Shown: piece after piece, positions 1 through 38,531 of the stretch
Position numbering within the stretch: the stretch's first letter is position 1
Layout: every line of letters starts with the position of its first letter
Assembly (NCBI GenBank): GCA_020692355.1
Contig: JAIMKP010000028.1
Span: 1 to 38,531, forward strand
Length of the DNA: 38,531 bases
From: Desulfosporosinus sp.
GTDB lineage: Bacteria > Bacillota > Desulfitobacteriia > Desulfitobacteriales > Desulfitobacteriaceae
Direction: 5' to 3'
The notes under the pieces: model-generated
What the model was told of the DNA's origin: nothing
The model's database searches: none
Seen by the model: only the letters and a program-made list of their open reading frames with translations
Translations under genes and position numbers: made by a program

Positions 1-26
1 GTTCAACTTTAGTTGAACGAGTTCAC
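1..26. repeat. Terminal hairpin of an IS200/IS605-type element
   Basis: An 18-nt palindrome (GTTCAACTTT AGTTGAAC) is followed by GAGTTCAC. The same structure occurs at 8869-8894 with one base pair changed on both arms (A-T here, G-C there), so the stem is kept by compensatory change. Subterminal hairpins of this kind mark the ends of single-strand-transposing IS200/IS605 elements. The rest of this element would lie left of the window. The family assignment is an inference from the company the second copy keeps. Confidence 0.5.
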
Positions 27-35
27 TGCCAACGT

Positions 36-67
36 CCTATCTCCTGACTCCTATCTCCTGACTCCTG
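36..67. repeat. Short tandem repeat, 14-bp unit
   Basis: The unit CCTATCTCCTGACT occurs twice head to tail, followed by a partial third copy (CCTG). It lies between the IS-type end hairpin and the 3' end of the glycosyltransferase gene. No function is apparent. Confidence 0.8.
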
Positions 68-96
68 TTGCGACACCAAGAACCGTCCCCACTGTC

Positions 97-1206
97 TCAC
101 TGCGTGCTTGTATACAGCTCCAGATATCTGGGTGCTAGCTTAGGCCATTCCAATGAGGCCGCTCGGTTCATGGCATTTTGAGCCAACGTGCGCATAAGCT
201 GAGGATTCTCAAACGCTTTTATGATTCCCTGGGCTAACGCTTCAATGTTTCCTGCCGGGAAGGTCAAAGCACATGAGGGTGTCGCTAATTCCCCTAAGGC
301 AGCCGCATTGGACGCGAGCAATGGTATCCCGACGGTCATGCCCTCCAGGGCCACTAAACCGAACGATTCGCGGTGGCTAGGCACGACCAGTAACACGGAT
401 TTAGCCATCCACTCTGCAATCTTGTCGGGTCGCTCTTCCCACCCATGAAACCGCACCTGCGAACCGAGCTGCACTAAATTTTCAAGGTGCCCTTCGTAAT
501 CCGTAGTTCCCTTACCCACGATATCCAAAGGAAACAGCTTTCCTTTCATCTTAAGCAGACGCAAGGCTTTGAGCAGGTCCTCAATTCCCTTATATTCAAT
601 TAACCGCCCGACATAAAGCAGTGTATTTGAACGCCCTCCCTGCCAACGGATTCCACTCGAGCGAGTACCGATGGGTAAAACCACCACCCGTGGCATTAAC
701 CACGGATACCACTTGAGCATATGTTGGCGTTCGCTTTCACTTAAGAGATGAATCCGTTGGGAACGGGCCAGCAGTTCTTCCTGAACTTCAAACTGCACTT
801 GGAGTTCGGGTCTTTGATCATTGCCCAACTCTACGCGGAGTAGCGATGAAACAGAATAAAGCAAAGGAATTCCCTTCTTACAAACTCTGTAGGCTAGCGG
901 AGCAAAATTTGAAGCACAAATATGAACCAAATCCCATCCTGTCGCTACCTCAGGGAATTCTTCCAGAAGAACGAATTCATTCACTAAGCCGAGGTTGCCA
1001 AAATAACGTTCATTGCGAGGCAACCGCAATACTTTCAAAGTTTTCCCGTAGACATCCCACCCCGGAGCACTCCTGGTATGCTCAGGTACGACGACGACTT
1101 CTTCCACACCCTGCTCCACCAGCATGTGTACCATCCCCGTGACCATTGTGCCTGCACCGCCAAACCGCTCCCTTTTAAATTCGTTCGTTAAACATAAGAC
1201 TTTCAC
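97..1206 (-). CDS. Glycosyltransferase family 4 (GT-B fold)
   Basis: Predicted cytoplasmic enzyme of 369 residues that transfers a sugar from a nucleotide-sugar donor. The N-terminal half opens with a Rossmann strand and a Gly-rich loop (FGGAG). The C-terminal donor domain has YVGRLIEYKG and the E-x7-E signature in ESFGLVALE, both typical of GT4. The length is normal for the family. The start codon is GTG, preceded by a GGGGG run. It is transcribed away from the plus-strand island genes and shares their theme, so it probably helps glycosylate the same surface product. Donor and acceptor cannot be read from the sequence. Confidence 0.9.
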   Translation of the reverse strand: MKVLCLTNEFKRERFGGAGTMVTGMVHMLVEQGVEEVVVVPEHTRSAPGWDVYGKTLKVLRLPRNERYFGNLGLVNEFVLLEEFPEVATGWDLVHICASNFAPLAYRVCKKGIPLLYSVSSLLRVELGNDQRPELQVQFEVQEELLARSQRIHLLSESERQHMLKWYPWLMPRVVVLPIGTRSSGIRWQGGRSNTLLYVGRLIEYKGIEDLLKALRLLKMKGKLFPLDIVGKGTTDYEGHLENLVQLGSQVRFHGWEERPDKIAEWMAKSVLLVVPSHRESFGLVALEGMTVGIPLLASNAAALGELATPSCALTFPAGNIEALAQGIIKAFENPQLMRTLAQNAMNRAASLEWPKLAPRYLELYTSTQ

Positions 1207-1425
1207 TCGGAATTCCCCCGAATCCAGACCGTAACAGCCTATTCCCCAGTGAGCTCGTTTTGACTTAAAGCCGTGAGCGCGCTTTCCTAGCTAGCTTAGA
1301 ATATGAAACCCTGAGACAATGCGTGTATTTTACCATTTCTGCCCCCAGAACATACGCTGATATCAGGTGAGCAATGATCCATGGGGAGCATCTTGGATAT
1401 CGCTCACAACGTTAGGAGGTTGAAG

Positions 1426-2436
1426 ATGCCCACTATTATTTATCCTCCCTCGATCCCCTGGAACTGGATGTTTCAACGCCCCCAGCAGTTGCTGAGTCAA
1501 TTGGCTGGTTTGGGTTATACCGTTTTATATGAAGATCTCGGACATTTTTCAAGCCCCACTGTCAAGAAACTCTCCAGTACCTTTAGCCTCTGCCAAGGTA
1601 TCCCCGCCCTGAATCTGCCCCACCCTAGACCCCGGATTCTCTGGTTAACCGTACCTTCACACGTTGGGCTCATCCAGCAATATCATCCCGACCTTGTCAT
1701 CTATGACGCCGTGGATGAACCCAAGGATGAGTTCGCCAGCTGGGCCCCCTATTATCCCCTGATCGTCGAGAAAGCCGATCTCCTCTTTGCCAGTGCCCAC
1801 AGCATCCATGAACACCTTTCTGCCTCCCATCCCCACGTGCACCTCATTCCCAATGGCGTAGACTTCGAGCACTTTTCCTCCCCGCGACTCCCCCAGCCAG
1901 CCGATCTGCCCAGTGGAAAACCGCTTATCGGCTACAGTGGAGCCATTGCTCCCTGGGTGGACTGGGATCTATTAACGGATGTGGTTCAGCAGAATCGAGA
2001 CCTGAATTTCGTTTTCATGGGAGCATTTTTTCAAATGACAAAATTCCCTTTAAAAGAAGCCAATGTTTTCTATCTAGGCCTCAAATCCTACAACAAACTC
2101 CCCTCTTACCTTCATCGCTTGAATATGGGGCTCATCCCTTTCCGTCTCACGGAAATGACGAAGGGGTGTAATCCCATCAAACTTTACGAATATTATGCTG
2201 CCGGCCTTCCCGTGCTCGGTACTCCCCTGCCAGAACTCCTAGCTGTCCCCAAGATCCATTTAGAAAGTAATCCGCACCGATTTTCCCTACGCCTACGCCA
2301 GCTCCTAACCATCGAGGATAATGGGAAAACAGAAAGGCTCGTTTTCGCCCAAGCCAACGCTTGGACGAACCGTGCTAACCATATAGACCAAATAATTAGC
2401 CAAATGCTCAATATTAAGGGCTTATTCGCACTGTAA
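1426..2436 (+). CDS. Glycosyltransferase, TuaH-like GT-B
   Basis: 336 residues from the ATG at 1426, chosen because AGGAGG at 1414-1419 sits at ideal spacing. An in-frame ATG at 1381 lacks a ribosome binding site. The N-terminus (PPSIPWNWMFQRPQQL) matches the 'QRPQ' opening of TuaH-like glycosyltransferases. Further on are LIPNGVDFEHF and a donor-site segment GCNPIKLYEYYAAGLPVLGT, where the Glu of KLYEY is the usual nucleotide-sugar contact. The protein has no signal peptide and should be cytoplasmic. It leads the plus-strand series of surface-glycan genes. The substrate is unknown. Confidence 0.85.
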   Translation: MPTIIYPPSIPWNWMFQRPQQLLSQLAGLGYTVLYEDLGHFSSPTVKKLSSTFSLCQGIPALNLPHPRPRILWLTVPSHVGLIQQYHPDLVIYDAVDEPKDEFASWAPYYPLIVEKADLLFASAHSIHEHLSASHPHVHLIPNGVDFEHFSSPRLPQPADLPSGKPLIGYSGAIAPWVDWDLLTDVVQQNRDLNFVFMGAFFQMTKFPLKEANVFYLGLKSYNKLPSYLHRLNMGLIPFRLTEMTKGCNPIKLYEYYAAGLPVLGTPLPELLAVPKIHLESNPHRFSLRLRQLLTIEDNGKTERLVFAQANAWTNRANHIDQIISQMLNIKGLFAL

Positions 2437-2520
2437 CACCCCGTTTTAGCTTTGAATAAGATACCATGAAAGTTCCGCCAATCCATAACACGCTACTACA
2501 CTAAAGGGGGGAAAACGCAA

Positions 2521-4071
2521 ATGCTTTTTGAAACCCACGCCTGGGTCACCCTCGACAACGCCGTCGCTGTCTATAACGTCTACAGCGACGAGTTGGTCGC
2601 CACCATCCCGGTAGGCGTTGCACCTTATTTCCCTAAGCGCACGCCGGATGGAACGAAGGTGTTGGTGCCCAACTTTGGCTCCAACACCGTCTCCGTCGTC
2701 TGCACAGCCACAAACAGGGTCTTGGCCACCATCCCGGTGGGTATCGCCCCAACTGCGGTCGATATTGACCCAACGAGCACGACCGCTTATGTTACCAACT
2801 CTGGAAGCGGAACGGTCTCAGTCATCAGCATCCCGACGGACAGCGTCGTGGGAACGATCTCCGTCGGCACAGGCCCGGTGGATGTTCACGTTGCCCGTGA
2901 CGGCAGCCGAGTCTATGTTACCAACGGCGGCAGCAACACGGTCTCTGTAATCGATCCGACGACTAACACGGTCATCCAAACGATCAGTACGGGAACCTCC
3001 CCCAATGGCTTGACCACCAGCCTCGACAACAGCAAACTTTTCGTGGTCAACAGCGGCAGCAACAACGTCAGTGTCTTCAACACGACAACTTATGCCCTCT
3101 TAACGACGATTCCCGTGGGCACGGCCCCGCAGAAGATTGCTGCCAATCCGGTAAATCCTCTTTATCTTTATGTCAGCAATTTCGGTTCCAACAGCGTCAG
3201 TGTCATTTCCACAACGACCCTCGGTGTCGTGGCTACGGTACCTGTCGGCATAGGGCCACGCGGCCTTGCCGTAACCGGAGATGGAACGCAGGTCTGGGTC
3301 GCGAATGAAGGCGACAGCTCCCTGAGCATCATCAGTACCGCAACCAATACGATTGCGGCCGCGATTCCTACCGCTTTCCCACCCCGTGGTGTAACGGTTG
3401 GCCGTGTCGGCTCCGCGCTTTCGCCCGGTGAACCCATTGATCTAACGGCTCCTTATCAACTCGAGGAGGTCACCGAATCGGTCTGCGTCATCGTGGAAAA
3501 AGTCTACGCGAGCTGTCAACAGCGGGAGTGCTTCCCGACCATCACCATTTCGCTGCCTACCGGAACCCCGCCCTTCACCTTTGTGAGCTTGACGTTTGCG
3601 AATGGTGTGATCGTGCCTGGCAGCATTCTCATTACCCCGATTCCGTCCAGGCCCAATTTCTCCAGGGCTCAATTCACGATTCAAATTCCGTACTCGCTAA
3701 CCCTACGGGATGCAACGGGTGCCATCTTCACGATTCCAGGTACTTTGCCGGATATCACAAAAGACATCGTTCTTTACTTCCCGCCGACTCGACCGGAATT
3801 CGATCTCAACCTGAGGGTCGAAACCCGGAGTGAACTGCTCGCGAGCCCGCTCTTCACCGCGACCTCTGTTGAAATTGCGGTCGGCAGCTTCGTGGTCAGC
3901 AAGGTCACCGGCTTGGTTCAGCTTCTCGTCCCGTCCTTTGGCTACTGCCCAGAGCCTCCGGTCTGTGAAGAGTTCCCAGTCGGCCCCTCCAATCCTTGTG
4001 TTACCTTCTTCGATACCTCCCTTACCCCATTTCCATCCGACTTCTTCCCTCCGCAGCTTGACAACTGCTAA
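2521..4071 (+). CDS. YVTN beta-propeller surface protein with C-terminal spore-type domain
   Basis: 516 residues. Residues about 5-300 are a run of about 42-residue YVTN/YncE-type blades (recurring VYVTNGGSNTVSVID, TIPVGTAP), about seven in all, which should close into a beta-propeller. Residues about 315-490 form a separate beta-rich domain opening with VCVIVEKVYASC and a further Cys pair. The Cys-rich opening recalls proteins of clostridial spore surfaces, but that is an inference. There is no obvious signal peptide, as for most coat proteins that assemble from the mother cell. AAGGGGGG lies 10 nt before the ATG. A strong hairpin (4082-4114) follows the stop. It may be a structural target of the neighbouring glycosyltransferases. 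Confidence 0.8.
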   Translation: MLFETHAWVTLDNAVAVYNVYSDELVATIPVGVAPYFPKRTPDGTKVLVPNFGSNTVSVVCTATNRVLATIPVGIAPTAVDIDPTSTTAYVTNSGSGTVSVISIPTDSVVGTISVGTGPVDVHVARDGSRVYVTNGGSNTVSVIDPTTNTVIQTISTGTSPNGLTTSLDNSKLFVVNSGSNNVSVFNTTTYALLTTIPVGTAPQKIAANPVNPLYLYVSNFGSNSVSVISTTTLGVVATVPVGIGPRGLAVTGDGTQVWVANEGDSSLSIISTATNTIAAAIPTAFPPRGVTVGRVGSALSPGEPIDLTAPYQLEEVTESVCVIVEKVYASCQQRECFPTITISLPTGTPPFTFVSLTFANGVIVPGSILITPIPSRPNFSRAQFTIQIPYSLTLRDATGAIFTIPGTLPDITKDIVLYFPPTRPEFDLNLRVETRSELLASPLFTATSVEIAVGSFVVSKVTGLVQLLVPSFGYCPEPPVCEEFPVGPSNPCVTFFDTSLTPFPSDFFPPQLDNC

Positions 4072-4081
4072 TCCCCCTATT

Positions 4082-4118
4082 TCTGGGGGCGGGCAGGCAG
4101 ATCCCGCCCCCAGATTTT
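4082..4118 (+). terminator. Intrinsic terminator after the beta-propeller gene
   Basis: A perfect 12-bp GC-rich stem (TCTGGGGGCGGG / CCCGCCCCCAGA) with a 9-nt loop is followed by TTTT. The short T-run suggests partial termination, allowing some read-through to the next gene. Confidence 0.65.
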
Positions 4119-4235
4119 GGGTCTCCGTCCCCTTAGGGACTTTCCTAAGACAAAAAGAGAGAGCTGTTTTTCACGGCAGCCCTCTCTTACACCTTATTCG
4201 GGTTCGCGATACGTGATAAAAAGGATGTGATTTTC

Positions 4236-5753
4236 ATGCTGGCCCCGAAGCGCATGGCGCCTACCCCCTTGTTCTTTCTCTATAAAGAGCGTCAATATTA
4301 CTTGCAGGTCAGTGCCCTAGGCGTTTCACTCTATGCACGAGGGGAGACAAAACCTCTTTATCAACTGCAAGAACCGATCCTTCTCGCTCACGGAAACGCG
4401 GGCAACCAGTTGACGATTCATCTGGCCATCCTCAAAGCCAACGGTGAACTTTGTTATGTCCTCATCCCCCAGGGCGGAACCCCACAAACCAGTGTCCTGA
4501 CCCAACTCGATGTTCGGGCAACAAAATACCGTCGCCTCATCCTGCTTCCGCGTGGTGAGATGGTACATATCTTCTACGCCTATTCCCATCAGACCATTCC
4601 CGAACTCTGGTATATCGAGCACCGCCTCTGGACGGGCAAAGCCTGGCAGAGCATGCGTTTAGGGGAGATTGTCCACCCGCGCTCCCCCCTCTACCATGTC
4701 GCCTTAGACAGTCAGGGAAACATCCATTATCTCGGGATGACCTTCCAAGGACGCCAGTCTCTCCTCATTCAAAACCGCTTTCACGGAACCTTTCATCTCT
4801 GGGGAAACCCTGTGCAAACTCTGACCATCCCCAAAGAGATCGTGGACATGGCTGCGATTCTTACCCCAGACAATACCTATCACCTCTTTTTGGCCGCCAA
4901 AGACCAAAACGGTTTCGAAATCCACTGGGCGAAACGCTTCAACGCCCAGGACATTTCGGGGCAATGGCAGATGTCCTCCGCCCCTATAAAATCCGTTCCC
5001 GGCCCTTGGGGAAGCATAGGTAGCATGGAGTTGTTCGGGAACCTCTGGCTGCTCATCAAAGCCGATCAAGAATACCTTCTACGTCACGAAGGGGACATCT
5101 GGCGCCAAACTGCGAATCAAGTTCGCCACAAACCGTTGGAATTGATCCGACTGGAAGATAAAAGTTTCTACCAAGCAGCCTGGCTCGTAGATGGTGTTGA
5201 ACCTTTCGCTCCTCTCTTCCACCAACAACTCGGGCTCACGCCAAAATGGATCCGCCCAGAATTTCCCCATCCCCAGCCTGTAACCGCTGCACTCGCAATT
5301 CCAGAGCACTACCTTAATCGCGAGATTGTCGAAACTTCTGTCCCCAGCAAAGCCATGCCGCCGGAGGTACAAGGCCCTGCGGTTGTCACATCTGACCAAG
5401 GCTCTCGGGATCCTCTAAATCAAGCCATCGAACCGCTTCTTGAACGTCTCTCGGCCATTGAAGACACATTGCACGCGGCTGCCCGCCAAATCGAGAGCCT
5501 AGAGCAAGACAACACCCATCTCCAAGAACTGCAAACCAACCAGTCAACCCGAGTTCAGGATTTACAGGGAAAGTATCAAGCCGAGATTCGAGCCCTTACA
5601 GCGCATTACCAGTCTGACATTGAGGGACTTTCAGCACATTATGAATCTCAGATTGCGGAACTAAAAAAAGAACAGGCGATTGGCCTGCGCTTACTTGAAG
5701 ATGCCATAACCCAACATGAAGAGAAAGGATTTTGGAACAGATGGTTCAAGTAA
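4236..5753 (+). CDS. Propeller-like protein with C-terminal coiled coil
   Basis: 505 residues from ATG 4236, which has AAGGA 10 nt upstream; a GTG at 4227 overlaps that site and is less likely. Residues about 10-340 are beta-rich with repeated Trp/Tyr-containing strands separated by short turns (HIFYAYSHQ, YHVALDSQGNIHYLG, YHLFLAAKDQNG), suggesting a propeller or sialidase-like fold without recognisable catalytic residues. A Pro-rich linker follows. Residues about 390-490 are a heptad-rich coiled coil (LERLSAIEDTLHAAARQIESLEQD onward) ending in GFWNRWFK. No family was recognised. The stop overlaps the start of the next small gene by 13 nt, so the two are probably co-translated. Confidence 0.75.
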   Translation: MLAPKRMAPTPLFFLYKERQYYLQVSALGVSLYARGETKPLYQLQEPILLAHGNAGNQLTIHLAILKANGELCYVLIPQGGTPQTSVLTQLDVRATKYRRLILLPRGEMVHIFYAYSHQTIPELWYIEHRLWTGKAWQSMRLGEIVHPRSPLYHVALDSQGNIHYLGMTFQGRQSLLIQNRFHGTFHLWGNPVQTLTIPKEIVDMAAILTPDNTYHLFLAAKDQNGFEIHWAKRFNAQDISGQWQMSSAPIKSVPGPWGSIGSMELFGNLWLLIKADQEYLLRHEGDIWRQTANQVRHKPLELIRLEDKSFYQAAWLVDGVEPFAPLFHQQLGLTPKWIRPEFPHPQPVTAALAIPEHYLNREIVETSVPSKAMPPEVQGPAVVTSDQGSRDPLNQAIEPLLERLSAIEDTLHAAARQIESLEQDNTHLQELQTNQSTRVQDLQGKYQAEIRALTAHYQSDIEGLSAHYESQIAELKKEQAIGLRLLEDAITQHEEKGFWNRWFK

Positions 5754-5968
5754 CACCTCAAACTAATGTCGGCGAACTCCTCTCCTTCTACCCTGAAACC
5801 GGACCCATATTCCGCAAATTCAGCATTCCCGTCTTTGGCTGAGGGGCTAAGGCTTATCTCATCATGAGCGTTGAGCAGGCTGCCCAACGTCATCACCTCA
5901 ACACCGCCTCCCTTGTCCAGGCTCTGCAAGTCGCCATCTGGCGAAAACTTGGGACATCACCCCGATGA
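5741..5968 (+). CDS. DUF1858/ScdA_N-like small protein with in-frame TGA (candidate selenoprotein)
   Basis: The reading frame runs 75 codons if the TGA at 5840-5842 (codon 34) is read through. Before the TGA it reads VTPQTNVGELLSFYPETGPIFRKFSIPVFG and after it GAKAYLIMSVEQAAQRHHL, a continuous DUF1858/ScdA-N pattern (a 'V-E-L--YPE---F-K' helix, a Cys/Gly turn, then '--EQAA'). The TGA sits in the turn where family members carry Cys. The frame overlaps the upstream gene by 13 nt, and its final TGA forms ATGA with the start of the downstream gene, so both junctions are intact. A hairpin follows the TGA (arms 5852-5856/5872-5876 and 5858-5861/5865-5868, loop about 20 nt away). Its loop lacks the G expected of bacterial SECIS elements, so a nonsense mutation is not excluded. 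Confidence 0.55.
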
Positions 5969-6915
5969 AAATTCTCTTTCTCAATGATGCCCCCCTCATC
6001 ACCTACGGGTTCGCCTCAGGCTTGGCACCGGGTGACGAATTTCGTATCCTCCCGGTGCGGCTTCCTGACTGGGAAAGCCGTTTGCGAAACCTCATTTTAT
6101 CTTGGCGTCCGGACTTCGCCTTTGCCGATGGCGTCTCCATCTCAACCATAGCTCGCAAACTCTTTGCCTTTTTAAAGAGCCGCAACATCCCCTTAGTCTA
6201 TTGGGCCATTGACGATCCGCCAGACTTCCCGAATATGTCCCTACCGCTTTCACGGGGAGCGGCCTTAACCCTCACCCCTGCTGAAGAATGCCTTCCCCGT
6301 TACCAAAAACAGCGGGTCAATGCCCGCTTCTTGCACTTTGCCTGTAATCCTTCCTTTCATCACCCAACCTCTCCCTCGGTTCGCTATGCCAGTGACTTCC
6401 TCCTCGTGGGGAATTATTATACCTCCTACCCGCAGCGCAAGATTGGCCTTGAGATTCTGCTTACCCCTCTTCTTGCCTCAGACTATACGCTCCAAGTTTA
6501 CGGGAATGAACACTGGCTTCAGAATACGGATCACTACCCGTTACCCGATGGGGTCTACAAAGGTTACCTCCCTTATGCCGAGCTTCCGACCGCCTATTCT
6601 TCAGCCAAGATCGTGCTGGGGATTAACTCCGTGATCGACTCTCCGACCATGATGAGCATGCGCATCTTCGAAACCTTAGGCTGTGGCGCATTTTGCCTCA
6701 CACACCATTCCCCTGCTATCGAACGTTACTTCCGCAACCACGAACACCTCGTCTGGAGCCGCAATCCGGACGAAACCCCAGAACTTGCCCATTATTACCT
6801 GGTTCGGAAGGATCTGCGCCAAAAAATTGCCCGCCAAGGGCAAGCGGAAGTTTACCGCCTGCACACTTACACCCACCGGATTGAATCGCTGCGGGGGTAT
6901 CTGGAACAGCTTTAA
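5965..6915 (+). CDS. CgeB-like spore glycosyltransferase
   Basis: 316 residues. It resembles the CgeB/DUF3880 family, linked in Bacillus to the outermost spore layer. The N-terminal half contains the PDFAFADG and YWAIDDPP segments typical of that family. The C-terminal half has the signature SMRIFETLGCGAFCLT and ends with helices that cap a GT-B donor domain. The start ATG overlaps the preceding stop as ATGA, so it is translationally coupled to the TGA-containing small gene. It is cytoplasmic, with no signal peptide. It probably adds sugars to a spore-surface protein made by this island. It ends directly against the converging toxin gene with no spacer. Confidence 0.85.
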   Translation: MKILFLNDAPLITYGFASGLAPGDEFRILPVRLPDWESRLRNLILSWRPDFAFADGVSISTIARKLFAFLKSRNIPLVYWAIDDPPDFPNMSLPLSRGAALTLTPAEECLPRYQKQRVNARFLHFACNPSFHHPTSPSVRYASDFLLVGNYYTSYPQRKIGLEILLTPLLASDYTLQVYGNEHWLQNTDHYPLPDGVYKGYLPYAELPTAYSSAKIVLGINSVIDSPTMMSMRIFETLGCGAFCLTHHSPAIERYFRNHEHLVWSRNPDETPELAHYYLVRKDLRQKIARQGQAEVYRLHTYTHRIESLRGYLEQL

Positions 6916-7221
6916 CTATTTAATGAGATTTGTAATATCCATCTTTGCATAAATAATTCTATGTATTTCCACCTCGTGTGCTGTCACTACATAGAATACG
7001 AGGTATTGTTTTACATTCAACATTCTGTATTCAGCTTCAAGTGGTTGTATGGATTGATATAACTGACAAGAATAAGGAAATTGTTGAAGCCGATGTATAG
7101 ATTGCTCAAAAGCATCAACCAAATCCATTGCTGCCTTGGGTGCTTTAAGGTTGTCTGCAATGTAATTTGTAATATTCCTTAAATCCTTTTGTGCTAAAGG
7201 TAGGTACTTCAACTTATACAT
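6916..7221 (-). CDS. RelE/ParE-family toxin
   Basis: 101 residues, the usual size for a RelE/ParE toxin. The pattern is typical: YLPLAQKDLRNITNYIADNL (N-terminal helix), then LQQFPYSCQLY, EYRMLNVKQYLVFYVV and a final EIHRIIYAKMD strand. Family members either cleave mRNA at the ribosome or poison gyrase, and the sequence alone does not say which. Its start overlaps the antitoxin stop by 8 nt, the standard antitoxin-first order. The pair sits inside the glycosyltransferase island on the opposite strand with AT-richer sequence than its neighbours, suggesting separate acquisition. Confidence 0.88.
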   Translation of the reverse strand: MYKLKYLPLAQKDLRNITNYIADNLKAPKAAMDLVDAFEQSIHRLQQFPYSCQLYQSIQPLEAEYRMLNVKQYLVFYVVTAHEVEIHRIIYAKMDITNLIK

Positions 7222-7501
7222 TACCCTCTCCTAGCTTATCAGCAAGGCTTGCTCTCAAATCTGAAAATACTTCTTCGTGAGAATAGCGTAGATCAGTAGA
7301 TTTTGCTTCAAGTTCTGCTTCTTTCAACGTAAAGTAAATTTCACTTTCAAATAGCTTGCGTTCATAAGCTTCAATGCTCATAACAACCATATCGCCATAC
7401 CCATTTTTGGTCAAGAAAACTGGTTCTGATGTTTCATGCACAATCTTGGAAATCTCGGCAAACCTATTGCGTAAATCTGAAACTGGTCTAATCTGTGGCA
7501 T
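7214..7501 (-). CDS. Phd/YefM-family antitoxin
   Basis: 95 residues from the ATG at 7501, which has GAGGGG 9 nt upstream. A GTG at 7510 in the same frame is less well placed. The N-terminal half (PQIRPVSDLRNRFAEISKIVHETSEPVFLTKNGYGDMVVMS) is the DNA-binding Phd fold: conserved 'PVSDLR', then 'PV-LTKNG---VV-S'. The C-terminal acidic helical tail should wrap and neutralise the toxin encoded just downstream. It is expected to repress its own promoter, and a palindrome lies there at 7525-7553. Confidence 0.9.
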   Translation of the reverse strand: MPQIRPVSDLRNRFAEISKIVHETSEPVFLTKNGYGDMVVMSIEAYERKLFESEIYFTLKEAELEAKSTDLRYSHEEVFSDLRASLADKLGEGNV

Positions 7502-7515
7502 AAAATTCACCCCTC

Positions 7516-7553
7516 ATTATTATATTAGCATAATTTTATCATAATTACGCTAA
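7516..7553 (-). promoter_or_regulatory. Toxin-antitoxin operator and -10 box
   Basis: A 29-bp near-palindrome (TTAGC...GCTAA, 7525-7553) lies immediately upstream of the antitoxin, partly abutting a consensus TATAAT on the minus strand at 7521-7516. This is where an autoregulating Phd-type antitoxin would bind. The role is inferred from position and symmetry. Confidence 0.65.
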
Positions 7554-7639
7554 GACGTCAACCTGCCTTAGACCCATGACTAACATTCATAACTGTCGTC
7601 CTTGCACCCCAGCCATATTACTCATAAAGGAGCGCCATT

Positions 7640-8632
7640 ATGAAAGTCCTATTCCAAATCCGCCCAGATTATCTGCAAAACCCGGCTGGAGACACGGTGC
7701 AGATCGTGTCCACCGGACGCGCATTAAAAGCCATAGGAGTCGATGTCGCCATCTCGACGGATCCCAATGTACTACTTGTAGATTTTGACCTCGTTCACAT
7801 CTTCAACCTAACTCGGATTAAGGAAAGCTACATGTACTTTCTCAACGCCCAGAAGCAAAAAAAGCGGGTCGTCGTTTCCCCCATCTATTGGAACCCCGAC
7901 GCTTTCCTCCATCGGAAAGAAGCCAAGCCCCAAGACTTAGCCTCCTGGAAATTCACCCAGCCGATGCGGGCTCGGGTTGTCCGAGAATGTGATCTCCTGC
8001 TCCCGAACAGCCATCTGGAAATCGAAAACTTATCGGGAGATTTCCCGAACCATGCCCCTTTTGAAGTAATACCCAACGGCTTTCCCGACAGCTTTATCGG
8101 TATAGGCCCTGAAGCCTTGCGCCAGCGTTTTCCGACATTACCGCAAGACTTCGTCCTCTGCGTGGCCCGCATCTCCCCGCGCAAAAACCAACACGAACTG
8201 GCTAAAGCCTGCAAGGAACTGGATCTTCCTCTTGTACTCGCGGGGCCAGTGAATGACCGCCATTATTTTAACCTCAGCCGTTCTTTTTCCAATGTAATCT
8301 ACCTGGGCACGCTGCACGGTGAAATTCTGGCCTCCGCCTACGCTGCAGCAAAAATCCATGCTCTTCCCAGTTGGTTCGAGACTCCTGGGCTTTCCAGCCT
8401 GGAAGCGGCCGCCTGCGGGACAGTAGTCCTCAGCACGGACCAAGGGAGCCCCCGTGAATACTTTAAGGATATGGCCGTGTATGTCCGGCCACTGGAGAAT
8501 GAGACCTTACAGAGAGGACTAGAACAAGCCCTCAATGCCTCACCCACACCTTTAATGCACCATGTCCGTGCAAATTACCCTTGGTCTAAGGTCGCCCGTT
8601 CTAGCCTTGAGGCTTATACAAGTATGGTATAA
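7640..8632 (+). CDS. Glycosyltransferase family 4
   Basis: 330 residues. The start ATG follows AAAGGAG at good spacing. The N-terminal acceptor domain opens KVLFQIRPDY with a short loop before AGDTVQ. The C-terminal donor domain shows VIPNGFPDSF, LCVARISPRKNQHELAKA and the E-x7-E region ETPGLSSLEAAACGTVVLST, all diagnostic of GT4 retaining enzymes. It is cytoplasmic. It stands alone between the toxin-antitoxin unit and an IS-type end and is followed by a terminator hairpin, so it is probably its own transcription unit. Its theme matches the island; substrate unknown. Confidence 0.88.
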   Translation: MKVLFQIRPDYLQNPAGDTVQIVSTGRALKAIGVDVAISTDPNVLLVDFDLVHIFNLTRIKESYMYFLNAQKQKKRVVVSPIYWNPDAFLHRKEAKPQDLASWKFTQPMRARVVRECDLLLPNSHLEIENLSGDFPNHAPFEVIPNGFPDSFIGIGPEALRQRFPTLPQDFVLCVARISPRKNQHELAKACKELDLPLVLAGPVNDRHYFNLSRSFSNVIYLGTLHGEILASAYAAAKIHALPSWFETPGLSSLEAAACGTVVLSTDQGSPREYFKDMAVYVRPLENETLQRGLEQALNASPTPLMHHVRANYPWSKVARSSLEAYTSMV

Positions 8633-8634
8633 AA

Positions 8635-8658
8635 AAGAGAGCATTCGCTCTCTTAATT
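8635..8658. terminator. Terminator-like hairpin
   Basis: AAGAGAGC-ATTC-GCTCTCTT is a perfect 8-bp stem with a 4-nt loop starting 2 nt after the glycosyltransferase stop. The A- and T-rich flanks would serve both strands. Confidence 0.6.
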
Positions 8659-8725
8659 CGATCGGTATAATCTCATGCGCTAGACTGGATCGCTTCGAAT
8701 TACTCCATTTATCCAAGCGTTTAAG

Positions 8726-8894
8726 ACTCCCACTTCTATAAGTGGGAGTGGGAATTCTGTTCTCTGCTTCGGTGACGATAGTCTCCAGTGGAGAGTATCG
8801 CCGAGCCGCCTTTCCCAATAGAAACACTTAGCGGCGACGGAGGTAGACTCCCCCACCGAAGTCTCGATGTTCAGCTTTAGCTGAACGAGTTCAC
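8726..8894 (+). mobile_element. IS200/IS605-type non-coding end (solo remnant)
   Basis: Three structured parts lie in series with no ORF of note: hairpin ACTCCCACTT-CTAT-AAGTGGGAGT (8726-8749), a branched stem around 8766-8806 (CGATA...TATCG enclosing CTCC...GGAG), and the end hairpin plus GAGTTCAC (8869-8894) shared with 1-26. The first hairpin recurs twice at 38464-38526. This matches the right-end region of IS605 elements, which also encodes the guide-RNA scaffold of TnpB. No transposase is attached, so it is a solo end or non-autonomous derivative. The family call is inferred. Confidence 0.5.
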
Positions 8895-8905
8895 TACAAA
8901 TCACC

Positions 8906-9727
8906 TTAGGCCTGCCCTTGGAAGAAAATGTTTAAGGTGACCGCACTCGCGGCATTGACCGCACTGTAATAGAGCCGAGAATATTTTAAAAATATCGAAG
9001 AAACAAACGTCGCCAACCCGTTTTGGTTAATGGTTACATTCCCTGTCGGATCATCCTGCCAAGTTGAAGCATTCGGGCTGAGCTGAAGTTTAACCAGGGC
9101 CTGGGCACCAGTGACCGTCGCACTGTTGACCACACTGAGGGTCCAAGTCTTTAGCCCGAGCACCGTGTAAGCGGTATCCGGCGTCCCGGTCGTATCAATG
9201 ATATTGGCCCTTATGGTCGATACATCAGTGGTTCCAAGGTCGGAAACCACGGTTCCTGTGACCAACAACCCACCCGTTGGGGGCGTAATAGAAAGTCCGG
9301 AAGCCGATGCCGTAACCGTCAGGCCATTTGCAGGGGCCGTGACGGCCAGTCCCGTGGAAGTGATGCTTAACCCATTCGTCGGGGGAGTTATCGCCAGACC
9401 GCCTGTGGGTGGGGTGATCGCCAGGCCGCCTGTGGGTGGGGTGATCGCCAAACCTGATGCAGGGGCCGTTACAGTTAAGCCGTTCGTTGGGGCCGTAACG
9501 GCCAAGCCCGTGGAGGTGATACTCAAACCGGCCGTTGGGGGGGTTATCGAAAGGCCGCCTGTGGGTGGAGTTATGGCCAAACCATTCGGCGGAGCGGTAA
9601 TGGCTAAGCCTAGGGAGGTGATCCCTAGATTTCCGCTGGTATCCGCCGTAATTGCAATGTTGTTGCCGGCAAAGATCTTGATGCGCGCTTGATCAGGAAC
9701 GTCTTGAAAAATTTTAAAATTTGGCAT
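8906..9727 (-). CDS. Thr-rich repeat surface protein with DUF6385-like C-terminus
   Basis: 273 residues. Residues about 35-155 are about 14 copies of a 9-residue repeat of the form GLAITPPTG (27 bp in DNA), with shortened copies GLSITST at two places that give a higher-order period. Residues about 165-273 are a beta-sandwich-like domain ending FLKYSRLYYSAVNAASAVTLNIFFQGQA, closely resembling the end of the protein at 16682-17698 and the DUF6385 type. Thr/Pro-rich repeats are classic O-glycosylation carriers, and the gene is flanked by glycosyltransferases, so it is a good acceptor candidate. GAGGAGG lies 13 nt upstream of the ATG. There is no signal peptide, as for coat or exosporium proteins. 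Confidence 0.8.
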   Translation of the reverse strand: MPNFKIFQDVPDQARIKIFAGNNIAITADTSGNLGITSLGLAITAPPNGLAITPPTGGLSITPPTAGLSITSTGLAVTAPTNGLTVTAPASGLAITPPTGGLAITPPTGGLAITPPTNGLSITSTGLAVTAPANGLTVTASASGLSITPPTGGLLVTGTVVSDLGTTDVSTIRANIIDTTGTPDTAYTVLGLKTWTLSVVNSATVTGAQALVKLQLSPNASTWQDDPTGNVTINQNGLATFVSSIFLKYSRLYYSAVNAASAVTLNIFFQGQA

Positions 9728-9989
9728 TCTGTCTTTCCTTCCTCCTCACATAAGCCATTTGCTCAAAAGCTCCTTGAGACACAATGGTCTTAACTTAATA
9801 AATCTGTATGATTTTTGACTCCGATCGACAAGTTGATCGTTTAGGCCTCTGATTATGATATCTTATTCGCGGAATGTCCAGATTGCCATCCCTAATCCCA
9901 TCTTTTTCATCACCATCTTAAGTGTCAGACCGTCTTTTTTCTTCATATAGTACTTACAGGCAAATAAACACAAGGGGTAATTCAGACTT

Positions 9990-11948
9990 ATGGAGAAAAA
10001 GATTAGTCTCTGTATGGTGGTTAAAGATGAAGCGAAGCAAATTGGCCGCTGTCTTAAAAGCGTCCAAGGCATAGTGCAGGAAATCATTGTTGTCGACACC
10101 GGTTCAACCGATACGACACGGGAAATTGCCGCGGGTTTTGGGGCCTTGGTCAAGAGTTTTCCCTGGAATGACGATTTCAGCGCGGCCCGCAATGTTTCCC
10201 TCGAATTGGCATCAGGCGAGTGGATACTCTTTCTCGATGCGGATGAGGAATTATCCCTGGCGGACAGTGGAGCCCTGGATCAGATCACGGCTCAAGAGGA
10301 AGCAGACGGCTATTTCATCAAAATTATCAATTACGTAGGTAATACCGGCTGGACAGAAACTTGCCCGGATCTTGTCTTTCGTCTTTTCCGCCATCGCCCG
10401 GACTATCACTTTCGGGGAGCCATTCATGAGCAAATCACGGGCGTCATTCTGGAGCACAATGATCAAGCCAAATTCCAAATCGCTGATGGTGTGGAAATCA
10501 TTCATTACGGGTATTTAGACGAAGTCATTCAAGAAAAGGATAAGAAGAAGCGTAATCTTAGCCTGATTGAAAAGGAACTCAGCCGCTCGCCAGGAGACCG
10601 CTTGCTCAGGTATCATTACGGGGTTGAGCTTTTCCGGGCCGAAAGATACCTTGAGGCCGCACAGGAGTTGACCACTGCGGCTAACGGAATTGATCCAAAC
10701 ACGATCTACTTGCCCAAGCTTTTACGCTATATTGTCATAGCGCATCAGAATTCCGGGCATCCTGGAGAAGGACTCGAAGTGGCCGGTCTTGGCCTGCAAC
10801 TTTTTCCCGATTATGCTGATCTCTATTATTATGCAGGGCTTTTGTCCCTGGAACTAAAGCACTATGGCCGGGCTCAAGAATTCCTGGAAAAAGCCTCTGC
10901 TATGCCTGAACAGCCGCCCCAATATGCCTCTTTCTCCGGAGTCCGCAGCTTCCGCTGTTACTATCATCTGGCGGTGATCGCTGAAACTTTCCTGGATGAG
11001 GAACAAGCTTTGAAATTCTACCTCGCAGCCTTGCAGAATAATCCCGATTTTACCCCAGCCCTGGAGAACATTGTCCGCATCCTTAAACCACGGGAAGATC
11101 CGGTCTACGCCAAAGCTTGCCTGGACAAAGCTTTTGTTCTGGACACCGTCAAGGCCCGGCACACCGTGGCTGAGATGTGTTTCCGACAAAATGCCTATAG
11201 CTTAGCCCTGCAGTATTGGCAAGATTCAGATGCTTTAGGGAAAAATATCCAAAGTCTTATCCCTATGGCCAATGAATTATGGCTCTGGCAGGCAATCTGT
11301 CTGATTCAGGCCGAACGCTATTTTGAAGCTTTTAAAATCCTCAATGTATTTATGCCCGACCATTCCCTTTATCCTTTAGCTAAACTGAATACACTCCTCG
11401 CTTTCCGACTCTTGGGCAACATGAGGAAAGTCCGTTCAACCATGGCTGAACTCCGCCTGTTAGGGCTCACAGAAGATACGGAAAAAGTTCTTAACCTCAT
11501 CGCTCAATCCACACCCTACCCAGATCAAGAGAATATCCTACCCCTCCTGGGCAACCCGTCAGGAATGACGTTAGGGTCAGATGGAGTGGCACTTCTCATA
11601 GATGTCCTTCAACGCTTGCTGGCCCTGAACAAACCCAACCATGTTTCTGCCCTGTTGGCTGCCGTGAACCTTGAGACCCTCGCGGAACACGGATTAAACT
11701 TCGCCCAAGTTTTCCTCGCGCATGGTTTTAAGGTAAATGCGGATTATCTTCTGCAATCTTACCTAGCCAGATCCCAGGATGAGGGAAGTGCCGAAGCTTG
11801 TTTCTTGCTCGCTGAGATTTACCGGGAAACCGATCGTTTCTCCGAGGCCGAGGGCTATTATCGCCACGCCTTGGCCTATGAACCCTCTGTGCCTAAATAC
11901 TACCTCCGGCTGAATGACCTTTATTCCACTCATGCACTCAATCCGTGA
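9990..11948 (+). CDS. GT2 glycosyltransferase fused to TPR repeats
   Basis: 652 residues. Residues 1-about 100 form a GT-A domain: ISLCMVVKDEAKQIGRCL, IIVVDTGSTDTT, FSAARN and the metal-binding LDADEE. The conserved FRGAIHEQI follows at about 145. Residues about 200-645 are helical TPR-like repeats (for example ERYLEAAQELTTA, ADLYYYAGLLSLEL, RFSEAEGYYRHALAYEPS). The arrangement matches SunS-like and O-GlcNAc-transferase-like enzymes, in which TPRs present protein substrates. It is first of four consecutive plus-strand glycosyltransferases. AAGGGG precedes the ATG. A CATATAGTA box at 9944-9952 matches the sigma-E/K -10 consensus, but no convincing -35 was seen. Confidence 0.9.
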   Translation: MEKKISLCMVVKDEAKQIGRCLKSVQGIVQEIIVVDTGSTDTTREIAAGFGALVKSFPWNDDFSAARNVSLELASGEWILFLDADEELSLADSGALDQITAQEEADGYFIKIINYVGNTGWTETCPDLVFRLFRHRPDYHFRGAIHEQITGVILEHNDQAKFQIADGVEIIHYGYLDEVIQEKDKKKRNLSLIEKELSRSPGDRLLRYHYGVELFRAERYLEAAQELTTAANGIDPNTIYLPKLLRYIVIAHQNSGHPGEGLEVAGLGLQLFPDYADLYYYAGLLSLELKHYGRAQEFLEKASAMPEQPPQYASFSGVRSFRCYYHLAVIAETFLDEEQALKFYLAALQNNPDFTPALENIVRILKPREDPVYAKACLDKAFVLDTVKARHTVAEMCFRQNAYSLALQYWQDSDALGKNIQSLIPMANELWLWQAICLIQAERYFEAFKILNVFMPDHSLYPLAKLNTLLAFRLLGNMRKVRSTMAELRLLGLTEDTEKVLNLIAQSTPYPDQENILPLLGNPSGMTLGSDGVALLIDVLQRLLALNKPNHVSALLAAVNLETLAEHGLNFAQVFLAHGFKVNADYLLQSYLARSQDEGSAEACFLLAEIYRETDRFSEAEGYYRHALAYEPSVPKYYLRLNDLYSTHALNP

Positions 11949-12017
11949 CTCTAAGGTAGGAAAATGGTGACAGAATGAAGTTAGTGGGGACACGGAAGAG
12001 AAGGAGGATCTTTGGCC

Positions 12018-13805
12018 ATGAACACGATTAGCCTTACGATGATTGTGAAAAATGAAGCGACCTATCTTGCCGCTTGTTTAACAAGTGTGAAAGAAAAAGT
12101 GGATGAAATCATCATCGTCGATACCGGATCAACCGATGGGACATTAGAGCTAGCCCATGCTTATGCCGACCAGGTCTACTCCTACACTTGGGAAGGGGAT
12201 TTTAGCGCAGCCCGCAATTTCGCCATAACCAAGGCCACCGGAGACTGGATACTCTCCCTCGATGCCGATGAAGAACTAATTTTCCCTGGCCGTGTACCCG
12301 TTAGGGATCTGCGTGAGCTTACAGCCCAGGATGCATCTATAGAGGCCTATCTGTTGCCCCTCGACAACCCCACATCCATGCATGGAGCCAATCGGTTCTA
12401 TGTACTCAGGCTTTTTCGCAATAACGGGCATTACCGTTATATCGGAAGAATTCACGAGCAAGTAACCGTTGCAAACCAGGGGGTCGTTGGGATCGCCCAC
12501 ACACCCATTATTTCCCACAAGCTTCTCCCTCTGCAGGAACGCAATCGCAAACGGGGACGAAACCTCACTGTTTTGCAAGAGTCTCTCAAAGAAGAACCAG
12601 AGAACTATTTTCTTAAGTACTACCTGGGAGTGGAATGGCTAATGCTTGCCCAACCTGCCCGGGCTCTCTCCTATTTACAATCAGCTTATAAAAATTTAAC
12701 CGACGATCATCTGCTGTTCCGTGCCCCAGCGTTGCGGTATCTCGTCCTCTGTTTGCAAACGTTGGGCCAGCTTGATGAAGGAATCTGCCTCTGCCTGGAG
12801 GCCGCTGAGCATTACCCGGAATTTACCGATGTTTATTACCTGGGTGGCGTATTGTTGGAAGAAAAGCAAGCGTATGGCCCAGCCATCAAATGGTTTAAAA
12901 CCGCCCTTGAATGTGGCACTCCCCCTGCCCTCTTCAGTCACTTGCAGGGCTCCGGCAGTTTTCTAGCCTGGTACCACCTGGGTTACTGCCAAAGCTGCCT
13001 GGGACAGAGGGCAGCAGCCCAGCAGGCCTACGTTCAGGCTCTTCGTGCCAATCCCCAATACCCTTACCCTATTTACGGCCTAATTCAGAGTTTAGAAGAG
13101 ATGTACGGTGCGGCCCATACTCTGCAGCAGATCATAGACCACGGATTCCTCCAGGCTGGGGATCCGGATTCAGGTCTGAGCAACTCCGCTCTACCTTTAG
13201 CCGCAGCGGAATATTTCTTTGCCTCCGGGCACCCGGACCTGGCCCGCCGCTGTCTGGAGGAGGGTTTGGTTGACGAAGAAGTCCTCTTTTATCGGGCCAA
13301 ATATAGCATCTTCTCCGGCCATCTCCGCTTAGGACTCAATGGCCTGGATAGTCTCAAGCCGGAAAGCAAATTTGCGTCCCAAGCCAAGTTTTACCGGACA
13401 GTGGCTCTTCTCCTCCTCGGTCAATTTCCCTTGGCCAGGGCCCAGGCTTTCGAATTATGGCAAGACCCGGCAACTCGCCCTCAAGCCCACCTTTTTTACC
13501 GCCTAATGCACCTCATGGAGAAGGGAATCCCTACGCTTCCCGGGCCAAACATAATCTCTCCTGGGCAAACGATCCGTGAGGTCGATCTTCTACCTCTCAG
13601 CCTGGATTACTTGAGCGAAGGTAGCTGTTTTCAGCCTGCTCCTTTAGAAACAACTCTCATATCGCGCTATATCAAGTCCTTGGAAACGTTGGTCAAAAAT
13701 ATCTCGCCAGAGGGACGCTCAAGATTACTGCAGTTCTACCAAAGTAAATCTGAAGAGGTGCAAAACCGCTGTCAGGCAAGATTTGGCAAGGTGGGAAACG
13801 TATGA
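12018..13805 (+). CDS. GT2 glycosyltransferase fused to TPR repeats (paralogue)
   Basis: 595 residues from ATG 12018, with AAGGAGG 10 nt upstream; a TTG at 12012 is too close to that site. The GT-A core repeats the neighbour's motifs: ISLTMIVKNEATYLAACL, IIIVDTGSTDGT, FSAARN, LDADEE and YIGRIHEQV. A TPR-like region follows (about 190-440; ARALSYLQSAYKNL, YGPAIKWFKTALE, AAQQAYVQALRANPQYP). It is clearly a paralogue of the 9990 gene. The TPR part probably holds a repetitive protein substrate. The stop overlaps the next start as ATGA, so the two are translationally coupled. Confidence 0.9.
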   Translation: MNTISLTMIVKNEATYLAACLTSVKEKVDEIIIVDTGSTDGTLELAHAYADQVYSYTWEGDFSAARNFAITKATGDWILSLDADEELIFPGRVPVRDLRELTAQDASIEAYLLPLDNPTSMHGANRFYVLRLFRNNGHYRYIGRIHEQVTVANQGVVGIAHTPIISHKLLPLQERNRKRGRNLTVLQESLKEEPENYFLKYYLGVEWLMLAQPARALSYLQSAYKNLTDDHLLFRAPALRYLVLCLQTLGQLDEGICLCLEAAEHYPEFTDVYYLGGVLLEEKQAYGPAIKWFKTALECGTPPALFSHLQGSGSFLAWYHLGYCQSCLGQRAAAQQAYVQALRANPQYPYPIYGLIQSLEEMYGAAHTLQQIIDHGFLQAGDPDSGLSNSALPLAAAEYFFASGHPDLARRCLEEGLVDEEVLFYRAKYSIFSGHLRLGLNGLDSLKPESKFASQAKFYRTVALLLLGQFPLARAQAFELWQDPATRPQAHLFYRLMHLMEKGIPTLPGPNIISPGQTIREVDLLPLSLDYLSEGSCFQPAPLETTLISRYIKSLETLVKNISPEGRSRLLQFYQSKSEEVQNRCQARFGKVGNV

Positions 13806-14782
13806 TGAAGAGCGATATCGACGTAGAACAACACGCAAACGTGAATGATGCAAAAATACCCAGCGTAAGCCTGTGTCTAATCGCCAAAGACGAAGAGGAA
13901 TCCCTGCCGGACTGTCTCGCAAGCGTCCGGCATCTCGTGGCTGAAATGATTGTCGTCGATACCGGCTCCCAGGACGGAACCGCTCAGGCCGCTTTTAAAT
14001 CCGGTGCCCGGGTCTTGCCCTTTGCTTGGTCCGGGGACTTCAGCTCCGCCAGAAACTTTGCCCTCTCCCAGGTCAACTCTGACTGGATCCTCATCCTTGA
14101 TGCGGATGAGAGATTGGAACCGGTTGATCCGGAAACCTTTTCCCGGCTCTTAGCCAACGATAAAGTGGAAGGATACTACCTTGAAATCAAAAACCACCTC
14201 GCCCCGGGACAATCCTCCTGGGACAAGGTGGTTCGTCTGTTTCGTAATAAACCCTGTTACCGCTTCCGGGGTGCTATCCATGAACAAGTGGCAGCATCCA
14301 TCCTGGAGTATAGTGGTAGCGAAAGCCTGGCTTCCGCCCCCCTGGTCATCCAGCATGCTGGCTATACCAAGGAAAAGATTGAATCCCAGCACAAGCCCGA
14401 ACGCAACATGGCGATCCTTAAGCAAGAACTGGAGCACAACCCTGACGACCCTTTCCTGCTTTACTGTCTGGGCCTGGAGTACTATCAACAGAACCAGGTT
14501 CAACAGGGGATCGCTTGCCTGGAACAAGCCCTCGTCAATATGCCAGGCGGTGAAGGATATCTGGAAGATGTCATCCTCTATCTCGCCCTTGGCTATCTCT
14601 CTCTTGGTAAGAAAGAAAAACTTGAAGATTTTATTGCTAAGTGCTTGCTTATGTTTCCTGAACATCCGGATCTTCTTTGTATCCGAGGGTTCTGCCGCTC
14701 ACAAGGAGATAAGCGTCAGGAAGCCTTCTCAGATTGGCAAATCTCTTTGACCCAAAGGCTCAGCCGTATGCCCCTAGATTAA
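13802..14782 (+). CDS. GT2 glycosyltransferase with short helical tail
   Basis: 326 residues. The GT-A motifs match the two preceding paralogues: VSLCLIAKDEEESLPDCL, IVVDTGSQDGT, FSSARN, LDADERLEP and FRGAIHEQV. The C-terminal extension is only two or three TPR-like helical pairs (LLYCLGLEYYQQNQVQQGIACLEQAL), against ten or more in the neighbours. It begins inside the previous stop (ATGA overlap). The series of three decreasing TPR lengths looks like duplication followed by loss. It probably acts on the same acceptor at a different sugar step. Confidence 0.88.
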   Translation: MMKSDIDVEQHANVNDAKIPSVSLCLIAKDEEESLPDCLASVRHLVAEMIVVDTGSQDGTAQAAFKSGARVLPFAWSGDFSSARNFALSQVNSDWILILDADERLEPVDPETFSRLLANDKVEGYYLEIKNHLAPGQSSWDKVVRLFRNKPCYRFRGAIHEQVAASILEYSGSESLASAPLVIQHAGYTKEKIESQHKPERNMAILKQELEHNPDDPFLLYCLGLEYYQQNQVQQGIACLEQALVNMPGGEGYLEDVILYLALGYLSLGKKEKLEDFIAKCLLMFPEHPDLLCIRGFCRSQGDKRQEAFSDWQISLTQRLSRMPLD

Positions 14783-14813
14783 TCTCTGAGAAGATAGGAA
14801 AGGAGCCCTCACC

Positions 14814-16634
14814 ATGACTCTTCGCATCCTCTTGGCCAGCCCGGTAAAACAAACGGAAATGATTCTGTCTCAATTTCTTGAGTCCCTGGAGTTCCTGAAC
14901 TCCAAGGATCTTGAACTGGACTTTGCCTTTATAGACGACGGAAATGACCACAACTTGCTCACCCACTTTGCGCAAGGGAAAACCAACACCCGTATCTTCC
15001 GCCCGGGTCATGACTTCTCTGTAAGCACAGACTCCTCAGTGAACCCTCCGGGACCGGGACAAACCCTCCCTCTTGTCTCCCCAAGCCTGGATCACGTCTC
15101 TCCCGTAACTAGCTCTGAAAACCTTGATGGCCCGACCTCCTCCCCGAGTGAGCCCAGCAGCCCCTATCTCCGTGATGAGCGAACCCACTACTGGCAGGAA
15201 GACTTAGTTTGGAAAGTGGCTTTTTACAAAGACTTCCTGATTGAATTAGCCCGCACTAAAGGGTATGACTATCTTTTCCTTGTCGATTCTGACCTTTACC
15301 TGCACCCCCAGACCCTCCGTCATCTCGTCTCCCTCGCTAAGGATATCGTTTCTGAGGTTTTTTGGACCCAGTGGAACCCAGAGTTAATATCCCTGCCGCA
15401 AGTCTGGGTCAGTGATCAGTATACCCTCTATCAAGCCGCCAGAGACGAATACCCCTTGAGTGAAGCAGAAATAGCCCAGCGCACCAGTCATTTTATCGCG
15501 ATGTTATCCCAACCTGGGACCTATAAAGTAGGAGGCCTAGGCGCCTGCACCCTCATCAGCAAACAGGCTTTGTCACGCGGTGTATCTTTTAAGAAAATCT
15601 ATAATTTAACGTTTAGCGGGGAGGATCGGCATTTTTGCATTCGGGCCGCTGCCCTGGGATTGGAACTCTACGCCGATACCCACTTTCCACCTTTTCATAT
15701 CTACCGCGAGTCTGAGTTAACAGCCCTTGAGGATTATAAGAAACAAATCCTGAACCAAGAACCACCTTCCGCTACTGACACTGACACCGACACTGACGCG
15801 CGCTCCGACCTTAAACTTAACCCCAGTCTTAACATCAACTCGAATGCTAAGATCAGTACAAGAACCAACACTGCGGCAAGTGCTAATACAATCACCTCTG
15901 GACATGTCGAGACCCAAGCGTCAAACCCAGATAAGAATCGGCTTACCCTCGTGATGCTTCTCCGCAATGAGTCCGATCGTTATCTGGACAAGGTCCTTGA
16001 GCAAGCCCGTCAGTACATCGACGCAGCGGTTATCCTGGATGATGCCAGTGAGGATAACACGGTTGAAATTTGCCGCAGGGAGCTGGCCGGCCTTCCACTA
16101 ACCTTATTTTCCAACCCGGAACCGGGGTTTGGAAACGAGGTGAATTTACGGAAACAGCTCTGGACGATGGTTAGTGAGACTTCACCCCAATGGATCCTGA
16201 TATTGGATGCCGATGAGATGTTTGAAGAAAGAGCCACCGCACTGCTGCGCGGACTCCTTACCGATCCGGAAGCCTACTTTTACTCTTTCCGGCTCTATGA
16301 TATGTGGAGTGAAAACGCTTATCGGGAAGACGCTTACTGGAACGCCCATCAAACCTATCGCCCATTTCTTGTCAGATATGTTCCGGGATTTCCCTACCGA
16401 TGGCTTGAGATCCCCCAGCACTGCGGTCGCTTCCCTCGGAATATCACCGAACTCAAAGGGAAGCAGAGTGACCTGAGAATTAAGCATTTCGGCTGGCAAA
16501 AACCGCTGGATCGTCTGCGTAAATATGAACGGTATCAAAAGCTGGATCCTGGAGCGGTCTATGGACTGGCCGCACAATATGAATCCATTCTTGATCCTCG
16601 GCCTCATCTTGTTCTCTGGCAAGAAGGAATCTAA
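14814..16634 (+). CDS. Two-domain glycosyltransferase with low-complexity linkers
   Basis: 606 residues. Domain 1 (1-about 310) has a GT-A-like core with YDYLFLVDSDLYLHPQTL (DxD) and a later GGLGACTLISKQAL, as in enzymes that extend glycans on proteins. It is interrupted at about 70-120 by a Ser/Pro-rich insert. A disordered linker at about 322-365 (ATDTDTDTDARSD, then Asn/Thr/Ser-rich) leads to domain 2 (about 370-606), a GT2 fold with LTLVMLLRNESDRYLDKVL, AVILDDASEDNT and LDADEMFEE. Two active-site aspartate motifs suggest a bifunctional enzyme. AAAGGAG precedes the start by about 10 nt. It is last of the four-gene glycosyltransferase run. Confidence 0.87.
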   Translation: MTLRILLASPVKQTEMILSQFLESLEFLNSKDLELDFAFIDDGNDHNLLTHFAQGKTNTRIFRPGHDFSVSTDSSVNPPGPGQTLPLVSPSLDHVSPVTSSENLDGPTSSPSEPSSPYLRDERTHYWQEDLVWKVAFYKDFLIELARTKGYDYLFLVDSDLYLHPQTLRHLVSLAKDIVSEVFWTQWNPELISLPQVWVSDQYTLYQAARDEYPLSEAEIAQRTSHFIAMLSQPGTYKVGGLGACTLISKQALSRGVSFKKIYNLTFSGEDRHFCIRAAALGLELYADTHFPPFHIYRESELTALEDYKKQILNQEPPSATDTDTDTDARSDLKLNPSLNINSNAKISTRTNTAASANTITSGHVETQASNPDKNRLTLVMLLRNESDRYLDKVLEQARQYIDAAVILDDASEDNTVEICRRELAGLPLTLFSNPEPGFGNEVNLRKQLWTMVSETSPQWILILDADEMFEERATALLRGLLTDPEAYFYSFRLYDMWSENAYREDAYWNAHQTYRPFLVRYVPGFPYRWLEIPQHCGRFPRNITELKGKQSDLRIKHFGWQKPLDRLRKYERYQKLDPGAVYGLAAQYESILDPRPHLVLWQEGI

Positions 16635-16681
16635 CAATATAGTATTGAAATCGTAAATCTCTATTAAATTAGGTATTGGCC

Positions 16682-17698
16682 CTAACTTTGAGCCTGAAAC
16701 CAGACTGTAAGAGGACTCGCCGTTAACGCGCGAAACTTAAGTCGATTAAAACGCAGGAACAACGTTGGCGTGAACATAGACAGAGTGCCGGCCGCGACTT
16801 CTTGCTCCGGGGCGTCTGCTGCCCAAACCAGGCCATCGGGACTCACTTCCACCTGGATGAAGGCTGAAGCTATGCCCCTATTCATCACGGCAAACGTAAA
16901 AACACTAAAGCTGGCTACATCCACTGCTCCAGTCACATCCGGGCTAACGGTTGCCGTCACACTTTCACTGCTTTCCCAAAACCGATGTCCACTCAGCTGA
17001 ACTTGCAGCGAACCATCAGGCGTACTCCCTAAGGGCCCTCCACTGCTGCTATACATCCGCACACCATCACGCGCGGGGGTTAAGGCCCGAATGTCGCCGG
17101 TTATGGTGGCCTTAACCTCTACCGGAATTGGAATAGGGCTGATCATGTGCACGGGAACCGGCTTTTGAATCTGCCCGATGGACTCCACATGTCGTATATA
17201 GAGCTGGCCTTTTTCATCAAGCCGCAAAACCCGTAAGGGATATAAACGGAAAGCCTGTACTTGGTGAATCGTAAGATCTCCTACACCAAGAATTCCTAGT
17301 TCTAAACGCAGTCCCGGAATCCCCACCTTGGTTTCAAAAACGCGCGTAAAAACCTGCGGTTCTTCCGTAGGACTCAATGAGAAAACAGCGATTCCACCCG
17401 CTCCCATATTAACCCGTGCGAAGCAGGGGACTCCAACCGGATGCGCCGCCAAAGTTAGCTGCAGCTCCCAGCGCTGATTGTCCCCTGCTTGTACAGGAAC
17501 GTCAAATGCTTGCCCTATACCTGCCTTGGGCCCACCCGGGTGATGTATGGCAATAGCACGTGGACCTTGCGGGGGACCTATCCACTCCCATAATGTTGAC
17601 GAATCCCCTCCAATACGCTTCCAGCCATCCGGAAAATCCGGATGGCTTTCTTGAGCCAAGAGGAAGTCACCGTTATAAATTTGGTTTACTAATTCCAT
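16682..17698 (-). CDS. Surface protein with C-terminal DUF6385-like domain
   Basis: 338 residues from the ATG at 17698, which has GGGGG 7 nt upstream and starts MELVNQIYNGDF. An in-frame ATG at 17779 adds an unlikely Gly/Arg-rich extension. Residues about 5-160 look like a carbohydrate-binding-type beta sandwich (YNGDFLLAQESHPDFPDGWKRI, with Trp-rich strands). Residues about 235-338 end FLRFNRLKFRALTASPLTVWFQAQS, matching the tail of the 8906-9727 protein. The two related proteins bracket the four glycosyltransferases on the opposite strand. It probably forms part of the spore or cell surface, with no enzymatic motif seen. Confidence 0.75.
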   Translation of the reverse strand: MELVNQIYNGDFLLAQESHPDFPDGWKRIGGDSSTLWEWIGPPQGPRAIAIHHPGGPKAGIGQAFDVPVQAGDNQRWELQLTLAAHPVGVPCFARVNMGAGGIAVFSLSPTEEPQVFTRVFETKVGIPGLRLELGILGVGDLTIHQVQAFRLYPLRVLRLDEKGQLYIRHVESIGQIQKPVPVHMISPIPIPVEVKATITGDIRALTPARDGVRMYSSSGGPLGSTPDGSLQVQLSGHRFWESSESVTATVSPDVTGAVDVASFSVFTFAVMNRGIASAFIQVEVSPDGLVWAADAPEQEVAAGTLSMFTPTLFLRFNRLKFRALTASPLTVWFQAQS

Positions 17699-17784
17699 GA
17701 TTTTACCCCCAGAATGCCACCGCCCCACGGCTCCTGAATCCACTCCAAAGCCTGCCCTCGGGGAATAGACAGTGCCCATTCCAT
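17689..17784 (-). CDS. Small Trp-rich ORF upstream of and overlapping the surface-protein gene
   Basis: A 31-codon frame, MEWALSIPRG then QALEWIQEPWGGG and on to SWN, has a strong GGAGG site 8 nt before its ATG (CCGGAGGTGGTGGCT). It overlaps the next gene's ATG (17698) by 10 nt, so translation could be coupled. Four of 31 residues are Trp. It is not recognised. Alternatively the site serves the in-frame ATG at 17779 of the downstream gene. Confidence 0.35.
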   Translation of the reverse strand: MEWALSIPRGQALEWIQEPWGGGILGVKSWN

Positions 17785-17863
17785 AGCCACCACCTCCGGT
17801 TTTCCGTATCTATGGCGCTAATATTCTATGCTGAGGACTGCTCGGGCCGCTCCTTAAACACAC

Positions 17864-17893
17864 GAAAAAAGCAGCCTCCCTAGGGAAACTGCT
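17864..17893 (-). terminator. Terminator of the trpP-paaK operon
   Basis: On the minus strand AGCAG-T-TTCCC-TA-GGGA-GG-CTGCT forms a hairpin followed by six T residues, 11 nt after the paaK stop. This is a classic intrinsic terminator and marks the operon's end. Confidence 0.85.
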
Positions 17894-17903
17894 CGATCCA
17901 ACC

Positions 17904-19193
17904 TTATTCCTCCCGCTCGTCAAATACACGTCGGCTCTTTTTCTCACTCCGAGGCAGGGAACCGAAGGTAACTACCTCGACATCCACGAGGATGCCGATG
18001 CGTGACTTGATGTTGTGCTGACACGCATGCGCTACTTCCTCCCGGTTCGCCCCAGTCTCCCCTTCTACCTTAAGCAAAAGGGTATCCTTTCCTTGATGGC
18101 GAGTGAGTACGATTTTATATTCACTGCTGGCCCCGTCCGTCATTCGCAGCACATGGTCAATCTGACCCGGATAAATATTGACCCCTTTGATTTTAATCAT
18201 GTCATCAGTACGGCCGAGAATCCGATCGATGCGGGGATAAGGGCTGCCGCAGCGGCAGGGTTGCAGATGCAGGCGGGTAATATCATGGGTTCGGTAACGC
18301 AAAAGTGGCATCCCTTCTTTGGTTAAGGTCGTGATCACGAGCTCCCCTTCTTCACCTGGAGACAGCGTCCTGCCTGTGGTCGGGTCAATGATTTCAAAGA
18401 GGAGGTGATCCGACCAGAAATGAATGCCCTCATGTTCGGAACAGTCAATCCCGATTCCCGGCCCATAAATCTCCGTCAATCCGTATATATCAAAGCTTTC
18501 GATCTGGAGAATGTCCTCGATCCGCTGACGCATCTTTTCTCCCCAGCGTTCTGAGCCAAAAATTCCTAAGCGGAGTTTCAACTTCTCCCGGATTCCCCGC
18601 TTCTGAATTTCTTCGGCCAAGAGAAGACCGTAGGATGAGGTGCCGATGAGCACGGTCGTCCCTAAATCCAGCATCATTTCCAACTGTTTTTCCGTATTTC
18701 CCGGCCCAGTCGGAATGGCCATCGCTCCCAGGCGCTCAACCCCGGCCTGAAAACCCGTGCCCGCTGTCCAGAGCCCGTATCCTGGCGTGACCTGGACACG
18801 ATCCTTACGGGTCACACCCGCCATAGCCAGCGAGCGGGCCATCATGTCCGCCCAAATGTTCACATCCTCTTGCGTATAGGGTACGATGATTGGCTTGCCG
18901 GTCGTCCCGGAGGAGGAGTGAATACGGACGACCTCTGCTTCGGGTACGGCCATCAGCCCGAGCGGGTAACCATGGCGCAGTTCCGCCTTGGTCGTAAAAG
19001 GAACCTGGGCCAGATCCTCGAGCGTGCGAACATTCGTCGACACAATTCCGGCTTGGTCTAATTTTTCTCGATAAAACGGTGAGGTGCGATAAATTCGCTC
19101 CATGAAGTCAGGCAACATCGCTTCAGCCCGATCATGGAATCCAATTTCCTCTCTCACATAGGGTAACTCTGCTAATGCTTTACTTACGGTCAT
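17904..19193 (-). CDS. paaK: Phenylacetate-CoA ligase (aryl-acid:CoA ligase)
   Basis: 429 residues, normal for PaaK. It activates an aryl acetate (phenylacetate, possibly indole-3-acetate) with ATP and CoA in the cytoplasm. Visible motifs are the P-loop SSSGTTGKP (93-101), YGLTEIYGPG (about 240), RYRTHD and the C-terminal GRTDDMIKIKGVNIYPGQID hinge. The ATG overlaps the iorB stop by 14 nt, with GGGGTG as ribosome site. IorAB interconverts arylpyruvates and aryl-CoA, so PaaK would either feed it from free aryl acids (salvage) or work in reverse of that route. TRAP-type control of the operon favours salvage. Last gene of the operon. Confidence 0.93.
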   Translation of the reverse strand: MTVSKALAELPYVREEIGFHDRAEAMLPDFMERIYRTSPFYREKLDQAGIVSTNVRTLEDLAQVPFTTKAELRHGYPLGLMAVPEAEVVRIHSSSGTTGKPIIVPYTQEDVNIWADMMARSLAMAGVTRKDRVQVTPGYGLWTAGTGFQAGVERLGAMAIPTGPGNTEKQLEMMLDLGTTVLIGTSSYGLLLAEEIQKRGIREKLKLRLGIFGSERWGEKMRQRIEDILQIESFDIYGLTEIYGPGIGIDCSEHEGIHFWSDHLLFEIIDPTTGRTLSPGEEGELVITTLTKEGMPLLRYRTHDITRLHLQPCRCGSPYPRIDRILGRTDDMIKIKGVNIYPGQIDHVLRMTDGASSEYKIVLTRHQGKDTLLLKVEGETGANREEVAHACQHNIKSRIGILVDVEVVTFGSLPRSEKKSRRVFDEREE

Positions 19194-19782
19194 GGAATGT
19201 CACCCCTATCTTTCGACCCCGTTCGAATGCCTCTTGATTCATGGCTACCGCCTTCTTTGGTACGGATTCTAGAATCACCTGGAGGAGATCATCACGCCGA
19301 AACGGCAGCCCCGCCAAGGCTGAGAGCACGCCTAAGAGCACGACATTGACCGTTTTTGAGTTTCCAGCTTCCATAGCCAGCGCGTCGGCATCCACCAGCA
19401 TGACCCGTTTCGTTTTTTGGTAGAGACTCTCCCGGATCGGTTCCTCAGCATAATGAGAAAGCCCCAGAGAAACCGAAGCTGGCACCACTTTACCTTGATT
19501 GGCGATGATAACCCCGCCCGGCTTCAACTTCATCAAGGCCCGCGCGGTCTCCGCCAACTCCAATCCGAAAAGAATATCCGCCTGCTGATCCGGTACCAAG
19601 GCCCCGTAGAGTTGTGAACCAATACGCACATGACTCACCACAGAACCCTCCCGTTGGGCCATCCCAATCGTTTCAGTTGTGCGGACTTCCCACCCTGCGG
19701 CCATGGCCGCCTGAGCGATAACCCGAGAGGCCAAAACGCTTCCTTGCCCACCGACTCCGGCGATTACGATGTCAAGCTTCAT
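19180..19782 (-). CDS. iorB: Indolepyruvate ferredoxin oxidoreductase, beta subunit
   Basis: 200 residues; start ATG overlaps the iorA stop as TGATG. This is the gamma-domain-type small subunit: IVIAGVGGQGSVLASRVIAQAA at the N-terminus, then ETIGMAQREGSVVSHVRIG and the C-terminal helix region of IorB. With IorA it forms the TPP-dependent enzyme that converts indole-, phenyl- and hydroxyphenylpyruvate to the aryl-acetyl-CoA with reduction of ferredoxin, and runs in reverse when reduced ferredoxin is plentiful. A GGGGGTGAG stretch just upstream is the ribosome site. It overlaps paaK downstream by 14 nt. Confidence 0.95.
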   Translation of the reverse strand: MKLDIVIAGVGGQGSVLASRVIAQAAMAAGWEVRTTETIGMAQREGSVVSHVRIGSQLYGALVPDQQADILFGLELAETARALMKLKPGGVIIANQGKVVPASVSLGLSHYAEEPIRESLYQKTKRVMLVDADALAMEAGNSKTVNVVLLGVLSALAGLPFRRDDLLQVILESVPKKAVAMNQEAFERGRKIGVTFHDRK

Positions 19783-21668
19783 CACCGACTCACCCCCTGG
19801 ATAGCCTTTTGGGGACAGATTTGGCTGCAGATCCCGCAGCCTGAACAGTTATCCTGAATGACGACCAGCGTTTTGTCCTTGGCCATGGCTGGACACCCGA
19901 GTTTTTTCAGACAGAGTTCACAACCAGTACACGCTTTTGGATCCACGACATACTTCACTTCCGGTTTGACCAAAGCGACACATTCCCGCTTGGCGATCAC
20001 CACTGCTGTACCCTTGTAGACCATTGCCTCCCGGGCAGCTTCCTTCATGGCTTTCAGGTCATAGGGATCCACTTCGCGCACGAATTCCACTCCACAGGCC
20101 TTGACGATCCCCTGGATGTCGATGGCCTTCGGGTTCGGCCCGGTCGCGGTTCGTTCCAAACCCGGATGGGGCTGATGTCCCGTCATGGCGGTCGTCCGGT
20201 TGTCCAGGATCACAATCGTGATATCGGCTTGATTGTAGACCGCGTTAATCATTCCTGGAATCCCGGAATGAAAGAACGTCGAATCCCCGATGAAAGCCAC
20301 GTGCTTGCGCCCTGGCTCCACCTTGCTCATCCCGATCGCCTGCGTCACACCTGCTCCCATACAGAGGCAGGTATCCAGCATATCTAACGGGGGAATCGTC
20401 CCTAGGGTGTAACAGCCAATATCCCCGGTAAAGACCGCATCTTGCCGTCGTCCTACCTCCTTAAAGGCGTAGAAACTCGCCCGGTGCGGGCAGCCGGCAC
20501 AGAGTACCGGGGTACGCAAGGGCAGGGGAGGAAGTTCAAAAGAGTGTTCATGGGCTGCCTCAACGGCGCTAGCAGCCTCTGTCGTTTCCATAGTACCCAA
20601 GGTACTTTGAACCCAAGCGTGGGGTGGTTGTGCCAAGTCCTTCGGCTCTCTTTGCCTCAGAAAAGCCTTGATGATAGCGATAACCTTATCAACATTGAGT
20701 TCCCCTTCCCGAGGAACCCTTCCATCTTGTTTTCCAGATACCTCAATTTTGGCTTCTTCTTTCCAAGCCATCTGGATGAGCTGGTCTTCGACCACCGGTT
20801 CCTGCTCTTCGACCACTAATATGCGTGCACAGTGTGCAAACAGATCCAGTACAGGTTGGGATGGCAGGGGATAGGGTGTCCCTATCTTGAGAATAGACGG
20901 ATGTATACCCAAAGTTTCGCAAGCTTCCATCACATAATTGTACGATACCCCTGAGGCCACAATTCCCTCGCTTGACTCAGGGTTTAGGACTAAATGGTTA
21001 AAGGGCGAATGACTAAATTTCTCTGCCAAATCCTTCTGAGCCTGGTTTAATAAGATATGCTTTTTATAGGATAGGCTAGGGAAAATGACCCACTTCGGAT
21101 CTTTTTCAAAACGATAGTCTCTGGCGGGAAGATTCGCCGTCTCCATGGCGACATCCTGAGCCATGTGAGCCGTACGGGTCGTCGGCCGCAGGATGACCGG
21201 TAGATGAAATTCCTCCGAAAGGACAAACGCTGCCTTCACCATCTCCTTGGCCTCCTGAGGGGACGAAGGATCAAACACCGGAAGTTTGGCAAATGCCGCA
21301 AATTTACGCGAATCCTGCTCGGTTTGGGAACTGTGAGGTCCAGGATCATCGGCCACCACCAAGACCAAGCCCCCTTTGATCCCGATATAAGCGAGGCTCA
21401 TCAAGGGGTCGGCTGCGACATTGAGTCCCACCTGTTTCATCGCTGCCAAGGCCCTCGCCCCCGTGTAGGCCGCGCCTGAGGCGACTTCTAAAGCCACTTT
21501 TTCATTCACTGACCACTCGGCGTGAAAGCCATATTCTGGAGCCAAGTGCGAAAGCGTCTCCAGAACTTCAGATGACGGTGTCCCTGGATATGCTGCTGCA
21601 ACCGCCACTCCAGCTTCAACCGCCCCCCAGGCGATCGCTTCGTTACCCATCAACAACCTTTTCTCCAT
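19782..21668 (-). CDS. iorA: Indolepyruvate ferredoxin oxidoreductase, alpha subunit
   Basis: 628 residues from the ATG at 21668, which has GGAGG five nt upstream. An upstream in-frame ATG at 21680 lacks a site because the GGAGG lies inside it. Order of domains: pyruvate-oxidoreductase N-terminal part (AAYPGTPSSEVLETL, WSVNEKVALEVASGAA), TPP-binding part (GDIGCYTLG, GAGVTQAIGMSK, FIGDSTFFHSGIPG), and two [4Fe-4S] sites at the C-terminus (CTGCELCLKKLGCP and CSGCGICSQICP). The Cys pattern is complete, so it should be active. It overlaps iorB and follows the ecfT gene after a 44-nt gap. Confidence 0.96.
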   Translation of the reverse strand: MEKRLLMGNEAIAWGAVEAGVAVAAAYPGTPSSEVLETLSHLAPEYGFHAEWSVNEKVALEVASGAAYTGARALAAMKQVGLNVAADPLMSLAYIGIKGGLVLVVADDPGPHSSQTEQDSRKFAAFAKLPVFDPSSPQEAKEMVKAAFVLSEEFHLPVILRPTTRTAHMAQDVAMETANLPARDYRFEKDPKWVIFPSLSYKKHILLNQAQKDLAEKFSHSPFNHLVLNPESSEGIVASGVSYNYVMEACETLGIHPSILKIGTPYPLPSQPVLDLFAHCARILVVEEQEPVVEDQLIQMAWKEEAKIEVSGKQDGRVPREGELNVDKVIAIIKAFLRQREPKDLAQPPHAWVQSTLGTMETTEAASAVEAAHEHSFELPPLPLRTPVLCAGCPHRASFYAFKEVGRRQDAVFTGDIGCYTLGTIPPLDMLDTCLCMGAGVTQAIGMSKVEPGRKHVAFIGDSTFFHSGIPGMINAVYNQADITIVILDNRTTAMTGHQPHPGLERTATGPNPKAIDIQGIVKACGVEFVREVDPYDLKAMKEAAREAMVYKGTAVVIAKRECVALVKPEVKYVVDPKACTGCELCLKKLGCPAMAKDKTLVVIQDNCSGCGICSQICPQKAIQGVSR

Positions 21669-21712
21669 ATCTTCCTCCATTGATCCACTAATGCTCGAAC
21701 AAAGTGAGTTCT

Positions 21713-22504
21713 CTACATGCCGAACCCTTGAAGCCTAATCATCGCGCCGAAAGCGACAACGAAAACCATGATGGCACCTGCGGCCACATCCATGATCCCC
21801 GCTTTCAGTTCATAAAGGTGTGTGCGCGGACCACGGCCATATCCTCGCGTTTCCATGGCCAGTGCCAGACGTTCCGCCTTTTTTAGGGACATCAACACCA
21901 ATGGCACAGCAATCGGCAGGTAAGCCTTGACTTTGCGAATTGGATTTGCTCCTTCTAAGACAAAAGCCCTGGCTTTTTGGGCATCGGCAATTTGACGGAG
22001 GTCATTTAAGAAACTGGGAATAAAGCGGAGCGCTGACAAGATCATAAAGGCCACATCATTCGGAAGATTAGCCTTCTCCACCAAGGCGGTCAGCAAATCT
22101 CGCGTGCGCGTCACTGCTAAGAAAACCAAGTAGCTTGATACGATAGCCAGCATCCTCAGCCCCATCGCCAGACCCAGAAATACGCCGCGTTCGGTGACCG
22201 GCAGGTAGCCTTTGCCCAAAGGAATCAGATGAAAATAGGTCTGACCTTCGTCGTAAAAGAAGACCTGAATCATAAAGAGAATAATGGCAAAGACCAAAAG
22301 CCCTTTGAACAAGCGGGCAATGAAGGGAAATACCCCAGCCCCATAGGCGGTGAGCCAAACTGAAAGCAAAATAACCGCGACATAAACAGGGTTCGTGAAG
22401 AGCAGGCTCAAAATGAGGATGACCAGCGCCCAACTTAACTTCGTTATGGGGTGTAGGCGGTGAATGAGCGAGTCTCCGGGTTGGTATTCCAGCATATCAG
22501 TCAT
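21713..22504 (-). CDS. ecfT: ECF transporter transmembrane component EcfT
   Basis: 263 residues, CbiQ/EcfT family. Several hydrophobic helices (LSWALVILILSLLF, LLVFAIILFMIQVFFY, VPLVLMSL) alternate with cytoplasmic coupling helices. The two Ala-Arg-type coupling motifs that seat on the ATPases are present (QKARAFVLEG and ALAMETRGYG). AAGGAGGG precedes the ATG, which overlaps the preceding ATPase stop as ATGA. Together with the two ATPases and the TrpP-like protein it completes one dedicated ECF importer, expected in the plasma membrane. Confidence 0.93.
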   Translation of the reverse strand: MTDMLEYQPGDSLIHRLHPITKLSWALVILILSLLFTNPVYVAVILLSVWLTAYGAGVFPFIARLFKGLLVFAIILFMIQVFFYDEGQTYFHLIPLGKGYLPVTERGVFLGLAMGLRMLAIVSSYLVFLAVTRTRDLLTALVEKANLPNDVAFMILSALRFIPSFLNDLRQIADAQKARAFVLEGANPIRKVKAYLPIAVPLVLMSLKKAERLALAMETRGYGRGPRTHLYELKAGIMDVAAGAIMVFVVAFGAMIRLQGFGM

Positions 22505-23319
22505 AGCGCCACCCTCCTTGGCAGAAGTTCGGCTACGAGGTCTTCCGGTGTGAGGATATGCTGCAGGCCGAGCCTGGACGCCAGCTGGATGATTTGCGGA
22601 GGTTCGACCAGGGTGCGGCTTAATACATCGGGTTGGGCAAAAACCGTATCCACTGACCCATCAAGCAGGAGCGTTCCTTCACAGAGAACCAGAACCCGCT
22701 GGGCATACCGTGCGACTAAGGCCATATCATGCGTGATGAACAGAATGGTGTGCCCCTTACGGTTTAACTCTCCCAGCAAATCCATCATTTCTAAGGCTTC
22801 CGTTTGATCCTGCCCGGTGGTCGGTTCATCCAAGACGATGATCTCCGTCTCCATGGCAAGGACAGAGGCCAAAGCCAAACGCTGGCGTTCACCCCGGCTT
22901 AACCCTTGGGGAGAATCCTCCGCCCGCTTCTCAAGCCCTACTGCTTGCAGGGCTGCCTTGACCCGGTTTTTAACCTCCGGTTCCTCAAACCCGAGATTCC
23001 TAGGGCCGAAGGCAGCCTCTTTAGCGACGGTATCATGAAAGATCTGATGATCAGGATTTTGAAAGACGAATCCTACCGTGCGGGCAAGGGACGAAACTTT
23101 CTGGCCACGGGTTTCCTTACCGTAAATCCGTATCCTGCCACTGCTTGGGCGCAGTAACCCGTTGAAATGTTTGGCAAGGGTGGTTTTCCCAGCCCCATTT
23201 TGCCCGATCAGAGCTACAAATTCCCCCTGCCTCACTTGGAAATTAAGGTCTTTTAAAGCCTGAAACCCGTTCGGGTAAACATGGCTCAGCGCTTCTACTG
23301 TAAGCACCGCGTGATTCAT
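22501..23319 (-). CDS. ecfA: ECF transporter ATPase (second, switch-His intact)
   Basis: 272 residues from the ATG at 23319, which overlaps the previous gene as ATGA; a GTG at 23337 is less likely. ABC ATPase motifs: Walker A GQNGAGKTT, Q-loop VFQNPDHQ, a degenerate signature LSRGERQ (consensus LSGGQ), Walker B IIVLDEP and switch His in FITHD. This subunit therefore keeps the switch His but has a weak signature, while its partner has the opposite pattern. Such asymmetry is known in heterodimeric ABC transporters with one degenerate site. It energises uptake by the TrpP-like component. Confidence 0.93.
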   Translation of the reverse strand: MNHAVLTVEALSHVYPNGFQALKDLNFQVRQGEFVALIGQNGAGKTTLAKHFNGLLRPSSGRIRIYGKETRGQKVSSLARTVGFVFQNPDHQIFHDTVAKEAAFGPRNLGFEEPEVKNRVKAALQAVGLEKRAEDSPQGLSRGERQRLALASVLAMETEIIVLDEPTTGQDQTEALEMMDLLGELNRKGHTILFITHDMALVARYAQRVLVLCEGTLLLDGSVDTVFAQPDVLSRTLVEPPQIIQLASRLGLQHILTPEDLVAELLPRRVAL

Positions 23320-24182
23320 AGGCGTTTCCCTTTCCACTGCCGAATCAATGAAAGCCCCTCTTCCACCGTCAAAGGCACCTCCGACAAACGAAAATGCGCT
23401 TCCCGTGCCAGGACATGGGCGAACTCAGCCACTTGCGGGATGCGAATGCCCCAACCGGAAACCCTTTCATCCGCCAGCACCTGGTTTGGCCGACCTGCAG
23501 CAGCAATACATCCCTCATGCAAAACCAAAAGCCGATCCAAGTAAGGAGCCAGCTGATCCACTTTTTGTTCAAAGATGATGATCGTCATGCCTAAAGCCTT
23601 GTTGAATTGCAAAAGCAATTGAAAAAAATCCCGGCTCCCCACCGGGTCAAGTTCCGATGCCGGCTCATCCAGCACCAAAACTTGCGGCCGCATGGCCAGA
23701 ACCGAGGCCAAGGCGACTCTCTGTTTCTGCCCGCCCGAGAGCGACTTCAAGGAGCGATTCTGCAGCTGGTCGATCCCCACCGCATCCACCGCCTCCCGAA
23801 TCCGCTCTTTAATCAAGGATGGAGCAGCACCGGCGTTTTCCAGTCCGAAAGCAATCTCCTCCTCGACGGTCAGGGATACCATCTGGGTTTCCGGATCTTG
23901 AAAGACATATCCAATCGTCTCAGACAGGGCCGGGAGAGTATACTCCTTCAGGAGCACACCGCGCAAGGATACACTCCCCGCCATCCTCCCCGCTTGAGCA
24001 TGGGGGATAATCCCGTTCAGGCAGAGGGAAAGCGTGGTTTTGCCGGCTCCTGCCGGGCCGCAGATTCCGATGAACTCTCCCTCCCGCACCCTGAAGCTCA
24101 CGTCATTCAAGGCCGGACGCTGACCCTGAGGATAGTAAAAGATAAGGTTCTCGATATCCATGAGTGCGGTTTGTTCTATCAC
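23316..24182 (-). CDS. ecfA: ECF transporter ATPase (first, switch His replaced by Gln)
   Basis: 288 residues; start GTG at 24182 with GGGAG upstream. Walker A GPAGAGKTT, Q-loop VFQDPETQ, intact signature LSGGQKQ, Walker B VLVLDEP. The switch position normally reads E-H in this family, but here it is TIIIFEQKVDQL, so Gln replaces the catalytic His. Its partner keeps that His but has LSRGE as signature. It pairs with the second ATPase to power the ECF importer. The gene lies 57 nt after trpP and overlaps the next gene by 4 nt. Confidence 0.92.
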   Translation of the reverse strand: MIEQTALMDIENLIFYYPQGQRPALNDVSFRVREGEFIGICGPAGAGKTTLSLCLNGIIPHAQAGRMAGSVSLRGVLLKEYTLPALSETIGYVFQDPETQMVSLTVEEEIAFGLENAGAAPSLIKERIREAVDAVGIDQLQNRSLKSLSGGQKQRVALASVLAMRPQVLVLDEPASELDPVGSRDFFQLLLQFNKALGMTIIIFEQKVDQLAPYLDRLLVLHEGCIAAAGRPNQVLADERVSGWGIRIPQVAEFAHVLAREAHFRLSEVPLTVEEGLSLIRQWKGKRL

Positions 24183-24239
24183 TCCGGCCCAACTCCCGTT
24201 ATAGTATTCGCGATATTCAACAGGCCTAAAAATGATCTA

Positions 24240-24788
24240 TCAGTTCGGATTGTTCGTGTTTAAAATCTTCTGAGCTGGCAAGTAAAGCACATAGGCAATA
24301 ACAGCATTAATCACAGACATGGGCAACACAACGAAGGCAAAAGCACTCAGTGCTGCAGCGACTTTCCAGACCAAAAGAACCTTGGTAATAAACACATAAA
24401 CACTCCCACTCGCAAGCGTACCCAAAAAGGTGGCCAAGATGGGCTTAATAAAATACTCAGACACTTTAACTTTGGGCAGTACTCGAATCATCAGGTAAGC
24501 AACTAGGGCTCCGGTCGGTTCGCTAATCAGGTTAAGATAAGGAATCGCCGATTTGGAGGTGAGCATGCTCACCACCCCGGCAACCAAGCCGATGACCAAG
24601 GCCCCGCTCAAGGTCGGGCGGGTCAGAAGAATCGCTAAGCAATACATCGCGATCACAAAATTCGGTGTAATGCCAAAAGCAGGGGGAACAAACATCCGTA
24701 AAGCCGCACCAATGGCAATAAGCACGGCGACGATGGCAATTGAACTTAAGTTACTTTTCCGACCAACATTTTCCAACGGGGTTTGCAT
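24240..24788 (-). CDS. trpP: TrpP-like tryptophan S-component of the ECF importer
   Basis: 182 residues with five or six hydrophobic helices. The stretch IGAALRMFVPPAFGITPNFVIAMYCLAILLTRPTL and the following ALVIGLVAGVVSMLTSKSAIPYLN are close to Bacillus TrpP (YhaG), the tryptophan transporter. The family link plus the TRAP-type leader ahead of it make tryptophan the likely substrate; that is an inference. It is followed by its own two ATPases and EcfT, so it is the substrate-binding unit of a dedicated ECF system. Two purine-rich sites (AGGAGG and GGGAGG) precede the ATG. First gene of the operon. Confidence 0.85.
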   Translation of the reverse strand: MQTPLENVGRKSNLSSIAIVAVLIAIGAALRMFVPPAFGITPNFVIAMYCLAILLTRPTLSGALVIGLVAGVVSMLTSKSAIPYLNLISEPTGALVAYLMIRVLPKVKVSEYFIKPILATFLGTLASGSVYVFITKVLLVWKVAAALSAFAFVVLPMSVINAVIAYVLYLPAQKILNTNNPN

Positions 24789-24822
24789 AAAAAATACCTC
24801 CCTTTCCTCCTAAACACAAGTA

Positions 24823-24844
24823 AGCCAGGCAAAGTTGCCTGGCT
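24823..24844 (-). terminator. Candidate attenuator hairpin
   Basis: AGCCAGGCAA-CT-TTGCCTGGCT is a 10-bp near-perfect stem between the triplet block and the trpP ribosome site. The following bases (TTACTTGTGTTT) are only moderately U-rich, so termination strength is uncertain. It competes with a pairing between its 3' arm and the triplet region. Confidence 0.5.
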
Positions 24845-24858
24845 ATAGATCAATAGAT

Positions 24859-24901
24859 CTCAGCTCGCCTCGGCTCAACTCAACTCAACTCTGCTCAACT
24901 C
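24859..24901 (-). promoter_or_regulatory. Nine GAG triplets in 5-nt register (TRAP binding site)
   Basis: On the minus strand GAG occurs at 24901-24899 and then every five bases to 24861-24859, nine copies with spacers TT, CA, TT, TT, TT, CC, GC and CT. Two UAGs sit just 5' of it (24908-24906, 24904-24902). Exact periodicity of this kind is the known recognition pattern of TRAP. Confidence 0.85.
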
Positions 24902-24999
24902 CTATCTATTCAGTTTTTGATTTCCCTAGGATTCAACTCGCTCAACTAAACTCTATATACCCTAAAGCTATCTCAGCTTTGTGGTATATCTTATGCACG

Positions 25000-25028
25000 A
25001 TTATACCAAAGGCCACGCTTGTTGTCAC
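25000..25028 (-). promoter_or_regulatory. Sigma-A promoter of the trpP operon
   Basis: On the minus strand GTGACA (25028-25023, five of six consensus bases) and TATAAT (25005-25000) are separated by 17 nt. The predicted start at about 24993 puts the leader's first stem-loop five bases from the RNA 5' end, as in the Bacillus trp leader. Confidence 0.8.
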
Positions 25029-25096
25029 TGTGTTTTTTGCGACATTTTTCAACGGAAGCATTCCGATATAAGTCCATCTAAGAACATCTAAGAGTA

Positions 25097-25125
25097 TTGC
25101 TCAGCACCTGTCTAGCCGTTATACT
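25097..25125 (+). promoter_or_regulatory. Sigma-A-like promoter of the ferredoxin gene
   Basis: TTGCTC (25097-25102) and TATACT (25120-25125) are separated by 17 nt. The start at about 25132 lies at a GTACCCCC-AGA-GGGTAC hairpin that would sit at the RNA 5' end. Confidence 0.6.
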
Positions 25126-25193
25126 AAAGGAGTACCCCCAGAGGGTACCATCATGTCGATCAACAAAATCGAGCAGAGCGGGGAGAAAGAAAA

Positions 25194-25421
25194 ATGAAAA
25201 TTGCTTATGTCAATGCGAATCAATGTGACCGTTCGCCCATGTGCCCATCGAGGCGTTCCTGTCCAAGCAAAGCCATGACCCAGGAGAAGCTCGGCTTTCT
25301 CCGGCGTGGGCCGGCCGTAGTTAACCCAGACCTCTGTTCAGGCTGTGGCACCTGCGTCAAAATGTGCCCCCATGGTGCAGTTGTCATGAAATCAGGAAAG
25401 AAAAAGGCAGCCTCCCGTTAG
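25194..25421 (+). CDS. 2[4Fe-4S] ferredoxin-like protein
   Basis: 75 residues. The second cluster site is standard, CSGCGTCVKMCP (residues 48-59). The first is unusual: Cys11, Cys17 and Cys23 in CDRSPMCPSRRSCP, with wider spacing than the normal C-x2-C-x2-C-x3-C, so it may hold a differently ligated or absent cluster. It is expected to be a cytoplasmic electron carrier. It is divergent from the trp operon and could serve IorAB as partner, but that is inference. GGGGAGAAAG lies before the ATG. Confidence 0.75.
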   Translation: MKIAYVNANQCDRSPMCPSRRSCPSKAMTQEKLGFLRRGPAVVNPDLCSGCGTCVKMCPHGAVVMKSGKKKAASR

Positions 25422-25435
25422 AAACACCAAGCCTC

Positions 25436-25533
25436 AAGAAAACTCGGCTGGCGCTGCGAACATCCCGGTGGGATGTTCGGCGAAGGCGGCGACGCAAGTT
25501 TTCTTATCCCCCACAGACTTATACTTTCTGATC
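25436..25533. repeat. Variable-head hairpin repeat, inverted copy
   Basis: This is the reverse complement of the element at 27969-28056. Shared parts are TCAGAAAGT near one edge, CTGTGGGGGATAAGAAAACT, TGCGTCGCCGCC and AGCCGAGTTTTC. The outer stem (AGAAAACT / AGTTTTCT) is conserved. The hairpin head here is CGAACATCCC-ACC-GGGATGTTCG, unlike the GGCGCC head of the other copies. It lies in a 290-bp gene-free stretch before the eroded tnpB. Confidence 0.75.
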
Positions 25534-25712
25534 GGGACAAGAAAGCAAATCCCTGCAGGGCACGCCTTGTGGGGATTGTTCATTTCGCAGACACGAAAGC
25601 AGCCATTTCATTGATTCCTGTCTCATCGTCCTCAGCCCCCCTTGCGGGATAGAGTCTTACAAAGACTCAACCAGGCTATCCCCGCAGTTCCTGCGGTTCA
25701 TCTTGATCGCTG

Positions 25713-26101
25713 TCAGCCTGCCAATATCCGCAGACCCTCATTGAGTATATTTATCGCCGCGTTCTCGTCACGGTCATGTGTAGTCCAACATCTCGTGAAG
25801 CATACCCCATCCGGCATCCTGAATGGATTTAGCCAATCTTCTGTTTCTGATTAAGTTCTTCACTTTCAGATCCTCGACGCACACCACTTGTCGACTTCCT
25901 GCAACCAGGAAGTCTCTTCTTCCCGTTTAATCACAGTCAGCGCCGTAGAACACTGGTTATAGGACAAACTCTTTTTCTCAGCCTTATAGAGATCCATCCG
26001 CGTGGCCAGAAACTTGTTTTAGACATACCGCGTGCAACCGATGGTTTTGTTGATTAAGGTTTTCTGTTCCTCCGTTGGATAGAGCCTTAATCGGAACGTT
26101 T
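25713..26101 (-). pseudogene. tnpB: Eroded tnpB of the IS200/IS605 element
   Basis: Reading on the minus strand, one frame gives FRLRLYPTEEQKTLINKTIG, CTRYV-stop-NKFLATRMDLYKAEKKSLSYNQ, the N-terminus of TnpB. After an internal deletion another frame gives VVCVEDLKVKNLIRNRRLAKSIQDAGWGMLHEM (RuvC-like, catalytic Glu), then a second deletion removes the zinc-finger Cys residues and leaves HDRDENAAINILNEGLRILAG. One in-frame stop and two deletions make it non-functional. It sits directly downstream of tnpA on the same strand, the usual IS605 order. Confidence 0.85.
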
Positions 26102-26102
26102 T

Positions 26103-26516
26103 TTACACATCTTGCTCCCCCCTTTCTTTCTGAGACTCAATATACTGCCGGATAGCAGTCTCCGATACTTCACTGACGGATGTCACGAAATAGGACGGAT
26201 TCCATAAATGACCGCCCCACAGCCTTTTCTTTAACTCCGGCATCTCCTTGAACAGCAGGCGAGCCGAGTAGCCTTTAACGGTTTTGACGATATCCGGGAT
26301 AAAATGTTGCGGCGAACAGTCGAGAAGCAAATGCACATGATCAGGCATTACCTCCATCGTGATAATCTCAAACTTATGTTCCGTGGCGATATCCCGGAAA
26401 ATCTTCTTTAATCGCTCAGCACGCATGTCTGTTAAGAGCGCATGTCTGTATTTAACACAGAACACCAAGTGGTAACGCAATGCGTAGACATAACCGCGTC
26501 CGTGCTTAATTTCCAA
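26103..26516 (-). CDS. tnpA: IS200/IS605-family transposase TnpA (Y1)
   Basis: 137 residues, full length for the family. It cuts and joins single-stranded DNA at the element ends. The HUH metal site is H60-V-H62 in MPDHVHLLLD, and the catalytic Tyr is Tyr125 in AIRQYIESQK. The conserved YHLVFCVKYRHALL and LWNPSYFVTSVSEVS are intact. No stop or frameshift is seen, so it may still be active although its tnpB partner is eroded. Nearby structured ends were not resolved with certainty. Confidence 0.94.
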   Translation of the reverse strand: MEIKHGRGYVYALRYHLVFCVKYRHALLTDMRAERLKKIFRDIATEHKFEIITMEVMPDHVHLLLDCSPQHFIPDIVKTVKGYSARLLFKEMPELKKRLWGGHLWNPSYFVTSVSEVSETAIRQYIESQKERGEQDV

Positions 26517-26611
26517 GCTAATTCCCTCCTACTCATATTATAGCATATGATACGGGAATACACTTGGGAATTTGACGTATTTTAAGGTGTTATTTGCATG
26601 TCATATGAAAG

Positions 26612-26679
26612 AGCGCCCTAACTCATGACTCAAGAAATCCAAACGTTTGGATAACTGAAGTCGCGAGTGTGCGGGCGCT
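26612..26679. repeat. Long imperfect palindrome
   Basis: A 68-nt dyad centred near 26645: outer arms AGCGCCC/GGGCGCT, middle arms ACTCATGACT/AGTCGCGAGT, inner perfect 16-mer ATCCAAACGTTTGGAT. It lies between tnpA and the amidase and codes for nothing. It could be the left-end structure of the IS element or an unrelated operator or extrusion site. Confidence 0.6.
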
Positions 26680-26707
26680 GTCCATCAAACCCATCCTGTC
26701 CATGTCA

Positions 26708-26744
26708 GTCGAGGAGCCCTGGTTCCAGACCAGGGCTCCTCGAC
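26708..26744. terminator. Very stable hairpin after the amidase gene
   Basis: A perfect 16-bp stem (GTCGAGGAGCCCTGGT / ACCAGGGCTCCTCGAC) with a 5-nt loop lies 13 nt after the amidase stop. No T-run follows on the minus strand, so it may protect the 3' end or stall transcription rather than act as a standard terminator. Confidence 0.55.
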
Positions 26745-26756
26745 TCGTCGGTTGGT

Positions 26757-27536
26757 TTACGCATGCCCGGAATGAATGAAATCCAGAACCGCCTGACAGG
26801 TTGCATAGCGATCCGGTCCGCTCAGCAAGACGGTGCCCGGTGTCGGCTTGTTACTCCCGCCAACCACATAAAGTTTCTCGGTTGCCTGAATATCTGCGGG
26901 ATCCACTGCATCCATATACGCCACCGGAGCACACAAAAAATCCGCCAGATATCCGGCAGCTCGCTCATCAGGGCCACTCTTTACAAGAATTAAATTTTTC
27001 ATCTTTTTCCCTCCTGCCAAAATTTCAACCTCCTGCGCAATCGCCGTCAGAAGATCGTTCCAAGTTCTACCGTAAGCGCTTAAATACCCAATGGGATCGG
27101 TGTGATTCGTCTCATGGTACATGTTTGAAATATCAGCATGGGAAAATACATGTTCCCGAACCACCCAGCCATACCTTACACACGCAGCAGCCACAAGCCA
27201 CACGGTGCGTTGCCAGACTTCAAGACATTTAACAGGATCGTATCCTGCGGGCTCACACATTTCCACCGATAAATACTTACGGTTCGCTGTGGGACCCGCA
27301 TGCCAAGCCATCTCGTTTTCTGGAATGGTGCGAATAATCGTCGTCCAATCTACAAAATAATGAGCAGAAGCTTGACGATCCCCACTATTAAAATAATCGA
27401 ACTCATTTTGAGCTGTTGCCCCCGGAGTATCTGTTGCATGAATCACATAACCTTCCGGATGAAGCGGTGTTCCCGGTCGATTATAGGATAGGAGCTGCTC
27501 TTCGATCGGGTAATTCGTAAGGATGCCCCCTTTCAA
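26757..27536 (-). CDS. N-acetylmuramoyl-L-alanine amidase (Amidase_2) with C-terminal extension
   Basis: 259 residues. It cleaves the amide bond between muramic acid and the peptide stem. Residues about 25-155 form the zinc amidase domain: YVIHATDTPG (His33), WHAGPT, LSVEMCEP, FSHADISN (His133) and NHTDPIG (His145, Asp147 region), so the expected ligands are present. Residues about 175-259 resemble a single cell-wall-binding type repeat (LYVVGGSNKPTPGTVLLSGPDRYAT). The start is TTG at 27536 overlapping the holin stop (TTGA); no better start exists. There is no signal peptide, so export would depend on the holin-like partner. Confidence 0.85.
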   Translation of the reverse strand: MKGGILTNYPIEEQLLSYNRPGTPLHPEGYVIHATDTPGATAQNEFDYFNSGDRQASAHYFVDWTTIIRTIPENEMAWHAGPTANRKYLSVEMCEPAGYDPVKCLEVWQRTVWLVAAACVRYGWVVREHVFSHADISNMYHETNHTDPIGYLSAYGRTWNDLLTAIAQEVEILAGGKKMKNLILVKSGPDERAAGYLADFLCAPVAYMDAVDPADIQATEKLYVVGGSNKPTPGTVLLSGPDRYATCQAVLDFIHSGHA

Positions 27537-27874
27537 CGCTGCTTCGGCTTAGCATACACCGTGAAAAAGTCATGCGCAAAGTTAGCGCCTTTGCCAATCA
27601 CCATCCCCGTCATGATCATCCCCACTTGAGGAAAAGAAAACTTAACATTGAAGATCTCGAAGGCATTCAGACCAGTTCCATACGCCAGGATAATCCCACT
27701 GGCCAAGCTCAACAGTTCCAGAGTTATGGGTTGAAATTTATCAGGAAAAAACGGAATTACAGACACAATATCCTTAAAAAGCTGCATTATCTTCTCTAAT
27801 AATACCGATAAAAACATAATTAAAACCAGGCCCTCCATCATCCTCCCCCCATTCCTTTCACAAAAATCCTTCAC
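27533..27874 (-). CDS. Holin-like small membrane protein
   Basis: 113 residues; GTG start at 27874 with AGGAGGG 7 nt upstream. Two in-frame ATGs at 27841/27838 lie right against another GGAGG and are alternatives. Hydrophobic segments are about 14-31, 50-70 and 80-100 with a charged C-terminus (YAKPKQR). No family signature was recognised, but size, topology and the overlap with a downstream amidase fit a holin-endolysin cassette. No other phage genes are near, so it may be a domesticated lysis pair, for example for mother-cell lysis. That role is inference. Confidence 0.6.
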   Translation of the reverse strand: MKDFCERNGGRMMEGLVLIMFLSVLLEKIMQLFKDIVSVIPFFPDKFQPITLELLSLASGIILAYGTGLNAFEIFNVKFSFPQVGMIMTGMVIGKGANFAHDFFTVYAKPKQR

Positions 27875-27900
27875 TACCCAGCCCTCCTATTTTTTTGTAC

Positions 27901-28056
27901 CAGTCAGAAAGTAATCTTTGTGGATGGCAAGGCGCCAAAGGCTTGGCGCCAGCCGAGTTTTCTTTATCCCGTCAGAAAGTGTAACTCTGTGGGGGATAAG
28001 AAAACTTGCGTCGCCGCCGGCGCCAAAGGCTTGGCGCCAGCCGAGTTTTCTTTACC
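27901..28056. repeat. Two tandem copies of the variable-head hairpin repeat
   Basis: Copy 1 (27901-27968) is shortened and lacks the AAGAAAACTTGCGTCGCC part. Copy 2 (27969-28056) is full length and matches the reverse complement of 25436-25533. Both end with GGCGCCAAAGGCTTGGCGCC as hairpin head and then AGCCGAGTTTTCTTT. They fill the 312-bp gap before vanW. A longer reading frame runs through them from 27920 but is not the gene start. Confidence 0.8.
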
Positions 28057-28186
28057 GCTGTCTGCAATAGCTTATGTCGTGCTACATCGTTTGGCTCAAC
28101 AAAAGTTCCCTTTTGGGTCTTTGACCATGGGGAAATTTTACCCCCCTCTGAATATAGATAATGTGTCAAGAGAGGAGGGGCTGACC

Positions 28187-29374
28187 ATGGATGATGAACA
28201 ATTCCACGCTTCAGAAGATGAAGAAGCGCTGCCGACAATGCAGCTTAAAAACCTTTTGCCCTCAGGTATCGATTGGGTAAGACATACGCGAATCATCATG
28301 ACCCTTGTGAGTATTGTAGTATTGCTGGTGATGGCTGGCATTGTCTTGGGAATTTACGTTTGGGATTATGGTCTGATTGCCGACGGAGTTTTCTTAAACG
28401 GAGTGGACATTGGACACTTGAGCCCGCAAGCTGCTGAGGAAAAGATAGGAAAAGAACTAAACCGATACTTAAGCCAGCCTGTCGAATTCACCTTCAATAA
28501 CGAAAAACGCTTCATCACCCTAGCCACATTAGGCTATTCCTACGATCTCAAATCGGCACTGAGTGGGGCTTATGCCATCGGTCGGAAAGGGGGACTCTTT
28601 GAAAAAGTCCTTGACAAAATGAAGGCATCAAGAGGCCTCAAACTAGAAGCTGCTGGGCGTTGGAATGAAACAACGCTTGAGCAGACCTTAAAGACCGTCT
28701 TCACCCCCCTCACTCAAGCTCCAATAGATGCTTCCTTCAGGCTGGAAGAATCCGAAAGTATTTTGATTTCTCCGGAAACCCCAGGAAAGGAAATTGACCT
28801 GACAGCCTTGATCCCCGCAGTTAAAAGTCTTGACCCCACCCACCTCCACCCGATTCAGCCCGCGTGGCACACGATCCAACCTGCCGTCACCGCAGCACAA
28901 CTCGAAAAATCAAAACCAACCAAGCTCCTATCCACCTACTCAACCCAGTTTAACCTTCAGCAAGCCAATCGAAGCCACAACATTCTTCTCGCCGCACAAA
29001 CCATCGATAACACGCTACTAAGACCTGGAGAAGAGTTTTCTTTTAATGAGCGAGTAGGGGAGCGTACAACCGGTGCTGGCTATCTCGAAGCCCCAATCAT
29101 TGTCGACAAAGCCGTGGTGCCGGGCACTGGAGGAGGAGTTTGCCAGGTATCATCTACCCTTTATAATGCAGCCCTCAATGCCGGGCTCAATATTACCGAA
29201 AGACATCCCCATGCCCTGCCCGTCGCCTACGTTCCCCCAGGCCGAGATGCCACCGTGTCTTACGGAACCTTAGACTTTAAGTTCCGTAACATATCTAGCG
29301 GATTTCTGCGAATCCACTCTGAAGTAAACGGTGGCACGGTCACCTTCTCCCTCTATGGCCCCCCCGATGCTTAA
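28187..29374 (+). CDS. VanW family membrane-anchored protein
   Basis: 395 residues from the ATG at 28187, chosen for the AGAGGAGG site just upstream; a longer frame from 27920 reads through repeat DNA. Residues about 36-60 are a single membrane anchor (MTLVSIVVLLVMAGIVLGIYVW). Residues about 65-250 resemble the PG_binding_4 domains found with VanW. Residues about 255-390 are the VanW domain: HNILLAAQTIDNTLLRPGEEFSFNE, GAGYLEAPIIV, the signature GGGVCQVSSTLYNAAL and ERHPHALPV. The protein faces the cell wall. Its biochemical role is unknown. A terminator follows. Confidence 0.92.
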   Translation: MDDEQFHASEDEEALPTMQLKNLLPSGIDWVRHTRIIMTLVSIVVLLVMAGIVLGIYVWDYGLIADGVFLNGVDIGHLSPQAAEEKIGKELNRYLSQPVEFTFNNEKRFITLATLGYSYDLKSALSGAYAIGRKGGLFEKVLDKMKASRGLKLEAAGRWNETTLEQTLKTVFTPLTQAPIDASFRLEESESILISPETPGKEIDLTALIPAVKSLDPTHLHPIQPAWHTIQPAVTAAQLEKSKPTKLLSTYSTQFNLQQANRSHNILLAAQTIDNTLLRPGEEFSFNERVGERTTGAGYLEAPIIVDKAVVPGTGGGVCQVSSTLYNAALNAGLNITERHPHALPVAYVPPGRDATVSYGTLDFKFRNISSGFLRIHSEVNGGTVTFSLYGPPDA

Positions 29375-29424
29375 TTACTGCTATTCAACAAGCTCTATTT
29401 AGAGTGAGTGCAAAAGAATGTTAT

Positions 29425-29458
29425 GAAAAAGTGTTAGCCATTAAGCTAACACTTTTTC
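29425..29458. terminator. Bidirectional terminator between vanW and ymaF
   Basis: GAAAAAGTGTTAGC-CATTAA-GCTAACACTTTTTC is a 14-bp perfect stem with A-rich and T-rich edges, serving converging genes on both strands. Confidence 0.88.
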
Positions 29459-29471
29459 ATGTGCCGACTGG

Positions 29472-29795
29472 TTATCGATAAACAGCAAAAAGATGCGAGA
29501 ATTGCTCATTACTTGTCGTGGAAACAAACGCATGAGAATGACCATGATCAACAGTGGAAACTCCAGTATAACGATGGACATGACCACCGCCAGGCAAAGG
29601 AATTGACGGACCAGTTATGCCGGAATAGTGATGAACATGACCATCAGCAAGGGTAACAGTCCCTTTATAATAATGAACATGTGAAGTAACGGATGGCAAC
29701 CCGCAACTTGTTTTTCCTACCATACAATGAATATGGCCAAAGACAAAAAAAGTGCGATTTTCATAGCTGTGAATATGGTTGGTGTCATCGTACAA
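29472..29795 (-). CDS. YmaF family His-rich protein
   Basis: 107 residues. The sequence is a series of short His-containing repeats (NHIHSYENRT, GHIHCMVGKT, SHVHYYKGTV, GHVHHYSGIT, GHVHRYTGVS, HGHSHAF), as in Bacillus YmaF. The pattern suggests metal binding; the function is unknown. The start is TTG at 29795 with GAGGTGAG upstream. An apparent sigma-K-type promoter lies ahead, so expression is probably late in the mother cell. The gene converges on vanW. Confidence 0.82.
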   Translation of the reverse strand: MYDDTNHIHSYENRTFFVFGHIHCMVGKTSCGLPSVTSHVHYYKGTVTLADGHVHHYSGITGPSIPLPGGGHVHRYTGVSTVDHGHSHAFVSTTSNEQFSHLFAVYR

Positions 29796-29837
29796 TTAAC
29801 TCACCTCGCTTTACAGCCTCGGTTATAGAATATATAG

Positions 29838-29865
29838 TATTATATGGTAATTACGGACGGGGTGT
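29838..29865 (-). promoter_or_regulatory. Sigma-K-like promoter of ymaF
   Basis: On the minus strand AC (29865-29864), 17 nt, then CATATAATA (29846-29838) agrees with the AC-N16/17-CATANNNTA consensus. It also contains a TATAAT, so housekeeping transcription is possible. Confidence 0.5.
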
Positions 29866-29899
29866 GCTTGTCTTACCAATACTTTACTTGCCAAGTCTA

Positions 29900-30004
29900 T
29901 TGACCTAGGACGGGCTAACGTGATAAATTTCTTATATAAAAATAGAATGATTCTCCGACATTTGCGTAAACACCCTAAATCCCTGGACGCGGGGATTCTT
30001 TTTT
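29900..30004 (+). ncRNA. Putative small RNA 1 (promoter plus terminator)
   Basis: A promoter-like pair TTGACC (29900-29905) and TAAATT (29924-29929, spacer 18) is followed by about 70 nt with no ORF, then a hairpin AATCCCTG-GACG-CGGGGATT and T-run (29978-30004). The 3' half shares TTGCGTAAA, the GACG tetraloop and flanks with the next unit. It is a candidate transcript of about 70 nt. Confidence 0.45.
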
Positions 30005-30052
30005 ATCTCGCTGTCTATATCCTTTTTTTTACATTTATTACATTTTATTGTG

Positions 30053-30155
30053 TTGACCAACCCTAGGATTCATGGTACATTGTCGTTAAAAACTTGGGTC
30101 ATTAAGACAGTTGCGCAAAACTACTTGAACCCCCGGACGCGGGGGTTCTTTTTTT
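30053..30155 (+). ncRNA. Putative small RNA 2 (paralogue of RNA 1)
   Basis: TTGACC (30053-30058) and TACATT (30076-30081) have a 17-nt spacer. About 70 nt follow, ending in GAACCCCCG-GACG-CGGGGGTTC and a T-run (30127-30155). The end TTGCGCAAAA and the same GACG-capped stem match RNA 1, while the stem bases have changed in pairs. Two tandem copies with their own promoters suggest duplicated small RNAs; expression is unproven. Confidence 0.5.
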
Positions 30156-30191
30156 CTATTCACTTTTGCCAAGTGGAAAATTGGCGTTGAT

Positions 30192-30899
30192 TTACTTTTT
30201 CTTACGAAACGTTTCCATGGCCAAGGCCCATTGCTCACGCGCAAGGATCAAAATTCGCCGTTCGTTATTGCGGTTTGGATGTTCTGTTACCTTGGAAAAG
30301 TAATTGACAGCCTCCTGATAGTTTCCCAAGCGTCGGTGCAACTCAGCAGCAAGATACAGAACCTGCATCTCAGACACGGCGGTTCCTACAAAGTCAGACT
30401 GGACATAGGCTTCTTCCATTTCCTTGACGGCCAAGAGCAGAAAGCGTTCTTCTTCATCGTTATTATGGGCATCCCGATAAATCCAGGCAAGCCTTAAACA
30501 AAGCCCACCTAAGAGGGTGTGCTTTTCCTTTTTAAGCGTTGCCGCAAAGATCGCTAATTTGAAGGATTCGATCGCCTGCAGTTCATCCCTCATCTGGCCA
30601 AAATCACGCTTTTCCCATCTCGCTCCAATTCTCAACTTGATTTGGGCTCTTGCTTCTAAAGAAATTTCTTTAGTGAATTCTTCAGTAAACGCGAAACCAC
30701 ATTCAGGGCAAACATTGACATAATAATAGTTCGGGTTGGTCGTCCCTTCTCGGTAATGCGGGCAAAAATCACTGTCAATGGCATAAGGCGCTGCCATGCG
30801 TGAACGCACTTTCATGGTAGCAAATTCGTATTCGCAAAATGGGCAATGGACAGTTTTGGCGTACAGTGCTAAGCCTGATCCTGTCGGTTTATTCCCCAT
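30192..30899 (-). CDS. DUF2225 family protein with zinc-finger N-terminus and TPR-like tail
   Basis: 235 residues. The N-terminus has two Cys pairs, CPFCEYEF and CPECGFAF, as in DUF2225 proteins, likely one zinc ribbon. Between them is SDFCPHYREGTTNPNYYYVNV, a family-typical stretch. Residues about 110-220 are helical, TPR-like (YQEAVNYFSKVTEH near the end). The function is unknown. It is transcribed toward the two small RNA units, which lie just beyond its stop, and has no operon partner. Confidence 0.85.
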   Translation of the reverse strand: MGNKPTGSGLALYAKTVHCPFCEYEFATMKVRSRMAAPYAIDSDFCPHYREGTTNPNYYYVNVCPECGFAFTEEFTKEISLEARAQIKLRIGARWEKRDFGQMRDELQAIESFKLAIFAATLKKEKHTLLGGLCLRLAWIYRDAHNNDEEERFLLLAVKEMEEAYVQSDFVGTAVSEMQVLYLAAELHRRLGNYQEAVNYFSKVTEHPNRNNERRILILAREQWALAMETFRKKK

Positions 30900-31225
30900 G
30901 CGTTCCCCTCCGTCCCTGCTTTCGATATTTAGATTCTTGTTCTTCGTTTAATACTCCTATGCTTGAATGGTTCTACATCATCTTCTCGAGTTCCTCCCTC
31001 GAACCATGAGAATTCTTTAGGCAAGACCCGGGTATTCTAAACATTATCCAGCTTAAACGTCATCCGTTGGAACCCGCTGGAGTAGTGAGTATTGGTGACT
31101 CGAAAAACGTCCATGAGCAGAATCGTACACCGGCCGATAAAGGGGGGGGCCCTTAAATTGGAAGTAGAGGATGCTTTTCATGACGAAGGCTTAATGCAAG
31201 GAGAGAAACGAAGATAGAACGCTCG
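30900..31225. other. Gene-free stretch between DUF2225 and the coat operon
   Basis: About 325 bp without a supportable ORF in either strand. It contains a short G-run (GGGGGGGGCCC near 31142) and no repeat or RNA structure that I could recognise. The minus-strand promoter of the DUF2225 gene is presumably within it. Confidence 0.6.
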
Positions 31226-31255
31226 TGAATAATTCCTTGCCTATCCTACATACTA
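31226..31255 (+). promoter_or_regulatory. Sigma-G (forespore) promoter of the coat operon
   Basis: TGAATA (31226-31231) and CATACTA (31249-31255) are separated by 17 nt. Both match the Bacillus sigma-G consensus exactly. The predicted start at about 31262 leaves a 30-nt leader before the first ATG. Confidence 0.75.
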
Positions 31256-31291
31256 TGGGTTAGTAATCCCACAAGGAATATAAAGGAGGAA

Positions 31292-31525
31292 ATGTCAGTG
31301 CCTGAAACAGGGAAACTCCAGCTGGCCCCTCATGAGACGCTTCAACTCCATGAGTTATTAGGGAGTAAAGTTGCGCTCGTCAAGAAACTCAAAGCCAGCC
31401 AAGCGATGGTTCAGAATCCCGATCTTGCAAATCTTATCGAAGATTCCCTAAACACGAAAAAATTGGAGATCAAAGAACTCCAACAGTTCTTAGAAGGAAA
31501 GGGCCTGCAAGGGACGCTGCAGTAA
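31292..31525 (+). CDS. Small spore-coat-type protein, module A copy 1
   Basis: 77 residues, helical, with the pattern LAPHETLQLHELLGSKVALVKKLKAS and DLANLIEDSLNTKKLEIKELQQFLEG. It resembles short clostridial coat proteins that pair with CotF. AAAGGAGGAA precedes the ATG. The gene is 13 nt from the CotF-like gene and is repeated as a second copy at 31848, so A and B genes form a duplicated unit. A sigma-G promoter lies upstream, so it is probably made in the forespore. Confidence 0.75.
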   Translation: MSVPETGKLQLAPHETLQLHELLGSKVALVKKLKASQAMVQNPDLANLIEDSLNTKKLEIKELQQFLEGKGLQGTLQ

Positions 31526-31538
31526 GGAGGATTAAACA

Positions 31539-31835
31539 ATGGGATGGTTAGACGATTTATTCGGTACCGGCACAAAACTTACTGACAAGGATATTGCCAC
31601 AGATATACTAAAGGATTCGAAATTTGCCCAATGCTCTCTCGCAATGGCGATTTCCGAAACCATTAATCCCGAATTAAGACAGATCTTAAAACGCCAAATC
31701 AATGATGGTGCCAAAGCGCATTTTCGGCTGGCTGACATTGCGACCCATAATGATTGGTACAAGCCAAACCTGACACCTGAGCAGCAGATTTTAAACGATT
31801 ATCAGGAAGCAGCCAACCTCAACCAATATGAGTAA
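31539..31835 (+). CDS. CotF-family spore coat protein, module B copy 1
   Basis: 98 residues. It matches the Coat_F pattern: DKDIATDILKDSKFAQCSLAMAISETINPELRQILKRQINDGAKAHFRLADIATHNDWYKP. The N-terminus carries an extra MGWLDDLFGTGTK stretch, absent from the second copy. GGAGG lies before the ATG. It follows module A after 13 nt and precedes the second A/B pair. Predicted to be helical and associated with the spore coat or cortex surface. Confidence 0.85.
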   Translation: MGWLDDLFGTGTKLTDKDIATDILKDSKFAQCSLAMAISETINPELRQILKRQINDGAKAHFRLADIATHNDWYKPNLTPEQQILNDYQEAANLNQYE

Positions 31836-31847
31836 GGGGGTTAACCT

Positions 31848-32063
31848 GTGCAACAACAACAACAAACCTTAGCACCTCATGAGACCCTTGAACTACACGA
31901 ACTCTTGCGCAGCCAAATGGCTGGGGTCAAAAAACTAGAATCGAGCTTGAGCATGATCCAAGATCAGGACTTAGCCGCTCTTGTTCAAGCCGATGTGCAG
32001 ACAAAGAAACAACAGCTACGCGATATTCAGCAGTTCGTTAATTCGCATAACCTTATTCAATAG
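31848..32063 (+). CDS. Small spore-coat-type protein, module A copy 2
   Basis: 71 residues, GTG start with AAGGGGG just upstream. It is a clear paralogue of the 31292 gene: LAPHETLELHELLRSQMAGVKKLESSLSMIQDQDLAALVQADVQTKKQQLRDIQQF. The N-terminus has a run of five Gln residues encoded by CAA repeats. It lies 12 nt after the first CotF-like gene and 12 nt before the second. It should form part of the same coat complex. Confidence 0.78.
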   Translation: MQQQQQTLAPHETLELHELLRSQMAGVKKLESSLSMIQDQDLAALVQADVQTKKQQLRDIQQFVNSHNLIQ

Positions 32064-32075
32064 GAGGAAATAGAC

Positions 32076-32336
32076 ATGCCCATCAACATGACCGATCCCG
32101 ATGTCGCGCACGATCTGCTCAAGGACTCAAAGTTTGCCCTGCATTCCCTGTCGACGACGATTACAGAAACTAACAATCCCTTAATGCGCGAAATGCTGCT
32201 TAACATTCTCAATACGACCATCGACGCTCATTATAAGCTCAGCGACCTTGCCATCAGCAAGAACTGGTATCAGCCTAATCTCGCCCCCTTGGATATGCTG
32301 AAACAAGATATCGCCGCATCGCAAAGTCTAACCTAA
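32076..32336 (+). CDS. CotF-family spore coat protein, module B copy 2
   Basis: 86 residues. DPDVAHDLLKDSKFALHSLSTTITETNNPLMREMLLNILNTTIDAHYKLSDLAISKNWYQP is a CotF pattern parallel to the first copy. AGGAGG lies before the ATG. It is the last gene of the sigma-G operon. The A1-B1-A2-B2 order points to a single duplication of a two-gene unit, with divergence greater in the N-termini. Confidence 0.85.
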   Translation: MPINMTDPDVAHDLLKDSKFALHSLSTTITETNNPLMREMLLNILNTTIDAHYKLSDLAISKNWYQPNLAPLDMLKQDIAASQSLT

Positions 32337-32374
32337 ATACACGGGACATTCCTCGGCTACATATGATCTAGTGA

Positions 32375-32455
32375 GTTGCAGCATTTCTACCTTCTTAAAT
32401 CTTTGTTCTCGATAGACATCTTGTTTTCTCTCCATCCATTATCGAATGCTGCAAC
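32375..32455. repeat. 11-bp inverted repeat, 59 bp apart
   Basis: GTTGCAGCATT (32375-32385) and AATGCTGCAAC (32445-32455) are exact inverted copies flanking T-rich sequence downstream of the coat operon. It may be a long RNA hairpin or the trace of a small insertion. No coding sequence lies between them. Confidence 0.55.
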
Positions 32456-32468
32456 AGCATCTCCCCAA

Positions 32469-32498
32469 AAGCGGATACCTCTGTTTAGGTATCCGCTT
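32469..32498. terminator. Hairpin after the coat operon
   Basis: AAGCGGATACCT-CTGTTT-AGGTATCCGCTT is a 12-bp perfect stem. No T-run follows on the plus strand, and on the minus strand only TTTT, so it is a weak or bidirectional terminator. Confidence 0.55.
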
Positions 32499-32580
32499 AT
32501 ACCATAAACATGATTAGAGGGATAAGCAATGAGCAATAAAGCAACGGATGACAACTCCGTGGTATTCCATAGCGAACAGG

Positions 32581-32609
32581 TTGACGAATAGCCAAAAATA
32601 AAGTAAAAT
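32581..32609 (+). promoter_or_regulatory. Promoter of tRNA-Thr
   Basis: TTGACG (32581-32586) and TAAAAT (32604-32609) with a 17-nt spacer, 18 nt before the tRNA 5' end. Confidence 0.75.
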
Positions 32610-32627
32610 AACAGTCGTCCAATAAAC

Positions 32628-32702
32628 GCCGATGTGGCTCAGAGGTAGAGCAGCTCACTCGTAATGAGCAGGTCGTCAGTTCGATTCTGACCATCGGCTC
32701 CA
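32628..32702 (+). tRNA. tRNA-Thr (anticodon CGT)
   Basis: A 75-nt cloverleaf: acceptor stem GCCGATG/CATCGGC, anticodon stem GCTCA/TGAGC with loop CTCGTAA (anticodon CGT, reading ACG), T arm GTCAG-TTCGATT-CTGAC, discriminator T and encoded CCA. It has its own promoter and terminator. Confidence 0.95.
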
Positions 32703-32714
32703 TATGAAACCCTT

Positions 32715-32747
32715 ATCCCGCAAGGCTTTGCGGGATTTTTATTTTTT
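32715..32747 (+). terminator. Terminator of tRNA-Thr
   Basis: ATCCCGCAA-GGCT-TTGCGGGAT is a 9-bp stem followed by TTTTATTTTTT, 13 nt after the tRNA. Confidence 0.9.
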
Positions 32748-32861
32748 GGGGAGACTTGCTCAAAACAGCGATTCGTCGCCAAATCGTCGCCAAAATAAAC
32801 TTAACCAAGCCTAACACTACAAAACTTTCTACTATATAAAGAAGGATTTCAGACGAGTTAT

Positions 32862-33152
32862 ATGGAATATATTTCCTCGGTGATGCGTATGAATGATAGT
32901 TCGGAGAAAAAACCAAAGGTGCGGAACAGCTTGAAATACTACCGGGAAAAGCTCGGGGTAACTCAGCAGGAAATGGAGTGGCGATGTGATGTTGGGAGAA
33001 ACCAATGGAGCCGGTATGAAGCCGGCGAGCGTGAGCCGAAAATAGCGCTGGCGCATAGGTTTGTAAAGGTTTACAACGATATAGCGAAGAAAAAGGGCAT
33101 TGACTTACAGTTTACGATTAACGACCTTTACCCATCCCAGGAGCAGGATTAA
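32862..33152 (+). CDS. XRE-family helix-turn-helix regulator
   Basis: 96 residues. The HTH lies at about 24-70: LKYYREKLGVTQQEMEWRCDVGRNQWSRYEAGEREPKIALAHRFVKVYN. The C-terminal tail is acidic with IDLQFTINDLYPSQ. The start could be the ATG at 32862 or the MND at 32889; no strong site selects one. It is a short Cro/C1-type regulator, likely acting on its own or neighbouring promoters. It stands after tRNA-Thr with small remnant ORFs, a setting typical of an old integrated element. Confidence 0.85.
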   Translation: MEYISSVMRMNDSSEKKPKVRNSLKYYREKLGVTQQEMEWRCDVGRNQWSRYEAGEREPKIALAHRFVKVYNDIAKKKGIDLQFTINDLYPSQEQD

Positions 33153-33153
33153 A

Positions 33154-33183
33154 AAGAGCCAAAATTTTCTTGGCTCTTTTTTT
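33154..33183 (+). terminator. Terminator after the XRE gene
   Basis: AAGAGCCAA-AATTTTC-TTGGCTCTT, followed by TTTTT, begins right after the stop codon. Confidence 0.88.
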
Positions 33184-33266
33184 ATGTCCTCTGTCATAAT
33201 TAGAAGTTTACTTCATATCCATCTACCACAAATGTAGTTCCACGTCCCACAGAAAGGAGGAATCGC

Positions 33267-33474
33267 ATGATAGGCTACGTCAAGCCAGAGCACCTGGAGG
33301 ATCTTGCGGGCGCGGCTCCTCAAACGCCAGGATCGCGACATCCGGCAATCTCTCAAACGCCTCGGCCAGCTTGAGCAGGGGGAACTGTCGGATATGATTC
33401 GAGATGGCTTGCGTCATGAGCTTAGCAGGAGGGGAGTGTTGCCGACTGCCGTCCAGGAGGGAGGAGATTCTTAG
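33267..33474 (+). pseudogene. Small frameshifted ORF, helical, unrecognised
   Basis: A strong AAAGGAGG site starts a 35-codon frame (MIGYVKPEHLEDLAGAAP, stop at 33374). Another frame from 33304 reads RLLKRQDRDIRQSLKRLGQLEQGELSDMIRDGLRHEL and stops at 33474. That second part has the strand-helix-helix look of small ribbon-helix-helix proteins. One frameshift would join them into one protein of about 67 residues. Alternatively the second frame uses a TTG at 33304. No family was recognised with confidence. Confidence 0.45.
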
Positions 33475-33476
33475 CT

Positions 33477-33587
33477 ATGACCAAAGAAAACGCACTCGAT
33501 GCGATCAAGGAAGGTCTCAAGTATATCTGGTTGCACCGAAAAGGTAATGAAGCCCAGGCGGCCATAAGCGACGCGATAGACGATTGA
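33477..33587 (+). CDS. Small hypothetical protein (36 residues)
   Basis: MTKENALDAIKEGLKYIWLHRKGNEAQAAISDAIDD reads as two short helices with a Trp near the middle (given here in parts: MTKENALDAIKEG, LKYIWLHRKG, NEAQAAISDAIDD). GGAGGGAGGA precedes the ATG at about 10 nt. It lies right after the frameshifted ORF, so the two were probably one small operon. Function unknown. Confidence 0.45.
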   Translation: MTKENALDAIKEGLKYIWLHRKGNEAQAAISDAIDD

Positions 33588-33618
33588 AGACGCAATTGCT
33601 CTTGTTTAAACAAAGGAA

Positions 33619-33903
33619 TTAACGCAGTAGACTATTTGCGGCTGTAATAGCCATGTGAGCGAGAGGAGTCGGATAAATCTTAATCGAACTCGTGGATAAA
33701 GCGCATCTGTTCATCATTTTCTCCGCCATCTCCGGACTTTCTTTCTCATCCGCTTGCGCGGGTATTGTGGGTCGATGGGTATCCATTGGCTGGGCCCAGG
33801 GAGGCAGAGCCGTTTTTGCTAAACTAGGTTTCTTCCCCCCTGAACGTTTCGCTAAGCTAGCTAATGCCCGCCGTTGCAATGAGCGACTTCCCGAAGCATC
33901 CAT
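33619..33903 (-). CDS. Hypothetical small protein
   Basis: 94 residues, minus strand. AGGAG lies close before the ATG. The Lys/Pro-rich N-terminal half is followed by EMAEKMMNRCALSTSSIKIYPTPLAHMAITAANSLLR, which looks like a real helix. No family was recognised. An overlapping plus-strand frame (33692-33919) has no good ribosome site, so this strand is preferred, but neither is secure. Confidence 0.35.
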   Translation of the reverse strand: MDASGSRSLQRRALASLAKRSGGKKPSLAKTALPPWAQPMDTHRPTIPAQADEKESPEMAEKMMNRCALSTSSIKIYPTPLAHMAITAANSLLR

Positions 33904-34033
33904 TGTCTCCTCAGCATGATGTTTCCTCCTCTCTCAATACTTGACTTTGTATTTATCTGCCGGCGCAGAGCCGGCAGAAACTTAGCTTCAATTAACTCCG
34001 TGTCAACTTTTTACCCGCGAACTTTTTCTTCAA

Positions 34034-34252
34034 CTATCCCATGATCTTTTTCTTCACCACCGGAATGACGATCGGCATGGAGACAATCATACTTAGGATG
34101 AAAACCCAGATCATGCCGCCGATCCTGGCCACGGCAGTATAGGTATTTCCGTCAAACAAAGTTATGACCAGAAAAAGCAGGGTGATAGCCAGCGAAACTG
34201 TAGTATAAACCACCGACGCCTGCCTGGCGGCTTTTGCTTCTAACTCGTTCAT
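34034..34252 (-). CDS. Small two-helix membrane protein next to copA
   Basis: 72 residues. Two hydrophobic segments (SVVYTTVSLAITLLFLVITLF and GGMIWVFILSMIVSMPIVIPV) join a short N-terminal charged helix (MNELEAKAARQA) to a basic tail (KKKIMG). AGGAGG lies before the ATG. It starts 19 nt downstream of the copA stop, so it is likely the last gene of that transcription unit. No known family was recognised; a role in copper export or membrane quality control is only inference. Confidence 0.7.
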   Translation of the reverse strand: MNELEAKAARQASVVYTTVSLAITLLFLVITLFDGNTYTAVARIGGMIWVFILSMIVSMPIVIPVVKKKIMG

Positions 34253-34271
34253 AGCTTGTACCTCCTCCCGC

Positions 34272-36851
34272 TTAGCGTGCCGGTTGCGGCCTAGGGCTCG
34301 GATGCCTGCCGGATTTCCCCTGTTCTCTCCGGAAAGATGGTTGGTAGCTTTTTAAGAGAAGCGTATTCATGGTCACGGATAGTGAACTCATCGCCATAAA
34401 GAAAGAAGCCAGTTCCGGGCTGACCAGAAGTCCTGTGAAAGGATACAGAATACCGGCTGCCAGCGGAATCCCTGTGAGATTGTAAACAAAAGCCCAGACC
34501 AGGTTCTGCTTGATCTTGCGCATGGTGGCCCGTCCGATTTCAATGGCTCCAACCACATCACGGATATCGTCCTTGATGAGGATAATATCCCCGGTTTCTT
34601 TGGCAACATCTGTACCGGAACCAATGGCAATTCCCACATGAGCCTGAGCTAAGGCTGGGGCATCATTGATCCCGTCCCCCACCATGGCTACCTTCAGACC
34701 CTTCTCCTGCAGCTTTTTCACTTCGGCGGCCTTATCCTGGGGCAGCACTTCCGCCAGTACTGTCTTGATCCCCACTTGCCGGGCTATGGCCTCCGCCGTC
34801 CGCCTGTTGTCCCCTGTAATCATGGCTACTTGCACACCCATCTGGTGCAAACGCTCCACGGCAACTTTAGCATTTTCTTTCAGGGTATCGGCCACTGCGA
34901 TGATCCCGGCAGCCTTACCGTCTATGGCCATGAGCATGGCTGTCTTGCCTTCTCCCTCAAGCTGCTCCATTTTTTCGTCCAAGTTTCCAATATTGATATT
35001 TTGGTGTTGCATCAAGCGGCGGTTCCCCAACAGGATCGTCTGTCCTTGATAGCCCGCTCGCACACCCTTTCCGGGTATGGCCTCAAAATCATCCGTATCC
35101 TCGATGGAGAGGCCTTCCTCTTTGGCCCCCCGCACGATCGCTTCACCTAGAGGATGCTCAGATGACTTTTCCGCTATCGCCGCCAGTTTAAGAACATCAC
35201 TCCTGGCAAAACCTGCAGTTACATATATATCCGTTACGGAGGGTTCCCCTTTGGTCAGGGTTCCCGTTTTATCGAAAACAACCGCGTTCAGCTTGCTGCT
35301 GGCTTCGACGGAATCAGCCCCTTTGAACAGGATGCCGTTCTCCGCACCCTTACCTGTTCCGGCCATAATCGCACTGGGAGTAGCCAATCCGAGAGCGCAC
35401 GGACAAGATATAATCAAGGTCGTAACTGAGAGGAGAAGAGAAAATCCAAACACTCCGACTTGCGCCAAGCTGTAGGGAGAGAGAACAAACCGACTCGCCG
35501 GCGAGAAGAAAGAAGCGTAACCGATAAAGAACCAGAAGACGAAGACAATCAGAGCGAGCACGTGCACCCCGGCGATGAAATGGCCGGCCACAAAATCAGC
35601 GAGTTTTTGGATGGGAGCTTTCGAAGCCTGGGCGTCTTCCACCATTTTGATGATTTGAGCCAGGGCGGTTTCACTCCCGACCCGGATAGCCCTAAATTTA
35701 AAGGATCCGTTCTTGTTGAGAGTGGCACCGGTAACCTGGGAACCGAGACGTTTTTCCACTGGCATGCTTTCCCCAGTGATCATCGCTTCATCGACTACAG
35801 AATAACCTTCGGTAACTTCGCCATCCACCGGAATGCTTTCTCCGGGCCGCACAACCACGATATCCCCGATCTCCACCTCATCGGCGGCAATCTCCATTTC
35901 CTGACCCTTACGGATGACCCGGGCTGTTTTGGCCTGTAAGCTCATCAGCTTGCGAATGGATTCCGAAGTCCGGCCCCGGGTGAGCGCTTCCAGAAAGCGG
36001 CCTAAAACGATGAAAGCCGTAAGTAAAGCGGCCGACTCGAAAAAGGTGGCTCCCCGCCCGCCGAAACCGGCATCAGGCCAGAAAGTGTTGATTGTAGCAA
36101 TGATGTAGGCAGCACCAATCCCGGTCGCGTAGAGTAGGTTCATATCGGTAGCGCCGCGTTTCAGGCCGTTCCAACTGTGTTTAAAAAACTGCCAGCCTGG
36201 AATAAAAGCGATGGGAGTGGTCAAGGCCCAAAGAAGATAAACGTTGCCCAGAAACTTTGGTACGATATAAGGCAGGATCCAGTAGTCCCGGAACATGCCA
36301 ATCATCACCAAACTGGCCAAGGGCCAGGCAATCCACATATTGCGGGTTTGGTACCGGAGTTCCTTTTGCCGGGCCTCTTTCTCCCGGTCCAAAGCTTCCT
36401 GACCTGTTACCTTTTCGGAAGCCTCATAACCCAAGGCATTGATTTCTTTTTTGATCCGGGTTTTGTCCACAGCCCCCGGGTAAAACTTCACTTTGGCGAA
36501 CTCAGCCGGTAAATTGACCACAACGGAAGTGACTCCCGGCAGCCCCTTTACAGCTTTCTCAACTTTGGCGACACAGGCCGCGCAAGTCATGCCGCGCACG
36601 GTAAGCAGGATCTCCTCCTCCGGCACCTCGTAACCAACGTCTTGAATTGCTTTCACCATTTGGGGAACTCCGGTCTGATCACTCGCGTAAGCCACAGCTG
36701 CTTTGCCCGAAAGCAAATTGACGTGCACTTCCTGCACACCGGCAATGCTCTTCAGGGTCTTTTCTACTTTCGCTACACAAGCGGCACAGGTCATGCCCTG
36801 TACGGGCAGGCTCGCCTGCACTAAATTCCCGCTTCTCGTCGTTTCACTCAC
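34272..36851 (-). CDS. copA: Copper-translocating P1B-type ATPase
   Basis: 859 residues from the GTG at 36851, 8 nt after GGAGG; a TTG at 36866 overlaps that site. Two N-terminal HMA domains each carry [13 protein letters not shown] (CxxC). Then come the membrane domain, actuator [15 protein letters not shown], the channel CPC in [12 protein letters not shown], phosphorylation site DKTGTLTKG, and hinge [12 protein letters not shown]. The membrane protein pumps Cu(I) out of the cytoplasm. It lies directly behind a broken csoR, and its ribosome site is inside the old csoR frame. Motifs are complete, so it is likely active. Confidence 0.97.
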
Positions 36852-37062
36852 AGCTTTCACCTCCAACCGCTATTCTGTTCAGTATTCCCTTCCGACACGC
36901 CGCTCGATCATCCCTTTGATACCCCGGATTTGACCTTCGATCCGGTTCATCCTTGGCGATGAGCTCCCGGATCGTCTTTTCTTCATGCTGACTCTTGCGG
37001 TGGCCGTCTTCTTCCGATATATCCGGGCAATCACAAGAGAGAGCTTTAACCGGTTCATTCAT
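36844..37062 (-). pseudogene. csoR: Broken csoR copper repressor
   Basis: One frame gives HRKSQHEEKTIRELIAK, the CsoR N-terminal helix. The next stretch must be read in another frame to give MNRIEGQIRGIKGMIERRV, then back in the first frame [10 protein letters not shown]. CsoR proteins normally continue this as one frame with conserved Cys, then His and Cys about 25-30 residues later. Here the two frameshifts scramble the middle and the gene ends in copA's start, so the HxxxC ligand part is missing. It is a likely non-functional regulator. Confidence 0.82.
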
Positions 37063-37093
37063 TGGCTCACCACCATTCCTAAAATACTAATAT

Positions 37094-37112
37094 TATAGGA
37101 GGCTATCCTAAA
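37094..37112. promoter_or_regulatory. Operator-like motif over the csoR-copA promoter
   Basis: TATAGGAGGCTATCCTAAA, a partial dyad (TAGG...CCTA). On the minus strand the same place gives TCCTATAAT, a -10 box at the motif edge. It resembles the motif ahead of the CopZ-like gene. Confidence 0.6.
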
Positions 37113-37157
37113 TTTTTTACTAAAAGAGAAACTACAATGGGCTAGCCCGTTCAGGCA

Positions 37158-37424
37158 CTACAACCCGGCAATCTCCGGAACACATACATGCATCCGCATC
37201 GCTCGGCGAACCATCAGATTCTCACCCTCTACATCTTTTAAAGCCTTTTCCACCGACATCTTGCAGTGCATGCAGGTCATTCCCTCAATTCGGAGCACTG
37301 TTTTCGGCCCGGAATCACTTGCGTCCATCGAATGACCACCCATCTCAGCCTGAGCATGTCCGGCATGTTCCATCTGACTGTGCTGCGCATGCTCCTTCTG
37401 AGTCTTACGTCCAAATCCAAACAT
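37158..37424 (-). CDS. CopZ-like heavy-metal-associated protein with altered C-terminus
   Basis: 88 residues. A His/Met-rich lead (EHAQHSQMEHAGHAQAEMGGHSM) precedes an HMA domain start, TVLRIEGMTCMHCKMSVEKALKDVEG (CxxC present). The normal HMA ending should follow, but the frame continues as ENLMVRRAMRMHVCVPEIAGL. In another frame the same DNA reads SDGSPSDADACMCSGDCRVVV, a CxCxxxC motif that looks more natural. So either the gene is frameshifted or the tail is unrelated. GGGAGG precedes the ATG. It probably binds Cu(I) for the CopA pump. Confidence 0.65.
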   Translation of the reverse strand: MFGFGRKTQKEHAQHSQMEHAGHAQAEMGGHSMDASDSGPKTVLRIEGMTCMHCKMSVEKALKDVEGENLMVRRAMRMHVCVPEIAGL

Positions 37425-37495
37425 TGTTATTTCCTCCCTATAATATGATAGCCATAACTAGTTTACGTTTAGCAATACTAAATATTGCTTTCAAT

Positions 37496-37514
37496 TATAG
37501 GATAGTCCCCTATA
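37496..37514. promoter_or_regulatory. Operator-like motif ahead of the CopZ-like gene
   Basis: TATAGGATAGTCCCCTATA on the plus strand; its complement TATAGGGGACTATCCTATA agrees at most positions with 37094-37112. TATAAT lies at its edge on the minus strand. A shared copper-responsive repressor site is likely. Confidence 0.6.
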
Positions 37515-37572
37515 CCATATAAATCAACCAGTAATTCGTCCAGGTTATGAATTTCTGATGAATTTCTAATGA

Positions 37573-37752
37573 ATTTGTTCCGCGTTAGCTCTCACGTTCT
37601 CACCCTGGGTACGTAAGTTGTTAAGACCTAGGCGCTTGACACGCTATTTGCGCCCGGCATTGGGAGTGCTCTTAGTTGCTACCGCAGTATATTTCCTGGT
37701 TGTAGGACCAGACTTCTTTGAGCATAGTTCTATGACAAGTCATAGCCATTGA
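37573..37752 (+). pseudogene. Fragment resembling CcdA C-terminus
   Basis: An open 59-codon stretch without a start reads FSPWVRKLLRPRRL then TRYLRPALGVLLVATAVYFLVVG and FFEHSSMTSHSH. A basic loop followed by one hydrophobic helix resembles the end of cytochrome c biogenesis (CcdA/DsbD) proteins. It lies on the opposite strand to the matching middle fragment at 37919-38074. Confidence 0.5.
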
Positions 37753-37918
37753 GGTTCCTACATGCCTACAGGCAGACGAGGGAGAAATTTTACAAGGTAA
37801 CCCGTAAGTTGAGTCAGCTTGTCGGTAAAGATCACTAAGAAATATAGAGCATCAGAAAACCGGCAAGCCGCTCAACCACGATTTGCCGACGGCGCACCCG
37901 TTGCAAGCCCTCGATCAC

Positions 37919-38074
37919 TCAGTTAAACGACAACCCGGCCAGGACATAGGGAATAGCCAAACCGGCGGAGAAAATGAACATGACGAACATGCCGCTCAGA
38001 GGACTTTTCGTTGTGCCGGCTAAGGCCAGAATCGAGTAAAGGGTCGGACCAATACAGGGTGAGCAATGAACATG
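37919..38074 (-). pseudogene. Fragment of CcdA/DsbD membrane domain
   Basis: The minus strand reads HCSPCIGPTLYSILALAG, TTKSPLSGMFVMFIFSAGLAIPYVLAGLSFN and stops. 'SPCIGPTL--ILALA' and 'GLAIPY-L--L' are hallmarks of the CcdA thiol-transfer membrane domain, including its Cys. The gene lacks its start and its C-terminal helices. It lies beside the copper locus, where such proteins are often found. Confidence 0.75.
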
Positions 38075-38108
38075 CTGGGATTACTCTATTCAGATAAATC
38101 AGTGATAG

Positions 38109-38154
38109 GAAAAGGCGACAACAAGGTATTTTAGCACCCTGTTGCCGCCTTTCT
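38109..38154 (+). terminator. Terminator-like hairpin
   Basis: AGGAAAAGGCGACAACAAGG and CCCTGTTGCCGCCTTTCT form an imperfect long stem (about 15 paired bases with two mismatches). No clear T-run follows; it may be a relic. Confidence 0.45.
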
Positions 38155-38191
38155 ATGAGAAGACCGTGAAAAAATACTGAGTTTCTAATGA

Positions 38192-38422
38192 ACTGTTCTC
38201 AATTATCTTTCAAAAACCATTAAAAGCCAACACAAAAACAAGTCAAATCAGGCTCTGACCGTTTTGCAAAAACCTGAGCAAACGAACATTGAACAGGCAA
38301 AGGTATTATTGGCACAGTCTCTGGGTAAAGATCCATCTCCCGAGCCGGTCATCAATGCTGACTGGGACAGCGCTGCATTTCAGAAGAGTTGTGTAAGTTC
38401 TGCATTGCAGGGAAACTCATGA
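38192..38422 (+). pseudogene. Unrecognised coding fragment
   Basis: A 76-codon open stretch follows a stop and has no good start. It reads TVLNYLSKTIKSQ, NQALTVLQKPEQTNIEQAKVLL, AQSLGKDPSPEPVINADW, DSAAFQKSCVSSALQGNS. Amino-acid usage looks like real protein, so it is probably the C-terminal part of a lost gene. No family was recognised. Confidence 0.4.
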
Positions 38423-38463
38423 ATTGCTGCTGTTCGGGTGTAAACGTTTGGCTCATCAAGGTG

Positions 38464-38526
38464 ACGCCCACTTCTACAAGTGGGCGTTCATCCAATCGTG
38501 AGACTCCCACTTCTACAAGTGGGAGT
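38464..38526. mobile_element. Two tandem IS605-type hairpins at the window edge
   Basis: ACGCCCACTT-CTAC-AAGTGGGCGT (38464-38487) is followed by ACTCCCACTT-CTAC-AAGTGGGAGT (38503-38526). They differ by one base pair changed on both arms, and the second matches 8726-8749 apart from one loop base. A further element or solo end probably continues past the window. Confidence 0.6.
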
Positions 38527-38531
38527 GGTAC

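Follow-up and report, generated by a model that had tools for sequence, protein, structure and literature searches.

The closest described systems are two TRAP targets of Bacillus subtilis and the Trp T-box leaders. The B. subtilis trp leader carries a (G/U)AG array of eleven triplets that overlaps an antiterminator, together with a 5' stem-loop and a downstream hairpin. At B. subtilis trpP (yhaG), TRAP blocks the ribosome-binding site, and control is translational (PMC13170310). Trp T-box leaders sense uncharged tRNA-Trp by RNA alone. Among enzymes, an indolepyruvate oxidoreductase and an acyl-CoA ligase form the aryl-acid route to aromatic amino acids in methanogens and rumen anaerobes, and Ior enzymes oxidise indolepyruvate in amino-acid fermenters. 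Our literature search found no paper for the aryl-acid route in methanogens or rumen anaerobes.

The window analysed here, a 38,531-nt stretch of Desulfosporosinus sp. DNA, contains a leader that resembles the B. subtilis trp leader in its (G/U)AG array, a TRAP gene in the genome, a 5' stem-loop, a downstream hairpin and a predicted overlap of array and antiterminator, but differs from it in having nine register triplets, a weak U-tract and other genes under control. We consider it quite probable that this leader attenuates, under TRAP control, the transcription of a tryptophan-supply operon whose products import Trp and most likely rebuild it from indoleacetate (Table 1).

Table 1 Features of the leader and operon in the window, and of one comparable locus (L124) in another genome
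Feature	Position	Strand	Basis or remark
Promoter GTGACA-17 nt-TATAAT	25000..25028	minus	11/12 consensus matches; RNA start inferred near 24993
Predicted 5' stem-loop	24955..24989	minus	minimum-energy fold; +5 from inferred RNA start 24993
Four extra (G/U)AG triplets	24937..24953	minus	starts 24953, 24948, 24943, 24939; spacing 5, 5, 4
TRAP-type array (predicted TRAP site)	24901-24859	minus	nine GAG triplets, two-base spacers; starts 24901, 24896, 24891, 24886, 24881, 24876, 24871, 24866, 24861
Attenuator hairpin (putative)	24823..24844	minus	9 pairs, -16.2 kcal/mol
Weak U-tract TACTTGTGTTT	24812..24822	minus	directly after hairpin
Probable ribosome-binding site GGGAGGT	24796..24802	minus	sequence; 7-8 bases before ATG
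trpP, tryptophan S-component of ECF-type transporter	24240..24788	minus	PF17099 E 2.8e-17; 63.5 bits, over curated cut-off 27.2
ECF ATPase 1	23316..24182	minus	PF00005; TIGR04520 1e-67, under its cut-off
ECF ATPase 2	22501..23337	minus	PF00005; TIGR04521 1.4e-78, under its cut-off
ECF T component	21713..22504	minus	PF02361 2.3e-34
iorA, indolepyruvate ferredoxin oxidoreductase alpha	19782..21680	minus	TIGR03336 7.9e-238; equivalog score 790.6, over cut-off 650.9
iorB, beta subunit	19180..19785	minus	PF01558 1.1e-43; TIGR03334 1.3e-56, just below cut-off
paaK-type aryl-acetate CoA ligase	17904..19193	minus	PF14535; TIGR02155 5.1e-129; equivalog score 430.5, under cut-off 646.3
Intrinsic terminator, operon end after paaK	17869..17894	minus	
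L124 DctPQM importer + iorAB-paaK under TRAP-type array	about 6084-9204	minus	reverse-complement coordinates 2798-5918

The nine GAG triplets reported by the first-pass annotation lie in exact 5-nt register, and 200 shuffles preserving the dinucleotides of the whole window gave best in-register runs of 2 or 3; the number of nine-triplet runs expected from composition is 2.6e-10 per genome. A promoter scan recovered the promoter with 17-nt spacing, a quality of site that shuffled sequences contained 0.7 times on average. The claim of a stem-loop five bases from the RNA start agrees with the predicted fold, with the start assumed at 24993, and the four further triplets are found where they had been placed, between stem-loop and array. 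Rfam yielded no match in the window to a T-box (RF00230) or any other leader family, only a tRNA being over threshold. On the promoter side, a small ferredoxin-like frame runs divergently (25131-25382, plus strand), preceded by an operator-like palindrome GTACCC...GGGTAC, and an IS200-like transposase (PF01797) lies nearby at 26103-26516.

The hairpin likewise proved to be present, and GCCAGGC...GCCTGGC terminators resembling it occupy the same place in several relatives. The pairing first proposed for the switch, between AGCCGAGGC inside the triplets and the 3' arm of the hairpin, is possible if one base is bulged out, and it is incompatible with the hairpin. The fold that contains it (-22.2 kcal/mol) nevertheless falls 5.5 kcal/mol short in stability of the one in which the hairpin is kept (-27.7 kcal/mol). 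A more plausible antiterminator would arise from pairing of the array to the hairpin's 5' arm plus loop: in the intermediate transcript, before the 3' arm is made, the array pairs with these parts in all six leaders tested (the studied leader, two other leaders of the same genome and three iorA leaders). At equilibrium the hairpin probability was 0.83 with the array free and 0.96 with the array masked, and most leaders, the studied one included, exhibited no switch; since the hairpin dominates in either state, a working switch would need to be kinetic. Complementarity between each array and its own hairpin exceeded that of swapped arrays weakly (swap test, P 0.04). With Trp plentiful, Trp-loaded TRAP would bind the nine GAG triplets, and the bound array would be unable to pair with the hairpin 5' arm and loop (24844-24823), so that the hairpin would form and transcription into trpP-ecfAAT-iorAB-paaK would fall. 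With Trp scarce, the last array triplets GAGUUGAGCCGAGGC would pair with GCCAGGCAACUU, delaying the hairpin, and the operon would be read.

TRAP might instead act here mainly on translation or RNA decay, with a hairpin that is not a working terminator. The U-tract is weaker than in most relatives, which leaves termination strength uncertain, the hairpin is stable in both folds, and B. subtilis trpP is itself translationally controlled (PMC13170310). However, the TRAP site of B. subtilis trpP overlaps the ribosome-binding site, whereas the array here ends 70 bases upstream of the ATG, before a terminator-like hairpin, and relatives carry terminators with a clear U-tract at the same place. We regard control of this kind as unlikely, and from the distance to the ATG we infer attenuation rather than blocking of the ribosome-binding site.

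The operon has the order trpP-ecfA-ecfA-ecfT-iorA-iorB-paaK. The first-pass annotation had correctly recognised an ECF-iorAB-paaK operon, but had missed that its first gene is trpP and that it closes with an intrinsic terminator. Because the operon starts with trpP, part of it consists of the known TRAP target trpP plus an ECF module. The locus is thus like B. subtilis trpP in joining a TrpP family gene to a predicted TRAP site, and unlike it in that trpP is followed by its own ECF module and then by iorAB-paaK. The paaK product, which scores too low for the phenylacetate-CoA ligase equivalog (TIGR02155), is a predicted PaaK relative. A second Ior-like alpha subunit in the genome (G000:C72:82840-84711, L143) scores below the equivalog cut-off and lies away from any GAG array.

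The first-pass annotation had staked TRAP control on the presence of mtrB, and the genome (3.36 Mb, 101 contigs) contains one mtrB (TRAP) gene (PF02081, E 5.6e-40), whose product can be aligned gap-free to TRAP chains of solved structure over residues 11-75; K37, K56 and R58, which we take to be RNA-contact residues of B. subtilis TRAP, fall in the conserved stretch. Arrays of at least 6 register triplets occur at three sites only in the 3.36 Mb, before trpE, between trpC-trpF and trpG, and in the studied leader; a backward control adds no information to this pattern search, since GAG is unchanged when reversed. The second trp cluster (G000:C57, locus L008 1400-2610) contains trpC, trpF, a GAG array with terminator and then trpG, with a trpE tail that looks broken by eye before trpG and a partial trpA further on. 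The suggested search for anti-TRAP (PF15777) gave no convincing gene in the genome, unlike the Bacillus system, although anti-TRAP is not needed for TRAP control. The sole candidate is a 383-aa frame that matches over only part of its length (26.1 bits, 32.4 with neighbours; cut-off 32). It was rejected, the matching part probably being a DnaJ-type zinc domain; E. coli and other controls match the profile too, and the genome was therefore counted as lacking anti-TRAP.

The trpP-ecfA-ecfA-ecfT order was found across Bacillota, in many cases with iorAB-paaK; Eggerthellaceae have trpP-ecf, Treponema has the set in rearranged form, and a scan of viruses for trpP gave no relative. Among 52 trpP loci elsewhere, with arrays scored at a minimum of 5 triplets, 16 carried an array, and TRAP was encoded in all 16 of those genomes, whereas 34 of the 35 genomes with array-less loci lacked it (Fisher 2e-12, a value that overstates certainty because related genomes are not independent). 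The exception, L047, lies in a genome with TRAP, yet its trpP operon has a Trp T-box and no array. In a Bacillota sample (n = 398), TRAP was present in 47 of 51 array genomes vs. 153 of 347 array-less ones (Fisher 2e-11, overstated for the same reason), and the four array genomes without TRAP (G191, G225, G304, G487) contain largely low-complexity repeats, e.g., GAGCA and GAGAT. Mapped on the TrpP tree, array-bearing loci group together; their distribution requires four changes of state, and branches with good support make two of these unavoidable. No other sampled genome of the window's family has trpP, and TRAP is present in 6 of 46 family genomes, a pattern that would fit acquisition or repeated loss. 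At the array loci examined elsewhere, the next gene is mostly trpE, trpD, trpB-like, DAHP synthase then trpE, trpP or trpG, the names trpD, trpB-like and DAHP synthase being our reading of the sequence. Two six-triplet arrays (L088, L089), found in two large genomes that encode TRAP and belong to one family, have no recognisable Trp gene downstream, the next long frame being epimerase-like, and two further array loci (L090, L093) are simple repeats. Taken from sequence, this evidence strongly supports TRAP control of the leader, with binding that would depend on Trp.

In genomes without TRAP, Trp T-box leaders, a device absent from the studied leader, head the homologous trpP-ecf(-iorAB-paaK) operon. 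A T-box core lies 140-310 bases before trpP in 26 of the 36 array-less loci, with a degenerate one in L028, and the nine loci scanned at a permissive threshold matched the Rfam T-box model with E values of 4e-17 to 0.006, all below the gathering score. The specifier was UGG (Trp) in 26 of 27 by pattern, and the remaining one (L041) also has AAATGGACC at the specifier place. Six T-box operons include iorAB-paaK (L032, L033, L037, L039, L041, L047). TRAP array and Trp T-box both give expression in Trp shortage, and their occurrence on the same operon suggests that tryptophan shortage turns on its enzymes. In L039, a T-box with a GUA (Val) specifier follows paaK at 8782-9034, before an apparent valS.

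Three genomes, all of which encode TRAP, also have an array in front of iorA(B)-paaK where trpP is missing. In two of them (L122, G244; L123, G349), array and terminator lie directly upstream of iorA, with no iorB match between iorA and paaK in L122; in the third (L124, G372), the array precedes DctP, DctQ, DctM, iorA, iorB and paaK. These three genomes support TRAP-type control of iorAB-paaK independently of trpP. They also bear on a reading in which the acids handled by Ior and PaaK are phenylacetate or hydroxyphenylacetate, the purpose is to supply Phe or Tyr, and the link to Trp comes from the shared operon only. PaaK takes its family name from phenylacetate, and the substrate is not readable from sequence; however, the Trp-specific array stands at iorA(B)-paaK where trpP is lacking, and the T-boxes consistently carry a UGG specifier, so that this assignment seems improbable to us.

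Both trpC and trpA are absent in 12 of 25 genomes with these genes, the same twelve for each gene, several of them being related assemblies of unstated completeness; in these twelve, Trp must be imported or salvaged. Six genomes combine TRAP and an array at trpP-ecf-iorAB-paaK with no trpC or trpA found (G103, G108, G110, G111, G112 and G118, with loci L014, L019, L021, L022, L023 and L027). In the studied genome Trp synthesis genes are present, and salvage would therefore be supplementary there. The operon could conversely degrade imported Trp, through TrpP-ECF import, transamination and oxidation by Ior to indoleacetyl-CoA, the leader only preventing overload. The importer in the same operon and the oxidation of indolepyruvate by Ior enzymes of fermenters fit such a pathway, but expression that TRAP with Trp lowers, and that UGG T-boxes raise only in Trp starvation, follows the wrong logic for catabolism. 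Degradation is made very unlikely also by the AMP-forming PaaK, which activates a free acid, by the retention of the operon in genomes without trpC and trpA and by the DctPQM acid importer in one array-controlled copy. That the GAG array is a chance feature or simple repeat without regulatory meaning is ruled out as far as sequence can by the shuffles, the restriction of arrays to Trp genes in the studied genome and the TRAP association, and has a negligible probability even though a few genomes (G207, G487) do contain simple GAGCA repeats.

Under the preferred reading, in which a TRAP attenuator governs tryptophan supply, TrpP-ECF would import Trp, and the enzymes would probably rebuild it from indoleacetate: PaaK would convert indole-3-acetate to indoleacetyl-CoA, Ior in reverse would carboxylate this to indolepyruvate, and an aminotransferase encoded elsewhere would yield Trp. 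PaaK-type, AMP-forming ligases spend ATP in activating the free acid, which fits Ior in the carboxylating direction. From this and the absence of trpC and trpA in the twelve genomes we infer indoleacetate salvage beside import, and with it a putative substrate and direction for the two enzymes. The same two enzyme kinds make up the aryl-acid route, here placed in an operon under predicted Trp-responsive leaders in Bacillota. Our literature search found no published link of iorAB-paaK to TRAP or T-box, and these aryl-acid enzymes appear, as far as searched, to be an undescribed TRAP target.

These results would add aryl-acid enzymes to a TRAP regulon otherwise concerned with Trp synthesis and import. 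They use a natural swap of regulators, in which one operon carries a TRAP array in some genomes and a Trp T-box in others, to tell the purpose of the enzymes. The case is about evenly balanced for a broader view, in which the indoleacetate-to-Trp route, made up of a PaaK-type ligase and reverse Ior along with importers for Trp and in some cases for acids, forms a widespread bacterial Trp-supply module placed under whichever Trp-sensing RNA device the lineage has, TRAP attenuators or Trp T-boxes, including in genomes that lost Trp biosynthesis. The operon names concrete, testable genes for a reductive aryl-acid route in anaerobic bacteria, and its control may explain why TRAP is retained in some genomes without trpC and trpA.
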